Both the position numbers and the translations under genes were made by a program. A DNA stretch of 64,000 nt from Kribbella flavida DSM 17836 (GTDB lineage Bacteria; Actinomycetota; Actinomycetes; Propionibacteriales; Kribbellaceae). Numbering within the stretch: position 1 is the first letter of the stretch; each line of letters begins with the position of its first letter. Of this stretch, positions 1 through 64,000 are shown in pieces. The notes under the pieces are model-generated. The model made no database searches, was not told the origin of the DNA, and was given only the letters and a program-made list of their open reading frames with translations. The DNA lies in the NCBI RefSeq assembly GCF_000024345.1, contig NC_013729.1, positions 248,001-312,000 of the forward strand, in the 5' to 3' direction.

Positions 1-344
1 TTGCGGCGCGGTTGACGATGCCGCGCCTGCCTATGCCGTCCTTCAGCCACTGGTATTCCCATTCTGCCGAGACCAAAACGTTATCGACCGGAGGAGTCAA
101 GCACACATCCCGGCCGCACTGCCAACTCGGCCGCAGTTTTAACGCATTACGAACGTGCCGGGGGTCGAAAGTCCGGGCAGCGGGCTGCATTCCGGACGTG
201 GGCAGCGGTGCGTGCCGACGACCTCACCGGCAGTCATAGGCCGGATCGATCAAACGAGCGTTGGAGATTGGGGTTCCGCGCAGCGGGCACTGGAGTCGAT
301 GCCGTCCCCCGCCTGGGCGGCGTTTTCTACGAAGGAGAACTTCA
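1..344. other. Leading stretch without a supported gene
   Basis: I see no convincing coding region here. The short open frames lack a ribosome site and recognisable protein sequence. The right part must hold the promoter of the small membrane gene that starts at 345, but no clear -35/-10 pair stands out. Confidence 0.5.
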
Positions 345-500
345 ATGCTCATCCTCGGACTCATCCTGCTGCTGCTGGGATTCCTGCTGAACATCCCGGT
401 CCTGTGGACGATCGGCATCGTCCTGCTCGTGGTCGGAGCGGTGCTGTTCCTGCTCGGTTCGACCGGGCGCGCTGTCGGGGGACGGCGTCACTGGTTCTGA
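345..500 (+). CDS. Small two-helix membrane protein, DUF6131-like
   Basis: A 51-residue, almost wholly hydrophobic protein. Two predicted membrane helices (about residues 2-18 and 20-42) are followed by a short basic tail ending GGRRHWF. The length, the helix pair and the GSTGRAVGGRR tail match what I recall of the actinobacterial DUF6131 family, whose function is unknown. The ATG at 345 is chosen because GGAG lies at 334-337 and the hydrophobic stretch begins at once. It stands alone, and a strong hairpin follows at 548-578. It would sit in the cytoplasmic membrane. Confidence 0.8.
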   Translation: MLILGLILLLLGFLLNIPVLWTIGIVLLVVGAVLFLLGSTGRAVGGRRHWF

Positions 501-547
501 TCGGTGGTTTCCCGGGCCGGTCAGGCCCGCGGAACGGCTGCACGACC

Positions 548-578
548 GGACCCCGCGAGCGTTCTGCTCGCGGGGTCC
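548..578 (+). terminator. Perfect 13-bp stem terminator hairpin
   Basis: GGACCCCGCGAGC (548-560), loop GTTCT, then the exact reverse complement GCTCGCGGGGTCC (566-578). No U-run follows, as is usual in high-GC actinobacteria. It would end the transcript of the 51-residue membrane protein before the next gene. Confidence 0.75.
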
Positions 579-628
579 CGTGCGTTCGGCCTCGGTTTCT
601 GTCCGCGGCCGGGGTTAGCATCCCGAAG

Positions 629-976
629 ATGAAGTACCTCGTACTGATCTACGGCACCACCGACGACACCTGGACCGGCTCGGACGACGACATCGCGGCC
701 GTCCGGGCGCTGACCGAGCTCAAGCGCGACCTGACCGGCACGGGTGAGCTGGTCAGCTCCGAAGGTCTGAGCTACCCCAGCTCGGGCCGGGTGGTCCAGG
801 TCCGCGACGGCGTCCGGGTGGTCACCGACGGGCCGTTCGGCGAGGCGAAGGAACAGATCGCCGGCTACTTCATGGTCGACGCCTCCGACGAGCGCGCCCA
901 AGAAATCGCCGGCCAGGTCTCCCGCATCGTCGGCGACCGCGTCGAACTGCGCGGGACGCTGCTCGCCGCGCCCTGA
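629..976 (+). CDS. YCII/DGPF-domain protein
   Basis: 115 residues forming a single YCII-related (DGPF) domain. The N-terminus MKYLVLIYGT and the signature TDGPFGEAKEQIAGYF (about residues 71-86) are diagnostic. The fold is a small ferredoxin-like dimer; the biochemical role is unknown. Such proteins are commonly encoded beside ECF42 sigma factors, and a paralogue coupled to one lies at 2567. This copy stands alone, tail to tail with the MFS gene at 987. No TGTCGA-type promoter like those at 2449-2513 is visible upstream. The start at 629 gives the standard family N-terminus. Confidence 0.88.
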   Translation: MKYLVLIYGTTDDTWTGSDDDIAAVRALTELKRDLTGTGELVSSEGLSYPSSGRVVQVRDGVRVVTDGPFGEAKEQIAGYFMVDASDERAQEIAGQVSRIVGDRVELRGTLLAAP

Positions 977-986
977 CCGCCGGTCG

Positions 987-2396
987 TCAGGCGGCGCCTT
1001 GTCCTGCGGCCACGGGCTGCGGCGCCTTCTTGCGGCTGACCAGCAGCGCTGCGCCGACCAGGCCGACCGCCACAAAGGCCCAGCAGGCCGCGAACCCCAC
1101 GCGGTAGCCGGCCGTCAGTGCCGCCGGCGTCGACCCGTTGGTGTTCGCCACCGCCACGGCCGAGATCACCGCGATGCCCACAGCGCCGCCGATCTGGAAG
1201 CACGCGTTCTGCAACCCGGAGGCGACTCCTGCGTCGTTTCCGGCCACCTCACCCAACGCAGCGATCGACCCGGCGACCGTCCCGGCGCCCAGGCCCGCGC
1301 CGTAGATCGTCAGACCCCAGAAGGCCAGTTCGAAGTACCCGGTGTCGACCGTCAGCCGGCTCATGACGGTCACGCCCGCACCAGTCAGCAGCAGTGACAC
1401 GGCGGCGACCGGTCGAGCGCCCACTCGGGTGACCAGGTGCTGGCCGATCATCGAACCACCGACCGCCGCGGCCGCTAGCACCGACGACACCAGGCCGTAC
1501 TTGATCGCGGAGTACCCGGCGACCAGCTGGGCGTACTGGGTGTAGAGGATGTTCAGCCCGAACACGCCGAGGCCGAAGGCGATTCCGATCAGGTTCCCGC
1601 CGACCAGGGCCCGCGACCGGAACAGCCGCAGAGGGACCAGTGGCGCCGACGACCTCTGCTCGATCAGCACGAACGCCGCGAACAGGGCCGCCGAGAGCAG
1701 GGCCAGCGCCGCGGTGCGCCCGGCGGACGACCCGGGCGCCTCGATCACGGCGTACACGAGCACGATGAGTCCGGCGGTCACCGTCACCGCCCCGGCGATG
1801 TCGAAGGTGCGCTGGGCCGGGCCGCGGCTGTCCTGCAGCACGAGCGGCGCCAGGACCAGGACCAGCACGCAGATCGGCACGTTGATGTAGAAGATCCACG
1901 GCCAGCCGAGGCCGTCGGTCACCGGACCGCCGATCAACGATCCGGCCGTACCGCCGACGCCGCTGGTCGCACCCCAGATGCCGAGCGCCTTGTTGCGTTC
2001 GGGGCCACCAGCGAAGGTGGTCATGACGATCGACAGCGCGCTCGGCGCGAGCACGGCGGCGGCGATGCCCTGCAGGCCGCGTGCCAGCACGAGCGCGTCG
2101 CCGCTCCAGGCCAGGCCGCAGAGCAGTGACGAGGCGGCGAACCCGACCAGACCGGCCAGGAACACCCGTCGCCGGCCGAGCAGGTCGGACACCCGACCGC
2201 CGAGCAGCAGCAGGCCTCCGAACATCAGGGCGTAGCCACTCGGCACCCACTGCACGCCCCCGGTGGAGAAGGTGAGGTCGCGCTCGATCGATGGCACCGC
2301 CACCAGCACGATCGACGCGTCCAGGATGATCATGAAGCCGGTGACGCAGAGCAGGGCCAGGGCGAACCAGCGCTTCGGATCAGGTGGATTCTGCAT
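987..2396 (-). CDS. MFS drug:H+ antiporter, DHA2 (EmrB/QacA) type
   Basis: 469 residues, a 14-helix major facilitator exporter. The DHA2 hallmarks are visible: helix 1 with FMIILDASIVLVAVPSIERDL, a motif A version GRVSDLLGRRRVFLAG after helix 2 (about residues 68-83), and the antiporter motif C region in helix 5 (GVGGTAGSLIGGPVTDGLGW). Members expel lipophilic drugs or metabolites across the cytoplasmic membrane. The ATG at 2396 has GGAGG just upstream. It is divergent from the YCII-ECF42 operon and carries its own ECF42-like promoter (2449-2475), so it is probably part of that sigma factor's regulon. The substrate cannot be read from sequence. Confidence 0.9.
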   Translation of the reverse strand: MQNPPDPKRWFALALLCVTGFMIILDASIVLVAVPSIERDLTFSTGGVQWVPSGYALMFGGLLLLGGRVSDLLGRRRVFLAGLVGFAASSLLCGLAWSGDALVLARGLQGIAAAVLAPSALSIVMTTFAGGPERNKALGIWGATSGVGGTAGSLIGGPVTDGLGWPWIFYINVPICVLVLVLAPLVLQDSRGPAQRTFDIAGAVTVTAGLIVLVYAVIEAPGSSAGRTAALALLSAALFAAFVLIEQRSSAPLVPLRLFRSRALVGGNLIGIAFGLGVFGLNILYTQYAQLVAGYSAIKYGLVSSVLAAAAVGGSMIGQHLVTRVGARPVAAVSLLLTGAGVTVMSRLTVDTGYFELAFWGLTIYGAGLGAGTVAGSIAALGEVAGNDAGVASGLQNACFQIGGAVGIAVISAVAVANTNGSTPAALTAGYRVGFAACWAFVAVGLVGAALLVSRKKAPQPVAAGQGAA

Positions 2397-2448
2397 GGGT
2401 CCTCCAGTACGGCGGGGCGCCCAGGCCGGGCGCCGCTCGCCGGGGACG

Positions 2449-2475
2449 TCGAGGCCGGGGTGGGCCGGTTCGACA
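2449..2475 (-). promoter_or_regulatory. ECF42-like promoter reading into the MFS gene
   Basis: Read on the minus strand: TGTCGA (2475-2470), a 17-nt spacer, then CGACG (2452-2448). This matches the TGTCGA / CGA(T)C pattern I recall for ECF42 targets in Streptomyces. The start codon of the exporter lies about 50 nt downstream. The same arrangement faces the other way at 2486-2513. Confidence 0.6.
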
Positions 2476-2485
2476 TCGCGCCGGG

Positions 2486-2513
2486 TGTCGAGAACGGCGG
2501 GTCCGGATTCGAC
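2486..2513 (+). promoter_or_regulatory. ECF42-like promoter reading into YCII-sigma operon
   Basis: TGTCGA at 2486-2491, an 18-nt spacer, and CGAC at 2510-2513, followed by GT as in the divergent copy. The position suits autoregulation of the YCII-ECF42 pair, whose first start codon lies about 50 nt downstream. Confidence 0.65.
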
Positions 2514-2566
2514 GTACCGGGTGAGAGGGGGTCACAGGGGCCCTAACGACCGTCAGGATGGTGACC

Positions 2567-2932
2567 GTGAAGTACATGCTGCTGATCTACTCCAACCCGG
2601 AGAGCTGGGCGTCCCTGTCCGCCGAGCAGCGGGACGACCTCACCCGCGCCCACCAGGAGCTGGCCACCGAACTGACCGAGCAGGGCCTGCTGGTGAGCTC
2701 TGCCGGACTGGCCGACCCGATCACCACCCGCACGGTCTCGATCGGCGACGACAACTCCCGCACCACCACCGACGGCCCGTACGCCGAGGCCAAGGAGCAC
2801 CTGGCCGGGTTCTACCTGGTGGAGTGCGAGGACATCGACCAGGCCATCGGGTACGCCGCGCGAATGCCGGACGCCCAGTACGTCGCGGTGGAGGTGCGGC
2901 CGGTGATGGACACCTCCGGGCTGGAGATGTGA
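2567..2932 (+). CDS. YCII/DGPF-domain protein coupled to ECF42 sigma
   Basis: About 121 residues forming a YCII/DGPF domain: N-terminus MKYMLLIYSN and signature TDGPYAEAKEHLAGFYLVE. I chose GTG 2567 because it gives the standard family N-terminus and has AGGA at 2554-2557; ATG 2558 would add three residues. The stop overlaps the start of the sigma gene (GTGA, 2929-2932), so translation is probably coupled. This gene order, DGPF protein then ECF42, is the conserved context of the sigma group. DGPF proteins have been considered possible partners or targets of ECF42, but their biochemical role is unresolved. Confidence 0.88.
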   Translation: MKYMLLIYSNPESWASLSAEQRDDLTRAHQELATELTEQGLLVSSAGLADPITTRTVSIGDDNSRTTTDGPYAEAKEHLAGFYLVECEDIDQAIGYAARMPDAQYVAVEVRPVMDTSGLEM

Positions 2933-4164
2933 GCGACTTCGAGCTCCTGCTGCGGGAGCAGACGCCGCAGGTGCTCAGTGCGCTGGTACGGCACTACGGG
3001 CACTTCGACCTGGCCGAGGAAGCGGTTCAGGAGGCACTGCTCGCCGCCGCCCAGCAGTGGCCGCGCGAGGGCGTGCCGGACAACCCGCGCGGCTGGCTGA
3101 TCCGGGTCGGCTCACGACGGCTGACCGACCTGCTGCGCAGCGACACGGCCCGGCGCCGGCGGGAGGAGAACGCCGCCGCGCTGTCCGCTCCCGAGGAGTT
3201 CGTTGCCCCCGGCCCAGATATCGAGGACCTGGCCGGCCGGGACGACACGCTGACGTTGCTCTTCCTGTGCTGCCATCCGGCGCTGTCGCCGGCCTCCCAG
3301 ATCGCACTGACGCTGCGCGCGGTCGGCGGTCTCACGACGGCCCAGATCGCCGCCGCCTTCCTGGTGCCTGAGGCAACGATGGCCCAGCGGATCAGCCGGG
3401 CCAAGCGCAGCATCAAGCAGGCCGGGTCGTCGTTCGAGATGCCGCCGGAGGCCGAGCGCGACGCCCGGATGGGTGCCGTCCTGCACGTGCTGTATCTGAT
3501 CTTCAACGAGGGCTACACGGCGTCGTCCGGCGACAACCTGCACAGTGCCGAGCTGACCGCGGAGGCGATCCGGCTGGTGCGCGGAGTCCGGCGGCTGCTG
3601 CCCAACGACGGCGAGGTGGCCGGGCTGCTGGCGTTGATGCTGCTGACCGACGCTCGCCGGCCGGCCCGCACGGATGCGGACGGAGCGCTGGTTCCGCTGG
3701 CCGAGCAGGACCGCTCGAAGTGGAACAAGGACGCCATCGTCGAGGGCGAGGCGCTGGTCACGGACGCGTTGTCACGGACGCAGCTGGGGCCGTACCAGGT
3801 GCAGGCCGCCATCGCCGCCGTGCACGGGACCGCTGAGCGGGCCGAGGACACCGACTGGCCGCAGATCGTCGCGCTGTACCAGGTGCTGGAGCAGATCTCG
3901 GACAACCCGATGGTCCGCCTCAACCACGCCGTCGCGGTGGCCATGGCGACCGGTCCGAAGGAAGGACTCGCACTGCTCGAGCCGCTGGAGTCCGACGGCC
4001 GGATGAAGGACCACCACCGGCTGGAGGCGGTCCGGGCGCACCTGCTGGAGATGTCCGGCGACCTGGCCGGTGCTCGGGCCAGCTATCTGCTGGCCGCCCG
4101 CCGGACGACGTCGGTGCCGGAGCGGGACTACCTGCAGTCGAAGGCTGACCGGCTCGGGACCTGA
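2929..4164 (+). CDS. ECF42-type sigma factor with C-terminal TPR-like domain
   Basis: 411 residues. The sigma2 region covers about residues 5-70 (HFDLAEEAVQEALLAAAQQWP, PRGWLIRVGSRRLTDLLR) and sigma4 about 105-160 (TLRAVGGLTTAQIAAAFLV, MAQRISRAKRSIK). A long C-terminal helical, TPR-like extension (about 185-411; LYLIFNEGYTASSG, LAGARASYLLAARR) follows. This is the ECF42 architecture, roughly twice the size of ordinary ECF factors; no anti-sigma gene is adjacent, as expected for the group, where the C-terminal domain is needed for activity. GTG 2929 overlaps the stop of the DGPF gene. It is probably transcribed from its own type of promoter at 2486-2513, and that promoter faces one for a drug exporter. 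Confidence 0.92.
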   Translation: MSDFELLLREQTPQVLSALVRHYGHFDLAEEAVQEALLAAAQQWPREGVPDNPRGWLIRVGSRRLTDLLRSDTARRRREENAAALSAPEEFVAPGPDIEDLAGRDDTLTLLFLCCHPALSPASQIALTLRAVGGLTTAQIAAAFLVPEATMAQRISRAKRSIKQAGSSFEMPPEAERDARMGAVLHVLYLIFNEGYTASSGDNLHSAELTAEAIRLVRGVRRLLPNDGEVAGLLALMLLTDARRPARTDADGALVPLAEQDRSKWNKDAIVEGEALVTDALSRTQLGPYQVQAAIAAVHGTAERAEDTDWPQIVALYQVLEQISDNPMVRLNHAVAVAMATGPKEGLALLEPLESDGRMKDHHRLEAVRAHLLEMSGDLAGARASYLLAARRTTSVPERDYLQSKADRLGT

Positions 4165-5262
4165 CGCGCGTCTCACGGCCGGGTCGCGGCGGCCGGGTGG
4201 ATGTGTCAGGTTGGAGCAGTGGACCTCACCAAGGCATCGCTGCTGCGCGAGATGCTGACCGGCACCGAGCTGGGCAGCCGGACCACCTCGTTCGCTCACT
4301 CCATGCGGCGGTACACCACGCGTAGGGGCGGTCTGCTCCTGTTCGGCCCGCCCGAGGACGAGCCGTGGCACCTGACCGCGCACCTGGACGACGAGCTGCA
4401 CCGCGCCGGCGTGGAGGACGTCCGCCCGGCGCTGGTCCGCTGGACGCCGCCGCCCGGTGCTCCGCCGCACCTGGCGATCGGTCTGGACCGGCTGCGGGAG
4501 TCCGGCCGTGGCGAGTCCCTGCTGGTGGTCGCCGAGGACCGGCCCGCGGACACCCTGCTCGAGCGCATCGACGACGTGCGCCGCCGGGGGACCACCATCT
4601 TCAGCATCGACAACGGCGACAAGGAGCTCGCCGGGTTGGCGCACGAGTCGTTGGTGCCCGAGCTGCTGGTCCCCGCCGGCTTCGGGAGCTGGGCCAACCA
4701 CTCGGTCACCGAAGACGCCGTACGCCGTACCGAGGGCGCTGTCGACGACGAGATCCCGGACGAGACCCTCACCGCGCTGCGCGAGGCGGTCGCGGGCTTC
4801 GAGATGACCCAGCACCTGGTCAGCCTCGCCGCCGCCGACCCGGAGGCCGGTCAGGCGAACTGGCGCCGCTCGCTGCGCACCTTCATCGAGCGCCTCGGCG
4901 GCGAGCCCGGCTGACCCTGCCTGGAAGCGGGCGCGGTGCTCCATGATCCGGGCTCGGTTGGCGGTCGCCCACGCGCTCATCGCCTGTGCCGCGTCGAGCA
5001 GCCCCTCGCCCAGGTCGGTCAGGGCGTACTCCACCCGCGGCGGCACGGTCGGGTACGCCGTCCGGGTGATCAGGCCGTCGCGTTCCAGTTGCCGCAACGT
5101 CAGCGTGAGCATGCGCTGCGAGATGCCGGTGACAGCGCGGTGCAGCTCACCGAAGCGCAGCGTGCGGTCGCTGAGCTGCCCGACGACCAGGATCGTCCAC
5201 TTGTCGCCGATCAGGCCGAGGATGCTCAGCACCTGCCGGCACCGCTGCTCGTCGGACTCCAC
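3772..5262 (-). CDS. HxlR-family regulator whose frame runs on antisense
   Basis: Residues 1-114 are a complete HxlR winged-helix regulator: CRQVLSILGLIGDKWTILVV, GELHRAVTGISQRMLTLTLR (recognition helix region) and the wing RTAYPTVPPRVEYALTDLG. HxlR proteins bind DNA as dimers and often control a divergent oxidoreductase gene, here the SDR at 5368. GTG 5262 is preceded by GGAGGT. Members normally end near residue 120, yet the frame stays open to 3772 (496 residues), opposite the genes at 4201-4914 and 2929-4164. The extra 380 residues look like antisense translation (Gln/Arg/Leu/Asp-rich, no domain). Either the natural stop near 4905 was lost by mutation or assembly error, or the tail is real; I favour the former. 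Confidence 0.6.
   Translation of the reverse strand: MESDEQRCRQVLSILGLIGDKWTILVVGQLSDRTLRFGELHRAVTGISQRMLTLTLRQLERDGLITRTAYPTVPPRVEYALTDLGEGLLDAAQAMSAWATANRARIMEHRARFQAGSAGLAAEALDEGAQRAAPVRLTGLRVGGGEADQVLGHLEARDRLAQRGEGLVRDLVVDSALGTAYGVFGDRVVGPAPEAGGDQQLGHQRLVRQPGELLVAVVDAEDGGPPAAHVVDALEQGVRGPVLGDHQQGLATAGLPQPVQTDRQVRRSTGRRRPADQRRADVLHAGAVQLVVQVRGQVPRLVLGRAEQEQTAPTRGVPPHGVSERGGPAAQLGAGQHLAQQRCLGEVHCSNLTHPPGRRDPAVRRASGPEPVSLRLQVVPLRHRRRPAGGQQIAGPSTGQVAGHLQQVRPDRLQPVVVLHPAVGLQRLEQCESFLRTGRHGHRDGVVEADHRVVRDLLQHLVQRDDLRPVGVLGPLSGPVHGGDGGLHLVRPQLRP
4201..4914 (+). CDS. Conserved-looking soluble protein of unknown function
   Basis: About 237 residues; I do not recognise a named family. The middle (about residues 95-165: GRGESLLVVAEDRPADTLLE, RRRGTTIFSIDNGDKEL) alternates beta strands and helices in a Rossmann-like way reminiscent of SIS-type sugar-binding folds, without a catalytic motif I can name. 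No signal peptide or membrane helix. ATG 4201 lies 37 nt after the sigma gene; GTG 4219 is an alternative but its GGAG is only 2 nt away. Its whole length lies opposite an open frame that continues the HxlR gene, so one of the two frames must be noncoding or the HxlR stop has been lost. Confidence 0.7.
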   Translation: MCQVGAVDLTKASLLREMLTGTELGSRTTSFAHSMRRYTTRRGGLLLFGPPEDEPWHLTAHLDDELHRAGVEDVRPALVRWTPPPGAPPHLAIGLDRLRESGRGESLLVVAEDRPADTLLERIDDVRRRGTTIFSIDNGDKELAGLAHESLVPELLVPAGFGSWANHSVTEDAVRRTEGAVDDEIPDETLTALREAVAGFEMTQHLVSLAAADPEAGQANWRRSLRTFIERLGGEPG

Positions 5263-5367
5263 AACTGACCTCCGGGTGCGTCACGAACAAAAATGTGCCG
5301 TCTTGCCGCCGACGTTCACAGGCACAACGCTTGGGGCAACGAACAAACAGTAACCATGGAGGACGAC
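5263..5367. promoter_or_regulatory. HxlR/SDR divergent control region with direct repeat
   Basis: The intergenic region between the HxlR gene and the SDR gene. ACGAACAAA occurs at 5283-5291 and again at 5339-5347, 56 bp apart in direct orientation. These are the most obvious candidate operator elements for the HxlR regulator. The assignment is inference. Confidence 0.35.
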
Positions 5368-6063
5368 GTGCCGAAGACACTGGCGATCGTGGGAGCGGGA
5401 CCCGGCCTGGGGGCAGGCGTCGCCCGGGCGTTCGGGCGGCGCGGGTACCGGGTCGCGCTGATCGGCCGGACGCGCGCGACCCTGATCTCGCTCGCGGAGA
5501 AGCTGGCGGCGGACGGCATCCAGGCCGAGGCCTTCCCGGCCGACATCCACCACCGGGAGGCGTTGCGCAGTGCGCTCCGGGAGGCCGCGGCGGCGTTCGG
5601 GCCGATCACCGTGCTCGAGTACGGACCCAGTCCCACCGGGGAGATCACGACCGCGCTGGGCACGACGGTGGAGTCGGCCACGCAACAGTTCGAGTTGCAC
5701 ATGCTGGGTGCGATCACCGCGGTCGGCGAGGTGCTGCCCGGGATGCTGGCGCGCGGCGACGGCGCCGTCCTGCTGACGACCGGCGTCTCGTCGACGGTCC
5801 CCGCACCCTTTCTCGGCAACGTCGGACCAGCGATGGCGGCCCTGAAGAACTGGGCCGGCGCGCTGGCGACCGAGGTCCGCGCTCGCGGCGTGTACGTCGG
5901 CACGCTGACGATCGCGACCGGCGTCGTACCGGGCAGCCCGGACGGCGATCCCGACCTGATCGGCGAGCGGTACTACGAGCTCGCGCGCCGGCGGGACCAC
6001 TTCGAGCAGACCGTCGGCGACCTGGGCGACTTCCGCGCGCTGGTGGCTCAGTCGTCGAGGTAG
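5368..6063 (+). CDS. SDR-family NAD(P)-dependent oxidoreductase
   Basis: 231 residues. A Rossmann fold starts at once: IVGAGPGLGAGVARAFGRRG is an atypical GxGxGxG variant of the SDR TGxxxGIG loop, and VALIGRTRATL follows. A Ser at LLTTGVSST is in place, but the YxxxK pair is replaced in the expected position (GPAMAALKNWAGALATE keeps Lys, not Tyr), so catalysis may differ from classical SDRs. GTG 5368 is chosen because GGAGG (5358-5362) sits 5 nt upstream; the in-frame ATG 5356 overlaps that ribosome site. It is divergent from the HxlR regulator, its likely repressor. The 3' end overlaps the convergent DUF4240 gene by 16 nt. Confidence 0.85.
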   Translation: MPKTLAIVGAGPGLGAGVARAFGRRGYRVALIGRTRATLISLAEKLAADGIQAEAFPADIHHREALRSALREAAAAFGPITVLEYGPSPTGEITTALGTTVESATQQFELHMLGAITAVGEVLPGMLARGDGAVLLTTGVSSTVPAPFLGNVGPAMAALKNWAGALATEVRARGVYVGTLTIATGVVPGSPDGDPDLIGERYYELARRRDHFEQTVGDLGDFRALVAQSSR

Positions 6064-6599
6064 AGCGCCGCCAGCCGGGGGAAGCGGGCGTGCATCTCCG
6101 CCTTGTCGTCGAAGTCGAAGTCCTCGCCGGCCGGCACGTCCGCCGCGTCCGGCGTGGCCGCGTCGACCGCGGACCAGAAGTCCTTCTCCGACCCGGCCAC
6201 CGTGGCGTACGCCTCGGCCCCGACCGCCAGCAGCGCCTCGCCGTCGAAGCCCTCGAAGCCGTCGTCCAGGTCCTCGTCGATCACGTCGGCCAGCGAGTCC
6301 GGATCGGCCAGCGCCGCCTCCCAGATCTCCCGCCCCTGCGCCACCAGCCAGCCGCGGAAGAAATCGAACCCGTCGTCGCCCAGCCCACCGTTGATCAGGT
6401 AGGCCGCACCCCACAGGTCCCACCGGTACGCCTCGCCCAGCAGCAACTCGAACCGCACCCCGAACCCGACGATCTCCTCGGCCGGCAACCCGCTCAGCGC
6501 CTTGGTCAACGCATCCGCGACCCCGTCCGGATCCACGACCGTGTCATCCACCTGCTCCCGGGCCGCTTCCACCAGCCCCCAGAACCGTTCCTTGTCCAC
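6048..6599 (-). CDS. DUF4240 domain protein
   Basis: About 183 residues, acidic. The N-terminus DKERFWGLVEAAREQVDD and the following helical stretch (ALSGLPAEEIVGFGVRFELLL) are typical of DUF4240, a family found in actinobacteria whose function is unknown. GTG 6599 gives the usual family start; a TTG at 6605 would add two residues. Tail to tail with the SDR gene (16-nt overlap). Soluble, with no signal peptide. Confidence 0.8.
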   Translation of the reverse strand: MDKERFWGLVEAAREQVDDTVVDPDGVADALTKALSGLPAEEIVGFGVRFELLLGEAYRWDLWGAAYLINGGLGDDGFDFFRGWLVAQGREIWEAALADPDSLADVIDEDLDDGFEGFDGEALLAVGAEAYATVAGSEKDFWSAVDAATPDAADVPAGEDFDFDDKAEMHARFPRLAALYLDD

Positions 6600-6656
6600 C
6601 CCCAAAGCCTGTCATGAAACTCGGCCAACGGAGGAGCCTTCAGGACATGGTTCTGC

Positions 6657-7604
6657 TCACCAGGGTTCGTCCAGTTCGGTTCGGAGGGTGGTGGGCAGGG
6701 TGAGCCGGGCGGCGGTGAGCGCGGTGGTGAGTTGGGCGGAGGTGCTGGCTCCGACGATGGGGATGATGCTGGGGGAGCCGCCGGTGAGCCAGGCGATGAC
6801 GACCTCGCTGCGGGTGACGCCGAGGGATTCGGCGGCCTCGGTGAGGGCCTGCAGGCGGCGGGTGGAGCCGGGGTGGTCGAAGGCCTCGTGGAAGGGCCGG
6901 TCGGGGCGTTCGTAGCCGCCGGACATCAGCGAGCTGTAGGCGAACAGGTCCTGCTCGGGGTTCTGCTCGGCGTAGTCGAGCATCTCGTCGGTGATCCAGC
7001 CGAAGCGGTGGTCGTGGGCGTGGTCGCGGACGAAGGGACGCGGCTGCAGGTACGTGTAGCGCATCTGCAGGGCGGTCGGGCCGGTGACGCCCAGCCGCTC
7101 GGCGATGGCTCGGGCGCGCTCGACCCGCCAGAGCGCGTAGTTGGAGAGCCCGATTCGGCCGATCGTGCCGGCCGCCGCGTGCTTGCCGAATGCCGCGACC
7201 GTCTCCTCCAGCGGCGTCTGCAGGTCGTCGCGGTGAGCCCAGTACAGGTCGATGTGGTCGACGCCCATCCGTCGCAGCGAGGTCTCCACCGCGGCGTCGA
7301 CGGCCTTCTGGCTGAGCCCTTCGGTGTGCTCGGGGAAGCTGCCGGGCCAGAGCGGTTCGCAGCCGACCTTGGTGGCCAGCTTGACCCGGTCACGAACGCC
7401 GGGCCGTTTGGCGAACCAGCGGCCGAGCAGCTCCTCGCTCTGCCCGCCGTGACCGCTCGGGTCCTGCCAGAAGGCGTAGCAGTTGGCCGTGTCGATCCAT
7501 TCGCCGCCGCCATCGACGTACTGGTCGAGCAGCGCGAACGAGGTCTGCTCGTCGATGCGCATTCCGAACTCCATCGCACCCAGGGCGATTCTCAGATCAG
7601 TCAT
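6657..7604 (-). CDS. Aldo/keto reductase
   Basis: About 315 residues, a TIM-barrel NADPH-dependent aldo/keto reductase. Visible features: the start of the barrel (LRIALGAMEFG), the catalytic Asp-Tyr region (IDTANCYAFW), Lys of the tetrad (VKLATKVGCE), His in IDLYWAHRDD, and the cofactor-binding loop near the end (SIIPIVGASTSAQL). ATG 7604 is chosen because the first barrel strand then begins normally; in-frame GTG codons up to 7655 are possible but would include the MerR-like element. Substrate unknown. Monocistronic. Confidence 0.88.
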   Translation of the reverse strand: MTDLRIALGAMEFGMRIDEQTSFALLDQYVDGGGEWIDTANCYAFWQDPSGHGGQSEELLGRWFAKRPGVRDRVKLATKVGCEPLWPGSFPEHTEGLSQKAVDAAVETSLRRMGVDHIDLYWAHRDDLQTPLEETVAAFGKHAAAGTIGRIGLSNYALWRVERARAIAERLGVTGPTALQMRYTYLQPRPFVRDHAHDHRFGWITDEMLDYAEQNPEQDLFAYSSLMSGGYERPDRPFHEAFDHPGSTRRLQALTEAAESLGVTRSEVVIAWLTGGSPSIIPIVGASTSAQLTTALTAARLTLPTTLRTELDEPW

Positions 7605-7611
7605 GCCCAGC

Positions 7612-7642
7612 ACGATCCGATCTGGAGTCCACTCAAGGTCAA
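7612..7642 (-). promoter_or_regulatory. Candidate MerR-type promoter/operator
   Basis: On the minus strand, TTGACC (7642-7637) is followed by an imperfect dyad CTTGAGT-GG-ACTCCAG (7637-7622) inside a 19-nt spacer, then GATCGT (7617-7612). A 19-20 nt spacer holding a dyad is the hallmark of MerR-regulated promoters. The -10 match is weak, and no MerR gene is nearby. It would drive a nearly leaderless mRNA for the aldo/keto reductase. Confidence 0.35.
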
Positions 7643-7760
7643 GCACCGGAGTCACGTAGTGAGACGATCAGTTTCGTATTGTGGACGCGCTCTGGAAAAC
7701 TGCTGCCGCTGAAGAGTCCCGGTCCCGTGGTGGCGGTCCGGGCCCCGAGTACACCGGCCT

Positions 7761-9122
7761 TCAGCGAGAGGTCTTGCCGCGGGTGGAAGTCCGTACGACG
7801 AGCTCCGGCGTGAAGGTGACGCGCTGGTGCTCGTGGTCGGGGTTGGACGACTCGTCCAGCAGCAACTCGGCGGCGGTCTTGCCGAGCAGCTGGCGCGGCT
7901 GGCGCACGGAGGTCAGCGGTACGGCGGCGGCCGCGGCGAACTCGATGTCGTCGTAGCCCACGATCGCCAGGTCCTCCGGCACGCGCAGTCCGAGGCTCAC
8001 ACACTGCTGCAGCAGGCCCAGCGCGAGCAGATCGTTCGCGCAGAAAGCTGCCGTCGGCCGCCGGTCCGCCGGCAGCCCGGCGAGGCGCTGACCCGCACCG
8101 CGGCCCTCGGCGACGGTCAGTGCGGCGGTCGTCAGCTCCACCAGGTTCTCCGCGGGCAACCCGGCTTCCTCCAGGGCGTTGCGAGCGCCTTCGCGGCGGT
8201 CGGTGACCTGACCGATGGTGTTCGGCCCGCCCACGAACGCGACGCGCTCGTGGCCCAGCTCGATCAGGTGGGTGAGCGCCACCTCACCGCCGAGCACGTC
8301 GTCCACCGCGACCGAGCAGTGCTGGGCGTCGTCGAGGGACCGGTCCACCACGACGACCGGCGTACCGCGCAGTGGCAGCGTCGCGATGCGGCTGGAGTGT
8401 GGGTCGATCGGTGTGATGAGCACGCCTTGGACGCGCTGCTGCTCCAGCAAGTCCAAGTAGTCGGCCTCGCGCCCGGCGTCCTCGTTGCTGTTGCACAGGA
8501 AGACCGAGAGACCGGCCTCGCGCGCTGCCTCTTCCACACCCCGGGCGACGTCGGTGAAGAACGGGTTTCCGGCGTCCAGCATCAGGTACGCCACGATTCG
8601 GCTGCTGCCGGCGCGCAACTGCCGCGCCGACTCGTTGCGCACGAAGCCCAGCGACTCCATCGCTGCCTCGACCTTGGCCCGGGTGGCCGGGCTGACCATC
8701 TCCGGCCGGTTGAGCACGTTCGACACCGTGCCCAGCGACACGCCCGCGGCGGCAGCGACGTCCTTGACCCCGGCAGCTCCACGCGAGCGGTTCCGCGCGG
8801 CAGGCTTGCCGGCGACCCGCGTACGACGGCCCGTGGTGCCGGTCTCCGGCAGCTCGCCGGCGGTCGTCCGCGATGCCCCGGCCGGCACCCGCTTGACCGC
8901 GCCGCCACCTCGCGGCGTACGCGCTCCGCTCCGGGCGGCCGGTGCTGCGCCGGTCCGTGGGCTCGGGGAAGCGCCAGTTCGTGAAGCCGGGGTGGCGCTG
9001 GCTCGAGGGGCTGCCGCAGCGGCACGCGACGTCGAGCCCCCACCGCGACCTGAGCCGGCTCCGCCGCGACCGGCGGCAGGCTCCGGCACGCCGGAGCGTC
9101 CTGCCGCGCTGGGTGATGCCAC
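7761..9122 (-). CDS. LacI-family regulator of the L-rhamnose operon
   Basis: 453 residues. Residues 1-118 are an Ala/Gly/Pro/Arg/Ser-rich, basic and presumably disordered extension. The LacI HTH follows (about 119-165: VKDVAAAAGVSLGTVSNVLN, hinge AMESLGFVRNESARQLR), then a periplasmic-binding-like effector domain (VAYLMLDAGNPFFTDVARGV to the end, with VVVVDRS and DLAIVGYDDI). GTG 9122 is preceded by GGGGAGG at ideal spacing, which supports translation of the extension. Ordinary LacI proteins have about 335 residues. It is divergent from the rhamnose ABC/catabolic operon and probably represses it until rhamnose or a derivative binds. Candidate operators lie at 9137-9147 and 9262-9273. Confidence 0.88.
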   Translation of the reverse strand: MASPSAAGRSGVPEPAAGRGGAGSGRGGGSTSRAAAAAPRASATPASRTGASPSPRTGAAPAARSGARTPRGGGAVKRVPAGASRTTAGELPETGTTGRRTRVAGKPAARNRSRGAAGVKDVAAAAGVSLGTVSNVLNRPEMVSPATRAKVEAAMESLGFVRNESARQLRAGSSRIVAYLMLDAGNPFFTDVARGVEEAAREAGLSVFLCNSNEDAGREADYLDLLEQQRVQGVLITPIDPHSSRIATLPLRGTPVVVVDRSLDDAQHCSVAVDDVLGGEVALTHLIELGHERVAFVGGPNTIGQVTDRREGARNALEEAGLPAENLVELTTAALTVAEGRGAGQRLAGLPADRRPTAAFCANDLLALGLLQQCVSLGLRVPEDLAIVGYDDIEFAAAAAVPLTSVRQPRQLLGKTAAELLLDESSNPDHEHQRVTFTPELVVRTSTRGKTSR

Positions 9123-9136
9123 GTGGCCTCCCCGGT

Positions 9137-9147
9137 TGAAACGTGAT
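9137..9147. promoter_or_regulatory. Candidate LacI operator (half site)
   Basis: TGAAACGTGAT matches one arm (TGAAACG) of the palindrome at 9262-9273. It sits just upstream of the regulator's ribosome site, where binding would give autoregulation. Only one arm is well conserved. Confidence 0.4.
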
Positions 9148-9218
9148 AGCGGACGAAGCCTACCTGGCCGGGCGCGGAATCCTCGCGGCACGTTGTCCAC
9201 AGAGTTCCACTTTCGGTC

Positions 9219-9248
9219 TTGACGACGCCAGCCGCCCACCCTTACCTT
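9219..9248 (+). promoter_or_regulatory. Promoter of the rhamnose operon
   Basis: TTGACG (9219-9224), 18-nt spacer, TACCTT (9243-9248): a reasonable housekeeping-sigma promoter. The first operon gene starts at 9305, and the operator-like palindrome at 9262-9273 lies just downstream of the expected start site. Confidence 0.5.
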
Positions 9249-9261
9249 CGTGCAATCTTCT

Positions 9262-9273
9262 TGAAACCTTTCA
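9262..9273. promoter_or_regulatory. Candidate LacI operator
   Basis: TGAAA-CC-TTTCA is a perfect palindrome, located about 14 nt after the -10 box at 9243-9248. A repressor bound there would block initiation. The arms are of the type used by LacI-family repressors, and the divergent LacI gene makes it the obvious ligand. Confidence 0.5.
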
Positions 9274-9304
9274 GCAACAACGGTCGAGGATGCGGAGGTG
9301 CCAG

Positions 9305-10810
9305 ATGGCGGCGGACGCTCCGGTGCTGCGGTTGCGCGAGATTTCCAAGTCCTTCGGCGCCGTCGCCGCCGTGCAGAACGTCTCCTTCGACCTGTACGGC
9401 GGTGAGGCGCACGCCCTGGTCGGGGAGAACGGCGCCGGCAAGTCCACCCTGGTGAAGATGCTGGCCGGCGTGCACCGCCCGGACTCCGGCACCGTGGAGC
9501 TGGACGGCGTGCCGGTCGAGCTGAACGCCCCGGCCGACGCGAAGGCCGCCGGCATCGCGGTGATCTACCAGGAGCCGACGCTGTTCCCCGACCTGTCCGT
9601 CGCGGAGAACATCGCGATGGGCCGCCAGCCACTGGGTCGTTTCAAAACCGTCGACCGGACGGCGATGCTGCGGCAGGCCGAGCAGCTCTTCACCCGGCTC
9701 GGCGTCGCGATCGCGCCGAACCGGCCGGCCCGCGGCCTGTCGATCGCCGACCAGCAGCTGGTGGAGATCGCCAAGGCGCTCTCCGCCGACGCGCGGGTGG
9801 TGATCATGGACGAGCCGACCGCGGCGCTGACCGGGGTCGAGGTCGAGCGGCTGTTCAGCGTCGCGCGGTCGTTGCGTGACGACGGCGCCGCGCTGGTGTT
9901 CATCTCCCACCGGTTCGAGGAGATCACCGCGCTGTGCGAGCGGGTCACGATCCTGCGCGACGGCCGGCACGTCTCCACCGACCTGCTGGCGGACCTGAGC
10001 GTCGACGAGATGGTGCGCCGGATGGTCGGCCGCGACCTCGACGCGCTGTTCCCCAAGCAGGACGTCACGCCGGGCGCGGTGGTGCTGTCGGTCGACGGCC
10101 TGCGCCGGGACCCGGTGTTCACCGACGTCAGCTTCGAGGTCCGGGCCGGCGAGATCGTCGCGCTGGCCGGGCTGGTCGGGTCCGGCCGGTCGGAGGTGGT
10201 GCAGTCCGTCTTCGGCGTGGACCCGCGCGACGGGGGCACGGTCAAGGTCGGCGGCCGGACGCTCAAGCCGGGCTCGCCGCGGGCCGCGATGGCCGCCGGC
10301 GTCGCGCTCGTCCCGGAGGACCGCCGCCAGCAGGGCCTGGTGATGGAGCTGTCGATCGAGCGCAACGTGACGCTGCCCCGGTCCCGGGCGCTGTCCCGGC
10401 TGGGCTTCCTGACCGGTGGCAGCGAGCGCCGGTCGGCCACGGAGTGGACCCAGCGACTGAAGACCAAGTACGGCCGGCTCAGTGACGAGGTCGGCACGCT
10501 GTCGGGTGGCAACCAGCAGAAGGTCGTCCTGGCCAAGTGGTTGTCGATGGCACCGAAGCTGCTGATCGTCGACGAGCCGACCCGGGGCATCGACGTCGGC
10601 ACGAAGGCGGAGGTGCACCGATTGATGTCCAGTCTCGCCGCGGAGGGAGTCGCCGTTCTGATGGTGTCGTCGGAGCTGCCGGAGGTGCTCGGGATGGCCG
10701 ATCGCGTGCTGGTGATGCGCGAGGGCCGGCTGGTCGCCGAGCTGGACCGCGCGGAGGCCACCGAGGAGTCGGTGATGTTCGCCGCCACCGGCCAGGAGGT
10801 GTCGGTGTGA
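9305..10810 (+). CDS. Rhamnose ABC importer, duplicated ATP-binding protein
   Basis: 501 residues with two ABC cassettes in one chain, as in RbsA/AraG/RhaT-type sugar importers (CUT2). Cassette 1: Walker A GENGAGKST (about 40-48), degenerate signature LSIADQQLVEIAKAL, Walker B VVIMDEPTAAL. Cassette 2: LVGSGRSE in place of a full Walker A, intact LSGGNQQKVVLAKWL, Walker B LLIVDEPTRGI. The asymmetry is normal for the family. It powers import of L-rhamnose with the two permeases and lipoprotein that follow. ATG 9305 has GGAGG at 9294-9298. The stop overlaps the next start (GTGA). It corresponds to RhaT of rhizobial transporters. Confidence 0.93.
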   Translation: MAADAPVLRLREISKSFGAVAAVQNVSFDLYGGEAHALVGENGAGKSTLVKMLAGVHRPDSGTVELDGVPVELNAPADAKAAGIAVIYQEPTLFPDLSVAENIAMGRQPLGRFKTVDRTAMLRQAEQLFTRLGVAIAPNRPARGLSIADQQLVEIAKALSADARVVIMDEPTAALTGVEVERLFSVARSLRDDGAALVFISHRFEEITALCERVTILRDGRHVSTDLLADLSVDEMVRRMVGRDLDALFPKQDVTPGAVVLSVDGLRRDPVFTDVSFEVRAGEIVALAGLVGSGRSEVVQSVFGVDPRDGGTVKVGGRTLKPGSPRAAMAAGVALVPEDRRQQGLVMELSIERNVTLPRSRALSRLGFLTGGSERRSATEWTQRLKTKYGRLSDEVGTLSGGNQQKVVLAKWLSMAPKLLIVDEPTRGIDVGTKAEVHRLMSSLAAEGVAVLMVSSELPEVLGMADRVLVMREGRLVAELDRAEATEESVMFAATGQEVSV

Positions 10811-11832
10811 CGGCCGTCGGTCTGCCCGGCGTGAGCACCCGCAGGTCGTCGCTCGACCTGGTGCTGCGGGCCCGTGAGCTGGGCATCGTGCTCGCGCTCG
10901 CCCTGCTGGTCGCGGTGACCGCGATCTCCAACCCCCGGTTCCTGTCCGCCCAGAGCATTCGCGACATCCTGCTCGGCACCGCGATCCTGGCCGTTCTGGC
11001 GGTCGGCCAGGCGGTGGTGGTGATCACCCGCAACATCGATCTCTCGGTCGGCTCGGTGCTCGGCCTGAGCGCCTTCACGGTCGGCACCCTGCTGCGGGAC
11101 AACCCGGGCCTCCCGGTCGTCGTGGCCCTGCTCGCCGGTGCCGCCGTCGGCGGTGCGTGCGGGACCGTCAACGGCGTTCTGGTCCGCTACGGCAACGTCC
11201 CCGCCCTCGTGGTCACCCTCGGCACGCTGTACGTCGTCCGCGGCATCACCTACTTCTGGGCCGGCGGCCAGCAGATCAACGCCGACGAGCTGCCCAGCGG
11301 GTTCCTCGACTTCGGCAACGCGACCCTGCTGGGCGTGCCGTTCCTGGTGCTGATCGCGGTCGTGGTCCTGGTGGTCACCGGGCTGGTGCTGCGCAACTAC
11401 CGGGCCGGCCGCGAGCTGTACGCGATGGGCTCGAGTCCGCAGGCGGCCGAGCTGGCCGGCATCCCGGTCGGCCGGCGTACGGTCCTCGCGTTCCTGGTCA
11501 GCGGCGCCCTCGCCGGCCTGGCCGGGGTGCTGTTCGCCGCCCGGTTCGGCACCATCGACGCGGCCGCCGGCACGGGCTACGAGCTGAACGTCGTGGCCGC
11601 GGTGGTCGTCGGCGGCGTCGCCGTCTTCGGCGGCAGCGGCTCGGTCTGGGGCGCGGCGCTCGGCGCGTTGCTGCTGACCACGATCGGCAGCGCGCTCGCG
11701 GTGCTGGAGATCAACCAGTTCTGGCAGCAGGCCATCGTCGGCGGGCTGATCCTGCTGGCGATCGGCGCCGACCGGCTGGTCGCGGCCCGGGTGGCCGCGA
11801 CGCTGAAGAAGCGAGGCTCCCATGTCAGCTGA
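10807..11832 (+). CDS. Rhamnose ABC importer permease 1
   Basis: 341 residues, a CUT2 sugar permease with about 8-10 membrane helices. The family pattern is visible: LAVGQAVVVITRNIDLSVGSVLGLS (helices 2-3) and the coupling region AMGSSPQAAELAGIPVGR, followed by AVVVGGVAVFGGSGSVWGA. It forms half of the membrane channel for L-rhamnose. GTG 10807 overlaps the ATPase stop and has GGAGG upstream. The 3' end overlaps the second permease gene by 11 nt. Equivalent to RhaP/RhaQ in rhizobia. Confidence 0.92.
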   Translation: MTAVGLPGVSTRRSSLDLVLRARELGIVLALALLVAVTAISNPRFLSAQSIRDILLGTAILAVLAVGQAVVVITRNIDLSVGSVLGLSAFTVGTLLRDNPGLPVVVALLAGAAVGGACGTVNGVLVRYGNVPALVVTLGTLYVVRGITYFWAGGQQINADELPSGFLDFGNATLLGVPFLVLIAVVVLVVTGLVLRNYRAGRELYAMGSSPQAAELAGIPVGRRTVLAFLVSGALAGLAGVLFAARFGTIDAAAGTGYELNVVAAVVVGGVAVFGGSGSVWGAALGALLLTTIGSALAVLEINQFWQQAIVGGLILLAIGADRLVAARVAATLKKRGSHVS

Positions 11833-12841
11833 GACCGCGGCGGTCACCGACCACCCGACCGGCCTGGCCGGCCGGTTCGCCAACTGGAACGTCGCGATCA
11901 TCGCGGTCACCGTGCTGGTGATCGCCGTCGCCGCGGCGACCGTCGACAACTTCGGCACCTCGCAGAACTTCGGCTTCCTGGTGCTCGACCTGCTGCCGAT
12001 CGCGCTGGTCGCGCTGCCGATGACGCTGGTGATCGTGACCGGCGAGATCGACCTGTCGGTGGCCAGCACGCTCGGCCTGTGCAGCGCGGTGATGGGCTCA
12101 CTGTGGAACGCAAACCAGCCGATCGAGACGATCATCCCGGTCTGCCTGCTGCTGGGAGCGGTGCTCGGCGCGGTGAACGGCTTCTTCGTCACCGTGCTCG
12201 GGCTGCCCTCGCTGGCCGTCACCATCGGCACCCTCGCGCTGTATCGCGGCCTGGCCTTCGTCGTCCTGGGTGACGGCGCGGTCGCCGACTTCCCCGCGCT
12301 CTACACCAACTGGGTCACCGGGACGATCGGCGGGACGCCGTTGCCGAACGTGCTGATCGTGATCGTCGCCCTGGCCGTGGTGTTCGGAGTGATTCTGCAC
12401 GCCACCCCGATCGGCCGGGCGGTGTTCGCCGTCGGCGCCAGCGAGCAGGCGGCCCGGTTCGCCGGCGTCCGGCCCGGCCGGTTGAAGTTCTGGCTGTACG
12501 TCGTGAGCGGCTTGGTGGCGGGTCTCGCCGGAGTGCTCTGGACCCTGCGGTACTCGAGTGCCCGCGCGGACAACGGCGCCGGGCTCGAGCTCGCGGTGGT
12601 CGCGGCCGTGCTGCTCGGCGGGGTGTCGATCTTCGGTGGCAAGGGCGCCCTGCCCGGCGTGATCGCCGGGGTGGTGCTGCTGGCGTCGCTGCAGAACGCA
12701 CTCCGCCTGTCCGACGTGTCCAACGAGGCGCTCAACGTCGTGACCGGCGTCCTGCTGATCGCGTCCGTGCTCGCCCCCAACCTCGCGAACGCCGTCCGCG
12801 GTGCGGTGCAGCGGCGCCGGCACCGCACCGATCTCCTGTAA
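11822..12841 (+). CDS. Rhamnose ABC importer permease 2
   Basis: 339 residues, the second CUT2 permease. Signature stretches: ALPMTLVIVTGEIDLSVAST, GFFVTVLGLPSLAVTIGTLA, AVGASEQAARFAGVRPGRLK (the loop that contacts the ATPase) and VVAAVLLGGVSIFGGKG. It would pair with permease 1 as a heterodimeric channel in the cytoplasmic membrane. ATG 11822 overlaps the preceding gene by 11 nt, so the two are made together. The C-terminus is basic and cytoplasmic. Confidence 0.92.
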   Translation: MSAETAAVTDHPTGLAGRFANWNVAIIAVTVLVIAVAAATVDNFGTSQNFGFLVLDLLPIALVALPMTLVIVTGEIDLSVASTLGLCSAVMGSLWNANQPIETIIPVCLLLGAVLGAVNGFFVTVLGLPSLAVTIGTLALYRGLAFVVLGDGAVADFPALYTNWVTGTIGGTPLPNVLIVIVALAVVFGVILHATPIGRAVFAVGASEQAARFAGVRPGRLKFWLYVVSGLVAGLAGVLWTLRYSSARADNGAGLELAVVAAVLLGGVSIFGGKGALPGVIAGVVLLASLQNALRLSDVSNEALNVVTGVLLIASVLAPNLANAVRGAVQRRRHRTDLL

Positions 12842-12867
12842 GGCCACCTGTCCAGAAAGGACACCCC

Positions 12868-13959
12868 ATGTCTTTCCGTCTCTCACGCCGTACGGCGGTA
12901 CCGCTCTCGACGGTGGCCGTCCTGTCCCTCGCGCTGACCGCCTGTGGTGGTGGCACGACCAAGGAGAGCACCGCCAACGACGCCACCGCGGCGCCGAGTG
13001 CGACGACCTCGGCCGCGGCCGACCCGAACGCGCCGCTCAAGGAAGGCCTCAAGATCGCCTACCTGCCCAAGCAGCTGAACAACCCCTACACCGACGTCGA
13101 GGTCGGCGGCGGCAAGGTGGCCGTCGGCGAGATCAAGGGCGAGTACAAGCTGGTCGGCCCGAACGACGCGAGCGCGTCCTCCCAGGTCAGCTACATCAAC
13201 ACGCTGATCCAGCAGCAGCAGGACGTGATCGTGGTCGCGGCGAACGACCCGAACGCGGTCTGCCCGTCGCTGAACCAGGCGCGCAAGGCCGACATCAAGG
13301 TGGTCACCTTCGACTCCGACGCGGCCAAGACCTGCCGGGACGCCTTCATCAACCAGGCGACCACCCAGGGCATCGGCGAGAGCCTGGTGAAGATGGCCAA
13401 GGAACTGGCCGGCGGTTCCGGTGAGATCGCCGTCCTGTCCGCCACCCCGAACGCGACCAACCAGAACTCCTGGATCGAGGTGATGAAGACCGAGCTGGCC
13501 AAGCCGGAGAACGCGAAGCTCAAGCTGGTCAAGATCGCCTACGGCAACGACGACGACCAGAAGTCCTTCACCGAGGCCCAGGGCCTGCTGCAGTCCTACC
13601 CGAACCTCAAGGTGATCGTCTCGCCCACCACGGTCGGCATCGCCGCCGCGTCCCGCTATGTCAGCGCGTCCAGCTACAAGGGCAAGGTCGCGATCACCGG
13701 CCTCGGCCTGCCGAACCAGATGCGCCAGTACGTCAAGGACGGCACGGTGAAGAAGTTCGCCCTGTGGAACCCGGCTGACATCGGCTACCTGGCCGCGTAC
13801 GCCGGGGCGGCGCTCAAGTCGGGCCAGATCACCGGCGCGCAGGGCGAGAAGTTCAAGGCCGGCAAGCTCGGCGAGTACACCGTCGGCGCGGCCGGCGAGA
13901 TCGTGCTCGGCCCGCCGACCGAGTTCACCGCGGCCAACATCGACCAGTTCAACTTCTGA
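12868..13959 (+). CDS. rhaS: Rhamnose-binding lipoprotein of the ABC importer
   Basis: 363 residues. The lipoprotein signal peptide has lipobox LTAC (Cys at about residue 26), followed by a low-complexity linker (GGGTTKESTANDATAAPSAT) and a type-1 periplasmic-binding fold (LKIAYLPKQLNNPYTDVEVG onward, with VIVVAANDPNAVCPSLNQA and VVTFDSD). The sequence and operon place it as the L-rhamnose receptor (RhaS type) tethered to the outer face of the membrane. ATG 12868 has AAAGGA at 12855-12860. A small stem (TGTCC-agaaa-GGACA) overlaps that ribosome site. It is placed after the permeases, right before the mutarotase gene. Confidence 0.92.
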   Translation: MSFRLSRRTAVPLSTVAVLSLALTACGGGTTKESTANDATAAPSATTSAAADPNAPLKEGLKIAYLPKQLNNPYTDVEVGGGKVAVGEIKGEYKLVGPNDASASSQVSYINTLIQQQQDVIVVAANDPNAVCPSLNQARKADIKVVTFDSDAAKTCRDAFINQATTQGIGESLVKMAKELAGGSGEIAVLSATPNATNQNSWIEVMKTELAKPENAKLKLVKIAYGNDDDQKSFTEAQGLLQSYPNLKVIVSPTTVGIAAASRYVSASSYKGKVAITGLGLPNQMRQYVKDGTVKKFALWNPADIGYLAAYAGAALKSGQITGAQGEKFKAGKLGEYTVGAAGEIVLGPPTEFTAANIDQFNF

Positions 13960-13977
13960 CCTCGCTCCGGAGCATCC

Positions 13978-14313
13978 GTGAACCGCTACTGCTTCTGCCT
14001 CCAGGTCAAGCCGGACCGGCTGGACGAGTACGTCGAGCGGCACCGCGACGTGTGGCCCGACATGCGGGCCGCGCTGCACGAGGCCGGCTGGCACAACTAC
14101 TCGCTCTTCCTGCGCGACGACGGCCTGCTGATCGGGTACGTCGAGGCCGAGGACCTGGAGGCGGCGCAGAAGGCAATGGCGGCCACCGAGGTGAACGCGC
14201 GCTGGCAGGCCGAGATGCAGCAGTTCTTCGCCGGCAGCGACGGCCGGCCGCCGGACGAGTCGTTCCTGCTGCTCCGCGAGATCTTCCACCTGACCCCACC
14301 CGCAGAGGACTGA
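13978..14313 (+). CDS. rhaM: L-rhamnose mutarotase
   Basis: 111 residues matching the L-rhamnose mutarotase family (RhaM/RhaU), which interconverts alpha and beta anomers of the imported sugar to feed the isomerase. Characteristic features: an N-terminal FCLQVKPDRLDEYVERHRDVWPDM, the catalytic-region His in this segment, WHNYSLFLRDDGLLIGYVE, and the C-terminal LLLREIFHL. Typical members are about 104 residues. GTG 13978 has CGGAG just upstream. Four nucleotides separate it from the isomerase gene. Cytoplasmic dimer of ferredoxin-like folds in the family. Confidence 0.93.
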   Translation: MNRYCFCLQVKPDRLDEYVERHRDVWPDMRAALHEAGWHNYSLFLRDDGLLIGYVEAEDLEAAQKAMAATEVNARWQAEMQQFFAGSDGRPPDESFLLLREIFHLTPPAED

Positions 14314-14317
14314 AGCC

Positions 14318-15481
14318 ATGACCACCGAAGCTGTGAAGAACGCCCTGCGCCGGCAGGAGATCGAGCTGCCCTCGTGGGCGTTCGGCAACTCGGGCACCCG
14401 GTTCAAGGTCTTCAGCCAGCCCGGCGTGCCCCGGTCGCCGGAGGAGAAGATCGCCGACGCCGCCGTCGTGCACCGCTACACCGGGGTGGCGCCGAGCGTC
14501 GCGCTGCACATCCCCTGGGACAAGGTCGACGACTACGCGGCGCTGGCGGCGTACGCCAAGGAGCAGGGCGTCCGGCTCGGCGCGATCAACAGCAATGTGT
14601 TCCAGGACGACGACTACAAGCTCGGCAGCGTGACCAACCCGGACCCGCGGGTCCGTCGCAAGGCCACCGACCACCTGCTCGAGTGCGTCGACATCATGGA
14701 CGCGACGGGTTCGAGGGACCTGAAGCTGTGGTTCTCCGACGGCACCAACTACCCGGGCCAGGACGACATCCAGGACCGCCAGGACCGGCTCGCCACCGCG
14801 CTCAAGGAGGTGTACGACCGGCTCGGCGACGACCAGCGGATGCTGCTGGAGTACAAGCTGTTCGAGCCGGCCTTCTACACCACCGACGTGCCGGACTGGG
14901 GTACGTCGTACGCGCACTGCCTGGAGCTCGGGCCGAAGGCGACGGTGTGCATCGACACCGGGCACCACGCGCCGGGCACCAACATCGAGTTCATCGTGGC
15001 GTTCCTGCTGCGGGTGAACAAGCTCGGCGCGTTCGACTTCAACAGCCGGTTCTACGCCGACGACGACCTGATGGTCGGTGCCGCGGACCCGTTCCAGCTG
15101 TTCCGGATCATGAACGAGATCGTGCGCGGCGACGCGCTCGACCCGGACCGCGGGATCGCGTTCATGCTCGACCAGTGCCACAACATCGAGGCGAAGATCC
15201 CGGCCATCATCCGCTCGGTGATGAACGTCCAGGAGGCCACCGCGAAGGCGCTGCTGGTCGACCGCGACGCGCTGCGCAAGGCGCAGGCCGACGGTGACGT
15301 GCTCGGTGCCAACGCGGCGCTGATGGATGCCTACAACACCGACGTCCGCCCGCTGCTGGCCGACCTGAGGGCCGAGCAGGGGATGGATCCGGACCCGGTC
15401 GCGGCGTACCGGCGCAGCGGCTACTTCGAGCAGATCAGCAAGGACCGAGCCGACGGCCGGCAGGCCGGATGGGGAGCATGA
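14318..15481 (+). CDS. rhaI: L-rhamnose isomerase
   Basis: 387 residues, the RhaI type of L-rhamnose isomerase (the Pseudomonas stutzeri/actinobacterial form, a xylose-isomerase-like TIM barrel, distinct from enteric RhaA). It converts L-rhamnose to L-rhamnulose with a divalent metal. Barrel strands with probable metal ligands are visible: LLEYKLFEPAFY (Glu), CIDTGHHAPGTN (Asp, His) and FDFNSRFYADDDL (Asp residues). Its TGA overlaps the ATG of the aldolase-dehydrogenase gene (15478-15481), which argues for coupled translation. Confidence 0.94.
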   Translation: MTTEAVKNALRRQEIELPSWAFGNSGTRFKVFSQPGVPRSPEEKIADAAVVHRYTGVAPSVALHIPWDKVDDYAALAAYAKEQGVRLGAINSNVFQDDDYKLGSVTNPDPRVRRKATDHLLECVDIMDATGSRDLKLWFSDGTNYPGQDDIQDRQDRLATALKEVYDRLGDDQRMLLEYKLFEPAFYTTDVPDWGTSYAHCLELGPKATVCIDTGHHAPGTNIEFIVAFLLRVNKLGAFDFNSRFYADDDLMVGAADPFQLFRIMNEIVRGDALDPDRGIAFMLDQCHNIEAKIPAIIRSVMNVQEATAKALLVDRDALRKAQADGDVLGANAALMDAYNTDVRPLLADLRAEQGMDPDPVAAYRRSGYFEQISKDRADGRQAGWGA

Positions 15482-17517
15482 CCGTGACCGACACTGCAGC
15501 CGAACTTGTTGCGCGCAGCAACAGACTTGGTGCCGACCCGCGGAACACGAACTACGCCGGCGGCAACACCTCCGCCAAGGGCACCGCGACCGACCCGGTG
15601 ACCCAGCAACCGGTCGACCTGGTCTGGGTGAAGGGTTCGGGCGGTGACCTCGGCACCCTCACCGCGGCGGGACTCGCGGTCCTGCGCCAGGACCGGCTGA
15701 ACGCCCTCGTCGACGTCTACCCCGGCGTCGAGCGCGAGGACGAGATGGTCGCCGCGTTCGACTACTGCCTGCACGGCAAGGGCGGCGCGGCGCCGTCGAT
15801 CGACACCGCCATGCACGGCCTGGTGGACGCGCCGCACGTCGACCACCTGCACCCTGACTCCGGAATCGCGCTGGCGACCGCCGCGGACGGCGAGAAGCTG
15901 ACCGCCGAGTGCTTCGGCGGCCGGGTGGTCTGGGTGCCGTGGCGGCGACCTGGCTTCCAGCTCGGACTGGACATCGCGCAGGTGAAGCGGGACAACCCGC
16001 AGGCGATCGGCGTCATCCTGGGCGGCCACGGCATCACCGCCTGGGGTGACACCTCGGCGGAGTGCGAGGCGAACTCGCTGGAGATCATCCGGACGGCCGA
16101 GCGGTTCCTGGCCGAGCGGGGCAAGGCCGAGCCGTTCGGCGCGGTCGTGCCCGGGTTCGAGGCGCTGCCGACCGAGCAGCGTCGGCAGCGCGCCGCGGCG
16201 CTGGCGCCGGTGATCCGGGGCCTGGCCTCGACGGGCAACCCGCAGGTCGGGCACTTCAACGACGACGACGTGGTGCTGGAGTTCACCGCGCGCGAGAAGC
16301 TCGCCGAGCTGGCCGCGTTGGGCACGTCCTGCCCCGACCACTTCCTTCGGACCAAGGTCCGGCCGCTCGTGCTCGACCTGCCGCCGGCCGCGCCCCTGGA
16401 GGAGGCGGTCACGCGGCTCAAGGAGCTGCACCTGCAGTACCGCGAGGACTACGCCGCCTACTACGACCGGCATGCCGAGCCCGACAGCCCGCCGATGCGG
16501 GGTGCGGATCCGGCGGTCGTGCTGGTGCCCGGCGTCGGCATGTTCAGCTTCGGCAAGGACAAGCAGACCGCGCGCGTGGCCGGCGAGTTCTACGTGAACG
16601 CGATCAACGTGATGCGAGGCGCCGAGGCGGTCTCCAGCTACGCGCCGATCGACGAGCGGGAGAAGTTCCGGATCGAGTACTGGGCGCTGGAGGAGGCGAA
16701 GCTGCAGCGGATGCCGAAGCCGAAGCCGCTGGCCACCCGGATCGCGTTCGTCACCGGCGGCGGCTCCGGCATCGGCAAGGCGATCGCGCACCGGCTGGCC
16801 GCCGAGGGCGCCTGCGTGGTGGTGGCCGACCTCGACACCGCCGCGGCCGAGGCGGTGGCCAAGGAGATCGGCGGCCCGGATCAGGCGATCGCGGTCGGCG
16901 CGGACGTGTCGAGCGAGGCGGCCGTCGCCGCGGCGTTCGAGCAGGCGGTGCTGGCGTTCGGCGGGGTCGACCTGGTGGTCAACAACGCCGGCCTGTCGAT
17001 CTCGAAGCCGCTGCTGGAAACCACCGAGAAGGACTGGGACCTGCAGCACGACGTGATGGCCAAGGGCTCGTTCCTGGTCTCCCGGGCCGCCGCGAAGGTG
17101 CTGATCGACCAGGCGATCGGCGGCGACATCGTCTACATCTCCAGCAAGAACGCGGTCTTCGCCGGGCCGAACAACGTCGCCTACGGTGCCGCCAAGGCGG
17201 ACCAGGCACACCAGGTCCGGCTGCTCGCGGCCGAGCTCGGTGGCCACGGCATCCGGGTCAACGGCGTGAACCCGGACGGCGTCGTGCGCGGGTCCGGCAT
17301 CTTCGCCAAGGGCTGGGGTGCGCAGCGGGCCGCGGTGTACGGCGTACCGGAGTCCGAGCTGGGCGCGTTCTACGCGCAGCGGACGCTGCTCAAGCGGGAG
17401 GTGCTGCCGGAGCACGTCGCGGCCGCCGTGTTCGCTCTCGCGGGTGGCGACCTGTCCCACACGACCGGGCTGCACGTGCCGGTGGACGCGGGCGTCGCCG
17501 CCGCGTTCCTGCGCTGA
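15478..17517 (+). CDS. rhaD: Bifunctional rhamnulose-1-phosphate aldolase / lactaldehyde dehydrogenase
   Basis: 679 residues with two enzymes in one chain (also called RhaEW). The N-terminal class II aldolase domain (about 1-410) has the Zn-ligand regions HVDHLHPDSG and LGGHGITAWG; it splits L-rhamnulose-1-phosphate to DHAP and L-lactaldehyde. The C-terminal SDR domain (about 420-679) carries VTGGGSGIGKAIA, NNAG, Ser in IVYISSKNA, and the YGAAK catalytic pair; it oxidises lactaldehyde to lactate with NAD(P). ATG 15478 overlaps the isomerase stop, but GTG 15484 is better spaced from GGGGAG (15471-15476) and may be the true start. Fusion couples release and oxidation of the toxic aldehyde. Confidence 0.94.
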   Translation: MTVTDTAAELVARSNRLGADPRNTNYAGGNTSAKGTATDPVTQQPVDLVWVKGSGGDLGTLTAAGLAVLRQDRLNALVDVYPGVEREDEMVAAFDYCLHGKGGAAPSIDTAMHGLVDAPHVDHLHPDSGIALATAADGEKLTAECFGGRVVWVPWRRPGFQLGLDIAQVKRDNPQAIGVILGGHGITAWGDTSAECEANSLEIIRTAERFLAERGKAEPFGAVVPGFEALPTEQRRQRAAALAPVIRGLASTGNPQVGHFNDDDVVLEFTAREKLAELAALGTSCPDHFLRTKVRPLVLDLPPAAPLEEAVTRLKELHLQYREDYAAYYDRHAEPDSPPMRGADPAVVLVPGVGMFSFGKDKQTARVAGEFYVNAINVMRGAEAVSSYAPIDEREKFRIEYWALEEAKLQRMPKPKPLATRIAFVTGGGSGIGKAIAHRLAAEGACVVVADLDTAAAEAVAKEIGGPDQAIAVGADVSSEAAVAAAFEQAVLAFGGVDLVVNNAGLSISKPLLETTEKDWDLQHDVMAKGSFLVSRAAAKVLIDQAIGGDIVYISSKNAVFAGPNNVAYGAAKADQAHQVRLLAAELGGHGIRVNGVNPDGVVRGSGIFAKGWGAQRAAVYGVPESELGAFYAQRTLLKREVLPEHVAAAVFALAGGDLSHTTGLHVPVDAGVAAAFLR

Positions 17518-17547
17518 GCCCGCACCCTGTGCCGAGGAGGACCTTGT

Positions 17548-19011
17548 ATGTGGAGCACTAACCCGACGCGCTCGGTCGACGGGAACGGGCTGCTGCCGTG
17601 GGTCGAGCCGCGCAGGACGCGGATCGGCCTGGTGGCCGGCGGCCTCGGCGCGTACTGGCCGCAGTTCCCGGAGCTGCTGCCGCAGCTGCAGGCGTCGGCG
17701 CGACGGGTCTCCGAGCGGTTCGCCGAGTTCGACTGCGAGGTCGTCGACGCCGGCTTCATCTCGGACGCCCAGGAGGGTGCCGCGGCCGCGGAGAAGCTCC
17801 GGCTCGCGGACTGCGACCTGATCGTCGGCTTCCTGACGACCTACATGACGGCGTCGATGCTGGTACCGGTCGCCCAGCGCAGCGGTGCACCCGTGCTGCT
17901 GCTCAACCTGCAGCCCACCGAGGCGATGGACCACGCGACCTTCGACACCGGAGCCTGGCTCGCGTACTGCGGTGCCTGTCCGCTGCCGGAGATGGCGAAC
18001 GCGTTCGAACGGTGCGGGATCGACTTCCGCTCCGTGTCCGGCTACCTGGAGGACGAGCGGGCCTGGGACCGGATCGGCCGCTGGCTGCGGGCGGCCGGCG
18101 TCCGGGCGGCGCTGCGGCACGGGCGGCACGGCCTGCTCGGGCATCTTTACCCCGGCATGATGGACGTGATCACGGATCCGACCCTGGTGTCCGCGCAGCT
18201 CGGTGGGCACGTGGAGATCCTGGAGATCGACGACCTGCGGGTCCGGGTGGAGAAGGTGACCCCGGCCGAGACCGAGGCCCGGATGAAGGTCGCCCAGGAC
18301 GTCTTCACGCTCGACGAGTCGGTGGTCGAGCACGACTTCCGCTGGGGAGCGACGGTCTCGGTCGCGCTGGACCGGCTGGTCGAGGACTTCGAGCTGGACT
18401 CGCTGGCGTACTACCACCGCGGGCTCGACGGGGAGACGCACGAGCGGGTCGCGGCCGGCATGATTCTGGGCGCGTCGCTGCTGACGGCCCGCGGGGTGCC
18501 GGCCGCCGGCGAGTACGAGCTGCGCACGTCGCTGGCGATGCTGATGATGCACAAGCTCGGCGGTGGCGGGTCCTTCACCGAGCTGCAGGCGCTGAACTTC
18601 CACGACAACGTGGTCGAGATGGGCCACGACGGGCCGGCGCACCTGGCGATCAGCTCGGCCAAGCCGTTGCTGCGCGGTCTCGGCGTCTACCACGGCAAGC
18701 GCGGCTGGGGCGTCTCGGTCGAGTTCGACGTGGCGCACGGGCCGGTCACCGCGCTCGGCCTCGGTCAGCTGCGTGACGGTTCCTTCAAAATGATCGCCTC
18801 CGAAGGCACTGTCGTTCCCGGCCCTCTGCTGCAGATCGGCAACACGACCAGCCGCGTCGACTTCGGCTGCGACCCCGGCGAGTGGACCGACGCCTGGTCG
18901 GCCTCCGGCGTCGCCCACCACTGGGCCCTCGGCACCGGCCACAGGGTCCCCGAGCTGAAGGCCACCGCCAGCCTGCTGCACCTCCCGCTGGAGGTCGTCG
19001 ACCCCAGCTGA
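17548..19011 (+). CDS. L-fucose/L-arabinose isomerase family protein
   Basis: 487 residues, a sugar-isomerase-fold protein related to FucI and AraA. The N-terminal Rossmann-like domains (RRTRIGLVAGGLGAYWPQF, LIVGFLTTYMTASMLVPVAQ) and a C-terminal domain with conserved probable metal ligands (FTELQAL, VVEMGHDGPAH, and AHH near the end) are intact, so it is probably catalytic. Its job in a locus that already has RhaI is unclear: it could act on another deoxy sugar released by rhamnosidases (L-fucose, L-arabinose) or serve as a second rhamnose isomerase. GTATG context: ATG 17548 with GAGGAGG upstream. It lies between the aldolase and kinase genes, in the same operon. Confidence 0.82.
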   Translation: MWSTNPTRSVDGNGLLPWVEPRRTRIGLVAGGLGAYWPQFPELLPQLQASARRVSERFAEFDCEVVDAGFISDAQEGAAAAEKLRLADCDLIVGFLTTYMTASMLVPVAQRSGAPVLLLNLQPTEAMDHATFDTGAWLAYCGACPLPEMANAFERCGIDFRSVSGYLEDERAWDRIGRWLRAAGVRAALRHGRHGLLGHLYPGMMDVITDPTLVSAQLGGHVEILEIDDLRVRVEKVTPAETEARMKVAQDVFTLDESVVEHDFRWGATVSVALDRLVEDFELDSLAYYHRGLDGETHERVAAGMILGASLLTARGVPAAGEYELRTSLAMLMMHKLGGGGSFTELQALNFHDNVVEMGHDGPAHLAISSAKPLLRGLGVYHGKRGWGVSVEFDVAHGPVTALGLGQLRDGSFKMIASEGTVVPGPLLQIGNTTSRVDFGCDPGEWTDAWSASGVAHHWALGTGHRVPELKATASLLHLPLEVVDPS

Positions 19012-19071
19012 CCACCGCGCCGCCCGAGGACGACCCGCTGCATCACCTGTCAGAGAAGGAGCTTCGCCGCC

Positions 19072-20520
19072 ATGAGCCTTCGGTTGGCCGCGGTTGATCT
19101 CGGTGCGTCCAGCGGCCGGGTGATGGTCGGTCGCGTCGGTCCGGACACGCTGGAGCTCAGTGAGGTCCACCGGTTCTCCAACGGCCCGGTCCGGGTCCAG
19201 GGGACGCTGCACTGGGACATCCTGCGCCTCTACCAGGAGACTCTCGCCGGCCTCGGCGAAGCCGCCCGCACCGGACCGCTCGACGGGCTCGGGATCGACT
19301 CCTGGGCGGTCGACTACGGGCTGCTCGACGCCGAAGGCCGCCTGCTCGGCAACCCGGTGCACTACCGCGACTCCCGGACCGACGGCGTGATGGACGGCGT
19401 GCTGCGCAAGATCCCCGCCGAGGACCTGTACGCGGTCACCGGGCTCCAGCAACTCCCGTTCAACACCATCTACCAACTCGTCGCCGAGCGCGCCCTCGAT
19501 CGCGCGACGAGCCTGTTGCTCATCCCCGACCTGCTCAGCTACTGGCTCACCGGTGTCGCCGGCGCCGAGGCAACCAACGCCTCCACCACCCAGCTGTACG
19601 ACGTACGCTTCCGCACCTGGAGCGCCGACCTGGCTGGGCGCATCGGCGTACCCCTCGAGCTACTGCCCCCACTGCGTGAGCCCGGTCAGGTGATCGGGCC
19701 GGTTCTTCCGGAGGTGGCCGAGGAGACCGGGCTCGACGCCACGACACCCGTCATCGCGGTCGGTTCCCACGACACGGCCTCGTCGGTGGTCGCGGTGCCG
19801 GCGGCCGCGGGTGATCGGTTCGCGTACATCTCCTCCGGCACCTGGTCGCTGGTCGGGCTGGAGCTGCCCGAGCCGGTGCTCACCCCGGCGGCCCAGGAGG
19901 CGAACTTCACCAACGAGGGTGGCGTCGACGGCCGGACGCGCTTCCTCAAGAACGTGATGGGCCTGTGGATCCTGCAGGAGTGCCTGCGGGTGTGGGGGAC
20001 CGACGACCTGGTGCAGCTGCTGAAGGGTGCCGCGGACGTTCCCGCCTTCGGCGTCCTGGTCGATCCGGACCATCCGTCGTTCCTTGCGCCAGGCAACATG
20101 CCGGCCCGGATCGCGGAGTTCTGCGCTCAGTCCGGGCAGGAGCCGCCGACGTCGCGCGCCGTGATCGTGCGGTGCGTGCTGGAGAGTCTGGCGCTGGCCT
20201 ACCGACGGACGTTGCGGCGCGCGCAGCAGGTGGCCGGGCGTGAGGTCGACGTCGTGCACGTGATCGGGGGCGGCTCGCAGAACGAGCTGCTCTGCCAGCT
20301 GACCGCAGACGCCTGCGGGGTGCCGGTGCTCGCCGGTCCCGTCGAGGCGTCCGCGCTGGGCAACGTGCTGGTCCAGGCACGCGCCCTGGGGGAACCGTTG
20401 CCGGACCTGGACGCGATGCGTGCGCTGGTCCGCGCGACCCATCGACTGCGGCGCTACGAGCCGCAAGGTAGACCGGCCGACTGGGACGCCGCCGAGTCCC
20501 GGGTGTTCGGAACCAGGTGA
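19072..20520 (+). CDS. rhaB: Rhamnulokinase
   Basis: 482 residues of the FGGY carbohydrate kinase family. The ATPase-fold start LAAVDLGASSGRVMVG, the substrate region DSWAVDYGLLD, HYRDSRTDG (typical of rhamnulokinase), the second-domain AVGSHDTASSVVAVP, SSGTWSLVGLELPEP and the ATP-binding HVIGGGSQNELLCQLTADAC are all visible. It phosphorylates L-rhamnulose at C1, producing the substrate of the aldolase encoded upstream. ATG 19072 follows AGAAGGAG. The HTH gene at 20525 starts 4 nt after its stop. Confidence 0.95.
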   Translation: MSLRLAAVDLGASSGRVMVGRVGPDTLELSEVHRFSNGPVRVQGTLHWDILRLYQETLAGLGEAARTGPLDGLGIDSWAVDYGLLDAEGRLLGNPVHYRDSRTDGVMDGVLRKIPAEDLYAVTGLQQLPFNTIYQLVAERALDRATSLLLIPDLLSYWLTGVAGAEATNASTTQLYDVRFRTWSADLAGRIGVPLELLPPLREPGQVIGPVLPEVAEETGLDATTPVIAVGSHDTASSVVAVPAAAGDRFAYISSGTWSLVGLELPEPVLTPAAQEANFTNEGGVDGRTRFLKNVMGLWILQECLRVWGTDDLVQLLKGAADVPAFGVLVDPDHPSFLAPGNMPARIAEFCAQSGQEPPTSRAVIVRCVLESLALAYRRTLRRAQQVAGREVDVVHVIGGGSQNELLCQLTADACGVPVLAGPVEASALGNVLVQARALGEPLPDLDAMRALVRATHRLRRYEPQGRPADWDAAESRVFGTR

Positions 20521-20524
20521 TCCG

Positions 20525-20851
20525 ATGACCGTCCTGCACAACGAGACCCGGCCACGTCCGGAGCTGAGCGACCTCGCCCGGGCGTCCGAGCACTGCGGGT
20601 TCCTCCGGGCCACCCACCAGTGTGGGCTGCCGCGGGCGACGCCCGAGCCGGCCCTGCCACGAGAGATCAGCCACGAAGACCTCAAGCTGCTGCGGCTGCT
20701 CGCCACCGGGCTGCCGATGGACGCGGTGGCCCGCCGGCTCGATCTGTCCGAGCGGACCGTCCGCCGCCGAACCAGGGCCGCCTGCGACCGCCTCGGCTTC
20801 GGCACCGCCATCGAAGCGATCGTCTGGGCGGCCCACCGCGGCCTGCTCTGA
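20525..20851 (+). CDS. Small LuxR-type HTH protein in the rhamnose operon
   Basis: 108 residues. The C-terminal half (about 46-108) is a LuxR/GerE-like HTH: EDLKLLRLLATGLPMDAVAR, LDLSERTVRRRTRAACDRLG, TAIEAIVWAAHRGLL. There is no receiver or ligand domain; the N-terminal 45 residues hold an imperfect repeat (CGFLRAT, CGLPRAT). Such orphan HTH proteins occur widely in actinobacteria. ATG 20525 is 4 nt behind the rhaB stop, with no space for a promoter, so it is probably co-transcribed with the rhamnose genes and could regulate them or the adjacent rhamnosidase gene. Its role is not known. Confidence 0.75.
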   Translation: MTVLHNETRPRPELSDLARASEHCGFLRATHQCGLPRATPEPALPREISHEDLKLLRLLATGLPMDAVARRLDLSERTVRRRTRAACDRLGFGTAIEAIVWAAHRGLL

Positions 20852-21043
20852 CCGCCTCGCCTGCTTCGTGCCACGCTCGTCCGCCTGAACGCCGACCCTG
20901 ACTCGACCGCCGAGCGGCGGCCGACCCCGTCCCGTCGCTCAACCTCCGCGACGGGCCGCCGCTTCCGGGCAGCCCGTCCGGCCGCACCGCGCACGCCACG
21001 TTCCTCCCCTGCAGATCGCCCCGTCTCGTGAGGAGTCCGCCCG

Positions 21044-24000
21044 ATGTCGTTCCGTACCCGTTTCGGCTGCCTGCTGGCCGCCGTCCTGCTGCTGACCCCG
21101 TTGGTCCCCGCCACCGGTTCGCCACCCGCGACCCGGGAAACGCTGCAAGTCCGCAACCTGAAGACCAACAACCTGACCAACCCGCTCGGCGTCCCCGGGA
21201 CGCCACCGCGCCTCAGCTGGCAGCTCGACGGCGACCGCCGCGGCATCACCCAGAGCCGCTACCAGATCCGCGTCGCATCCACACCGGCCAAGACTGCCCG
21301 GCCGGACATCTGGGACAGCGGCGTCGTCCGCTCGACGGACTCCATCGAGGTCCCGTACGGCGGCCCCGCACTGACCACCGGTACGGCGTACCACTGGACC
21401 GTCCGGGTCTGGGACGACGCCGGCAAGGCGTCCGCGTGGTCGCCGGTCGCGACCTTCGAGACCGGTCCCCTGCGGCCGGGCGATTGGCAGGGCGACTGGA
21501 TCGGCGCCGACAACCAGCCCGGACCCGAGTGGACCGACACCACCATCGACGCGGACGTGACGCTGGTGAAGGACGCCCTCGGCGTCTTCTTCCGCGGCCG
21601 CGGTGGAGTCGGGTACATGTGGCAGCTCAACCAGCTCACCCCGGACAAACCCTTGCTCCGGCCGCACGTCCGCCAACCCGGAGGCGGGTACGTGCTGCTC
21701 GGTGAGATCCCGCTCGCCGCGGGGACGGACCTGAAGCAGCGGCACCACCTCCGCATCACGGTCGCCGGGCGGACCATCACCACCTGGCTCGACGGCGTCC
21801 AGGTCGACAGCCGCGAACGCTCCGACCACAACGCGCCGGGTGTGGTCGGTTTCCGCACCGACGGCGCGGAGCACGGCGTCGTGCACAGCCTCAAGGTCAC
21901 CAACGTTGCCGGCGAGGTGCTGGTCGACACCGCCTTCCCGGCCGGCGACCAGACCTTCCCGGACGGGACCGTCAGGGCCGAGGGCGGCCTGCAGGTGAAG
22001 GGCACCACCGACCTGTGGCTGCCCGGCAAGCCGATCCCGGTGTTCCGCAAGGCGATCTCGTTGCCGAAAGCAAAAAAGGTCGCCTCGGCGCGGATCGACG
22101 CCGCCGCCCAGGGCATCTACGAGCTGACCGTGAACGGCCGCAAGGCGGGCGACCACCAGCTGGCACCCGGCTGGACGGACTACGCACGGCGGATCCAGTC
22201 GCAGACGTACGACGTCACGAAGTTGCTGAAGAGCGGTGCCAACACGCTCGGGGCGGAAGTCGCGCCGGGCTGGTTCACCGGCAACCTGGCGATGTTCGGC
22301 CCGAACAAGTACGGCACCGACACCGCGTTCATCGCCCAGCTCCGGGTCACCTACACCGACGGCACGGCGGACGTGTTCGCCACCGACTCGAGCTGGCAGA
22401 CCGCGCCCGGCGCCGTACGGGTGGCCGATCTGCTCAACGGGGAGAGCTACGACGCGCGGCGGACCGCGTCGGAGTGGGTGCCGGCGCAGGTCCGGCCGAG
22501 TGCCACCGCGAAGATCGTGCCGCAGACGGACCAGCCGGTCCGGGTGACGCAGGAGCTGAAGGCACGCGCCATCCCGTCGCCGACGCCCGGGGCGTACCTC
22601 TACGACCTCGGCCAGAACATGGTCGGCATCGCCCGGCTGACCCTGCACGGGAGGCCCGGCCAGACGGTGAAGATCCGGTACGGCGAGGTGCTCAATCCCG
22701 ACGGCACGCTCTACACCGACAACCTGCGCTCGGCGAAGGCGACCGACCACTACACCTTCGCCACCAGCCGACCGGAGACCTACCAACCCCGGTTCACCTT
22801 CCACGGCTTCCGGTACGTCGAGGTCAGTGGGCTGCCCACGGCGCCGCCGGCCAGCGCGATCGTCGGTGTGGTCCTCGGCACCGACGCCGAGCAGGTGAAC
22901 GAGTTCCGGACCAATTCACCGCTGGTGAACCAGCTGCACAGCAACATCGTCTGGGGCCAGCGTGGCAACTTCCTCTCCATCCCGACCGACACCCCGGCCC
23001 GGGACGAGCGGATGGGCTGGACCGGCGACATCAACGTGTTCGCCCGGACCGCGGTCTACAACCTGGATTCGCAGGCCTTCCTGACCAAGTGGCTGCAGGA
23101 CCTGCGCGACACCCAGCGCGCGGACGGCGCGTACGCGAGCGTCGCGCCGACCGTGCCGAACTCCTTCGACGGCGGCATGGGCAACGCCGGCTGGGCCGAC
23201 GCCGGGGTGAACGTGCCGTGGACGCTGTGGCAGGCGTACGGCGACACCTCGGTGATCCGGCAGCACTACGCCTCGATGACCCGGTACGTCGACTACCTCG
23301 TCGCCAGCTCGAACGGGCTGATCAGGGGCGGCGGCGACTACGGCGACTGGCTGAACCTGGACGACCCGACGCCGGGTGAGCTGATCGGGACGTCGTTCGT
23401 CGCGAAAGGCGCGCGCCAGCTGAGCCAGATGGCGGCCGCGATCGGTCACACCGCGGACGCGGCGAAGTACCAGCGGGTGTACGAGGACGTGCGGGCGGCG
23501 TTCGCGGCACGGTTCGTGGCGGCGGACGGCAAGGTGGGGTCGGACAGCCAGACCGGCTACATCCTCGCCTTCACGAGCGACCTCGTGCCGGCCGACCGGA
23601 TCGCGGCCGCGGGTGAGCACTTCGCCGCGACGATCCTGCGCCGGGACACGCACTTGTCCACCGGGTTCCTCGGCGTGGACGGGCTGCTGCCGGTGCTGAC
23701 GAAGATCGGCCGCACGGACCTGGCGTACCGGCTGCTGCAGAACACCTCGTACCCGTCCTGGGGCTACGAGATCGGCAAGGGTGCGACCACGATCTGGGAG
23801 CGGTGGAACTCGATCAACCCCGACGGCACCTTCAACGACGTCGGGATGAACTCGTTCAACCACTACGCGTACGGCGCGGTCGGGGAGTGGATGTACCGGA
23901 CGCTGGCCGGGCTGTCCGCGGCCGAGCCCGGGTACCGCAAGGCGCTGATCGCACCGACCCCGGGCGACGGGATCGACACCGCCCAGCTGCGCCACCGGAC

Positions 24001-24241
24001 GCCGTACGGCGAGGTCGGTAGCCAGTGGCGGCGGCTGGCGGACGGGCGGTTCACGCTGGAGGTCGAGGTGCCGGCGAACACGACGGCGACCGTGCGGCTG
24101 CCGGCGGCCGAGGCTCGCCAGATCACCGAGAGCGGGCGGGCGTTGAGCCGCGCGGTAGGCGTCAGCGGGGTGGTCGACGAGGGCACGACGGTCGCACTGA
24201 CGGTCGGCTCGGGCAACTACCGGTTTGCTGTTCGCCCCTGA
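21044..24241 (+). CDS. Secreted GH78 alpha-L-rhamnosidase
   Basis: 1065 residues. A Sec signal peptide (about 1-25, CLLAAVLLLTPLVPATGSPP) directs export. Beta-sandwich domains follow (PRLSWQLDGDRRGITQSRYQ; AYHWTVRVWDDAGKASAWSP), with an inserted concanavalin-like domain (about 160-300), then the GH78 (alpha/alpha)6 catalytic barrel. DTPARDERMGWTGDINVFAR carries the catalytic acid region, and GATTIWERWNSINPDG the second catalytic Glu region; a C-terminal beta domain closes it. It releases terminal L-rhamnose from plant or microbial polymers and glycosides outside the cell, feeding the importer. ATG 21044 has GTGAGGAG upstream. It lies downstream of the rhamnose operon on the same strand. Confidence 0.94.
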   Translation: MSFRTRFGCLLAAVLLLTPLVPATGSPPATRETLQVRNLKTNNLTNPLGVPGTPPRLSWQLDGDRRGITQSRYQIRVASTPAKTARPDIWDSGVVRSTDSIEVPYGGPALTTGTAYHWTVRVWDDAGKASAWSPVATFETGPLRPGDWQGDWIGADNQPGPEWTDTTIDADVTLVKDALGVFFRGRGGVGYMWQLNQLTPDKPLLRPHVRQPGGGYVLLGEIPLAAGTDLKQRHHLRITVAGRTITTWLDGVQVDSRERSDHNAPGVVGFRTDGAEHGVVHSLKVTNVAGEVLVDTAFPAGDQTFPDGTVRAEGGLQVKGTTDLWLPGKPIPVFRKAISLPKAKKVASARIDAAAQGIYELTVNGRKAGDHQLAPGWTDYARRIQSQTYDVTKLLKSGANTLGAEVAPGWFTGNLAMFGPNKYGTDTAFIAQLRVTYTDGTADVFATDSSWQTAPGAVRVADLLNGESYDARRTASEWVPAQVRPSATAKIVPQTDQPVRVTQELKARAIPSPTPGAYLYDLGQNMVGIARLTLHGRPGQTVKIRYGEVLNPDGTLYTDNLRSAKATDHYTFATSRPETYQPRFTFHGFRYVEVSGLPTAPPASAIVGVVLGTDAEQVNEFRTNSPLVNQLHSNIVWGQRGNFLSIPTDTPARDERMGWTGDINVFARTAVYNLDSQAFLTKWLQDLRDTQRADGAYASVAPTVPNSFDGGMGNAGWADAGVNVPWTLWQAYGDTSVIRQHYASMTRYVDYLVASSNGLIRGGGDYGDWLNLDDPTPGELIGTSFVAKGARQLSQMAAAIGHTADAAKYQRVYEDVRAAFAARFVAADGKVGSDSQTGYILAFTSDLVPADRIAAAGEHFAATILRRDTHLSTGFLGVDGLLPVLTKIGRTDLAYRLLQNTSYPSWGYEIGKGATTIWERWNSINPDGTFNDVGMNSFNHYAYGAVGEWMYRTLAGLSAAEPGYRKALIAPTPGDGIDTAQLRHRTPYGEVGSQWRRLADGRFTLEVEVPANTTATVRLPAAEARQITESGRALSRAVGVSGVVDEGTTVALTVGSGNYRFAVRP

Positions 24242-24291
24242 GGCTTCGTAGGTCGCGCGCCGGCTGATCGAAGGCCGGCGGTGAGCGGCTT

Positions 24292-24324
24292 CCGGGGGCC
24301 TGGGGCAGTCGTCCAGGCCCCCGG
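24292..24324 (+). terminator. Terminator after the rhamnosidase gene
   Basis: A perfect 12-bp stem CCGGGGGCCTGG (24292-24303) / CCAGGCCCCCGG (24313-24324) with a 9-nt loop, about 50 nt after the stop codon. It closes the rhamnose locus. Confidence 0.8.
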
Positions 24325-24387
24325 CAACGTTAGCCGGCGGAACGGCTCGGGTACCGGGTTGCGCGGACATCGAGCCTAGGAGGAGTG

Positions 24388-25161
24388 ATGGACGGAAACA
24401 CCGTCCTGTGGATCGTCGTGGCCGCCGTGGTCGTGCTGATCCTGCTGGCATTGATCGCCGCTGCCGCGAAGAAGGCCAAGCAGCGGCGCATCGAGCATGA
24501 CCGGCAGGCAGCAGTCGAGCACGAGCAGAAGGCCCGCCTTTCCGCAGTGCACGCCGAGCGTCAGCATGCCGCGGCCGATGAGGTCGAGGCCCGGTCGCGC
24601 AAGGCCCAGGCCATCGCCGACGAGAAGGCTGCGGAGGCTCGCCGCCTGGCCGCGGGGGCCACTGAGCGGCGGGAAGCAGCCGAGCAGGCGAGCTCCGAGT
24701 CCTCGGAACACCTGACGAAGGCTCAGGAACTCCACCCGGAGGCTCAGCGGCGGGATGACGACGACAGCGCCGACCGGTCGCCGCACGCGGCGAGCTGGGG
24801 GACCGATGCAGAGCACGCCGAGGGGGCGGACCGGCACCGCCGGGACGTGCAGGGCGATGACGGGCTTCGCAGGGGTTCGCCTGAGGCCGCAGGTACGGCT
24901 GGTTCCCCCGGTGCGCCGATGCGTGGCGCTACCGAGGATCAGCTGAGTGCTCCCGGAGCGCGTGAAGAACTGGGCAACCGTGATGCGGGTCAGGTCGGCG
25001 ACCGCGACGCCGGCGGTCAGGTCGGCGACCGCGATGCGGACGGTCGGCTGATGGATGACGGGCGAGCGCAGCACGCTGCGAACGACCGTCCGGTCGACGC
25101 CGATCCCGTCGTCGATCCCGACGGCGACGGTCGTACTCCCCGGCACTCGTCACAGCAGTAA
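24388..25161 (+). CDS. Membrane-anchored coiled-coil protein, function unknown
   Basis: 257 residues. One N-terminal membrane helix (about 7-28, LWIVVAAVVVLILLALIAAA) is followed by a long charged helix predicted to be a coiled coil (about 29-120, with KAKQRRIEHDRQAAVEHEQK) and a disordered acidic/polar tail with short tandem repeats (QVGDRDAGGQVGDRDADGR near 210). I recognise no domain. ATG 24388 has AGGAGG at 24378-24383. It stands alone between two strong hairpins, so it has its own transcript. Cytoplasmic tail expected; a structural or scaffold role is a guess. Confidence 0.75.
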   Translation: MDGNTVLWIVVAAVVVLILLALIAAAAKKAKQRRIEHDRQAAVEHEQKARLSAVHAERQHAAADEVEARSRKAQAIADEKAAEARRLAAGATERREAAEQASSESSEHLTKAQELHPEAQRRDDDDSADRSPHAASWGTDAEHAEGADRHRRDVQGDDGLRRGSPEAAGTAGSPGAPMRGATEDQLSAPGAREELGNRDAGQVGDRDAGGQVGDRDADGRLMDDGRAQHAANDRPVDADPVVDPDGDGRTPRHSSQQ

Positions 25162-25209
25162 TCACACAAGCCGTTGCGCGGGCCATCCGCTCTCGCGCGG
25201 ACTTCCACG

Positions 25210-25247
25210 CCGCTCCCGCCCGGACCAACTGCTCCGGGCGGGAGCGG
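25210..25247. terminator. Bidirectional terminator hairpin
   Basis: Perfect 14-bp stem CCGCTCCCGCCCGG (25210-25223) / CCGGGCGGGAGCGG (25234-25247), loop of 10 nt. It separates the coiled-coil gene from the convergent two-component system. Confidence 0.8.
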
Positions 25248-25282
25248 TCGTCTGCGGGCGGATCGTTGGCTCCGGGCGGTTC

Positions 25283-25487
25283 GGTGAGACAGCGGCGGAG
25301 GGGGTCAGCCGGGGCGGGTCGGTGAGACAGCGGGCGGATGGCAGCCGGAGCGGGCCGGTGAGACAGCCGGGCGGATGGCAGCCGGAGCGGGCCGGTGAGA
25401 CAGCGGGCGGGATGTCGGGGGAGGTGGTCAGGCGGGGCGGGCCGGTCAAACAGCGGCGGATGGCGGCGGAGGTGGTCAGCCGGGGCG
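25283..25487. repeat. Degenerate tandem repeat, five units
   Basis: Five units, each opening GGT(G/C)A(G/A)ACAGC, start at 25283, 25321, 25357, 25394 and 25444 (spacings 38, 36, 37 and 50 bp). Units 2 and 3 are nearly identical (GGCGGATGGCAGCCGGAGCG); the others have diverged. The array runs into the last codons of the response regulator gene, which suggests it grew by slippage from that gene's 3' end. Confidence 0.8.
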
Positions 25488-26144
25488 GAGGCGGTAGCCC
25501 ATGCCTCGGATGGTCTGGATGCGGTCGGGCCCCAGCTTGCGGCGCAGGTAGCGAATGTAGACGTCGACCACGTTCGAGCCGGGATCGAAGTCGAAGCCCC
25601 AGACCTGGGACAGCAGTTGTTCGCGGGACAGCACCTGGTCGGGGTGCCGGCAGAAGACCTCGGCGAGCAGGAACTCCCGGGCGGTGAGGTCGACCGTGCG
25701 GCCGTCGACGGAGGCGCGGCGGGTGCGCAGGTCAAGGCTGAGGTCGCCGACCTGCAGGATGTTCGCGTCGGCCGTGCCGGAGCCGTCGCTGCGCAACCGG
25801 AGCCGGACCCGCGCCAGCAGTTCCTCGAAGGCGAACGGCTTGGCGATGTAGTCGTCGGCCCCACCTTCCAGCCCGGCGACCGTGTCGCGCACCCCGTCCC
25901 GTGCGGTCAAGATCACCACCGGCATCGTCACCCGCGCCTCCCGCAGCCGCCGCAGCACGGTGAACCCGTCCACCCGCGGCAGGCCGAGGTCGAGCAGCAG
26001 CAGGTCGTAGCCGCCACTCACCCCTTCCTGGTACGCCGTTTCGCCGTCCGCCACGACCGTGGTGACGAAACCGTTGCTGCGCAGTCCCCGCTCGACGAAC
26101 GACGCGATCCGCTGCTCGTCCTCGGCGATCAGAATCCGGTTCAT
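25476..26144 (-). CDS. OmpR/PhoB-type response regulator
   Basis: 222 residues. Receiver domain (1-115): acidic pocket in ILIAEDE, phospho-acceptor Asp in LLLLDLGLP (about residue 51), conserved Thr in VVILTARD and Lys in YIAKPFAFEEL. Winged-helix domain (about 130-222): LTAREFLLAEVFCRHPDQVL, VWGFDFDPGSNVVDVYIRYL, IQTIRGMGYRLR. It is phosphorylated by the kinase encoded just upstream and binds DNA as a dimer. ATG 26144 overlaps the kinase stop (ATGA) and has GAGGAGG upstream. Candidate target: the GATGAG box at 28059-28101 in front of its own operon. Confidence 0.95.
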   Translation of the reverse strand: MNRILIAEDEQRIASFVERGLRSNGFVTTVVADGETAYQEGVSGGYDLLLLDLGLPRVDGFTVLRRLREARVTMPVVILTARDGVRDTVAGLEGGADDYIAKPFAFEELLARVRLRLRSDGSGTADANILQVGDLSLDLRTRRASVDGRTVDLTAREFLLAEVFCRHPDQVLSREQLLSQVWGFDFDPGSNVVDVYIRYLRRKLGPDRIQTIRGMGYRLRPG

Positions 26145-27691
26145 CGCACCTCCTCGCTCTCCACGATCTCGCCGAGCTCTTCGTCCACCGACTGCTCCAC
26201 CGCCGGCCCGAACGGCAACTCCAGCTCGAACCGCGCACCAGGCCCGCCGCCGTCCGCCAGCCGGGCGTCGCCACCGTGCGCCCGGGCGATGGACCGGACG
26301 ATCGCCAGCCCGAGCCCCGCCCCGTCGGTCCGCCCCTGATCGTTGCCTCGGGCAAATCTGTCGAAGATCCGTTCCCGGTCGGCGACGCAGACCCCGGCGC
26401 CCGAGTCCTCGACCCACAACAGCACCCGCGCCGGACCGTCCGGATCAGCGGGAATCACCCGGGAACCGACCGAGATGCGGTCGCCGGGTCGGGTGTGGCG
26501 GACGGCGTTCGAGACCAGTTGCATCAGGGCCTGCGTCAGCCGTTGACCGTCGGCGAGCATGCTGGCGTCAGCCGATTCGTCGACGCGCCAGGTGCGGTCG
26601 GCCAGCGGGCGAGCCTTGGCGACGGCCTCCACCACCAGCTCGGTCAGGTTGACCTGCTCCAGCTCGAGGAAGTCCGGGCGGCCGGACTTGGCCAGCACCA
26701 GCAGGTCGTCGACCATGCGGTTCATCCGGGCGAGCTCGTCGAGGATGAGCGCGCGGGTCTGCTCGCGGTCGCGCGGATCGTCGCTCATGAGTTCGAGATG
26801 CCCGCGGATCACCGTGATCGGCGTCCGCAGCTCGTGCCCGGCGTTGTCGACGAACTCGCGCTGCGCGGTGAACGCGAACTCCAGCCGGTCCAGCATCGTG
26901 TTGAACGTGCGGGCCAGCTGCGCGACGTCATCGTTGCCGACGACATCGATTCGGCGGCGCAGGTCGGAGGCGCCGATCTGCTCCGCGGTCGCGCGCACCT
27001 GCCGGATCGGCGCCAGCACTCGTCCGGTGACGATCCAGCAGGCGCCGGCCGCCATCGCCAGCGTGACCAGGCCGATCAACGCCAGCGCCTTCGCCGCGTC
27101 CTCCAGCGGTTGCGCCAAGAGGTCGCGGAACTCCAGCAGGACAAGCTGCGCCCGCACCGGCTCCGTCCCCACCCGCACCGGGATCACGGCGTACCGGACC
27201 TTGCCGGCGGTGCTGTCGACCCACCCGTACTGCGGGGTGGTGGCCGACCCGATCCGCTGGACGAAGGCGGTGTCGGTGTCGAGGCGTGCGGGCGGCGTGC
27301 CCTGGCTGCGGTGGTAGGCGCGGCCGTCGACGATCGTGAAGAACGCCTCCGAGGTGTCGGGCAGGTTGCTCTGCAGCCAGCGATCGAGCAGGTCCTCGGG
27401 AGTGGTGAGGGACGCGGCGGTCGGCGAGCCGGCGTACGCGCGGAACTTGGTTGCCTCGTGCGTGAGCTCGGCATCCGCCGCGGCGTCGGAGCGCGCGGAC
27501 AGCACCTGCCAGGTGAGGAAGACCACCGCGGTGACGGCCAGCGCGAGTACGCCGAGCATCCACCCGATGATGCGTACCCGCGCACTGACCCCACCCCGAC
27601 CACCGACCCCACCTCGCGGGCCGGCTCCGCTCGGAAGCCCGGCACCGCCCGGAGCACCGCCCCCGCGGCGCCTCAGCCCGACCACCCGCAC
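26141..27691 (-). CDS. Sensor histidine kinase
   Basis: 516 residues from GTG 27691. A Gly/Arg-rich N-terminal 35 residues precede membrane helix 1 (IIGWMLGVLALAVTAVVFLT); an extracytoplasmic sensor domain of about 140 residues follows, then helix 2 (LALIGLVTLAMAAGACWIVT), HAMP, the H-box FVDNAGHELRTPITVIRGHL, the N-box LMQLVSNAVRHT and the G-boxes DSGAGV and GAGLGLAIVRS. It autophosphorylates on the H-box His and passes phosphate to the regulator at 25476. The signal is unknown. The start is uncertain: GTG 27691 or 27685, both before the odd Gly/Arg-rich stretch. Third in transcription order is the regulator; the small anchored protein at 27698 is first. Confidence 0.93.
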   Translation of the reverse strand: MRVVGLRRRGGGAPGGAGLPSGAGPRGGVGGRGGVSARVRIIGWMLGVLALAVTAVVFLTWQVLSARSDAAADAELTHEATKFRAYAGSPTAASLTTPEDLLDRWLQSNLPDTSEAFFTIVDGRAYHRSQGTPPARLDTDTAFVQRIGSATTPQYGWVDSTAGKVRYAVIPVRVGTEPVRAQLVLLEFRDLLAQPLEDAAKALALIGLVTLAMAAGACWIVTGRVLAPIRQVRATAEQIGASDLRRRIDVVGNDDVAQLARTFNTMLDRLEFAFTAQREFVDNAGHELRTPITVIRGHLELMSDDPRDREQTRALILDELARMNRMVDDLLVLAKSGRPDFLELEQVNLTELVVEAVAKARPLADRTWRVDESADASMLADGQRLTQALMQLVSNAVRHTRPGDRISVGSRVIPADPDGPARVLLWVEDSGAGVCVADRERIFDRFARGNDQGRTDGAGLGLAIVRSIARAHGGDARLADGGGPGARFELELPFGPAVEQSVDEELGEIVESEEVR

Positions 27692-27697
27692 CGCGCG

Positions 27698-28027
27698 TCA
27701 GTCATCGCCCTGCACGGCATCGTCCAGATCGTCGTCGATTCCGTCGTCGTCCCGGTCGTCGTTCTCACCGGCCGTCCGCGGACTGCCGGGCGCGACCGGA
27801 TCGGCGCCCGGCGTGGTCGGCGCGGTGGTCGGCGGTGCTGTGGTCGGCGCTGTGGCCGGCGGCGTACCGGGAGAGCGCGGCGGCACCGAGACCCCGGACC
27901 CCGCGGGCACCACGACCGTCTCGCCGAGGCCCGGCGACGACCGGTCCGCGAGGTAGCGCGTCAGCGCGAACCCGCCAACGGCCAGCACCAGGACAACGGC
28001 GAGGTAGACGAGACGGGGCGATCGCAT
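27698..28027 (-). CDS. Small membrane-anchored acidic-tail protein
   Basis: 109 residues. One N-terminal membrane helix (about 5-22, LVYLAVVLVLAVGGFALTRY) is followed by a Pro/Thr/Ala-rich spacer (TPPATAPTTAPPTTAPTTPG) and a very acidic end (DDRDDDGIDDDLDD). The Asp spacing in that end resembles a calcium-binding loop (DxDxDG-like: DRDDDGIDDD). It is probably anchored and exposed outside. It is the first gene of the operon with the sensor kinase and regulator (6 nt to the kinase start), so it may help in signal sensing or be a regulon output. No named family recognised. ATG 28027 is chosen because the basic RSPR then precedes the helix. Confidence 0.7.
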   Translation of the reverse strand: MRSPRLVYLAVVLVLAVGGFALTRYLADRSSPGLGETVVVPAGSGVSVPPRSPGTPPATAPTTAPPTTAPTTPGADPVAPGSPRTAGENDDRDDDGIDDDLDDAVQGDD

Positions 28028-28058
28028 GCTCACAGTCTGCGCCCCCTCCCGAAGACCT

Positions 28059-28101
28059 GGATGAGCCCGACATGAGAGCATTCTCATCGAACTCAGATGA
28101 G
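28059..28101 (-). promoter_or_regulatory. GATGAG repeat box, candidate response-regulator site
   Basis: GATGAG at 28060-28065 and CATGAG at 28071-28076 are 11 bp apart in direct orientation, as for OmpR-type dimers. A perfect inverted pair ATGAGA-GCAT-TCTCAT covers 28072-28087, and another GATGAG lies at 28096-28101. The box sits about 35-75 nt upstream of the operon's first start codon and overlaps the end of ilvA. Confidence 0.5.
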
Positions 28102-29364
28102 GTACCGGAACTCCGCGGAGTCCGGGCGGATCCGTTCGATGTCCAGTGGCGCCGCGTCCATCCGGTCCAGCAGGCCGGCCAGGTCACCCGGCCGGCCGAT
28201 CTCGATGCCGACCAGCGCGACGCCGGTCTCCCGGTTGTTGCGCTTGACGTACTCGAACAGGGTGATGTCGTCGTCCGGCCCGAGCACCCCGTCGAGGAAC
28301 TGCCGCAGAGCGCCCGGCTCCTGCGGGAACGTCACCAGGAAGTAGTGCTTCAGCCCTTCGTGCACGAGCGACCGCTCGAGGATCTCGCCGTACCGGCTGA
28401 CGTCGTTGTTCCCGCCGGACAGCAAGCAGACGACCGTCTCGCCGGGCTTCAGTTCGACGCCGTGCCCCAGCGCCGCCGCTGACAGCGCACCGGCGGGCTC
28501 CGCGATCAGGCCGTCGGTCTGGTACAGCTCCAGCATCTCCGAGCAGACCAGCCCTTCCGGCACCGAGATCATCTCGACCCCGGCCGCCGAAACCAGCGGC
28601 AACGTGACGTCGCCGACCCGCCGGACCGCCGCGCCGTCGACGAAGCTGTCCAGCTGCGGCAAGGTCACCGGCTCGCCCGCGGCCAGCGCGGCCGCCATGC
28701 TCGCGGCGCCGGCCGGCTCCACGCCCACGATCCGCACGCCGGGATGCCGCTCGGCCAGGTACGCCGCGACGCCCGCGACGAGTCCGCCGCCGCCGACCGG
28801 GACGACCAGGACGTCCGGCGTACGGCCGAGCTGCTCGACGAGCTCGACCGCGACCGTCCCTTGCCCTGCGACAGTGCGCGGGTCGTCGAACGCCGGCACC
28901 AGCGTCGCTCCGGTCGCGGCGGCTTCGGCGAGTGCGGCGGCCGCGGCGTCGTCGTACGTGTCGCCGGTGACGATCACCTCGATCTGCGCGCCGCCGAGCG
29001 CGGCAATCCGGTCCCGCTTCTGCCGGGGCGTCGTCCGCGGTACGTAGACGCGGCCGGAGACGCCGAGCGTGTGGCAGGAGTAGGCGAGGCCCTGCCCGTG
29101 GTTGCCGGCCGAGGCGCAGACCACGCCGGCCCGCTTGGCGGCCTCGTCGAGCTGGGCGATCAGGTTGTAGGCACCGCGCAGCTTGTACGACCGGCCGATC
29201 TGCAGGTCCTCGCGTTTCAGCCACACCTCGGCGCCGGTGCGTGCGGAGAGTCGCGGGTTGCGTTGCAGCGGAGTCCGGAGCGCGACCCCGTCCAGTCGCC
29301 GGACGGCGGCCTCGACCTCAGCCGCGCCGACGGTCGGTCGAGCCACTGTTTCACTGCCCTGCAT
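28093..29364 (-). CDS. ilvA: Threonine ammonia-lyase
   Basis: 423 residues. The fold-type II PLP domain (about 1-330) has the Schiff-base Lys in GRSYKLRGAYN (about K61), SAGNHGQGLAYS, the glycine loop VPVGGGGLVAG and CLLSGGNNDVSRY. A C-terminal ACT-like regulatory domain (about 335-423, HYFLVTFPQEPGALRQFLDG) makes it the shorter biosynthetic type. It deaminates threonine to 2-oxobutanoate, the first step to isoleucine, and is expected to be feedback-controlled through the ACT domain. It is transcribed alone; the start lies close to the GTG/ATG used, MQGSETVARP. A palindrome at 29469-29491 may be part of its control region. Confidence 0.93.
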   Translation of the reverse strand: MQGSETVARPTVGAAEVEAAVRRLDGVALRTPLQRNPRLSARTGAEVWLKREDLQIGRSYKLRGAYNLIAQLDEAAKRAGVVCASAGNHGQGLAYSCHTLGVSGRVYVPRTTPRQKRDRIAALGGAQIEVIVTGDTYDDAAAAALAEAAATGATLVPAFDDPRTVAGQGTVAVELVEQLGRTPDVLVVPVGGGGLVAGVAAYLAERHPGVRIVGVEPAGAASMAAALAAGEPVTLPQLDSFVDGAAVRRVGDVTLPLVSAAGVEMISVPEGLVCSEMLELYQTDGLIAEPAGALSAAALGHGVELKPGETVVCLLSGGNNDVSRYGEILERSLVHEGLKHYFLVTFPQEPGALRQFLDGVLGPDDDITLFEYVKRNNRETGVALVGIEIGRPGDLAGLLDRMDAAPLDIERIRPDSAEFRYLI

Positions 29365-29468
29365 GGCGTTCCTTCCCGTGCATCTGCACGTTCTTCACCG
29401 GTTCTCTCGCTGCACAAGACACGGTGCGTCCACACTACGGACGGGCCGGACACCGTTGGGCAACAGGT

Positions 29469-29491
29469 CCCTTTTCGCATGCGTGAAAGGG
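29469..29491. promoter_or_regulatory. Near-palindrome upstream of ilvA
   Basis: CCCTTT-TCGCATGCGTG-AAAGGG: 6-bp perfect arms around a CGCATGCG core, with one base offset. It lies in the 234-bp gap between the divergent ilvA and HIRAN-like genes. It could be an operator; no regulator is implied by the neighbours. Confidence 0.3.
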
Positions 29492-29598
29492 GCTCCGGCT
29501 GGGGAGTCTAGTTCTCATACGCTCACTCGGTGTAACGGCCAGGGGTTCCTGGACGGGATGAGCCGAGTCACCGGTCAACGGGGACTGGAGGGCAACGT

Positions 29599-30465
29599 AT
29601 GGAACTGATTCCGTTCAGTCTGTGGGGAGACGCCCTGTGGTGCGGACAGGAAGTGGTGCGGGAAACCGCCCACGAGCAGGCGATTCGCAGCCTGTTCCCG
29701 GATCCGATCCCAGCGCGAGGAGCAGACCTGGACACCGACGCGGATCTCGTCCCGGAACCGCACAACCGCTTCGACCCGCGCTCGATCGCCGTTCGGGTGC
29801 AGGGCAAGGTGGTCGGCTACCTGCCGAGGGACGACGCGCACCGGTACCACCCGGTGCTGTCAGAACTGGTGGCCCAAGGCCTGCAACCGCAGGTCCCGTG
29901 CCACCTGTGGGTCAGTGAATGGGAACCGGCCGACTGGGAGGGCAAAGGCAACCACACCAAAGAATTCCACGCCAGCGTGGCCGTCGCGCTGGGGCAGCCA
30001 CACATGCTGGTGCCGGTGAACCTGCCACCGCCCGGCAGCTTCCACGTCCTGCCGCCCGGCAGCGGGATCGTGGTGCCGGGCAGCGAGATCCGTCCGGAGG
30101 TGCTGGCGCCGTTCTTCCGGCCGGAAGGCGAGTGCTGGGCCTACGCGACGTTGCACGCCGCCGACGAGGACGACGGCGTGCACGACCGGCCCCGGACGGT
30201 GGTGGAGGTCCGGCTCGACGACGAACCGGTGGGCCGGCTCAGTCCGCGGCTCAGCGCCGAGTTCCTGCCGGCGATCCACTACCTGGCCGACATGCGGGCG
30301 GAAACGGCCGCCCGGGTCGCCGTCCGCGGTGACAGATTCGCCTCGGAGGTGATCTTGTACGCGGCTCGGAGTCACGACCTGCCGGCGACCTGGCCGGACG
30401 GTCTGACCCGGTCCCCAGTCGCTTCCCCCACCTGGCACTACTGGGCCGGCAAAGAAGCGAACTAG
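29599..30465 (+). CDS. HIRAN-like domain protein
   Basis: 288 residues. The stretch at about 50-85 (LVPEPHNRFDPRSIAVRVQG, KVVGYLPRDDAHRYHPVL) has the conserved pattern of HIRAN domains (EPxNxxDxxAIxV ... GYLP), which bind DNA ends or occur in DNA-repair and antirestriction-like proteins. A second, weaker copy of the same pattern may be at about 195-240 (RTVVEVRLDDEPVGRLSPRL). No nuclease or helicase domain follows. Divergent from ilvA, followed by a terminator hairpin. I am fairly sure of the HIRAN-like fold and unsure of function. Confidence 0.72.
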   Translation: MELIPFSLWGDALWCGQEVVRETAHEQAIRSLFPDPIPARGADLDTDADLVPEPHNRFDPRSIAVRVQGKVVGYLPRDDAHRYHPVLSELVAQGLQPQVPCHLWVSEWEPADWEGKGNHTKEFHASVAVALGQPHMLVPVNLPPPGSFHVLPPGSGIVVPGSEIRPEVLAPFFRPEGECWAYATLHAADEDDGVHDRPRTVVEVRLDDEPVGRLSPRLSAEFLPAIHYLADMRAETAARVAVRGDRFASEVILYAARSHDLPATWPDGLTRSPVASPTWHYWAGKEAN

Positions 30466-30543
30466 CGCGCGGCCAACGGCGGACGCGCAGTACTCACCAA
30501 GCATCAGGTGGTGGCGGGTACTGCGGGCCTACCAAGGGCTGAA

Positions 30544-30573
30544 GTACACCTGCGGAACGCCCCGCGGGTGTAC
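30544..30573. terminator. Terminator between convergent genes
   Basis: GTACACC (30544-30550) pairs with GGTGTAC (30567-30573), with an inner GCGG/CCGC stem. It sits between the HIRAN-like gene and the convergent MBL gene and can serve both. Confidence 0.7.
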
Positions 30574-30586
30574 GACGCGCTCGGCG

Positions 30587-31330
30587 TCACCATGGCATGG
30601 TTAGTCCGACCTCAGCGCACGCTGTCGGTCCACCGAAGACCGCAGCAGCTCTGGCAGTCGCCGCGTCCGGGGTGAGCGACGGGCCGACGTGGGTGACAAC
30701 CAGCCGCCGTACGCCGGTACGCCGGGCAACCGCTCCGGCCTGCTCAGGTGTGTGGTGGCCTCCGCTCGCCTCACCGGAGTCGGCCTCGCACAGCAGCAGG
30801 TCCACGCCCGCAGCCAGCTCGTCCAGTGCCGGACAGGGCTCGCAGTCGCCGGAGTACGCCAGCGTCCGGCCCTCGGCGGAAGCCCGCAGCCCGTACGCGT
30901 CGCAGCCGTGCTCCACAGCGCCGCTGACCAGCTGCAGCCCGCCCAGCTCCACAGTGAGCCCGTCGCGCAGCTCCCGCAGCTCCAGCACGTTGCTGACGAA
31001 CCCTGCGTCGGGCTGCTCGAAGAACCCAGCAAGACGCTTCCCCAACCCCGCCGGCGCGTACACCGGCAAAGGCCGGACCAGCGGCGGCAGGAGACCGTAG
31101 GCCAGCGCGTAATAGGCGTTCAGCACGTCGCCGACATGGTCGAGGTGCAGATGGGACACCCAGATCGCGTCGAGCTGGTCCAGCGAAGTGTGCCGCAGCA
31201 GCTCGGCCAGGGACCCGGGTCCGGCGTCCATCCAGACCTTGGCGCCGCCGCCCTGCAACAGGTAGCCCGAGCAGGGGCGGTCCGGAAGCGGGTAGGGAGC
31301 GGCGGTGCCGAGAACTGTGAGGCTGGTCAG
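30587..31330 (-). CDS. MBL-fold metallo-hydrolase (possible CTG start)
   Basis: About 247 residues if started at CTG 31330. The metallo-beta-lactamase motif SHLHLDHVGD, a further His (VEHGCDAYG), Asp in LAYSGDCEP and the final His in VVTHVGPSL show an active metal-dependent hydrolase of the RNase Z/PhnP-like side of the superfamily. No ATG, GTG or TTG precedes the conserved first strand (SLTVLGTAAPYPLPDRPCSGY); TTG 31258 would delete it. CTG 31330 overlaps the stop of the esterase gene as CTGA, the same geometry as the coupled ATGA/GTGA pairs elsewhere here, so I place the start there. It forms an operon with the esterase. Substrate unknown. Confidence 0.78.
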   Translation of the reverse strand: MTSLTVLGTAAPYPLPDRPCSGYLLQGGGAKVWMDAGPGSLAELLRHTSLDQLDAIWVSHLHLDHVGDVLNAYYALAYGLLPPLVRPLPVYAPAGLGKRLAGFFEQPDAGFVSNVLELRELRDGLTVELGGLQLVSGAVEHGCDAYGLRASAEGRTLAYSGDCEPCPALDELAAGVDLLLCEADSGEASGGHHTPEQAGAVARRTGVRRLVVTHVGPSLTPDAATARAAAVFGGPTACAEVGLTMPW

Positions 31331-32286
31331 AGCTTCGCGCCGATCAGCTGGTAGATGTCGTCGTGCGCGCCCGGCAGGTCGTCGTGGCCCAGGTCCGGGT
31401 AGGTGCGGAGCTCCTTGACGCCGGTGAGCTTGTTGTAGACCGCGTACTGCGTCGACGGCGGGCAGACCTGGTCCTCGAGTCCGACGAACAGCGTCACCTC
31501 GGCCTGCACCCGCGGGGCCAGGTGCTGGAGGTCGATGTAGCCGAGGGTGGTGAAGACCTCCTGCTCACGCAGGTGCCGCGGGTCGCGCTTCTTGAACCAG
31601 GTGGTGATCTCGTTGTACGGGTTCGTGTCCAGGTTGAGTTCCCACGCGCGCTGGTAGTCGGTCAGGAACGGGTACACGCTGGCGGCGTACTTGATCTCCG
31701 GGGTGAGCGCGGCGCAGACCAGGCTGAGGCCGCCGCCCTGGCTCCAGCCGGTGGTCGCGACCCGGGCCCCGTCGACCTCGGGCAGGCCGCGGATGATGTC
31801 CGCCAGCCGCCGGGTGTCCAGGAAGACGTGCTTGTACAGCAGGCTGTCGGGGCCGCCGTCGAGCCCGTGCACCAGGTGGTTGTGCAGGCTGAAGCTGTTC
31901 GGCTCCTGGGAGCTGGTGCGGAAGCCGACCTGTTCCCGCACGTCCAGCGCGGCCACGGTGAACCCGCGGGCGGCGTACGGCAGCAGGTCGACCCAGCGCG
32001 GCTGCTCACCGCCGTACCCGTGGAACATCAGGACGGCCGGTCCGGCCGGCTCCTGCGGCCGGATCACCTTGGCGTGCACCCGGTAGTCGCCGGTGCCGTT
32101 GAAGTACAGGTGCTGCGCGGTCGCCGTGGTCAGCGGGAAGTCGGTCGCGTCGACGAACGACGCGTCGGCGTCGGTCCCGGCCAGCTCGGCCAGTGCCTTG
32201 TCCCAGAACTGGTCGAAGTCGTCCGGCCGCGGATTGGTGCCCTGGTAGACGCTCAGTTCCTCGGCAGACATCTCGAACGACAGCAC
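31327..32286 (-). CDS. Acetyl-xylan esterase / cephalosporin-C deacetylase family
   Basis: 319 residues, alpha/beta hydrolase of the AXE1 family (carbohydrate esterase 7 type). The oxyanion region FHGYGGEQPRW, the diagnostic REQVGFRTSSQ stretch, the nucleophile elbow GWSQGGGLSLV, Asp in LFVGLEDQVCPPSTQ and His in DLGHDDLPG give the complete triad. Members remove acetyl groups from xylo-oligosaccharides and similar substrates, usually in the cytoplasm; no signal peptide is present. GTG 32286 has GGGAG upstream. First gene of the pair with the MBL hydrolase. Confidence 0.9.
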   Translation of the reverse strand: MLSFEMSAEELSVYQGTNPRPDDFDQFWDKALAELAGTDADASFVDATDFPLTTATAQHLYFNGTGDYRVHAKVIRPQEPAGPAVLMFHGYGGEQPRWVDLLPYAARGFTVAALDVREQVGFRTSSQEPNSFSLHNHLVHGLDGGPDSLLYKHVFLDTRRLADIIRGLPEVDGARVATTGWSQGGGLSLVCAALTPEIKYAASVYPFLTDYQRAWELNLDTNPYNEITTWFKKRDPRHLREQEVFTTLGYIDLQHLAPRVQAEVTLFVGLEDQVCPPSTQYAVYNKLTGVKELRTYPDLGHDDLPGAHDDIYQLIGAKL

Positions 32287-32332
32287 GCGCGACTCCCTCG
32301 ATCAGAACCGGACAGGTCCGAACAAACCCCGG

Positions 32333-32791
32333 TCATTCTGCGCGATCGTCGGCCGGACCGGCAGTGCCGTCCCAGATGGTGTACCCGTGCGCGGTGTTCA
32401 GCCGCTCCCGCAGCTCCTGCTCGAGCTGCTCGGTCCGCCCCGGCGCCAGCCAGCGCAGCGGGATCAGGATCGAGCCGTCCTTGTGCTTGGTCCGCAGCGC
32501 GATCGCCTCGCCGTGCGTGGTCGCGACCCGGCCGACCTCGGTGACGTCGGTCCACTCGGTCTTCAGCCCGCGCACCTCGATCCGGTCCTCGCCGAGCTTC
32601 AGCAGTACCGGCGGCCGGGCCAGGACCCAGAGCCCGGCCAGCGCGACCAGTCCACCGAGCACGGCGAACACCCCCACCACCGCGTCCGGGAGTCCGACCG
32701 CCCAGGCGATCGCCGCCACCCCGAACAGGATCAACCCGACGGCCAGGATCCCGAGGAACCGCCCTGCCCGCATCCGGTACGTCGTACGCAT
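32333..32791 (-). CDS. Two-helix membrane protein with PH-like domain
   Basis: 152 residues. Two adjacent membrane helices (about 12-30 and 36-56, LGILAVGLILFGVAAIAWAV) precede a beta-rich soluble domain (LLKLGEDRIEVRGLKTEWTD, HKDGSILIPLRWL) that resembles the bacterial PH-like domains of small membrane proteins, including the one at 59350. Function unknown. It lies 46 nt upstream of the esterase gene's start on the same strand, possibly in one transcript. Confidence 0.72.
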   Translation of the reverse strand: MRTTYRMRAGRFLGILAVGLILFGVAAIAWAVGLPDAVVGVFAVLGGLVALAGLWVLARPPVLLKLGEDRIEVRGLKTEWTDVTEVGRVATTHGEAIALRTKHKDGSILIPLRWLAPGRTEQLEQELRERLNTAHGYTIWDGTAGPADDRAE

Positions 32792-32846
32792 CGCCCCAGG
32801 ATGTCACCGGTCCACCCGCGTCCTCGCCACGGGTGGGCCGCATCGG

Positions 32847-34406
32847 TCAGGGATTGGCCGGGTGGTAGGCGCAGGCGTCGCTGAGGTCCTCGGTGCCACC
32901 GGCCGGCGCCTTCGGCGGGGCGGTCGACTTGCCGGTGGACGGCTTCCTGGGCGTGACCGGGCTGGCCGGCGTCGAGGCGACCGTCTTCTTCGGCGCGATC
33001 GCCTTCTGCACGATCTCGCGCATCGCCTCGTAGTTCGGGTTCCGGCCGCTGGGGAAGTTCTTGTTCTTGTCCAGGTCGATGTTCGAGACCTTGGCGTTTT
33101 TCACCTTCAGGCCGAGCTCGATGAAGGCCGGCAGGATCTCCTGCGGGATGTCGGTCTGCAGCAGCTTCTTGCTCGCCGAGGCGATCTGCTGGTACTTCGT
33201 CACCAGGGTGCCCGGGTTGGCCGAACTGACGAGCGCGTGGATCGTGCAGCGCTGCCGCTCCTGCCGGGAGATGTCGCTCAGGCCGTACCGGCCGCGGGCG
33301 AACCAGAGCGCGTCGTGACCGTTCAGCTTCTGGTTCCGGCCGGGCTCCAGGTAGTCCTTCGGCAGCACGTCGTCCGCGCTGCCGGCGCCGCGGTAGTCGC
33401 CGCCGATCGGCACCCGGTAGTTGATGTTCACGGTGATGCCGCCGAGCGCGTCGACGATCGACTCGAAGCCCTTGAGGTTGACCTGCATGTAGTAGTCGAT
33501 GTCCAGCCCGAGCGCCGCGCCGGCGGACACCTTGAGCACGTCGGCGCCCTCGTTGTCGGACGGGCCGAGCACGCCGGGGTGTGCGGCCGGCAGGTTGCGG
33601 TACATCGCGTCCAGGTAGTACTCGGGCTGCTCGACGTTGCCCAGGTCGGGGTCGTAGAAGCCGTCCGGGTAGAGCTTGTGCAGCGGCGAGTCCTCCGGGA
33701 ACGGCATCCGCATCCAGTTCCGGCTGAGCGAGATCAGCTTGGTGTCACCGCTCTTGGTGTCGATGCTGGCGACCATCACGGTGTCGGTCCGGGTGCCCTC
33801 CCGGCCGGCGCCGTCGTCCGCGCCGAGCAGCAGGATGTTCAGCCGCGGCTGGTCCGCCCACGGGTCCTTCTTGTCCTCGACGTCCGGCCGGGTCGCGCTC
33901 TTGGAGTTGCCCTCGGAGGCGAACACGCTGCCGACCAGGTCCCGCTGCGCCATCACCGTCTGCGCCGCGACCGTGGTCGGCACCGCGATGCCGAAGCAGA
34001 TCAGCCCGACGAACGCCGAACCGGCCAGCCGGCCCAACGCGGTCAGGCTGACCGGGCGGAGCAGCTTGTGCGAGGCGACCACGACCCAGATCCAGAGCAG
34101 ACCGAGCACCACCACGGCGGCGGTCGCGATCAGCAGCCGGCGAGGATCCACCGCCAGCTCGAGCACCGCGTTGCGGTTGGTCAGCCCGATGTACGCCGCC
34201 AGCGCGAGCAGTCCGAAGCTCAGGGTCATCACGAAGGCGCCCAGCTTGGTCCGTCCGCCCATCACGAATCCGGAGCCGGGAATCAGGGCACTGACCAGCG
34301 TGAGACCGATCGCCTTCGAGACCGAACGGGTCCGGTACGCCCGATGGCGCGACCGGTTGCCCCGGGGGGCAGCTCTCCGTCCGGCTGCGCGAGTGCTCCG
34401 CGACAT
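32847..34406 (-). CDS. LCP-family cell-wall glycopolymer ligase
   Basis: 519 residues. A basic N-terminus (RAAGRRAAPRGNRSRHRAYR) is followed by four membrane helices (about 35-180), unlike the single helix of most LytR-CpsA-Psr proteins, and then the LCP domain outside (about 210-440): LNILLLGADDGAGREGTRTDTVMVA (with the conserved Asp and Arg), LSRNWMRMPFPE, and RYGLSDISRQERQRCTIHAL. A Pro/Thr/Lys-rich tail ends it. LCP enzymes transfer lipid-linked polymers to peptidoglycan (or arabinogalactan/teichoic-type polymers). ATG 34406 has CGGAG upstream; frames extending further lack protein-like sequence. Monocistronic. Confidence 0.9.
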   Translation of the reverse strand: MSRSTRAAGRRAAPRGNRSRHRAYRTRSVSKAIGLTLVSALIPGSGFVMGGRTKLGAFVMTLSFGLLALAAYIGLTNRNAVLELAVDPRRLLIATAAVVVLGLLWIWVVVASHKLLRPVSLTALGRLAGSAFVGLICFGIAVPTTVAAQTVMAQRDLVGSVFASEGNSKSATRPDVEDKKDPWADQPRLNILLLGADDGAGREGTRTDTVMVASIDTKSGDTKLISLSRNWMRMPFPEDSPLHKLYPDGFYDPDLGNVEQPEYYLDAMYRNLPAAHPGVLGPSDNEGADVLKVSAGAALGLDIDYYMQVNLKGFESIVDALGGITVNINYRVPIGGDYRGAGSADDVLPKDYLEPGRNQKLNGHDALWFARGRYGLSDISRQERQRCTIHALVSSANPGTLVTKYQQIASASKKLLQTDIPQEILPAFIELGLKVKNAKVSNIDLDKNKNFPSGRNPNYEAMREIVQKAIAPKKTVASTPASPVTPRKPSTGKSTAPPKAPAGGTEDLSDACAYHPANP

Positions 34407-34609
34407 GGCTCCGTTCCCTGATCGACGACGTGGCGGCGATGCGGGCCGTGGACGACCCGGATGGCGTGCTGGCACCCCGGGGGGATCAGCACTTCCGTAG
34501 TTCAGACGCCGGCACGGCCTCCTCGGTTGACGTGACGCTTCGACCCCCGTCGATTCCGGCCAGATTACAGGGGCGGAGGACGACACTCCCAAGCCACCGG
34601 GTCCCCGCT

Positions 34610-34637
34610 TTGCTCCGATGGCGTCCGGCCGGATAGT
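34610..34637 (+). promoter_or_regulatory. Promoter of tRNA-Ser
   Basis: TTGCTC (34610-34615), a 16-nt spacer, and GATAGT (34632-34637), about 36 nt upstream of the mature tRNA. The -10 is a good match for a stable-RNA promoter; the -35 is moderate. Confidence 0.5.
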
Positions 34638-34672
34638 CTTGGCCGTCGTCGTGTCCCGTAGGGACCGTCGGA

Positions 34673-34762
34673 GGAGGCGTCGCCTAGTCCGGTCGATGGC
34701 GCCCGCCTGCTAAGCGGGTTGAGGGTAATCCCCTCTCGCGGGTTCAAATCCCGCCGCCTCCG
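34673..34762 (+). tRNA. tRNA-Ser (anticodon GCU)
   Basis: A 90-nt class II tRNA. Acceptor stem GGAGGCG (34673-34679) pairs with CGCCTCC (34755-34761), discriminator G. D arm GCC/GGC, anticodon stem CCCGC/GCGGG around CTGCTAA (anticodon 34709-34711), long variable arm, and T arm GCGGG-TTCAAAT-CCCGC. CCA is not encoded. It reads AGC and AGU codons. A terminator follows 10 nt later. Confidence 0.97.
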
Positions 34763-34771
34763 CACCACCCG

Positions 34772-34799
34772 AGAGCCGCCAGCACCCGCTGGCGGCTCT
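34772..34799 (+). terminator. Terminator after tRNA-Ser
   Basis: Perfect 12-bp stem AGAGCCGCCAGC (34772-34783) / GCTGGCGGCTCT (34788-34799), ACCC tetraloop, followed by TTG. Confidence 0.85.
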
Positions 34800-34931
34800 T
34801 GCCGTTCCGGGGCAGGTGCCCGGCGCGGGCCCGGCCGCCGCGTCCGATCGCGGCCGTGGACCCGGCGTACGATGTGCCCGCAGGTCCGCCAGACTCCGGC
34901 GGAACCCGTGTGGCGGGGCTGCGGCTCGGGG

Positions 34932-35825
34932 TCAGCCGAACGCGAGGCGACCGGCCTCGGCGAGGCGTTCCACCGAGCGCGGCGTCATCGGCTCCAGCCC
35001 AACCACCAGGTGGTCGACGCCGAGCGCGGCGTACTCCGTGAGCGCCTCGGCCAACTCCTCGACGGTCCCGGCCAGAGCGTTCGAGGCGCCGTCCGGGATG
35101 GCCGGCTGGTCGGGGTCCCGGACGGTGACGCCGACCGTCGTGGCCACCTCACCCGCCGGCCGCTGGTTGCGCTCCAGCGCCGCGTCGAAGTCGTCCAGCC
35201 GCTCGCGCACCTTCTCGTCCACCGCGCCGAACCACGCCGTGTTCCAGGCGTCCGCCCACTGCGCGGTCAGGTCCAGCATCCGCGGCCGCAGCGCCGCCAC
35301 CAGCACCGGAATCCGCCGCTGCGGCGCCGGTACCAGCGCGTTGTCCACGACCGTGTAGTACTTGCCCTCCATGCTCACCGTCTCGCCGCGCACCAGCCGC
35401 GCCACGATCTCCAGCCACTCCTCGAACCGCCCCACCCGGTGATCCGTCGGCAGCCCGTTCGCCTCGTACTCCGGATCGTGCCAGCCGGCGCCGACGCCGA
35501 GGATCAGCCGCCCGCCCGACACCTCGTCCAGCGTCGCGGCCATCTTCGCCACCAGCCCCGGATCCCGGAACGACGCGCAGAGCACCATCGTGCCGAGCTC
35601 CACCCGACTCGTCACCACCGCGAGCGCGCTCAACAAGGTCCACGCCTCGTGCATCCCGTACGTCGTACCGGCGGGATCGCGGTAGAAGAAGTGGTCCGCC
35701 AGCCAGACCGAGTCCAGCCCGCTCTGCTCCGCGGCCTCGGCCAGCCGGCGGGTGTCCGCCCATCCCGGCAGCTGCCCGTCCGGTCCGTCCGACCCGCCGA
35801 CCGGGACCATCACGCCAAGTTTCAT
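34932..35825 (-). CDS. LLM-class F420-dependent oxidoreductase
   Basis: 297 residues of the luciferase-like monooxygenase TIM-barrel family: MKLGVMVPVGG, ADTRRLAEAAEQSGLDSVWLADHF, GTMVLCASFRDPGLVAKMAA, the cofactor-loop stretch LILGVGAGWHDPEYEANGLP and VLVAALRPRMLDLTAQWADAW. Actinobacterial members mostly use coenzyme F420, and an F420-reducing Fgd is encoded at 47649, which fits. Substrate unknown. ATG 35825 is preferred over GTG 35831 because it yields the usual MKLG start. Its stop lies 133 nt from the tRNA-Ser terminator. Confidence 0.88.
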   Translation of the reverse strand: MKLGVMVPVGGSDGPDGQLPGWADTRRLAEAAEQSGLDSVWLADHFFYRDPAGTTYGMHEAWTLLSALAVVTSRVELGTMVLCASFRDPGLVAKMAATLDEVSGGRLILGVGAGWHDPEYEANGLPTDHRVGRFEEWLEIVARLVRGETVSMEGKYYTVVDNALVPAPQRRIPVLVAALRPRMLDLTAQWADAWNTAWFGAVDEKVRERLDDFDAALERNQRPAGEVATTVGVTVRDPDQPAIPDGASNALAGTVEELAEALTEYAALGVDHLVVGLEPMTPRSVERLAEAGRLAFG

Positions 35826-36058
35826 CCCCACAACCTAGGGGCTGCTCAGCTTCGCCGGAACCCACCGCGACGTGCGCGCGCGGCACCGATCGCGCAGCCT
35901 GAACCGGTTAGGTGCGGGATGGGTCGAGATCTTGACGTGACTGTTGGTGTGCGGTGCGTTTGCTGTGGGTAACTGGGGTGGTGCCCGGCGGGTGAGGTCG
36001 CGGTGAGGAGCGGGCGTTCGGATCAGCTCTTCGGACCTCACGAAAGGGTGTGGTGGCG

Positions 36059-36286
36059 GTGACGGACTCAGCCATCCGACCGCAGACGTACGACCTCCGT
36101 TCGATCCTCCAGCTGTCCCTGCCGGCGCACGTCACCGCCTGGGTCGACGGAGGCTGGCGCCCGGCCTGGCTGATCAGCCGCCTGCACTGCGGTGACGGCT
36201 GGATCGGCCTCGTCCAGTACACGGCCGTGACCGGCCACGAGCACACGCTCCGCCTGCCCATCGACCGCCTCGCCCCACCGAACTGA
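36059..36286 (+). CDS. Small protein of unknown function
   Basis: About 75 residues, possibly a small beta-barrel (LSLPAHVTAWVDGGWRPAWL, WIGLVQYTAVTGHEHTLRLP): the alternating pattern and DGGWRPAWLI stretch suggest an SH3-like fold. AAAGGG lies at 36043-36048 before a run of GTG codons (36050, 36053, 36059), any of which could be the start; 36059 gives the best spacing-independent N-terminus (MTDSAIRPQ). Alone, followed by a terminator shared with pckG. No family recognised. Confidence 0.6.
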   Translation: MTDSAIRPQTYDLRSILQLSLPAHVTAWVDGGWRPAWLISRLHCGDGWIGLVQYTAVTGHEHTLRLPIDRLAPPN

Positions 36287-36323
36287 TCTACGGCTGAGGG
36301 AATCAGCGGCTGAGGGAAACAGC

Positions 36324-36360
36324 GAAGCGCCCCGCACCCTGGTGAGGGGCGAGGCGCTTC
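36324..36360. terminator. Terminator between small gene and pckG
   Basis: GAAGCGCCCC (36324-36333) pairs with GGGGCGaGGCGCTTC (36346-36360) with one bulged A. It lies between the convergent small gene and pckG and can serve both. Confidence 0.75.
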
Positions 36361-36446
36361 ACGTGGCCGGCGTACTGGCTTCCGGTCAGCCGCCGGCGTT
36401 CCTGGCGTACGACGACCGGCGCGCGGCCGGCCGGCGTACGGGGTGA

Positions 36447-38324
36447 TCAGCCGAGGCGCGACCGCAGACCGTCGAGCTCCAGCTTCAACTCGGCCGGGAC
36501 CTTGTCGCCGAGCTTGGCGAACCACTCTTCGATCAGCGGAATCTCCGCCTTCCACTCCTCGGCGTCCACGTCGAGCGCGACCCGCAGCGCCTCCGGCGTC
36601 AGGTTCAGCCCGCCGACGTCGAGCGCGTCCGGTGTCGGCACGTAGCCGATCGGCGTCTCGTCCGCGGCGGCCTGGCCCTCGATCCGGTCGATGACCCACT
36701 TGAGCACCCGGCTGTTCTCCGAGAAGCCCGGCCAGACGAAGGTGCCGGCGTCGTCCTTGCGGAACCAGTTCACGTAGAAGATCTTCGGCAGCAAGGCGTC
36801 GTCGTGCTGCTGGCCGACGGTCAGCCAGTGGTTCAGGTAGTCGCCGGCGTTGTAGCCGAGGAACGGCAGCATCGCCATCGGGTCGCGCCGGACCACGCCG
36901 ACCTCGCCGACCGCGGCCGCGGTGGTCTCCGACGACAGGGTCGCGCCCATGAACACGCCGTGCTGCCAGTTCCGGGCCTCGGTGACCAGCGGCACGGTGG
37001 TCGCGCGCCGGCCGCCGAAGATGATCGCCGAGATCGGTACGCCGTTCGGGTCGTCGTACTCGTCGGCGATGATCGGGCACTGCTTGATCGGGGTGCAGAA
37101 CCGGCTGTTCGGGTGGCTCGACAGCTCGCCGGAGTCCGGCGTCCAGTCGCGGCCCTTCCAGTCGGTCAGGTGGTTCGGCGGCGTCTCGGAGTACCCCTCC
37201 CACCACACGTCGCCGTCGTCGGTCAGCGCGACGTTGGTGAAGACCGAGTTGCCCTTCTCGATCGTGCGCATCGCGTTCGGGTTCGTCTTCCAGCCGGTGC
37301 CGGGGGCCACGCCGAACAGGCCGAACTCCGGGTTCACCGCGTACAGCCGGCCGTCCTCGCCGAACCGCATCCAGGCGATGTCGTCGCCGAGCGTCTCGAC
37401 CTGCCAGCCCTCCAGGGTCGGGTCGAGCATCGCCAGGTTGGTCTTGCCGCAGGCGCTCGGGAACGCGGCCGCGACGTAGTGCACCTTCTTCTCCGGCGAG
37501 ATCAGCTTGAGGATCAGCATGTGCTCGGCCAGCCAGCCCTCGTCGCGGGCCATCGCCGAGGCGATCCGCAGCGAGTAACACTTCTTGCCGAGCAGCGAGT
37601 TGCCGCCGTACCCGGAGCCGTACGACCAGATCGTGCGCTCCTCCGGGAACTGCACGATGTACTTCTCGTCGTTGCACGGCCAGCTGACGTCTTTCTGGCC
37701 CGGCTCCAGCGGCGCGCCGACCGAGTGCAGGCACGGCACGTACGGCGCGTCGGTGCCCATCTTCGCCAGCACGTCGGCGCCGGTGCGGGCCATGATCCGC
37801 ATCGAGGCGACGACGTACGCCGAGTCGGTGATCTCCACGCCGAACATCGGCTTCTCGGCCGTCAACGGACCCATGCAGAACGGCACGACGTACATCGTCC
37901 GGCCGCGCATCGAGCCGCGGTAGAGGTCCGTCATCAGGGCCTTCATCTCGGCCGGGTCCATCCAGTTGTTGGTCGGACCGGCGTCGGCCTCGTCGACCGA
38001 GCAGATGAACGTGCGCTGCTCGACCCGCGCCACGTCGGACGGGTCGGTCCGGGCCCAGAACGAGTTCGGCTTCAACTTGTCGTTGAGCCGGACCAGCGTG
38101 CCGGCCGCGATCAGCTCGTCGGTCAGCCGCGTGTACTCCGCGTCGCTGCCGTCGACCCAGTGGATCCGGTCGGGCTGGGTGAGCGCGGCGACCTCGGCGA
38201 CCCAGGCCAGCAGACCCGCGTGCTCAGTCGGGGCATCGGACAGGTCGAGGTGGGCGGGCGGTGCGGTGGAGCTCTCGACGCTGAGCGCTTCCTCGGTCTG
38301 GGCAGGGCTGGCGGTGGTCGTCAT
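36447..38324 (-). CDS. pckG: Phosphoenolpyruvate carboxykinase (GTP)
   Basis: 625 residues, full-length GTP-type PEPCK. Features: [40 protein letters not shown], the active-site Cys/P-loop [13 protein letters not shown] (about 295-307), metal-ligand region [11 protein letters not shown], and [20 protein letters not shown]. It converts oxaloacetate and GTP to PEP, CO2 and GDP, the first committed step of gluconeogenesis, needed for growth on the lactate made from rhamnose among others. Transcribed alone from an upstream region with repeated ACTGGTAT elements (38451-38503). The N-terminal 30 residues are a poorly conserved, Ala/Ser-rich extension. Confidence 0.96.
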
Positions 38325-38450
38325 CGGCGGCTCATTCCCTCTCGGTGATCGGACCGGCGCCCGTCCACGCCCTCACCGTTGAGGGGGGAACGGCACCGGC
38401 CGCCGGGGTCTCCGGCGGTCGATCCAGCTTGTTGTGGCGGTGTGATCTAG

Positions 38451-38503
38451 CGCATACCAGTACAGCTGGTGGGCGTATACCAGTGTGCAAGTGGTACTAA
38501 CCG
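38451..38503 (-). promoter_or_regulatory. Repeated operator-like elements upstream of pckG
   Basis: CGCATACCAGT at 38451-38461 and CGTATACCAGT at 38474-38484 are direct copies 23 bp apart. ACCAG-tacag-CTGGT (38456-38470) and TACCAGT-gtgca-AGTGGTA (38479-38497) are dyads overlapping them. TGGTA/TACCA arms are typical of GntR-family operators. The region lies about 130 nt upstream of the pckG start. Confidence 0.5.
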
Positions 38504-38740
38504 TACGCGACCCCATGGCGTGTTGAGAACCGCCAATACGTGAGCCCGATCACAAACCTCCGCCGACAACCGCTTTCCGGTGGAATTTCGATGGTCGGTC
38601 GGGTGGATCGTTTGTCCGGTGCCCACTTGGTGGCGTAATCCCAGGAAGATCTGCCCCGGGAGGGCTGGGTGTGATTGGGTCGGTTGTTGCTTGAAGCAAC
38701 AAGATTTGTCCTGACAATAATCGCCGCTGGCCTGCGCTTG

Positions 38741-38933
38741 CCTGACGCGCTCCGCCCCCGCCTAACGGCCCTCCGCCAGGACTGACGCGCTTCGCCAGGA
38801 CTGACGCCGCTTCGCCAGCACTGATGGCCTTCGCCAGCACTGACGGCCTTCGCGGGGACTGACGCGCTCCGCCAGGACTGACGCGCTTCGCCAGGACTGA
38901 CGCGCTCCGCCAGGACTGACGCCGTAGGTGGCC
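38741..38933. repeat. 19-bp tandem repeat array
   Basis: Nine or so head-to-tail units of consensus ACTGACGCGCTTCGCCAGG. Well-aligned starts are 38781, 38800, 38820, 38839, 38858, 38877, 38896 and 38915, so seven successive steps of 19-20 bp, with degenerate units before (38741, 38761). The last unit passes into the hairpin element at 38915-38938. No coding potential is seen across it. Confidence 0.88.
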
Positions 38934-38990
38934 TCAGTCGACGAACACGGTGTCAGTCGTCGCAGACGGCGCCGTCGGCGACGGCTGCAG
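38915..38990. repeat. Repeated hairpin element, copy A
   Basis: Opens with the imperfect stem ACTGACGCCG-TAGG-TGGCCTCAGT, then TCGACGAACACGGTGTCAGTCGTCGCAGACGG-like sequence. A close relative is at 39448-39528 and a shorter one at 39537-39575. Together they flank the decayed coding remnants. Confidence 0.7.
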
Positions 38991-38994
38991 AGCC

Positions 38995-39132
38995 GCCGAT
39001 GCGCCCGAGGTGGGGGGATGAAAGGCGCGCCCTCAGCCAACTGCCGTCGACCAGCAGATGCTCCAACTCCCAGTAGAAGTCCGGGACCAGCGAGCCGGCG
39101 CGCGGGGCGCGCTGCAGGCGGTCGTCAACCTG
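38995..39132 (-). pseudogene. Possible SnoaL-like cyclase remnant
   Basis: In one minus-strand frame the stretch PDFYWELEHLLVDGSWLRAR reads like the core strand pair of SnoaL/ester-cyclase proteins (usual pattern DxxxxVEHLLADGDWVAARL). Nothing upstream or downstream in that frame continues the domain, so it is at most a 45-residue relic. The reading is by eye and may be chance. Confidence 0.3.
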
Positions 39133-39334
39133 ATCGGCACCGGCTCGATCACTGCGGCCAGCCCTCCGGCGTGGTGGTCCGGCGCAGGTCCTCGCAGGCT
39201 GCTGCCGGGTGGCGTGGTCCACGGAACTTCCGTGACCCACCGAGTCGGCGCGCCGGACGTTGTCGGATGGCGGAGGACCGTCGAGGCGGTGTACCGGCCC
39301 TCGTCGGCACTGCGACGAGCAGAACACGCGCACC

Positions 39335-39430
39335 CGACTCCGCCTCCCAGTCGAAGCGCCAGTCGCGTACGTCGGCGAGTCGCGTCCCGAGCAGAGTCGC
39401 TGCTGCCTCCTCCGGTCGAGCGCTTCGCCG
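39335..39430 (-). pseudogene. Relic of a YciI-like gene 3' end
   Basis: The minus-strand frame gives PEEAAATLLGTRLADVRDWR followed by FDWE, which parallels the C-terminus of the intact neighbour at 39672 (PDAATAATVLAPTDPRRTDV then HHWRFGG). It looks like the tail of a duplicated, decayed copy, lying between two repeated hairpin elements. Confidence 0.4.
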
Positions 39431-39447
39431 AGTGCTGCTCTCCGCCG

Positions 39448-39575
39448 CGACTGACGCCGTAGACGGCCTCAGTCGACCAACACAGCGTCAGCCGTCGCAG
39501 ACGGCGCCATCGGCGCAGGACGCGGCGCCGCCGAGACGGCCTCAGTCGACTAATACGGCGCCAGCCGTGCGGCCG
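39448..39575. repeat. Repeated hairpin elements, copies B and C
   Basis: Copy B (39448-39528) opens with ACTGACGCCG-TAGA-CGGCCTCAGT, a 9-of-10 stem, and continues with TCGACCAACACAGCGTCAGCCGTCGCAGACGG-like sequence matching copy A at 38915. Copy C (39537-39575) keeps CGGCCTCAGTCGACTAATAC and part of the following sequence. The last copy ends about 100 nt before the stop of the YciI-like gene. Confidence 0.7.
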
Positions 39576-39671
39576 GTGAAAGACCGCAGGGGTCGGAGGC
39601 GCAGCAGTCGATCATCGCCGAGTTCTCCCCGTCCAACGGCGGCGCGTCGGCGGCCGGGCCGGTGCGCCGTA

Positions 39672-40220
39672 CTACTGCAGCGTCGGTCTGCCGCCGAAGC
39701 GCCAGTGGTGTACGTCGGTACGGCGGGGGTCGGTGGGCGCGAGCACGGTTGCGGCGGTTGCCGCGTCGGGGGCTTCCACGAGGGCCGCGCGGCCGATCGG
39801 TTGTCCGGTGTCGAGCGCGAGCAGGTCGCCGGAGAGGATCAGATGCTCCGAGTCCGGCGTCGGCGAAGGCTCGTCGGTGGTGAGGACGAGGAACCGGCCG
39901 TACCCCTGGACCGCTCCGGTGAAGTCCCACATCGTCCGGTCCTGGTGCCGGCGGAAGCCGTACAGCAGCACCGACTCGAACGCCCCGGCCCGGTAGTACG
40001 GCTCGTCGTACGCGAACGCCCGGGCGGCATCCACGTCCGCCAGTTCGACGATGTGCAGACTGCCCGTCGTCTCCGCTTCCTCGCTGTCCTCGGTCAGCGT
40101 CGGACCGCGGGCGATGAGCCGATCGGCGTACCCGTCCATGAACGTCCAGTGCGGCTCGGCCAGGCGAACCTTGATCTCGTAGCCGCCGGCACGGTCGCGC
40201 CCGTAGACGAAGTACTCCAC
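39672..40220 (-). CDS. YciI-like protein
   Basis: 182 residues. The N-terminal domain (about 1-95) is YciI-like: HWTFMDGYADRLIARGPTLT with the conserved His-Asp region, GSLHIVELADVDAARAFAYD, EPYYRAGAFESVLLYGF. A second, weaker ferredoxin-like half follows (GRFLVLTTDE, LDTGQPIGRAALVEAPDAAT). YciI domains are small, possibly enzymatic ferredoxin-like folds of unresolved function. GTG 40220 gives the usual start. It is divergent from the small gene at 40241, and its 3' side borders the repeat-rich decayed region with a relic of a second copy. Confidence 0.8.
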   Translation of the reverse strand: MEYFVYGRDRAGGYEIKVRLAEPHWTFMDGYADRLIARGPTLTEDSEEAETTGSLHIVELADVDAARAFAYDEPYYRAGAFESVLLYGFRRHQDRTMWDFTGAVQGYGRFLVLTTDEPSPTPDSEHLILSGDLLALDTGQPIGRAALVEAPDAATAATVLAPTDPRRTDVHHWRFGGRPTLQ

Positions 40221-40240
40221 AGTCGCCCAGTATGCGGGAT

Positions 40241-40492
40241 ATGGCGACGGACTACGGAGAACCCATCGGCCGGGTCCTCGGCGACGGCTTCCAGATACCA
40301 CCCCTGCTGCCCGGCTGGACCGCCCTCGACGGCATCGTCCTGGTCAAGTGCCTCGACGACGAAGGCCACTCGAGCTGGGCGTTCCGCGAAACCGAGGGCC
40401 TGAACGTCGAGGAGGCGATCGGCGCTCTCACCGTCCAGCTCGACATGCTCCGGGAACGCTCCGTCGACGCCTTCCGCACCGACGAGGACTAG
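40241..40492 (+). CDS. Small protein of unknown function
   Basis: 83 residues, acidic. IPPLLPGWTALDGIVLVKCL, DDEGHSSWAFRETEGLNVEE and AIGALTVQLDMLRERSVDAF are well-formed protein sequence, resembling small actinobacterial proteins of about 80 residues. I do not recognise a named family. ATG 40241 has GGGAT upstream; ATG 40232 is an alternative. Divergent from the YciI-like gene with only 20 nt between the starts. Confidence 0.65.
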   Translation: MATDYGEPIGRVLGDGFQIPPLLPGWTALDGIVLVKCLDDEGHSSWAFRETEGLNVEEAIGALTVQLDMLRERSVDAFRTDED

Positions 40493-40595
40493 GGCGCAAT
40501 TCCCCGCCTACTGTGCGGCGCTCGGCACGGCACCTCGCTGCACCAAGCACCTGCTTGCTGCGGCGCGGAGTTGGGAGACACGCCCTGGGCCCGTC

Positions 40596-40979
40596 TCAAC
40601 ACTCGAAGCGGAACACCAACGCCTCCCGGCCACCCGAGGTCGCCCACCTGTACGCCATCAGTCCCCAGCCCACCTGCGGATCGAACTCCCCGTCATCCGA
40701 GCTGCACAAGGCCGACAACCGCTGCCGCCACGCCTTCCTCGCCGGCCCCGGCACCCGGCACACCTTGGGCATGTCCACGGTGTCGTCGACCAGCAGCAAC
40801 TCGACGCCAGGAGTCCGCCCGATCAACTCCTCGACCTCCCCGCGCCCGAGCCACTCAGCCGGCTTCAGCTCGCGAAACGCAGCGCCGCCGGCCGTGACGA
40901 TCTCGTCTCCGTGCAGCTTGTTCGCCGCGTACCGCAAGTCGTCCGCCGGCTCGGCGAGAGCGTGCGGGTCGTAGCGCAT
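40596..40979 (-). CDS. Unknown protein, second gene of a pair
   Basis: 127 residues. The start ATG 40979 is well supported by AAGGAG at proper spacing. EPADDLRYAANKLHGDEIVT, PAEWLGRGEVEELIGRTPGV and ELLLVDDTVDMPKVCRVPG look like a genuine soluble protein; the last part contains a Trp/Arg-rich WRQRLSALC. No family recognised. It lies 50 nt downstream of the gene at 41029 on the same strand; the two may form a small operon. Confidence 0.65.
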   Translation of the reverse strand: MRYDPHALAEPADDLRYAANKLHGDEIVTAGGAAFRELKPAEWLGRGEVEELIGRTPGVELLLVDDTVDMPKVCRVPGPARKAWRQRLSALCSSDDGEFDPQVGWGLMAYRWATSGGREALVFRFEC

Positions 40980-41028
40980 CTGTATCTCCTTTGACGCCTC
41001 CGCCAACGGGATCGAGGCGGGCCCAGTC

Positions 41029-41430
41029 CTAACAAGACTCCTCGACGACCAGCAAGGACCGATGCCGATCGTCCTTGAACTCCGCCACCCGGAAGTCGGT
41101 GTGCTCGTCCAGCCCGACGCCACCCTGCAGGTAAGGCCGCACTTTCGCCAACAACCCTTCACGCTCGCCGGTCGCCACCTTCTGGACCTCGCTCAAGTAC
41201 ACGTGCACAACCCGCACCTCGGGATCATCTGCCAGATGCTGGATGCGACTCCACCGAAGCTCCCCACCCCGCATCGACCAGCACGCGCCCTGCTCATCGA
41301 CGTACTCCCCATCGGCGATCAGCGACCTGAACTCGACCGGCTGCCCCGGCACCTCCGGGTTATCCGCCTCGAGCTGCTCCACGATCTCCTCGAAGCCCGC
41401 CTGCTGCCCCGTCCTTCGCCTTCGCCCCAT
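41029..41430 (-). CDS. Unknown protein, first gene of a pair
   Basis: 133 residues, mixed alpha/beta with a basic N-terminus (GRRRRTGQQ). FEEIVEQLEADNPEVPGQPV, SMRGGELRWSRIQHLADDPE and VRVVHVYLSEVQKVATGERE give a convincing protein pattern, but no domain I can name. ATG 41430. Upstream of the gene at 40596 on the same strand. Base composition is slightly lower in GC than the surroundings, consistent with an accessory origin. Confidence 0.62.
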   Translation of the reverse strand: MGRRRRTGQQAGFEEIVEQLEADNPEVPGQPVEFRSLIADGEYVDEQGACWSMRGGELRWSRIQHLADDPEVRVVHVYLSEVQKVATGEREGLLAKVRPYLQGGVGLDEHTDFRVAEFKDDRHRSLLVVEESC

Positions 41431-41471
41431 GCGGCCATCATGCCGCTGCGACTGGACGGAACGGTACGGTT

Positions 41472-42260
41472 TTACTCAGCCGTCAGACTGCTGTGCAGAG
41501 GTTGACTGTTGCGGCGGGCCACCATCCGGGTCAGGCCGAGGGCGCGGCCGCCGTCAGCGTGAAGCATGCGAGCTTCTTCCCGTCCGGGTTCACCACCATC
41601 GAGGTCGCAGGCTTCGTTCCACTGCAACCAGTCCTGCCACCCATGAGGCAGTTGGTCAGCGACCTCGACGGTGACCAGCCCGGTCTTCTCCCAGTGCCGC
41701 CGCCACCAAGCGGCGCTGTGCCAAGCACAGAAGTCCCATTTCCAGTGGGGCTGGAGGTGTGGTGGTGGAACCGCCCCGGGTTCCGCTACGAAACCGGGTT
41801 GGACGACACCGATCCGCCCACCAGGCTTCACGAAACGCGAGCAGTAGCCGAGATAGAGGTCGTCGGTACCGAAGTAGTGGTAGGCGCCGATGCTGACGAG
41901 TGCGTCGAAGAAGTCTTCCGCGTAGGGCAGAGCGTGGGCTTCGGCGTACACCGGACGAACCTGATCCTCGACGCCGGCTTCAATCACGCGGCGGAGGTTG
42001 TCGTCGGGCTTGATCCACAGATCGGTCGCCCACACCTCGACCCCGAACTCCTTCGCGAGAAAGACCGAGCTCAAAGCCGTGCCACATCCCAGATCGAGCA
42101 CCCGCATCCCGGGCTCGAGCGACATGACGTCGGTCAGGGCCTCCGCCTGCCACACGGGGTTCGGCCCCATCGCGTTGTCGACCATCCACCGAGCCGAGTA
42201 CGCGGCGGACCGCGGGTAGCGGTCGTTCCTCAGCAGCACGTCGAGCTCGGCATCCTCCAT
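41472..42260 (-). CDS. SAM-dependent methyltransferase
   Basis: 262 residues, class I Rossmann methyltransferase. Motif I MRVLDLGCGTALSSVFLAKE (about residues 50-69), the acidic end of strand 2 (VEVWATDLW), motif post-I AEAHALPYAEDFFDALVSIG, and FVKPGGRIGVVQPGF. The N-terminal segment with RYPRSAAYSARWMVDNAMGPNP is shared with a group of actinobacterial methyltransferases of unknown substrate. ATG 42260 is chosen; a TTG at 42341 would add 27 poorly conserved residues. Divergent from the NUDIX gene. Confidence 0.85.
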   Translation of the reverse strand: MEDAELDVLLRNDRYPRSAAYSARWMVDNAMGPNPVWQAEALTDVMSLEPGMRVLDLGCGTALSSVFLAKEFGVEVWATDLWIKPDDNLRRVIEAGVEDQVRPVYAEAHALPYAEDFFDALVSIGAYHYFGTDDLYLGYCSRFVKPGGRIGVVQPGFVAEPGAVPPPHLQPHWKWDFCAWHSAAWWRRHWEKTGLVTVEVADQLPHGWQDWLQWNEACDLDGGEPGREEARMLHADGGRALGLTRMVARRNSQPLHSSLTAE

Positions 42261-42400
42261 GCCATCGAAGTGTGAGCGAGCAATCCCGACCGAAGCAAAC
42301 GATTTCAGGCTCCCGGGGACCGGCCGCGCGGTCAGGGTCAAGAGTCAGCCCGACCGCACGGATCGCCGCATCAGGGTGCGTTCGTCTCTAGTGTGTCGCC

Positions 42401-42808
42401 ATGGTCGCCCGGATTCCGATCTCAGTCGCCGTGCTGGTGCGCGACGGTCTTGTGCTCCTAGTCCATCGCCATCCATCGCGTCGGTGGTATCCCGACTGCT
42501 GGAGCTTCTCCGCCGGCGGGCATGTCGAGGTCGGAGAGTTGCCTCACCAGGCTGTCAGTCGGGAGTGCCTCGAAGAACTCGGTGTCCACGTCCACGACCC
42601 GCTCCCCATTCCTCTGACGGTCAGCGACCCTACTCTCGACATGCACGCTTTCCTCGTGACGCGCTGGGAAGGTGAACCTGTCAACGCCGCACCGGATGAG
42701 CACGACGATCTTCGCTGGTTCCGGCCCAGCGATCTCGCGGAGTTGAAGCTGGCCCACCCGGAGAGCCTGTCCAGCATCCTGAGCGCCGTCCAGCTCGCAA
42801 CCGGTTAG
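42401..42808 (+). CDS. NUDIX hydrolase
   Basis: 135 residues. A complete Nudix box GGHVEVGELPHQAVSRECLE + ELGV (G-x5-E-x7-REUxEExGU) is at about residues 37-60. The start RIPISVAVLVRDGLVLLVHR and RRWYPDCWSFSAGG are typical of MutT-like proteins acting on nucleoside di/triphosphates. ATG 42401 lies shortly after the methyltransferase's divergent start. No partner gene. Confidence 0.92.
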   Translation: MVARIPISVAVLVRDGLVLLVHRHPSRRWYPDCWSFSAGGHVEVGELPHQAVSRECLEELGVHVHDPLPIPLTVSDPTLDMHAFLVTRWEGEPVNAAPDEHDDLRWFRPSDLAELKLAHPESLSSILSAVQLATG

Positions 42809-43065
42809 CCGGTACGAACCGCCCGCTCGCCGGCAGATCCGTGCGTTCGCCGGGTTCTGCAGATGGCCGCCAGGCGGTCCCGCGGAACTACCCGCGCCAG
42901 TGGCCGATTCGGGCAGCCAAAGCGCGGTCAGCTGGACAGAACTCGCGAGGCGCGGGTGGGGGATCGCTCGGAGTCAGCGCGCGAGGTACGACTCGGCCGC
43001 GCCGGGGATTGCTGGCCGTTGCCAAGCGGGCGACGCAGGAGCGGGCGTGCGGGGCGCAGTACATG

Positions 43066-43106
43066 ACAAAGCCTCAGGTCGTCCACCTGGATGACCTGAG
43101 GCTTTG
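43066..43106 (-). terminator. Terminator after tRNA-Arg
   Basis: Perfect 14-bp stem CAAAGCCTCAGGTC (43066-43079) / GACCTGAGGCTTTG (43093-43106); the loop can pair further (TCCA/TGGA). On the minus strand it follows the tRNA directly. Confidence 0.85.
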
Positions 43107-43107
43107 C

Positions 43108-43183
43108 TGGCGCGCTCGGAGGGATTCGAACCCCCAACCTTCTGATCCGTAGTCAGATGCTCTATCCGTTGAGCTACGAGCGC
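43108..43183 (-). tRNA. tRNA-Arg (anticodon ACG)
   Basis: A 76-nt tRNA with encoded CCA end (43108-43110). Acceptor GCGCTCG/CGAGCGC, D arm GTAGCTCAACGGATAGAGC, anticodon stem TCTGA/TCAGA around CTACGGA (anticodon at 43148-43150 on the reverse strand), T arm with GGTTCGAATCC. A34 is expected to be edited to inosine, reading CGU, CGC and CGA. Confidence 0.97.
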
Positions 43184-43343
43184 AGGCAACGACGAAAACT
43201 GTACATGGAGACGGGCTCGGGGTGGTAATCGGGGGTCGGGGTGGGCTGGGGCCTCCGTCTTGTCGTTGGCTGCCGCCGGTGGGGCGGCGCGTCTTGGGGT
43301 GGAAGTGGGGTGGCGGGGGAGGCGGGGGCACTACCTTTCGGAC

Positions 43344-43898
43344 ATGGATATCGGTGAGCTGCTGGGTGGGCGGGATCTGGGGGACGTGAAGAAGGCGGTT
43401 GGGTTCGTGGTGGAGAACTCGGACGACTTCGAGAAGGTGCTGAAGCTGGTGCGGGAGTTGCCGGATGACGCGGTGGGGTTCATCGGGCGGTTGCCGGAGT
43501 TGCTGAAGACGATCGGTGGTGGGCTGGCGGAGGCTGGGGAGCAGGCGGCGAAGGCTGCGGGGGCGCTGGTCGGGGACGACGGGGAGGGTGGGGCGCGGAA
43601 GGCGCTGAGTGGGAGTGCGGACACGATGCACGCGGCGAAGGACCGGCTGAAGGATGCGGCGGGCATGCTCGCGGGGCTGGCCGGCGAGCTGGACAAGATC
43701 CCGGGGATCGGGGACGCGGCGGCCAAGCGGCTGAACGACGGGAGCGGGCAGGTCGGCGGGGTCGCGACGGAGATCGAGAGCCTGGCGGGGAACCTGCAGG
43801 ATCTGTCAGGGATCTTGGCGTCGGTCGGTGAAGCGCTGGCGGGGCTCGGGACGAAGTTGAGCGAGTCGGGTGGGACGGTCAAGACGCTGCTGGGGTGA
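43344..43898 (+). CDS. Helical soluble protein of unknown function
   Basis: 184 residues, nearly all alpha-helix, Gly/Ala/Leu/Asp-rich: ELLGGRDLGDVKKAVGFVVE, DDFEKVLKLVRELPDDAVGF, then long amphipathic helices with regularly spaced Gly (GGLAEAGEQAAKAAGALVG). The layout resembles small secreted or scaffold helical proteins; no signal peptide or membrane helix. ATG 43344 follows a short GGA-like site. It is followed by a 400-nt low-complexity gap before two membrane-protein genes. Unrecognised family. Confidence 0.65.
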   Translation: MDIGELLGGRDLGDVKKAVGFVVENSDDFEKVLKLVRELPDDAVGFIGRLPELLKTIGGGLAEAGEQAAKAAGALVGDDGEGGARKALSGSADTMHAAKDRLKDAAGMLAGLAGELDKIPGIGDAAAKRLNDGSGQVGGVATEIESLAGNLQDLSGILASVGEALAGLGTKLSESGGTVKTLLG

Positions 43899-44306
43899 GG
43901 CGGGTGGGGTGGAGCCCGTTCGGGCGCAGGCGGCGTATGGGTGAACCGGCGTACGGGACGTACGGGCACGCCGGTGGACCGGCGTACAGACGGACCGGCG
44001 GACGGGCCGGTAGGTCGGGCGTCGGGGGATGCGGCAAGGACTATCCGGTCGTTGCCGACGACGGCGTGGGCGGCGCGGTCGGTCGGGTCTGGTCGGCTCG
44101 ACGTTCGTGTGACTGGTCGATTCGAGGGGCCGCAGTGGGCGAGGGTGACGGCGTGGAGGCGGGCGAGCGTGGCAGGGTACGGGGTTCGTCGGCGGGGCGA
44201 TACGCGGGAACCGGGGTGTGGGGTGGGTGCGTCTAAGTGCGCGTGTCGGTGGCTGGGGTGTTGGTGAGTGGGCGGGCAGGACCTTCGCGTGGTTAGGGTC
44301 GGGGGT
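43899..44306. other. GC-rich gap without a supported gene
   Basis: About 400 nt with repeated CCGGCGTAC- and GTACGGG-type words (43940-44000). Open frames occur on both strands but read as Arg/Gly/Pro-rich noise. It should contain the promoter of the membrane-protein pair that follows. Confidence 0.5.
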
Positions 44307-44888
44307 GTGGCTGGTCGGGTGGTTCGGGGGACGGTGATCGCCGCGGTGGTGGCGGTTGTGGTGGGGCTCGGGATCGGGTTCGCGGCCGGGGAGCCGGTGC
44401 GTGAGGACGACATCCTGCCGGCGCGGAAGCTGCCGGCGGATCTGTGCGCTCGGCTGGGGGACATCTCGGGCTTGTTGCCGAAGGCCACTGAGCCGGTGAC
44501 GTTCGTGCAGACCGGGACGACCGAGGTGCGCTGCCGGGCGGTGGTCGACGAGAGTCAGCAGAGCACGTTCACCGCCGCGACCCTTGACGTCCGGATCACG
44601 CCGTACGCCGGGCGGGACGGGGGTGCGGGGGAGCTGCCGTTCCGGCCGGACCAGATCGCGCGCAAGGCGTTCGATCGGCAGGCGGGCAAGGTGGTGCCGG
44701 ACCGGCCGTACCCGACGAAAATCCAGCGCACCGGGCGGACCGGCGGGCAGGACTGGCTGATCGGCGTCGTCGTCCTGCGCGGCGACATCGTCGTGCACGT
44801 CGATTACGCGGCCTATCCGGTGACGGCCGAGAAGGCGGAGCAGGCGGCGTTGGTGCTGGCCGATCGCGCGATCTGGGAGACGAAGTGA
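44307..44888 (+). CDS. Single-helix membrane protein, function unknown
   Basis: 193 residues. One N-terminal membrane helix (about 9-28, TVIAAVVAVVVGLGIGFAAG) anchors an extracytoplasmic domain with a Cys pair (LCARLGDISGLLPKA, EVRCRAVVDES) that could form a disulfide, and a strand-rich end (LIGVVVLRGDIVVHVDYAAY). GTG 44307 is chosen; GTG 44289 or 44268 would lengthen the cytoplasmic tail. The stop overlaps the start of the next gene (GTGA, 44885-44888), so the two proteins are likely made together and may form a complex. Confidence 0.72.
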   Translation: MAGRVVRGTVIAAVVAVVVGLGIGFAAGEPVREDDILPARKLPADLCARLGDISGLLPKATEPVTFVQTGTTEVRCRAVVDESQQSTFTAATLDVRITPYAGRDGGAGELPFRPDQIARKAFDRQAGKVVPDRPYPTKIQRTGRTGGQDWLIGVVVLRGDIVVHVDYAAYPVTAEKAEQAALVLADRAIWETK

Positions 44889-46312
44889 ACAGCACGCCGG
44901 AGATTCCCGGGTACCGGCTCGACCAGCGGCTGCTGGCGCATCCGCTGGCGGAGATCTGGCGGGGGCGGTCGTCCACGGGAATGGAGGTCGTCGCGCTGGT
45001 GCTGAGTGAGGCCGGCGCTGGGGATCCGGTGATTCGTGAGCGGCTGGGTGCGGCGAGCCGTGGGGCGGCGTTCGGGGCGGGGCAGGACGAGACGCCGTTG
45101 TGGGCGGCGAACCTGACGGCCGGTACGCCGTACGCGATCACGCAGCTGATTCCGGGGCAGACGGGGGCCGAGCGGTTGATCGACCCGCTGGACGGGTTGC
45201 TGGGGAACGACCAGGAGTCGATCGCGGCGGTGCGCGAGCAGCTTGCGGGGTACGGCGCGGCGGCCGTGCCTGCGGTGGGGTTGTCGGAGGGCGCGGTCGG
45301 CGGGGAGAGCGGCCTGCCGCGGTACGCCGATTCGCCGGGGATCGGGCAGGGGCAGGAGTTTGCGCCGAGCGCGGACAACGGGTCGGGCGCGGCGAGCGCG
45401 ACCGGTGCGGGAAGCGCGAGCGGCGGGCCTGGCACGACCGGTGCGGGAAGCAGGGCTGGAGCAGGGAGCGCGAACGGCCCGGGGAGCGCGGCAAGCGCGG
45501 GCGGTGCAGGGATCGTGGGCGGAGGGGCGAGCGCGGGCGGCGCGGAAGGCGCCGGAGCCGGAGCCGGAGCGCAGCCCGGGCCGGGCCAAGTAGGGGCCGA
45601 CGGCAAGGACCGCCCGCGGTCGGCGAAGTGGATCTACGCCGCGGCGGTTGTCGTGGTGCTGGTCGCGTTCAGCCTGGCGTACTCCGTCGGGGCGGCGGTG
45701 GGGAGCAAGATCAAGGAGCAGGAGCCGGCTGCTGCTCCGCCGGCGGTGGTCAGTCCTGGGCCGTTGCCGTCGCCGGTGCTGCTGCCGGGCATCGTGAAGC
45801 CGCCGTCGGCGCCGTGGTCGCGGCTGCAGCGGTTCGAGGGGCTGGTGGGGTCGACCTACCAGCTCAATGCCTCGGTGGAGGTGGTGCGGGGCATCGGGTT
45901 GCCGTTCGAGTTCGGAGTGCCGGAGCCGCCGGTGCTGGAGGAGCGGACGGCGGTCGAGTCGGCTTCGACGATCTACCGCCGGGTGCTGACCGCGAAGACG
46001 CCGCAGGACAGCAGCCTCGACGTACGGATTGCGGTACGGCCGTGTGCTGATCTGCCAGGGTGCCTGGCCGCGCGGGCGGCGTTCGACAAGGAGTGGACGA
46101 CGGCGTACAAGGTGCCGGTGCCGCGGACGGCCAAGGACAACCGCACCTGGTACTCGCTGCAGGCGCCGGGCAAGCCGCACGCGGTGATGATGTCGCACGC
46201 GTTCAGCGCGCAGGGCCGGTCGTGGTTGGTCGGCGTCGCCGCGACCGCGGGCCCGGGCCGGGAGCAGTGGGCCGAGCAGGTCGTCAACGACATCTGGCGC
46301 CAGACCAGCTGA
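44885..46312 (+). CDS. Membrane protein with truncated kinase-like N-lobe
   Basis: 475 residues. Residues 1-90 resemble the N-lobe of a Hanks-type Ser/Thr kinase (PGYRLDQRLLAHPLAEIWRG; VVALVLSEA; TPYAITQLIPG) but lack the glycine loop, the catalytic Lys and the whole C-lobe. A Gly/Ala/Ser linker of about 100 residues follows, then one membrane helix (about 250-272, AAVVVVLVAFSLAYSVGAAV) and an extracytoplasmic domain (about 310-475) with two Cys (RPCADLPGCLAARAAF). GTG 44885 overlaps the upstream stop. The similarity to the kinase start is by eye. The general plan, cytoplasmic regulatory part plus outer domain, mirrors PknB-like sensors without catalysis. Confidence 0.72.
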   Translation: MNSTPEIPGYRLDQRLLAHPLAEIWRGRSSTGMEVVALVLSEAGAGDPVIRERLGAASRGAAFGAGQDETPLWAANLTAGTPYAITQLIPGQTGAERLIDPLDGLLGNDQESIAAVREQLAGYGAAAVPAVGLSEGAVGGESGLPRYADSPGIGQGQEFAPSADNGSGAASATGAGSASGGPGTTGAGSRAGAGSANGPGSAASAGGAGIVGGGASAGGAEGAGAGAGAQPGPGQVGADGKDRPRSAKWIYAAAVVVVLVAFSLAYSVGAAVGSKIKEQEPAAAPPAVVSPGPLPSPVLLPGIVKPPSAPWSRLQRFEGLVGSTYQLNASVEVVRGIGLPFEFGVPEPPVLEERTAVESASTIYRRVLTAKTPQDSSLDVRIAVRPCADLPGCLAARAAFDKEWTTAYKVPVPRTAKDNRTWYSLQAPGKPHAVMMSHAFSAQGRSWLVGVAATAGPGREQWAEQVVNDIWRQTS

Positions 46313-46319
46313 CGTGCCA

Positions 46320-46352
46320 CGCCCCGGCACGCCGTACGGCGTACCTGGGGCG
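46320..46352. terminator. Bidirectional terminator
   Basis: CGCCCC (46320-46325) pairs with GGGGCG (46347-46352) around a perfect inner palindrome ACGCCGTACGGCGT. It lies between the convergent membrane-protein operon and the nitrilase-like gene. Confidence 0.8.
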
Positions 46353-46364
46353 CGGCCTGAGCGG

Positions 46365-47357
46365 TCAGAAGCTGGTGCGGGTGGTGCTTCGGGTGTCCGC
46401 GGGCGCGGTCAGATGGTCGGCGAGGGCGCGGCGGGTGTTGCGGCGCCAGGTCCGCAGGCCGGGGCTCCGGTCCTCGGGGTTCAGCTCGACCAGCGTCACC
46501 GCCGGCCGGCCGTCGGCCGGGCACTGGGCTGTCCACGAGCCGTCCAGCCCGGTCACGCCCGACGGAACGGCCAGGCTGTGCTCGGCCGTCACCGCGAAGC
46601 TGACCCAGAAGTGGTGCGTTGCCGCGTACCCCTGGGCCTCGGCAGCTTCCGCAGGGCCGACCGGGACGCCGCCCGTCGTCGAGACGAGCAGGCAGTCGAC
46701 CTCCTGGTCCTCGTACGCGCTGAACAGTTCGTGCATGTGAACGTCCATCCCCAGGGCGCACCCGAAGGTGAACCCGTCCACCTCGAACGTCACCGGCGCC
46801 GTCCCCGCCGTGTACATCCAGGTCCGCTTGGTGGTCGACAGCGTGCGTTCGTCGTACCGGGTCGCCACCTTTCCGCGGTCGGAGATCACGTACAGGCTGT
46901 TGTGCGGGCGGTTCGGCGCGGTCAGCGGATGCACCGAGCCAAGGACCGTCCACAGCCCGAGCTCGCCCGCCAGCCGGGTGATGGCGGTCAGTTCGTCGCG
47001 CAGCACGTCCCACCGGAACCGGGTCCAGTCGGCCGGACCGACCTCGTCGGGCCCGGTGGACGACATCAGGTGCTTGTTCGGGAAGCAGGTCGCGCCTTCG
47101 GTGAAGTGCACGATCCGGGCGCCGGCCGCGTGCGCGTCCCGCATCAGCCGGCGGATCTCCTGCCCGCTCGCGCGCAGCAGCGCGGGGTCGCGCGGGTCGT
47201 CGCGGTAGGTGGTCTGCGCCACGGCCAGTCGCAAGGTCTTCGGCATCTCGTCTCCTCGGAGAGTCGGACGGAAGTGCCGGAGGGCGGTCGTGTAGGACTC
47301 GCCGGTCTTGGCGGCGCGCGCCCGGACCTGGCGTTTGAGACTCCTGTTGGCTGTCAT
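46365..47357 (-). CDS. Nitrilase-superfamily protein lacking the catalytic Cys
   Basis: 330 residues. A basic helical N-terminus (SLKRQVRARAAKTGESYTTA) is followed by a carbon-nitrogen hydrolase fold: RLAVAQTTYRDDPRDP and the conserved Glu in FTEGATCF. At the position of the catalytic Cys (usual pattern G-x-x-x-C-Y-D-x-x-F-P-E) the sequence is FGCALGMDVHMHELF, i.e. Gly. The usual catalytic Lys (Y-x-K-x-x-L) reads YDERTL, i.e. Glu. Two of three triad residues are thus absent, which suggests a non-hydrolytic member or a divergent mechanism. ATG 47357 has GGAAGG upstream. Monocistronic, convergent with the kinase-like membrane protein operon. Confidence 0.82.
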   Translation of the reverse strand: MTANRSLKRQVRARAAKTGESYTTALRHFRPTLRGDEMPKTLRLAVAQTTYRDDPRDPALLRASGQEIRRLMRDAHAAGARIVHFTEGATCFPNKHLMSSTGPDEVGPADWTRFRWDVLRDELTAITRLAGELGLWTVLGSVHPLTAPNRPHNSLYVISDRGKVATRYDERTLSTTKRTWMYTAGTAPVTFEVDGFTFGCALGMDVHMHELFSAYEDQEVDCLLVSTTGGVPVGPAEAAEAQGYAATHHFWVSFAVTAEHSLAVPSGVTGLDGSWTAQCPADGRPAVTLVELNPEDRSPGLRTWRRNTRRALADHLTAPADTRSTTRTSF

Positions 47358-47648
47358 CCGGCCTTCCAGCCTCGAACGGCATCCCCCAGCGACCTCGTCC
47401 GAGACGGTCGGACCTCGACAGCGACCTGAGACTGAGTCCCTTTGCCTCCAGGGTGGACCGTGCTGGGGACGGTCGACGGAGGTTCGGCGTAGGCCACGCG
47501 CGGACCATCGTCGCCCGGACGACGGCCGGCCGTCAATCTCCGGCACGCCGGCCGCTCGCAGTACGGTGGCGACACGCCAGGGCCCGGCATAGACCGGGCG
47601 GTGGCCGGGTTGTCAGTGGATGAACGAGCCACAACGGAGGAGCAGAGG

Positions 47649-48653
47649 GTGAGCATTCGGATCGGCTACAAGGCGTCGGCGGAGCAGTTCGGGCCGCGGG
47701 ACCTGGTGGAGTACGCGGTGCGGGCGGAGGAGCTCGGGCTGGACAGCGTCACCGTCTCGGACCACTTCCTGCCCTGGCGGCACGAGGGCGGGCACGCGCC
47801 GTTCGCGCTGGCCTGGATGGCGGCCGTCGGCGAGCGGACGAACCGGGTGCTGATCGGTACGTCGGTGCTGACGCCGACGTTCCGCTACAACCCGGCCGTG
47901 ATCGCGCAGGCGTTCGCCACGATGGGCCTGCTGTACCCGGGCCGGATCATGCTCGGCGTCGGCACCGGCGAGGCGCTGAACGAGATCGCCGTGTCCGGCC
48001 GCGAGTGGCCCGAGTTCAAGGAGCGTTTCGCCCGGTTGCGGGAGGCCGTCGACCTGATCCGCGACCTGTGGACCAAGGAGGGTGTCAGCTCCGACGGCCC
48101 GTTCTACCCGACCGTCGACGCCTCGATCTACGACCGGCCGGAGACGCCGGTCAAGGTGTACGTCGCGGCGGGCGGCCCGCTGGTCGCGAAGTACGCCGGC
48201 CGCGCCGGTGACGGCTTCATCGCGACGTCCGGCAAGGGCATGGAGCTGTACACCGAGAAGCTGCTCCCGGCCGTCAAGGAGGGCGCCGAGAAGGCCGGCA
48301 AGACCTTCGAGGACGTCGACCGGATGCTCGAGGTCAAGGTCTCCTACGACCGGGACCCGGAGGCGGCACTGGAGAACACCCGGTTCTGGGCGCCGCTGTC
48401 GCTCACCCCGGAGCAGAAGCACAGCGTGGACAGCGCGACCGAGATGGAGCGGCTGGCCGACGAGCTGCCGATCGAGCAGGTCGCCAAGCGCTGGATCGTC
48501 GCCTCGGACCCCGAGCAGGCCGTCAAGCAGTTCCGTCCGTACCTGGAGGCCGGCTTCAACCACTTCGTCGTGCACGGGCCGGGCCATGACCAGGAGCGGT
48601 TCCTGACCCAGTTCACCGAGGACGTCGTACCGCTGCTGCGCAAGCTCGGCTGA
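47649..48653 (+). CDS. fgd: F420-dependent glucose-6-phosphate dehydrogenase
   Basis: 334 residues, the length of mycobacterial Fgd1. The family sequence is plain: [80 protein letters not shown], and the C-terminal [16 protein letters not shown]. It oxidises glucose-6-phosphate to 6-phosphogluconolactone and reduces coenzyme F420, supplying F420H2 for oxidoreductases such as the one at 34932. GTG 47649 has GGAGGAG upstream; earlier in-frame ATG codons give unrelated sequence. Apparently monocistronic, though the DUF72 gene follows by 37 nt. Confidence 0.93.
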
Positions 48654-48690
48654 GCCGGGCCCCGTTTGACGGGTGGGGACCGGCGGGGAC

Positions 48691-49578
48691 ATGGAGCGCT
48701 GGACGGACGGGCCGTACCGGATCGGGATCTCCGGCTGGCGGTACGCGCCGTGGCGAAAGGCCTTCTATCCCGACGGGCTGCCGCAGCGGGCAGAGCTCGA
48801 GTACGCCGCGCGCAGGCTGAACTCGATCGAGCTGAACGGTTCGTTCTACTCGCTGCAGCGGCCGGCGTCGTACCAGCGCTGGTGCGACCAGACGCCGGCC
48901 GGGTTCGTCTTCGCGGTCAAGGGGCCGCGGTTCGTCACGCACATGAAGAAGCTGGCCGAGGTGGACGCCCCGCTGGCGAACTTCTTCGCCTCCGGGGTGC
49001 TGGCGCTCGGCGACAAGCTGGGCCCGGTGCTGTGGCAGCTGCCGCCGAACCTGGGCTACGACGAGGACCGGTTGGCCGCGTTTTTCCAGCTGTTGCCCAG
49101 GACAACTGGTGAAGCGGCCGAGCTGGCGAAGCGGCACGACGAGCGGATGGAGGGTCGCGCGCTGCTCGAGTGCGCGGTCGACGTCCCGATCCGGCATGCG
49201 CTGGAGGTTCGGCACGCGTCGTACGAGCGGAGCGAGTTCGTCGAGCTGCTGCGTGCGCACGACGTCGCGCTGGTGTGTGCCGACACCGCGGGCAAGTGGC
49301 CGATGCTGGACGACGTGACGTCCGACTTCGTCTACGTCCGGCTGCACGGGGCCGAGGAGCTGTACGTCAGCGGGTACGACGACGACGCGCTGGACCGCTG
49401 GGCGCGCCGGATCAAGACCTGGCACAGCGGCCGGACGCCGACCGACGGGCAGCGGGTCGGATCCCCCGCACCGCGTCAGCGACGGAACGTGTACGTGTAC
49501 TTCGACAACGACGTGAAGGTGCGGGCCCCGTTCGACGCCGAGGGCCTGGCCCGGCGCCTCGGCGTCGAACTCGGTTGA
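48691..49578 (+). CDS. DUF72 domain protein
   Basis: 295 residues, a TIM-barrel-like DUF72 protein (YecE family): YRIGISGWRYAPWRKAFYP, AARRLNSIELNGSFYSLQRP, FAVKGPRFVTHMKKLAEV, GPVLWQLPPNLGYDEDRL, and the C-terminal NVYVYFDNDVKVRAPFDAEG. The active-site-like acidic and aromatic residues are conserved in the family, but the function is unknown. ATG 48691 is preceded by GGGG. On the same strand 37 nt after fgd and 32 nt before the acetyltransferase gene, so possibly co-transcribed. Confidence 0.9.
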   Translation: MERWTDGPYRIGISGWRYAPWRKAFYPDGLPQRAELEYAARRLNSIELNGSFYSLQRPASYQRWCDQTPAGFVFAVKGPRFVTHMKKLAEVDAPLANFFASGVLALGDKLGPVLWQLPPNLGYDEDRLAAFFQLLPRTTGEAAELAKRHDERMEGRALLECAVDVPIRHALEVRHASYERSEFVELLRAHDVALVCADTAGKWPMLDDVTSDFVYVRLHGAEELYVSGYDDDALDRWARRIKTWHSGRTPTDGQRVGSPAPRQRRNVYVYFDNDVKVRAPFDAEGLARRLGVELG

Positions 49579-49610
49579 GCCCGGGTCCGGCGACCGCGAC
49601 AATCGCCGGG

Positions 49611-50192
49611 ATGACGTTCGAGGTGGTCCGTGCCGACGACCCGCGCTGCGCCGTACTGGAGGCGGCCGGGTACACCGTCGTCGGCGAGTCCTGGGCCGCC
49701 CGGCTGCGCGACCCCGCTCCCGCCCTGCTGGACCACGCCGTACGCCGTGCTGTCGCGGCCGGGGTGATCGTGCGGGAGCTCGGACCGGAGTACGCGGTCG
49801 CGCTGCACGAGCTGGAGACGGCGAACGAGCGGGACTACCCCTACACCCCGGCGACGCATCGAGTGGTCGGTACGGTCGAGGTTGTCCGCGGGCTGTGGTC
49901 CGCAGGGCGGGTGTTCGGCGCGCTCGACAGCGACCGGCTGGTCGGGGCGACGCACATCCGGCCGGACGGGGAGACCGGGTTCACGTCGGTCCTGGACGGG
50001 TATCGCGGGCGCGGGATCGGGCAGGCGGTCAAGGCGGCGTCGATCCTGGCGCTGCTCGCCGACGGGGTGCGGGTCTTCGGTACCGGTGGCGCGGCGCTCA
50101 ACGGCGCCAGCTTGGGTGCGAACCTGGCGCTCGGATACGTGGTCGAGGAACGGTGGCGCAGCTACGCGCCGCCGGTCGCGTCGACCGGGTAG
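49611..50192 (+). CDS. GNAT-family acetyltransferase
   Basis: 193 residues with the GNAT fold. The acetyl-CoA-binding loop is GYRGRGIGQAVKAASILAL (about 125-143), followed by FGTGGAALNGASLGANLALG, in which Asn and the LGANLALGY stretch are typical of motif B. N-terminal half: VRELGPEYAVALHELETANE and YPYTPATHRVV, as in a group of actinobacterial mycothiol-synthase-like GNATs. Substrate unknown. Convergent with the membrane-protein gene at 50203. Confidence 0.85.
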   Translation: MTFEVVRADDPRCAVLEAAGYTVVGESWAARLRDPAPALLDHAVRRAVAAGVIVRELGPEYAVALHELETANERDYPYTPATHRVVGTVEVVRGLWSAGRVFGALDSDRLVGATHIRPDGETGFTSVLDGYRGRGIGQAVKAASILALLADGVRVFGTGGAALNGASLGANLALGYVVEERWRSYAPPVASTG

Positions 50193-50202
50193 CGCCCGGG
50201 GA

Positions 50203-50577
50203 TCAGGTCGGGATCCACTCCGGCCACCACGGTGGCACGTTCGCGGGGCAGAGGGCGGCGGGCAGGGTGGCCGGGGTACCGGCCCAGGAGAACAGGGCCA
50301 GGTCGGCGATGGTGATCGCGATCAGCGCGCCCAGCAGCGGCATCAGGAACTTCCCGCCGCCGCCCTTCTTCATCACCCGCCACACCACGCTGAACAGCAC
50401 GATGTTCACCACCAGCGCGACCGGCAGGCCCACGAACAGCAGCGTCGGGCCGTTGCCGACGCCGTTGACCTCGACCCGGCAGGTGTCCCAGGCGCGCCGG
50501 GTCAGCCAGAGCAGCCCGAAGCCGGCCGCACCGCCGATCACGAGCGAGAAGAACGACAACCGGTTGCCTTTGGCCAT
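50203..50577 (-). CDS. Three-helix membrane protein of unknown function
   Basis: 124 residues with about three membrane helices (LSFFSLVIGGAAGFGLLWLT; LLFVGLPVALVVNIVLFSVV; FLMPLLGALIAITIADLALF) and a Cys/Pro/Trp-rich end (LCPANVPPWWPEW), probably outside. ATG 50577. Upstream of it and reading the same way is the acetyltransferase gene at 50647. No family recognised. Confidence 0.7.
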   Translation of the reverse strand: MAKGNRLSFFSLVIGGAAGFGLLWLTRRAWDTCRVEVNGVGNGPTLLFVGLPVALVVNIVLFSVVWRVMKKGGGGKFLMPLLGALIAITIADLALFSWAGTPATLPAALCPANVPPWWPEWIPT

Positions 50578-50646
50578 GGGTCAACCGTAGGGCTTGCCGC
50601 GCTCGGTCGCCTGCCCGCAACGCCTGTCCCGCGCCGCCCGGGAGAC

Positions 50647-51186
50647 CTAGGTCGCGACGGTGACCGGGCGGCTCGGTGGCTCCAGGGGGTCGGAGACCAG
50701 GCGGGCGTGGCGTTCGACGTCGTACCGGGCGCCGTCGTGGGCCAGGCGCTCGCGTTCGAGCCCTTCGCGCAGGAAGCCGGCGCCGGCCGCGACGTGGCAG
50801 GAAGCCGGGTTGTCGACCCGGTGGCCGAGCTCCAGCCGGTACAGACCGGCGTCGTGGTGGGCCCAGTCGACGAGCGCGCGCAGAGCGTCCCGGGCGACGC
50901 CCTGGCCGCGGACCGCGGCGATCGTCCAGTACCACGTCCAGCCGACCTGGTGCCGGTCGATGTTGGTCACCGCGACACAGCCGACCGGGTGGTCGTCGGC
51001 GTCGGCGACGGCGTACACGTGGCCGTTGTCCAGGTCGGCCACCCGGCCGATCCAGTCGACCGCGCTCGCGGTGTCCCGGATGCCGCCCTGGCCGGCCATC
51101 GCGGGGTCCTCGTGCGCCGCGGTCAGCCGGACCGCGTCGGCCACCCGCCACCACCGCAGCTCGAGCTTCGCCAGGTCGTACCCCAT
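50647..51186 (-). CDS. RimJ/RimL-like GNAT acetyltransferase
   Basis: 179 residues: LRWWRVADAVRLTAAHEDP, HVYAVADADDHPVGCVAVTN, the acetyl-CoA site AAVRGQGVARDALRALVDWA (about 95-114), and LYRLELGHRVDNPASCHVAA with ASCHVAAGAGFLREG, the RimJ/RimL pattern in which the sugar/protein substrate's neighbour residue and the phosphopantetheine loop lie. Such proteins acetylate ribosomal N-termini, antibiotics or small amines; substrate unknown. ATG 51186 is 164 nt from the divergent SDR gene. Confidence 0.88.
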   Translation of the reverse strand: MGYDLAKLELRWWRVADAVRLTAAHEDPAMAGQGGIRDTASAVDWIGRVADLDNGHVYAVADADDHPVGCVAVTNIDRHQVGWTWYWTIAAVRGQGVARDALRALVDWAHHDAGLYRLELGHRVDNPASCHVAAGAGFLREGLERERLAHDGARYDVERHARLVSDPLEPPSRPVTVAT

Positions 51187-51350
51187 TCGTCGAGGCTACC
51201 TCCGGCGGCCCGGCCGCAAACCCCTTCACCAGCGCCGTACCACCACCACTCACCAACCCGCCCGCGAGCGGCTCACCCGGCCACCGCGCCGCGGGCCGTC
51301 TCCCGCCGCAGTCAGCTTGGTGAGTGGTGCAGGTCCGGCAGGATGGGGGT

Positions 51351-52118
51351 ATGCGATTTCTCGACTTCTCCGACCAGGTCGTGCTCGTCACCGGTGCCAG
51401 CAGCGGGATCGGGGCGGCCGCGGCGGTGGGGTTCGCGCAGACCGGCGCGACCGTGGCTCTGCATTACCACCACAACGAGTCCGGCGCCGGGCACACGCTG
51501 AGCGCGGTGAACACCGCCGGCGGCAGCGGTTCGGTGCACCAGGCCGATCTCGCCGACCCGGCCGCGGCCGACGCGCTGGTCGGCGCCGTGATCGCCCGGC
51601 ACGGCCGGATCGACGTCCTGGTGAACAACGCCGGCGACCTGGTCAAGCGGACTCCGGTGACCGAGATCGCGGACGAGGAGTGGCACCGGATCCTGGACGT
51701 GAACCTGACCTCGGTGTTCGCGATGAGCCGGCGGATCGTGCCGGTACTGCGCGCCCAGGGCGGCGGCGCGATCGTCAACGTCACCTCGATCGCCGGCCGC
51801 AACGGCGGCGGAGGCGGCTCGGTGGCCTACGCCACCAGCAAGGGGGCCGTCAGCACCTTCACCCGCGGTCTGGCCAAGGAGCTGGCCGCCGACGGGATCC
51901 GGGTCAACGCGATCGCGCCCGGCATCATCAGTACGCCGTTCCACGACCGCCACACCGGCGCGGAGCAGATGCGGGCCCTGCTCGGCACCGTGCCGATGGG
52001 CCGCGCCGGAACGCCGCACGAGTGCGTCGGCACGATCCTGTTCCTCGCCTCCGACGCGATGAGCTCCTACGTCACCGGTCAGGTCATCGAAGTGAATGGC
52101 GGCCAGTTGATGCCTTGA
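51351..52118 (+). CDS. SDR-family oxidoreductase
   Basis: 255 residues, a classical short-chain dehydrogenase: VLVTGASSGIGAAAAVGFAQ (cofactor loop, about 10-29), NNAG at about 85, catalytic Ser in NVTSIAG, YATSK (catalytic Tyr/Lys, about 154-158), and PMGRAGTPHECVGTILFLAS with the C-terminal SYVTGQVIEVNGGQLMP. All catalytic residues are present, so it should be active with NAD(P). The substrate is unknown; the fold resembles 3-oxoacyl-ACP reductase-type SDRs. ATG 51351 follows GGATGGGGGT. The 3' end overlaps the convergent FkbM gene by 35 nt. Confidence 0.93.
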   Translation: MRFLDFSDQVVLVTGASSGIGAAAAVGFAQTGATVALHYHHNESGAGHTLSAVNTAGGSGSVHQADLADPAAADALVGAVIARHGRIDVLVNNAGDLVKRTPVTEIADEEWHRILDVNLTSVFAMSRRIVPVLRAQGGGAIVNVTSIAGRNGGGGGSVAYATSKGAVSTFTRGLAKELAADGIRVNAIAPGIISTPFHDRHTGAEQMRALLGTVPMGRAGTPHECVGTILFLASDAMSSYVTGQVIEVNGGQLMP

Positions 52119-53025
52119 GCGACCGGTCCCGGCGGAACAGCCGGTTGTGGTCGAGCAGGTCGCCGGTCGGCCGGTAACCGAGCTCGTCGAGCACCTCGTA
52201 CAGCCGGGACCGCTGGTCCTCCAGCTTGTCCTCGACCAGGATGGCGCGCGGCCGCAGCCGGGTCAGCGTGTGCGCGGCGCCGCGCAGTACGTCGAGCTCG
52301 GCGCCTTCGACGTCGATCTTCACCAGGTTGAGGCGGTTCAGGTCGTTGGCCCGGGCCCAGTCGTCCAGCCGGACCACGGTCACCTGCTGCACGACCTCGC
52401 CGTCCGCGGACAGGGAGCGAACGCCGGTGTCGGCGACGTCGTACCGGCTGTCGGCGTGCAGGGCGGCCTCTTGGGTGCGATCGCCGAGGGCGGCCGGGAC
52501 GGTGTCGATCAGCTCGTCGAGACCGTTGCGCTCGGCAGCTTCTTGCAACTTCGCCAGGGAGTCCTCGGCCGGCTCGAACGCGATCACCCGGCCGGAGCTC
52601 AGCTCACGCAGCCGCCGGGCCACGCCGAGCGTGTGCAGGCCGATGTTCGCGCCGATGTCGAGCATGACGTCGCCGGCGCGCAGCTCGGCGGTGAGGAAGC
52701 GGGAGGTGGTCGGCTCGTAGCGGCCGGCGTAGTACAGGACGGCCTGGAGGTTGTCGCGCAGGTCGAGCTGCAGCCGCAGACCGTGCCGGCGGACGTCGAT
52801 CGCGTCGACGGCCCAGTCCGGGGAGATCTTCACCAGCTCAGGATTTCGGTCCGCCAGCCGCGGCGAGATCCGGGTCGCCACCCGGTGCACGCCGCCTCGC
52901 CGCGCGCCTTCGAGCCGTCCCACCACCTGAGCCACCCGTCGCGCGGCCCCGGCGCCGCCGACCCGCTCGGCGACGTACGGCAACCGCCAAGCGGCCCGCC
53001 CCACCCCACCATCCCGAAGCTCCAT
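52084..53025 (-). CDS. FkbM-family methyltransferase
   Basis: 313 residues. The SAM-binding domain (about 95-300) has AGDVMLDIGANIGLHTLGVA (motif I), VIAFEPAEDSLAKLQEAAER (motif post-I, with Glu), VVRLDDWARANDLNRLNLVK followed by IDVEGAELDVLRGA, the FkbM signature. An Arg-rich N-terminal part (GARRGGVHRVATRISPRLAD) precedes it. Members O-methylate sugars or polyketides. ATG 53025 has GGGTGG upstream. It overlaps the SDR gene tail by 35 nt. Confidence 0.9.
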   Translation of the reverse strand: MELRDGGVGRAAWRLPYVAERVGGAGAARRVAQVVGRLEGARRGGVHRVATRISPRLADRNPELVKISPDWAVDAIDVRRHGLRLQLDLRDNLQAVLYYAGRYEPTTSRFLTAELRAGDVMLDIGANIGLHTLGVARRLRELSSGRVIAFEPAEDSLAKLQEAAERNGLDELIDTVPAALGDRTQEAALHADSRYDVADTGVRSLSADGEVVQQVTVVRLDDWARANDLNRLNLVKIDVEGAELDVLRGAAHTLTRLRPRAILVEDKLEDQRSRLYEVLDELGYRPTGDLLDHNRLFRRDRSLKASTGRHSLR

Positions 53026-53075
53026 CCACCCCAGATACCCGGTTTTCCGCCTGATCACTCCTCGTCCGTTGGAGA

Positions 53076-53645
53076 TCAGACCGCACCGGGAGTTGAGGGC
53101 CTTGCACAACGAGCGACGGCAACCACCGTCCACGGCACAGGGGGAAGGGCTTCACTGGCCGGGCGCGCGAGCACCCAGCGTAGGGCGCGGTCGGCGTCGC
53201 TGAGGCGATCGAGCAGCCCGTGACGGTTGAGCCGAAGGTCCAGCGCGGCGCAGGCCTCGACAGCGAAGTCGTAGCAGTGCCAGTCGTGAAAGCTGAAGTG
53301 GTCCTCGCAGCCGATGATCTCGTGGCCGAGCACTTCCGCGTCGGCGGGCAACGACCGGTTCTGGTCGAGCAAGGCGAAGGCAAGGTCCGCCTCGCCGTTG
53401 TACTGCGCGCGCAGATCGGCCGCGTGGTGAGCGGACAGGCCCACGGCGTACAGGTCGAGCGGGCCGGCCGGGTCGAGGACGCGTTCTGCCTCGGCGCGAT
53501 CCGTGAACCAGTCGATGAGCTCGGGCTGGATGCCGGCGTCCATCGAGCAGGCGCTGATCGTCAGGTAGGGATCAGGTACGGCGTGGTCGCGGTGCGGCTC
53601 ACGGCGAGTGGGTGCTGTGAGCACGTAACCGGCGAGCAGGAGCAT
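53076..53645 (-). CDS. Protein of unknown function
   Basis: 189 residues. Long helical stretches with several His and Asp (FTDRAEAERVLDPAGPLDLY, GLSAHHAADLRAQYNGEADL, HEIIGCEDHFSFHDWHCYDF, ACAALDLRLNRHGLLDRLSD) give the impression of a genuine, mostly helical protein, possibly with a metal site. The beginning (MLLLAGYVLTAPTRREPHRD) may not be the true start. No family recognised. It lies 50 nt upstream of the FkbM gene on the same strand, so may be in one operon. Confidence 0.62.
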   Translation of the reverse strand: MLLLAGYVLTAPTRREPHRDHAVPDPYLTISACSMDAGIQPELIDWFTDRAEAERVLDPAGPLDLYAVGLSAHHAADLRAQYNGEADLAFALLDQNRSLPADAEVLGHEIIGCEDHFSFHDWHCYDFAVEACAALDLRLNRHGLLDRLSDADRALRWVLARPASEALPPVPWTVVAVARCARPSTPGAV

Positions 53646-53688
53646 GGGGCCGAGTATGAGCCGGGCGGGCGGCCCGGCACACCTGGTC

Positions 53689-54306
53689 TCAGCCCTTGAG
53701 GAGGTCTTCGAACGGGGTGGGGTTGGCGAACGGGTCGATCGGGGGCTTGGTGGGCTCGTGGGAGATGAGGTCGACGAGTTCGGTGGCGGCGCGTTCGACG
53801 CGGGCGCGGAGGGCGGTGGCGTGCGGGCCCCAGTCCGACGACGCGGCGTACACGGCGGTGGGTACGACGACCGCCTGCAGGTAGGCGAAGAGCGGGCGCA
53901 GCGCGTACTCCAGCACCAGCGAGTGCCGTTCGGTGCCGCCGGTCGCGCCGAGCAGCACCGGCTTGCCGACCAGCGCCTTGTCGTCCAGCACGTCGAAGAA
54001 CATCTTGAACAGCCCGTTGTACGACGCGCTGAAGGTCGGCGTCACTGCGATCAGCGCGTCGGCCTTCACCACCGTCTCCAGCACCTCGCGCAGGCTCTCC
54101 GACGGGAAGCCCGTGAGGAGGTTGTTGGTCAGGTCGTGCGCCACGTCGCGCAGCTCGATCGTCACCACCCGGCGCGGGATGCCCCGGCCGTCGAGGGTGT
54201 CCCGGACGGCCGCGGCGAGCTGGTCGGCGAGCAGCCGGGTTGACGACGGAGTGGTCAGTCCGGCGGTCACCACGGCGATCGTGCGCTCCCCACCCGGCGC
54301 GGTCAT
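53689..54306 (-). CDS. FMN reductase, CE1759-type
   Basis: 205 residues, flavodoxin-like NAD(P)H:FMN reductase: TIAVVTAGLTTPSSTRLLAD, ADALIAVTPTFSASYNGLFK (FMN-binding loop with the YNGLFK pattern), FFDVLDDKALVGKPVLLGAT. It is the partner of the monooxygenase upstream; the pair matches the two-gene LLM-duo family named after CE1758/CE1759 of Corynebacterium. It would supply reduced FMN. ATG 54306 overlaps the stop of the monooxygenase (ATGA), so translation is coupled. No signal or membrane segment. Confidence 0.9.
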   Translation of the reverse strand: MTAPGGERTIAVVTAGLTTPSSTRLLADQLAAAVRDTLDGRGIPRRVVTIELRDVAHDLTNNLLTGFPSESLREVLETVVKADALIAVTPTFSASYNGLFKMFFDVLDDKALVGKPVLLGATGGTERHSLVLEYALRPLFAYLQAVVVPTAVYAASSDWGPHATALRARVERAATELVDLISHEPTKPPIDPFANPTPFEDLLKG

Positions 54307-55442
54307 CGCTCGGCCCCCTCGCCCGTCGCGACCGGCTCCGGCGCGGACAGCGACTCCAGCGCGTGCGCCCGCTCGGCGGCGACCTTCAGCGACGCGTGCG
54401 TCGGCGCGTCCGGCACGTGCGCCGGCTTCAGCGTCGCGAACTCCTTGCGCAGCACCGGAACGACCTCCTCGCCGAGCAGGTCCAGCTGCTCGAGCACCGT
54501 CTTCAGCGGCAGACCAGCGTGGTCCATCAGGAACAGCTGCCGCTGGTAGTCACCGAACTTCTCCCGGAACGTCAGCGTCCGCTCGATCACTTCCTGAGGG
54601 CTGCCCACGGTCAGCGGCGTCTCCCTGGTGAAGTCCTCCAGCGACGGCCCGTGCCCGTAGACCGGGGCGTTGTCGAAGTACGGCCGGAACTCGCGCACCG
54701 CGTCCTGCGAGTTCTTCCGCATGAACACCTGTCCGCCCAGCCCGACGATCGCCTGGTCCGCGGCGCCGTGCCCGTAGTGCTCGAACCGCCGCCGGTACAG
54801 GTCGATCATCTGCTGGGTGTGCGACGCCGGCCAGAAGATGTTGTTGTGGAAGAACCCGTCACCGTAGTACGCCGCCTGCTCGGCGATCTCCGGGCTGCGG
54901 ATCGAGCCGTGCCAGACGAACGGCGGTACGCCGTCCAGCGGCCGCGGCGTCGAGGTGAAGCCCTGCAGCGGGGTCCGGAAGTTGCCTTCCCAGTCGACCA
55001 CGTCCTCGCGCCAGAGCCGGCGCAGCAGCGCGTAGTTCTCGACCGCGAGCTGGATGCCGTTGCGGATGTCCTGCCCGAACCACGGGTAGACCGGCCCGGT
55101 GTTGCCGCGACCCATCATCAGGTCCACCCGGCCGTCGGCCAGGTGCTGCAGCATCGCGTAGTCCTCGGCGATCTTCACCGGGTCGTTGGTGGTGATCAGC
55201 GTCGTCGAGGTGGACAGGATCAGCTTCGACGTGCGCGCCGCGATGTAGCCGAGCATCGTGGTCGGCGACGACGGCACGAACGGCGGGTTGTGGTGCTCGC
55301 CGGTGGCGAACACGTCCAGCCCGACCTCCTCGGCCTTCAGCGCGATCGTCACCATCGCCTTGATCCGCTCGGCCTCGCTGACCGTGGTCCCGGTGGTGGG
55401 GTCCTCGGTGACGTCGCCGACGGTGAACACACCGAACTGCAT
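54303..55442 (-). CDS. FMN-dependent luciferase-like monooxygenase, CE1758-type
   Basis: 379 residues, bacterial-luciferase-like TIM barrel: MQFGVFTVGDVTEDPTTGTT, ALKAEEVGLDVFATGEHHNP, RTSKLILSTSTTLITTNDPV, LMMGRGNTGPVYPWFGQDI, FVWHGSIRSPEIAEQAAYYG. It uses FMNH2 from the reductase encoded next to oxidise an unknown substrate with O2. The insertion VDWEGNFRTPLQGFTSTPRP is a feature of this subgroup. ATG 55442 has GAGGAGGGCAG upstream. Its promoter region carries the palindrome at 55459-55480. Confidence 0.92.
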   Translation of the reverse strand: MQFGVFTVGDVTEDPTTGTTVSEAERIKAMVTIALKAEEVGLDVFATGEHHNPPFVPSSPTTMLGYIAARTSKLILSTSTTLITTNDPVKIAEDYAMLQHLADGRVDLMMGRGNTGPVYPWFGQDIRNGIQLAVENYALLRRLWREDVVDWEGNFRTPLQGFTSTPRPLDGVPPFVWHGSIRSPEIAEQAAYYGDGFFHNNIFWPASHTQQMIDLYRRRFEHYGHGAADQAIVGLGGQVFMRKNSQDAVREFRPYFDNAPVYGHGPSLEDFTRETPLTVGSPQEVIERTLTFREKFGDYQRQLFLMDHAGLPLKTVLEQLDLLGEEVVPVLRKEFATLKPAHVPDAPTHASLKVAAERAHALESLSAPEPVATGEGAER

Positions 55443-55458
55443 CTGCCCTCCTCGGGTA

Positions 55459-55480
55459 GGTAGTTCACTATTAAACTACC
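55459..55480. promoter_or_regulatory. Perfect palindrome upstream of the LLM pair
   Basis: GGTAGTT (55459-55465), CACTATTA, AACTACC (55474-55480): 7-bp arms, 8-nt AT-rich centre. It lies about 17-38 nt before the start codon, over the expected promoter. The form suits a MarR- or TetR-type repressor, but none is encoded nearby. Confidence 0.6.
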
Positions 55481-55635
55481 GATGCATCCATAACGCTACT
55501 CGGGCAGGCACCATTCCGTGGGTGGGGGCTGAGGAGCGTGGTGTTGGTAACACGTGCTGTGCTGGTCGGCTCGGGGCTGCAGGGGACTTGCTGGGAGCGG
55601 AGGAACCCGCGTGGGGGCTCCTCCGCCCAACACCA

Positions 55636-55980
55636 CTACACCCGATGCGGCTGCAGCAGCTCGTCGTTGCCCGTCAGAGCAGCGGCGATGCGCCGGTGCT
55701 TGACGGCTTCGTCGTGCCTGGACTGACGCTCCAGCGTCCGCGCCATCATCAGATGCGCGTAGTACTCCGTGGGCTCGCGCGTCAGCACCTCGTGCAGGTG
55801 CTCCTCGGCCGGCTTGAGCAGCGCGGAGTGGTAGTAGGCCCGGGCGAGCAGCAGCCGGGTGCCGACGTCGTCCGGCGTCTCCTCGACGACCGGCCGCAGG
55901 GCCCGGATCGCGCCGCGGTAGTCCTTCTCCTCGAAGTACTGCCGGCCCAGGCCGTAGCTCAGTGCACGCATGTCTTCCAT
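55636..55980 (-). CDS. Small TPR-repeat protein
   Basis: 114 residues with about two and a half tetratricopeptide units: YGLGRQYFEEKDYRGAIRAL, RLLLARAYYHSALLKPAEEH, AHLMMARTLERQSRHDEAVK. Such small TPR proteins act as adaptors between proteins. No signal peptide. ATG 55980 follows GGTCCCCC-type sequence; ATG 55971 is an alternative. It lies between the LLM pair and the aldo/keto reductase, all on the minus strand, but gaps of 76 nt and 193 nt suggest separate transcripts. Confidence 0.82.
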   Translation of the reverse strand: MEDMRALSYGLGRQYFEEKDYRGAIRALRPVVEETPDDVGTRLLLARAYYHSALLKPAEEHLHEVLTREPTEYYAHLMMARTLERQSRHDEAVKHRRIAAALTGNDELLQPHRV

Positions 55981-56056
55981 GGGGGACCTCCCGTCGCGGC
56001 TGACGCCTCTTCGAACGTCAGCCGCAACGACGGCCGGTACGCCGGTATTCCGCGGC

Positions 56057-56926
56057 TCAGGCGGCGTCGAGCGCGGCCACCTGCTCCGGGGTCAGCTCCA
56101 GCTCGACCGCGGCGTAGGAGTCGCGGATCGTCTCCGGCCGGCTCGACCCCGGGATCGGGATGACCTGCTCGGACTTCGCCAGCATCCAGGCCAGCGTGAG
56201 CTGCTGCGGGCTGACGCCGAGCTCGGAGGCGATCTGGTGGAAGGCCGGGTGCTTCTCGCCGAGTTCGGACGCGCTGGAGATGCCGCCGAGCGGCGACCAG
56301 GGCAGGAACGCGATGCCGAGCTCGTCGCACAGCTCGAGCTCCGGCTCGCTGGACCGGAAGGCCGGGGAGAACTGGTTCTGCACCGATACGAGGCGGCCGC
56401 CGAGGATGTCACTGGCCTGCTTGATCTGCTCCGGGTTCGCGTTCGAGATGCCGGCCAGCCGGATCTTGCCCGCGTCGAGCAGGTCCCGGATCGCGCCGAC
56501 CGACTCGGCGTACGGCGTGTTCGGGTCCGGCCGGTGGAACTGGTACAGGCCGATCGCGTCCACGCCGAGCCGCTTGAGCGACGCGTCGGCGGCCTGCTTC
56601 AGGTACTCGGGTGAGCCGTTCAGCGTCCAGGAGCCGTCGCCCGGGCGGAGGTGGCCGCCCTTGGTGGCGACCAGCACGTTCGACGTGTCCCCGCCGTACG
56701 AGGCGAGCGCCTGCGCGATCAGGGACTCGTTGTGCCCGACGTCGGTCGCGGTCAGGTGGTAGGCGTCGGCGGTGTCGATCAGCGTGATACCGGCCTCGAG
56801 GGCGGCGTGGATGGTCGCGATCGAGCGGTCCTCGTCGGGCCGGCCCTCGATCGACATCGGCATCGCGCCGAGCCCGATCGCACTGACCTCGACGTCGCCG
56901 ATCCGGCGGATCTTGTGGGTAACCAT
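56057..56926 (-). CDS. Aldo/keto reductase
   Basis: 289 residues: VEVSAIGLGAMPMSIEGRPD, LIDTADAYHLTATDVGHNES (catalytic Asp/Tyr), VLVATKGGHLRPGDGSW (Lys), IGLYQFHRPDPNTPYAESVG (His), GISNANPEQIKQASDILGG and the cofactor loop VIPIPGSSRPETIRDSYAAV. This is a complete aldo/keto reductase. The start ATG 56926 is well supported (GGAGGG upstream). Substrate unknown; a relative is at 6657. Confidence 0.92.
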   Translation of the reverse strand: MVTHKIRRIGDVEVSAIGLGAMPMSIEGRPDEDRSIATIHAALEAGITLIDTADAYHLTATDVGHNESLIAQALASYGGDTSNVLVATKGGHLRPGDGSWTLNGSPEYLKQAADASLKRLGVDAIGLYQFHRPDPNTPYAESVGAIRDLLDAGKIRLAGISNANPEQIKQASDILGGRLVSVQNQFSPAFRSSEPELELCDELGIAFLPWSPLGGISSASELGEKHPAFHQIASELGVSPQQLTLAWMLAKSEQVIPIPGSSRPETIRDSYAAVELELTPEQVAALDAA

Positions 56927-57030
56927 GCCCTCCAAGTTCCCCCACCGGCCGGACGAAATCCAACAGCAAGATGCGTTCAGAGTAAGCACTGCGGCTGCTG
57001 AATCCCGTCCGGTCCGGAGGGAGGCCAAGG

Positions 57031-58611
57031 TCAGGCCGGGTGGACGTGCGGGGTGCGGTCCTCGACGAGGTACGTCGCGCGGGTGCTGATCGGGGCGCCC
57101 GGGGTGGTGACGTACGGGACAACGCGGAAGTCCGAGCGCCAGCGGAACCGGTCGACGCTGACCCGGACGTAGCCACGCTGGGAGTTGAAGAACTTCAGGT
57201 GCGGGTTCGCGGCCAGGAACTGGTTGCCCTGGTCGGTGGTGTCGGAGCCGTCGCCACCGCTGGTGATCGACGTGCCGACGAACTCCGTGCCGACCGTGGC
57301 CGAGGCCGGGTCGGCGTAGTCGCGCTTCAGCTCGAGCGCGTAGTTCTGGTGCCGGTCACCGGTGATCACCACCAGGTTGCGAACGCCGGCGTCCTGGGCG
57401 GCGCCGAGCACCTCGTTGCGCTCGGCGACGTAGCCGTCCCACGGGTCCAGCCAGACGTGCGTCTCCGGGCCGGGGTTCCAGTCGGTCTGACCCATCGGAG
57501 CCTGGTTGCCGAGCACCTGCCAGCGGGCGTTCGAGCGGCGGAACCCGTCCAGCAGCCAGGCCTTCTGCTTGCCGCCGAGCATGGTGTTGTCCGGGTCGAA
57601 CCGGTCGTTGCAGGTCGCCGAGGCACCGTCGCCGCACGGCTGGTCGGAGCGGTACTGCCGGGTGTCCAGCATGGTGATGTCGGCCAGCCGCCCGTACGGC
57701 AGCCGCCGGTGCAGCCGGACGTCCGGGCCGGACGGCATCTGGTCGTGCCGCAGCGGCATGTTCTCGTACATCGCCTGGAACGCCTGCGCGCGACGGATCC
57801 GGAACACCGCCGGGTCCTGGTCCGGCTCGGTGTCGGCCTGGGACAGGTCGCCGGCCCAGTTGTTCTCCACCTCGTGGTCGTCGATGGTGTGGATCCACGG
57901 GTGCGCGGCGTGCGCTGCCTGCAGCGGCGCCTCCGACTTGTAGAGCGAGTACTGCAGCCGGTAGCGCGCCAGGTCGAACGTCTCGGTGTGGAACCGCGGA
58001 TCCGTCACCACGCCCCGCCGGTTCGTCCGGACGCCCGACTCGTAGAGGTAGTCGCCCAGGTGCACGACCAGGTCGAGGTCCTCGGCCGCCAGGTGCTGGT
58101 ACGCCGTGAAGAACCCGTCCTGCCAGGCGTTGCACGACGCGAACGCGAACCGCAGTTCCCGCGGCGAGGAGAACGGGTGCGGCGTGGTCCGGGTGCGGCC
58201 GGTCGCCGAGACCTCGTGGCCGGTGCGGAACCGGTAGTAGTACTCGTGGTCCGGCTGCAGCCCGTGGATCTCGGGGTGCACCGAGTGGCCCAGCTCCGGG
58301 GTCGCCAGCACGCTCGACCGGCGGACCACGTGCCGGAACCGCTCGTCCCGGGCCACCTCGTACTCGACCCGGACCGGCTTGGCCGGCATCCCGCCGCGGC
58401 CGTCCACGGCGAACGGGTCGAGGGCCAGCCGGGTCCACAGCACGACGCTGTCGTACCTCGGGTCGCCGGAGGCCACGCCGAGGGTGAAGGGGTTGCCGGA
58501 GCCGCTGGGCGCCGCGTACGTGGTCGAGGCGTCCCAGGCGCCGGTGCCGAGCAGCACCGCGGCGGTGCCGGCACCGCCGTACCCGAGAAAACGCCGACGG
58601 GAGAGTGACAT
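57031..58611 (-). CDS. phoD: Alkaline phosphatase D, Tat-exported
   Basis: 526 residues. A twin-arginine signal peptide (SLSRRRFLGYGGAGTAAVLL) sends the folded protein outside. The N-terminal Fn3-like domain (VLWTRLALDPFAVDGRGGMP ... YEVARDERFRHVVRRSSVLA) is followed by the PhoD metallophosphatase domain: FASCNAWQDGFFTAYQHLAA, DLDLVVHLGDYLYESGVR, IDDHEVENNWAGDLSQADTE, VVITGDRHQNYALEL. PhoD hydrolyses phosphodiesters or monoesters with Ca and Fe, scavenging phosphate. ATG 58611 has AAGGAGG upstream. A PHO-box-like repeat at 58661-58689 suggests PhoP control. Tail to tail with nothing; the aldo/keto reductase follows downstream. Confidence 0.95.
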   Translation of the reverse strand: MSLSRRRFLGYGGAGTAAVLLGTGAWDASTTYAAPSGSGNPFTLGVASGDPRYDSVVLWTRLALDPFAVDGRGGMPAKPVRVEYEVARDERFRHVVRRSSVLATPELGHSVHPEIHGLQPDHEYYYRFRTGHEVSATGRTRTTPHPFSSPRELRFAFASCNAWQDGFFTAYQHLAAEDLDLVVHLGDYLYESGVRTNRRGVVTDPRFHTETFDLARYRLQYSLYKSEAPLQAAHAAHPWIHTIDDHEVENNWAGDLSQADTEPDQDPAVFRIRRAQAFQAMYENMPLRHDQMPSGPDVRLHRRLPYGRLADITMLDTRQYRSDQPCGDGASATCNDRFDPDNTMLGGKQKAWLLDGFRRSNARWQVLGNQAPMGQTDWNPGPETHVWLDPWDGYVAERNEVLGAAQDAGVRNLVVITGDRHQNYALELKRDYADPASATVGTEFVGTSITSGGDGSDTTDQGNQFLAANPHLKFFNSQRGYVRVSVDRFRWRSDFRVVPYVTTPGAPISTRATYLVEDRTPHVHPA

Positions 58612-58660
58612 GAGGATCCTCCTTGGCGGGTGGGGGGTCCGGGCCAGCCTGCAGTCGTCC

Positions 58661-58689
58661 GGTGACGACGAGTCGACGCGAAGGTGAAC
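58661..58689 (-). promoter_or_regulatory. PHO-box-like direct repeats upstream of phoD
   Basis: On the minus strand: GTTCACC-TTCG-CGTCGAC-TCGT-CGTCACC, three 7-mers in 11-bp period; the first is a perfect Streptomyces-type PHO unit, the third one mismatch, the second weaker. It ends about 50 nt before the phoD start, as PhoP sites often do. Confidence 0.5.
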
Positions 58690-58870
58690 GAGTGCCGTGT
58701 ATCGCTTGATCGCCGTAACCGGGTGACACCTGCTGAGCCCAGGCAGCGCGACGCGTTAAATCACCCGTCATGCTGCGGACTTACCATGATTGCGCGTTAA
58801 CAACCCGGACGTCGTATCAGCCGTGTCGTCCGCCCGTCGCCGCGCCTGCGGCGCCGGAGATGATGTCCGC

Positions 58871-59353
58871 ATGCCGACTGACGAACGGATCCGCCGGGCG
58901 CGCCCCGACGACATCCCCACGATCGTGGACCTGGTCTACGCGCTGGCGGACTACGAGCGGGCGCCGGACGCGTGCCGGCTGACGGCCGAGCAGCTGCGGA
59001 CCGCGTTGTTCGGGCCCGCGCCGGCGGTGTTCTGCCACGTCGCCGAGCACGACGGCGAGGTGGTCGGCTGCGCGCTGTGGTTCCTCAACTTCTCCACCTG
59101 GCGCGGCGTGCACGGCATCTACCTGGAGGATCTGTTCGTCCGCCCCGCGCACCGCGGCTCCGGCCTCGGCAAGGCCCTGCTCACCGCCCTGGCCCAGGAA
59201 TGCGTCCAGCACGGCTACGAACGCCTCGAGTGGTCCGTCCTGGACTGGAACACCCCGGCCATCGACTTCTACCAGTCCCTGGGCGCCAATCCCCAAGCCG
59301 AGTGGACCACCTTCCGCCTCACCGACGCCGCCCTCGCCGAACTCGGCGCATGA
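58871..59353 (+). CDS. GNAT acetyltransferase (diamine-acetyltransferase-like)
   Basis: 160 residues: RIRRARPDDIPTIVDLVYAL, GCALWFLNFSTWRGVHGIYL, EDLFVRPAHRGSGLGKALLT (acetyl-CoA loop, about 88-107), RLEWSVLDWNTPAIDFYQSL. The FSTWRGxxGIYLEDLFVRPxxRGxGxG pattern is that of spermidine/spermine or diamine N-acetyltransferase-like proteins. ATG 58871 follows GGAGATGATG. Its TGA overlaps the ATG of the membrane protein gene (59350-59353), so translation is coupled. Divergent from phoD. Confidence 0.92.
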   Translation: MPTDERIRRARPDDIPTIVDLVYALADYERAPDACRLTAEQLRTALFGPAPAVFCHVAEHDGEVVGCALWFLNFSTWRGVHGIYLEDLFVRPAHRGSGLGKALLTALAQECVQHGYERLEWSVLDWNTPAIDFYQSLGANPQAEWTTFRLTDAALAELGA

Positions 59354-59826
59354 GCCCCGCTGGCGAGCACGAGGTCAGGCCGTTGATGCTGAGCCGGGTG
59401 GCTCAGGCAGGGCTGTGGCTGGTGGTGGGAGTCGGAATTGTGGCGGCCCTGCTGGATGGTGCCGGGGCGCGGTCGTGGGTGCCGGCGGTCGCGGTGGTGG
59501 TGATCGCCGCGAGCGGGGTGCTGGCGGTCCGGGCCTATCGGGTCGGGGCGACGTACGGGCCGGACGGGATCGAGGTCCGCGGCTACTTCCGTACCCGGCG
59601 GATCCAGAGGAACCAGGTCACGCAGGTGACGGACTTCCCCGCCGTGCGCTGGAAGGACACGAACGGCAAGCCGCGCTGGACCCCGATCTCCGCGTTCTCC
59701 GGCAGCAGCGGACAGCTGCGGATGATCGAACGCCACAACGCGGTCTGCCTCGCCCTGCTGCAACTCTGGGACGAGGAACGACACCAGAAACCCACCCGCA
59801 CCCCCCGCAGAACCCGCCGCCGCTGA
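59350..59826 (+). CDS. Two-helix membrane protein with PH-like domain
   Basis: 158 residues. Two membrane helices (about 18-33 and 41-58; VAQAGLWLVVGVGIVAALLD) are followed by a PH-like domain (VGATYGPDGIEVRGYFRTRR, NQVTQVTDFPAVRWKDTNGK). It resembles the bacterial PH2-type proteins that follow two helices. The C-terminus is very basic (TRTPRRTRRR). ATG 59350 overlaps the acetyltransferase stop. Tail to tail with the diguanylate cyclase gene. A similar layout occurs at 32333. Confidence 0.8.
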   Translation: MSPAGEHEVRPLMLSRVAQAGLWLVVGVGIVAALLDGAGARSWVPAVAVVVIAASGVLAVRAYRVGATYGPDGIEVRGYFRTRRIQRNQVTQVTDFPAVRWKDTNGKPRWTPISAFSGSSGQLRMIERHNAVCLALLQLWDEERHQKPTRTPRRTRRR

Positions 59827-59857
59827 ACACCGTCGCGGCCGCGCACGGCCAGGGTGC

Positions 59858-61300
59858 TCAGCGTCTGCTGTGTTGTTTGGCCTCGTACATGGCGTGGTCG
59901 GCGGTGCGGAGGAGTTCTTCGAGGTCGGCGGTGTACGGGCTGACGACGGCGGTGCCGAGGCTGGCGGTGACGGGGACGTCGATGCCGGTCAGTGGGCGGT
60001 TGATCGAGTCCTCGATGCGGCGCACCAGCGCGGTCAGGTCGGTGCCGTCGATCTCCTCGGCCAGGACGGCGAACTCGTCGCCGCCCAGTCGGGCGACGGT
60101 GTCGCCCTGCCGGACCGCCGCCTGCAGCCGGGTGCCGATCTCGCGCAGTGCCAGGTCGCCGGCCTCGTGGCCGTACTTGTCGTTGACCTGCTTGAAGTGG
60201 TTCAGGTCGCAGAACAGCAGCACCCCGCGGCGTCCACTCTGCCGCGACCGTTGCAGCACCGCGTTGAACCGGTGCTGCAGCAGTCGTCGGTTCGCCAGGC
60301 CGGTGAGCGCGTCGTGCGCGGCGTGGTGCTGCAGCTCCCGCTCGGCGTCCTTGCGCGCGGTCACGTCGTCGATCTGGATCAGCAGGATGCGCGGCTGGTC
60401 CTTGCCCTGGCCGACGATCGCGGCGGTGCCGCCGAGCCAGATGTCGTGGCCGTCGGCCCGCCGGAAGGTCCGCTCGAACCGGTACGGTCCCTGGCCCGCG
60501 GTCAGCTGGTCCAGCTCACGCCGGCTCTGCCCGGCGTCCTCGTCCTCCAGGTAGTCCGCCAGCGCCGACCCGACGAGCTGGTCGGTGGTGTAGCCGGTGA
60601 TCCGGCAGAACGCGTCGTTCACCCGCAGGACCCGGCCGGCCTCGGGGCCGTCGAACGCGATCGTCGCCATCCCGTTCCCGGCGCCCTCGAAGACCAGCCG
60701 GAACGTCGTCTCGCTCGCCTCCAGCCGGACCTTCTCGGCCAGCAGCTGGTCGGTCAGCCGGGCCTTGTCGATCGCCAGCCCGGCCTGGGTCGCGAAGATC
60801 TCCAGCAGCTCCCGGTGGATCGGCCCCGGCCGGCGCTGGTCCTCGGGCAGGTCGACCGAGAGCATGCCGACCAGTTCGCCCTCGGACGAGCACAGCGGCG
60901 CGAACAGCGCGTCCAGCGGGTGCCAGGCGTTCGGGTCGGCGGACACCGGTACGTCGGGCACCCAGCCGACCACCTCACCCTCGGGCAGCCGCTCGTGCGG
61001 CACGAACCGCAGGCCGCCCCAGACGTCGGCGATCGCGAACTCGGCGTCGAAGATGTCGGCCGCGCTGACCGTGCCGAGCAGCGCTTCCTTCGCCTCCGGC
61101 GACCCGGCCACCGCGATCACCTCGAACTTGCCGTCCGGCTGCCGCAGGTTCAGCACGGCGATGCCGAAGCCGAGGCCGTCGACGACCCCGTCCACCACGG
61201 CCTGCAGGGTCTCGCCCAGGCTGCGCCCCGCGCCCATCCGGGCGCTCACCTCGTAGAGACGGCGCACGGCCGTCATCCGCACGGTGGGCTCGTTCTGCAC
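59858..61300 (-). CDS. Diguanylate cyclase with GAF and PAS domains
   Basis: 480 residues: a GAF domain (about 15-190; SLGETLQAVVDGVVDGLGFG, LFAPLCSSEGELVGMLSVDL), a PAS domain (about 205-315; FRLVFEGAGNGMATIAFDGP, GRVLRVNDAFCRITGYTTDQ), and a C-terminal GGDEF domain with the active-site motif intact (ARLGGDEFAVLAEEIDG) and an I-site RxxD (RQGD) five residues before it, so product inhibition by c-di-GMP is expected. It makes c-di-GMP from two GTP in response to a small ligand or redox cue sensed by GAF/PAS. No membrane helices. GTG 61300 has GGAGA upstream. No EAL domain. Confidence 0.95.
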   Translation of the reverse strand: MQNEPTVRMTAVRRLYEVSARMGAGRSLGETLQAVVDGVVDGLGFGIAVLNLRQPDGKFEVIAVAGSPEAKEALLGTVSAADIFDAEFAIADVWGGLRFVPHERLPEGEVVGWVPDVPVSADPNAWHPLDALFAPLCSSEGELVGMLSVDLPEDQRRPGPIHRELLEIFATQAGLAIDKARLTDQLLAEKVRLEASETTFRLVFEGAGNGMATIAFDGPEAGRVLRVNDAFCRITGYTTDQLVGSALADYLEDEDAGQSRRELDQLTAGQGPYRFERTFRRADGHDIWLGGTAAIVGQGKDQPRILLIQIDDVTARKDAERELQHHAAHDALTGLANRRLLQHRFNAVLQRSRQSGRRGVLLFCDLNHFKQVNDKYGHEAGDLALREIGTRLQAAVRQGDTVARLGGDEFAVLAEEIDGTDLTALVRRIEDSINRPLTGIDVPVTASLGTAVVSPYTADLEELLRTADHAMYEAKQHSRR

Positions 61301-61495
61301 TGCACATCTCCGGCGTCACGGCGTCGGCGGCCTGACAGGAACCCCGCCGTGGTGAGGGCCCCCTCACAGAGTGACAGATCGCGCCGTCAGAGCAACGCGT
61401 CCGGCACGCCGATGCCCGATCGTGCGTACCGCGGACGGTAGCCGATCACTTGCGTTCCGTGACAACGATAGCGCGTCGCTGGCCGGCCGCCGACG

Positions 61496-62254
61496 TCAGA
61501 ACCGCAGCTGCGCCAGCGAGCGGTAGCTCGTCCGGGCCGACGCCCACGGGTCGACCGGCGCGTCGTGCTCCACCAGCCACTGCTCGACGCCACCGCGGTC
61601 GGCCCGGTCGAAGATCGCCGGGAAGTCCAGCCGGCCCATCCCGACGTCCTCGAACGACCCGTCCGCGGCCATGTCCTTGACGTGCAGCGCGGGGAACCGG
61701 CCCGGGTACTGCTGGAAGTAGTCGACCGGGTTCTTCCCGCCGTCCACCACCCAGTACAGGTCCAGCTCGAAGCCGAGCAGGTCGGGCTCCACCTCGGCGA
61801 GCAGGATGTCGAACAGCACTTGCCCGTCCACCTCGGCGAAGTCGTGCCCGTGGTTGTGGAACAGCAGCTTCAGTCCCGCCGCCCGGGCCGCTTCACCGGC
61901 TTGGTTGAACGCGGCGGCCGCCTCCCGGAAGCCGTCCGGCGTGCGCAGCTCGACCGGCAGCGACGGTACGACGATCCAGCGGCCGCCGAGCGTGTGCACG
62001 TCCGCCAGGGCGCCTTCCCAGTCGTCGGTCAGCCGCTGGTAGCCGACGTGCTCCAGCACGATCCGCAGGCCGGCCGCGTCGGCGTACGAGCGGATCTCGG
62101 CGGCGGAGTGGCCGAACCGGCCGCTGACCCCGACGGTCCGGTAGCCGATCTCGGCGAGTCGCCGGAGCGTGCCCGGGTAGTCGTCGGCGAGCGCCTCGCG
62201 CATCGTGTACAGGTGCATGCCTATGCCGTCGGCGGGAATGCTGCGGTCGGTCAC
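61496..62254 (-). CDS. Sugar phosphate isomerase/epimerase
   Basis: 252 residues of the xylose-isomerase-like TIM barrel (AP-endonuclease 2 family): GIGMHLYTMREALADDYPGT, RTVGVSGRFGHSAAEIRSYA, LLFHNHGHDFAEVDGQVLFD, LLGFELDLYWVVDGGKNPVD, FPALHVKDMAADGSFEDVGM. Metal-ligand candidates are the His/Glu/Asp residues in FHNHGHDF, FELDLYW and ALHVKD. It is likely to epimerise or dehydrate a keto sugar or inosose. GTG 62254 lies 42 nt downstream of the gene at 62297; the three genes to the window edge look like one operon. Confidence 0.9.
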   Translation of the reverse strand: MTDRSIPADGIGMHLYTMREALADDYPGTLRRLAEIGYRTVGVSGRFGHSAAEIRSYADAAGLRIVLEHVGYQRLTDDWEGALADVHTLGGRWIVVPSLPVELRTPDGFREAAAAFNQAGEAARAAGLKLLFHNHGHDFAEVDGQVLFDILLAEVEPDLLGFELDLYWVVDGGKNPVDYFQQYPGRFPALHVKDMAADGSFEDVGMGRLDFPAIFDRADRGGVEQWLVEHDAPVDPWASARTSYRSLAQLRF

Positions 62255-62296
62255 GGGGCGGTGCTCCTTTGCGTCGGCCTCGGGCAGATGATTGCT

Positions 62297-63112
62297 TCAG
62301 GCAACGTGTTCGCGGTAGCGGGCGAGGGCGAGGTCGAAGACGTGCTGACCGGGCGCGTCCCAGAGGTCCTGGTTGAAGATCTCCACCTCGACCGGCCCGG
62401 TGTAACCGGCCGCGTCGCAGGCCTCGCGCAACCGGCGCAGCTCGATCGAGCCGTCGCCCATCAGACCGCGGCCGAGCAGGGTGTCGGCCGGCAGCGGCAC
62501 CACCCAGTCGCTCACCTGGTACGAGCAGATCCGGTCGCCGGCCCGCTGGATCTGGCGGTAGACGTCCGCGTCCCACCACAGGTGGTAGGCGTCGACGATC
62601 ACGCCGACCTGCTCGGCCGGGAACTGCTCGGCCAGGTCGAGCGCGCCGCCGAGCGAGGACACCACGCACCGGTCGGAGCAGAACATCGGGTGCAGCGCCT
62701 CGATCGCCAGCCGCACCCCCCGCTCACCGGCGTACGGCGCGAGCTCGGCCAGTCCGTCACGGACCATGCTGCGGGCGCCGTCCAGGTCCCGGGAGCCGGC
62801 CGGAAGGCCGCCGCTGACCAGGACCAGCACCTCGGTGCCGAGCGTCGCCGCCTCGTCGATCGCGCGGCGGTTGTCGTCGAGCTTGGCCTGCCGCTCGGCC
62901 TCGTCGGTGGCGGTGAAGAACCCGCCGCGGCACAACGAGGAGACCTGCAGCCCGGCGTCGGCGACCAGCTTGGCCGCGCGCTCGACGCCGTACTCCTGGA
63001 CCGGCTCACGCCACAGGCCGATCCAGGACAGCTCGGCCTTCGAGCTGGCCGCGACCACGTCTTCCAGCGGCCAGTACTTCGTGGTCGCCTGGTTGAGGCT
63101 GTAGCGGTTCAT
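62297..63112 (-). CDS. Sugar phosphate isomerase/epimerase
   Basis: 271 residues, a second TIM-barrel epimerase of the same superfamily: SSKAELSWIGLWREPVQEYG, VSSLCRGGFFTATDEAERQA, VLVLVSGGLPAGSRDLDGAR, LAIEALHPMFCSDRCVVSSL, VGVIVDAYHLWWDADVYRQI, YTGPVEVEIFNQDLWD. Metal ligands are probably the Glu in LAIEALHP, Asp/His in VDAYHLWW and Glu in VEVEIFN. ATG 63112 overlaps the stop of the upstream gene (ATGA), so the two are translated together. Its substrate is likely the product of a neighbouring sugar oxidoreductase outside this window. Confidence 0.9.
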   Translation of the reverse strand: MNRYSLNQATTKYWPLEDVVAASSKAELSWIGLWREPVQEYGVERAAKLVADAGLQVSSLCRGGFFTATDEAERQAKLDDNRRAIDEAATLGTEVLVLVSGGLPAGSRDLDGARSMVRDGLAELAPYAGERGVRLAIEALHPMFCSDRCVVSSLGGALDLAEQFPAEQVGVIVDAYHLWWDADVYRQIQRAGDRICSYQVSDWVVPLPADTLLGRGLMGDGSIELRRLREACDAAGYTGPVEVEIFNQDLWDAPGQHVFDLALARYREHVA

Positions 63113-64000
63113 GCGTCGACTCCGTGCACGGCCAGCAGCCGCCGGAAGCGGTCGACGGCGAGGTCGGGCCGGGTCAGGACGCCGGCCTGGTCCGCCAGCC
63201 GGAAGGTCTCGGCGAGGTGCGGCAGCGAGCGGCCGGTCTGCAGGCCGCCGACCATGCCGAAGCCGGGCTGGTGCCCGTTCAGCCAGGCGAGCAAGGCGAT
63301 GCCGGTCTTGTAGTAGTACGTCGGCGCGGAGAAGATCTGCCGGGCCAGCGGCACGGTCGGCGCGAAGACCTGTTCGTACCGCCCGAGGTCGCCGTCGTCG
63401 AGGGCCTTCAGGGCCGCGGCCGCCGCCGGTGCGATCGCGGCGAAGATGCCGAGCAGCGCGTCGCTGTGCCGCAGGCCGTCGCCGCGGATCAGCTCCGGGT
63501 AGTTGAAGTCGTCGCCGGTGTAGAGCCGGACCTGCTCGGGCAAGCGGTTGCGCAGAGCAACTTCCTTGGCCGCGTCGAGCAGAGAGACCTTGATGCCGTC
63601 CACCTTGGCGGTGTGGTCGGCGATCAGGCCGACCACGACGTCCGCGGCGGTGTCCAGCGAGTCGCTGCCCCAGTAGCCGTCCAGCGCCGGATCGAACATC
63701 GCGCCCAGCCAGTGCAGGATGACCGGCCGGGACGACTGCGCGAGCAGCCGGTCGTACACCTTGCGGTAGTCGTCGGGCGAGTTCGCCGCCGCGCAGAGCG
63801 CGCGGCTGGCCATCAGGATCGGCTGCGCGCCGGCCTGCTCGGCGACCGCCAGCTGCTCCTCGTACGCCGCGATCACGGCGTCCAGGGTGTGCTCACCCGC
63901 GGGCAGCTGGTCGGTGCCGACGCCGACCGCGATCCGGCCGTCCGGTGCTTCCGCGGCGGAACGCCGGATCAGCTCCTGGGTCGCCGGCCAGTCCAGCCCC
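63109..64000 (-). CDS. DUF993 / dihydrodipicolinate-synthase-like protein (5' end outside window)
   Basis: The coding frame is open across the window edge; 296 codons are visible, and the 5' part is missing. The visible part includes APDGRIAVGVGTDQLPAGEH, YEEQLAVAEQAGAQPILMAS, RPVILHWLGAMFDPALDGYW, VDGIKVSLLDAAKEVALRNR (with the Schiff-base-like Lys of DapA-type aldolases), LYTGDDFNYPELIRGDGLRH and FSAPTYYYKTGIALLAWLNG. This is the DUF993 group of aldolase-like TIM barrels found with sugar epimerases in actinobacterial carbohydrate operons. Its stop overlaps the epimerase start at 63109-63112. Confidence 0.88.
   Translation of the reverse strand, partial: GLDWPATQELIRRSAAEAPDGRIAVGVGTDQLPAGEHTLDAVIAAYEEQLAVAEQAGAQPILMASRALCAAANSPDDYRKVYDRLLAQSSRPVILHWLGAMFDPALDGYWGSDSLDTAADVVVGLIADHTAKVDGIKVSLLDAAKEVALRNRLPEQVRLYTGDDFNYPELIRGDGLRHSDALLGIFAAIAPAAAAALKALDDGDLGRYEQVFAPTVPLARQIFSAPTYYYKTGIALLAWLNGHQPGFGMVGGLQTGRSLPHLAETFRLADQAGVLTRPDLAVDRFRRLLAVHGVDA

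Follow-up and report, generated by a model that had tools for sequence, protein, structure and literature searches.

Work on ECF42 sigma factors in Streptomyces venezuelae reportedly placed a promoter of the TGTCGA/CGA(T)C type before the sigma factor operon. Further features of the group, such as the YCII gene and the TPR extension, have been summarized together with the S. venezuelae members Sven_0747, Sven_4377, and Sven_7131 (PMC8999054). The promoters of RpoE10, the ECF42 member of Sinorhizobium meliloti, were mapped by their 5' ends and read TGTCGG-N17-CGTC (PMC6180224). Overexpression of RpoE10 did not activate the promoter of its own operon (PMC6180224), and autoregulation is therefore not universal in ECF42. 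ECF-10 of Pseudomonas putida also belongs to this group (PMC8999054); its knockout was 2-4-fold more antibiotic-resistant, i.e., ECF-10 makes the cells more sensitive (PMC4613276).

Here, we analyzed a locus from the soil bacterium Kribbella flavida DSM 17836 in which a YCII-domain gene and the gene for a stress-type (ECF42) sigma factor lie divergent to a gene for an MFS transporter (Table 1); "the window" denotes the whole stretch of 64,000 nucleotides that was analyzed. As in the S. venezuelae systems, the YCII gene is found just upstream of the sigma factor, which carries a C-terminal TPR extension, and the operon has a promoter of the TGTCGA/CGA(T)C type. Unlike in those systems, a second box faces the divergent MFS gene, the spacer is 17 or 18 nt long, and the -10 element is extended to CGACGT. 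The YCII-ECF42 gene pair and the promoter architecture likewise match those of RpoE10, whose known targets are conserved hypothetical proteins, some of them glyoxalase-like, and include no transporter, in contrast to the MFS gene in Kribbella (PMC6180224). With ECF-10 the locus shares the sigma factor group, and ECF-10 is tied to antibiotic susceptibility, but with a sign opposite to that of simple pump activation (PMC4613276); since ECF-10 makes cells drug-sensitive, the sign of its antibiotic effect is not transferable to Kribbella. The sigma factor, the YCII gene, and the promoter code are thus of known kinds and the new element is the divergent exporter promoter, although a link between ECF42 and MFS genes has possibly been noted in earlier primary papers.

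Table 1. Genes, promoter elements, and a predicted leader structure at the YCII-ECF42 locus (positions in the window)
Feature	Position	Strand	Basis and conservation
Second YCII-domain gene, beside the MFS 3' end	629..976	+	Pfam YCII E=1.3e-08
MFS transporter, DHA2/EmrB-like, 469 aa	987..2396	-	Pfam MFS_1 (PF07690) E=1.6e-50
Predicted hairpin in MFS 5' leader, between promoter and start codon	2416..2434	-	Kept in 32/33 genomes
MFS-facing -10 element CGACGT, 18-nt spacer	2446..2451	-	Sequence; CGACGT in 33/33; changed in MFS-less G036 (L116)
MFS-facing -35 element TGTCGA	2470..2475	-	Read from sequence; TGTCGA in 33/33 Kribbella genomes with divergent MFS gene
YCII-ECF42 promoter -35 element TGTCGA	2486..2491	+	Sequence; GTCGA in 38/38, TGTCGA in 35/38 genomes
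YCII-ECF42 promoter -10 element CGACGT, 18-nt spacer	2510..2515	+	Sequence; CGACGT in 38/38 genomes
YCII-domain (DGPF-type) protein	2558..2932	+	Pfam YCII E=6.1e-18; alternative start GTG 2567
ECF42-type sigma factor, 411 aa	2929..4164	+	Sigma70_r2, Sigma70_r4_2, DUF6596 (Pfam)

The earlier note had assigned the sigma factor to ECF42, and the DUF6596 match in Pfam, the upstream YCII gene, and the TPR-like extension bear this out. Sigma70_r2 covers residues 10-73 and Sigma70_r4_2 residues 111-161 with nothing between them, so that the sigma3 region is absent. An AlphaFold2 model (mean pLDDT 87) has a helical C-terminal extension, and its best matches in the PDB are mostly TPR proteins, e.g., 2pl2 and 4abn, with E of only about 0.02. 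Pfam recognized no anti-sigma gene next to the sigma factor gene, which is flanked by genes for the YCII protein, the MFS transporter, and a protein of 237 aa that has no Pfam match. With this domain layout, extension, neighborhood, and promoter motif, the protein is a sigma factor of the ECF42 type. The YCII-sigma gene pair was found in 38/38 Kribbella genomes, and because the start of the sigma gene overlaps the stop of the YCII gene, the two are probably translationally coupled.

Over its full length the transporter resembles the DHA2 exporters EfpA, QacA, and EmrB, and drug export is predicted for it; its relatives of solved structure in the PDB are EfpA (7.9e-55), a QacA-type antiseptic resistance protein (4.8e-39), and EmrB (3.8e-29). 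It scores 218.7 bits against TIGR00711, whose curated cut-off lies just above at 230.2 bits, and with none of the NCBIfam efflux models among the matches listed does it reach the curated cut-off. At its 3' end, the second YCII-domain gene has the same orientation as the MFS gene in one Kribbella clade and the opposite one in another, and in the window it is preceded by a small hydrophobic open reading frame (344-500).

Divergent TGTCGA/CGACG boxes facing the MFS gene and the YCII-ECF42 operon, as the earlier note had described them, are both present: TGTCGA-N18-CGACGT occurs on both strands, back to back, in the 170-bp intergenic region that separates the two. The box facing the operon was confirmed as given (2486-2515), while the spacer of the MFS-facing box, put at 17 nt in that note, is 18 nt long (2475-2446, minus strand), and the interval 2449-2513 clips both -10 elements by 2-3 nt. 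A distance of about 50 nt had been proposed between each box and its gene. This agrees with the leftward box, about 50 nt from the MFS ATG (2396), whereas the rightward box lies 42 nt from the YCII ATG (2558) and 51 nt from the alternative GTG start (2567). No sigma-70-type promoter was found in the intergenic region. The TGTCGA/CGA(T)C code itself, which the note had named as the ECF42 pattern, agrees with the 5'-mapped RpoE10 promoters of S. meliloti (PMC6180224).

Genome-wide motif counts were obtained by exact-pattern searches. The bare motif was rejected as evidence: the genome has 854 matches to TGTCGA-N15-19-CGWC, compared to 366 for a reversed control pattern. The window contains 4 copies of TGTCGA-N15-20-CGACG where 1.11 would be expected, no more than a mild enrichment for the motif by itself, and one of the two copies outside the intergenic region (7490) falls within a long open reading frame resembling an aldo/keto reductase. 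The 7.58-Mb genome has 29 copies of the exact pattern TGTCGA-N17-18-CGACGT and 0 of the reversed control, and more than half of the 29, judged from their flanks, are apparently located within coding sequence. Given how frequent the bare motif is in this GC-rich genome, evidence can come only from position and conservation, and the pair was therefore tested by conservation. That two divergent, correctly placed copies share a single 170-bp intergenic region is not due to chance, since dinucleotide shuffles produced a box at 0.0009 per strand (0.09% of strands) and both boxes in 0/9,900 cases.

Including the window genome, the comparison covered 38 Kribbella genomes, i.e., 37 relatives in addition to our own, and an ortholog of the sigma factor with 79-92% identity was found in all 37 relatives. 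The divergent MFS gene is kept in 33/38 genomes, and all 33 have a leftward TGTCGA-N17/18-CGACG whose distance to the aligned MFS start is 40-70 nt. The rightward box occurs in 38/38, with TGTCGA in 35 and a first-base variant in the other 3. A pattern search was used to find the boxes, which accounts for part of their near-100% identity; the finding is their presence in every genome. Spacers of equal length are only about 52-54% identical between species while the boxes are near-invariant, and box conservation therefore does not merely reflect young DNA. The boxes thereby passed the refutation test of the earlier note, which asked whether they are conserved where relatives share the gene order. 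Across the genus the two -35 elements are separated by 4 to 74 bp, except in G008 (L107), where extra sequence has moved the boxes to a distance of 179 bp without detaching either from its gene, so that the two boxes must be regarded as separate units, i.e., separate promoters. The insert in G008, about 170 bp long with inverted repeats, resembles a small mobile element.

The GTCG/CGAC inverted symmetry of each box, with half-sites about two helical turns apart, would also fit operators of a dimeric repressor or activator (a GTCG-N-CGAC dyad) rather than sigma factor contacts. We consider this very improbable, as the flanking conserved bases are asymmetric (T-GTCGA versus CGAC-GT), spacings of 17 and 18 nt are both tolerated, there is one box per gene at promoter distance, and no transcription-factor gene lies between or adjoining the pair; moreover, the mapped ECF42 promoters of S. 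meliloti have CGTC at the same place, which breaks the dyad (PMC6180224).

Five genomes lack the MFS gene (G001, G004, G019, G031, and G036). An intact leftward box is present in 0/5 of them, being either absent or decayed, whereas the rightward box is kept in 5/5; since the leftward box is lost or decayed together with the MFS gene, the leftward promoter appears to serve that gene. When the search for the leftward box was relaxed in these genomes, all matches were to the complementary strand of the rightward promoter, with one exception, the decayed box of G036 (L116), in which TGTCGA is retained, the -10 element is changed, and an apparent remnant of the MFS 3' end is still visible. In a tree of YCII and sigma sequences the MFS-less genomes comprise the early branch G031, a clade of G001, G004, and G019, and the single G036, whose sister G035 carries the MFS gene. 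The tree requires three changes of MFS presence, and its simplest reading includes two losses inside the genus. Given that the motif recurs in the genome, apparently often inside genes, one could suppose that only the YCII-ECF42 promoter is functional and that the MFS-facing box is a coincidence or a relic, but its presence in 33/33 genomes with and 0/5 without the MFS gene, despite a spacer identity of about 54%, makes this extremely unlikely. The comparison thus supports the proposal that the exporter is a target of the sigma factor and that the operon is autoregulated, as the earlier note had put forward.

The hairpin predicted in the MFS leader follows the promoter and is itself followed by a conserved GTACTGGAG stretch ahead of the start codon, and one of its pairs shows a compensatory change, being A-U in 27 genomes and G-C in 5. 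In the YCII leader (2516-2557, plus strand) about 30 nt directly after the -10 element are conserved, with ACCGGGTGAGAGGGGGTCACAGCGGCCTCC in most species; the ends of this stretch could pair in most species, and G001, G004, and G031 lack it or have a different sequence.

We consider it likely, based on these comparisons, that the two boxes are independent ECF42-type promoters and that the ECF42 sigma factor encoded at the locus reads both, serving the YCII-sigma operon and the exporter. The genome does, however, encode 16 ECF42-type (DUF6596) sigma factors (L047-L062), 15 besides this one, the two closest paralogs being 65% and 64% identical to it. One or both promoters might therefore be read by a paralogous ECF42 or shared by several, in which case the neighboring sigma factor would not be the sole controller, and further TGTCGA-N17-CGACGT sites before genes without one of these ECF42 genes as a neighbor point in the same direction. 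Among distant paralogs (<50% identity), however, the -10 element is mostly of the CGT type where a box is visible, with the exception of one divergent YCII gene (L048) that has CGAC, whereas nearly all close relatives of this sigma factor (>60%) have CGAC. Because the boxes and this sigma gene have been inherited together throughout the genus and the distant paralogs seem mostly of the CGT type, control by a paralog is less likely, and we regard it as improbable.

The remote sites in the same genome (L167, L171, L176, L181, L186, L187, and L188), which mostly have GGCTCCGACGT at their end, are found at a distance from the 16 ECF42 genes, ahead of genes for YCII, glyoxalase-type, DUF899, alpha/beta hydrolase, and MDMPI proteins, and suggest a candidate wider regulon. 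A second divergent pair with the same promoter type (L163, 1371174-1371340 in the genome) lies between an alpha/beta hydrolase gene and an apparent YCII start, with no DUF6596 sigma gene adjoining.

Outside Kribbella, at least 29/87 ECF42 loci have TGTCG[AG]-N16-18-CG[AT]C in the 200 nt ahead of the operon, a lower bound, as several class-level loci were in reverse orientation and not properly scored. All but one of these 29 boxes have N17-CGAC, for the most part 64-79 nt upstream of the YCII start, and the boxed loci are from Actinomycetota, Acidobacteriota, and Myxococcota. A search of 293 genomes from the order (E<=1e-120) gave no ortholog of the MFS protein outside Kribbella, and this exporter arrangement is therefore genus-specific, with separate cases elsewhere. 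In Kitasatospora sp. GP82 and Saccharothrix sp. ST-888 the divergent gene encodes a DHA2 MFS transporter, about 30% identical to that of the window, with its own TGTCGA-N17-CGACGT, and in L245 the MFS is 52% identical and the boxes are weaker. A gene for DUF899 is divergent in Hamadaea and a YjbR-like gene (below the Pfam cut-off) in Amycolatopsis suaedae, each with a box. The Saccharothrix sp. ST-888 record is likely mislabeled, its locus being nearly identical to that of Kitasatospora sp. GP82, and the same holds for the Streptomyces sp. SID13031 record, which matches a genome of the genus Kribbella (G027).

We therefore describe a conserved ECF42 locus that is probably autoregulated and whose regulon very probably includes a predicted efflux pump. 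RNA polymerase with the ECF42 sigma factor would read the rightward promoter and thereby its own YCII-sigma operon, resulting in positive autoregulation, while the same holoenzyme would read the leftward promoter and induce the DHA2-type exporter coordinately. The signal may act through the C-terminal TPR extension of the sigma factor, possibly with participation of the YCII protein, and on its arrival the cell would make more sigma factor and more pump. More tentatively, and with some doubt on our part, the TPR-extended sigma factor could itself be the sensor of a self-contained efflux switch, in which the sigma factor is activated by a toxic compound, perhaps via the YCII protein, and in turn induces its own synthesis and that of an exporter, with different exporters having come under the same code more than once (in Kribbella and in Kitasatospora/Saccharothrix ST-888). 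If true, this would be a direct gene-level link of ECF42 to drug efflux.

The ECF42 group is widespread, and most of the targets known for it are small proteins of unknown function; a DHA2-type exporter would be a target with an interpretable function, and the extension of this sigma group to a functional target is well supported by the comparative data. An exporter that shares this promoter code throughout a genus would offer a direct handle, as the substrates of the pump become candidate inducers. The locus further suggests that genes divergent from YCII-ECF42 operons, such as the MFS, DUF899, and YjbR-type genes with their own boxes, may be read as candidate members of the regulon.
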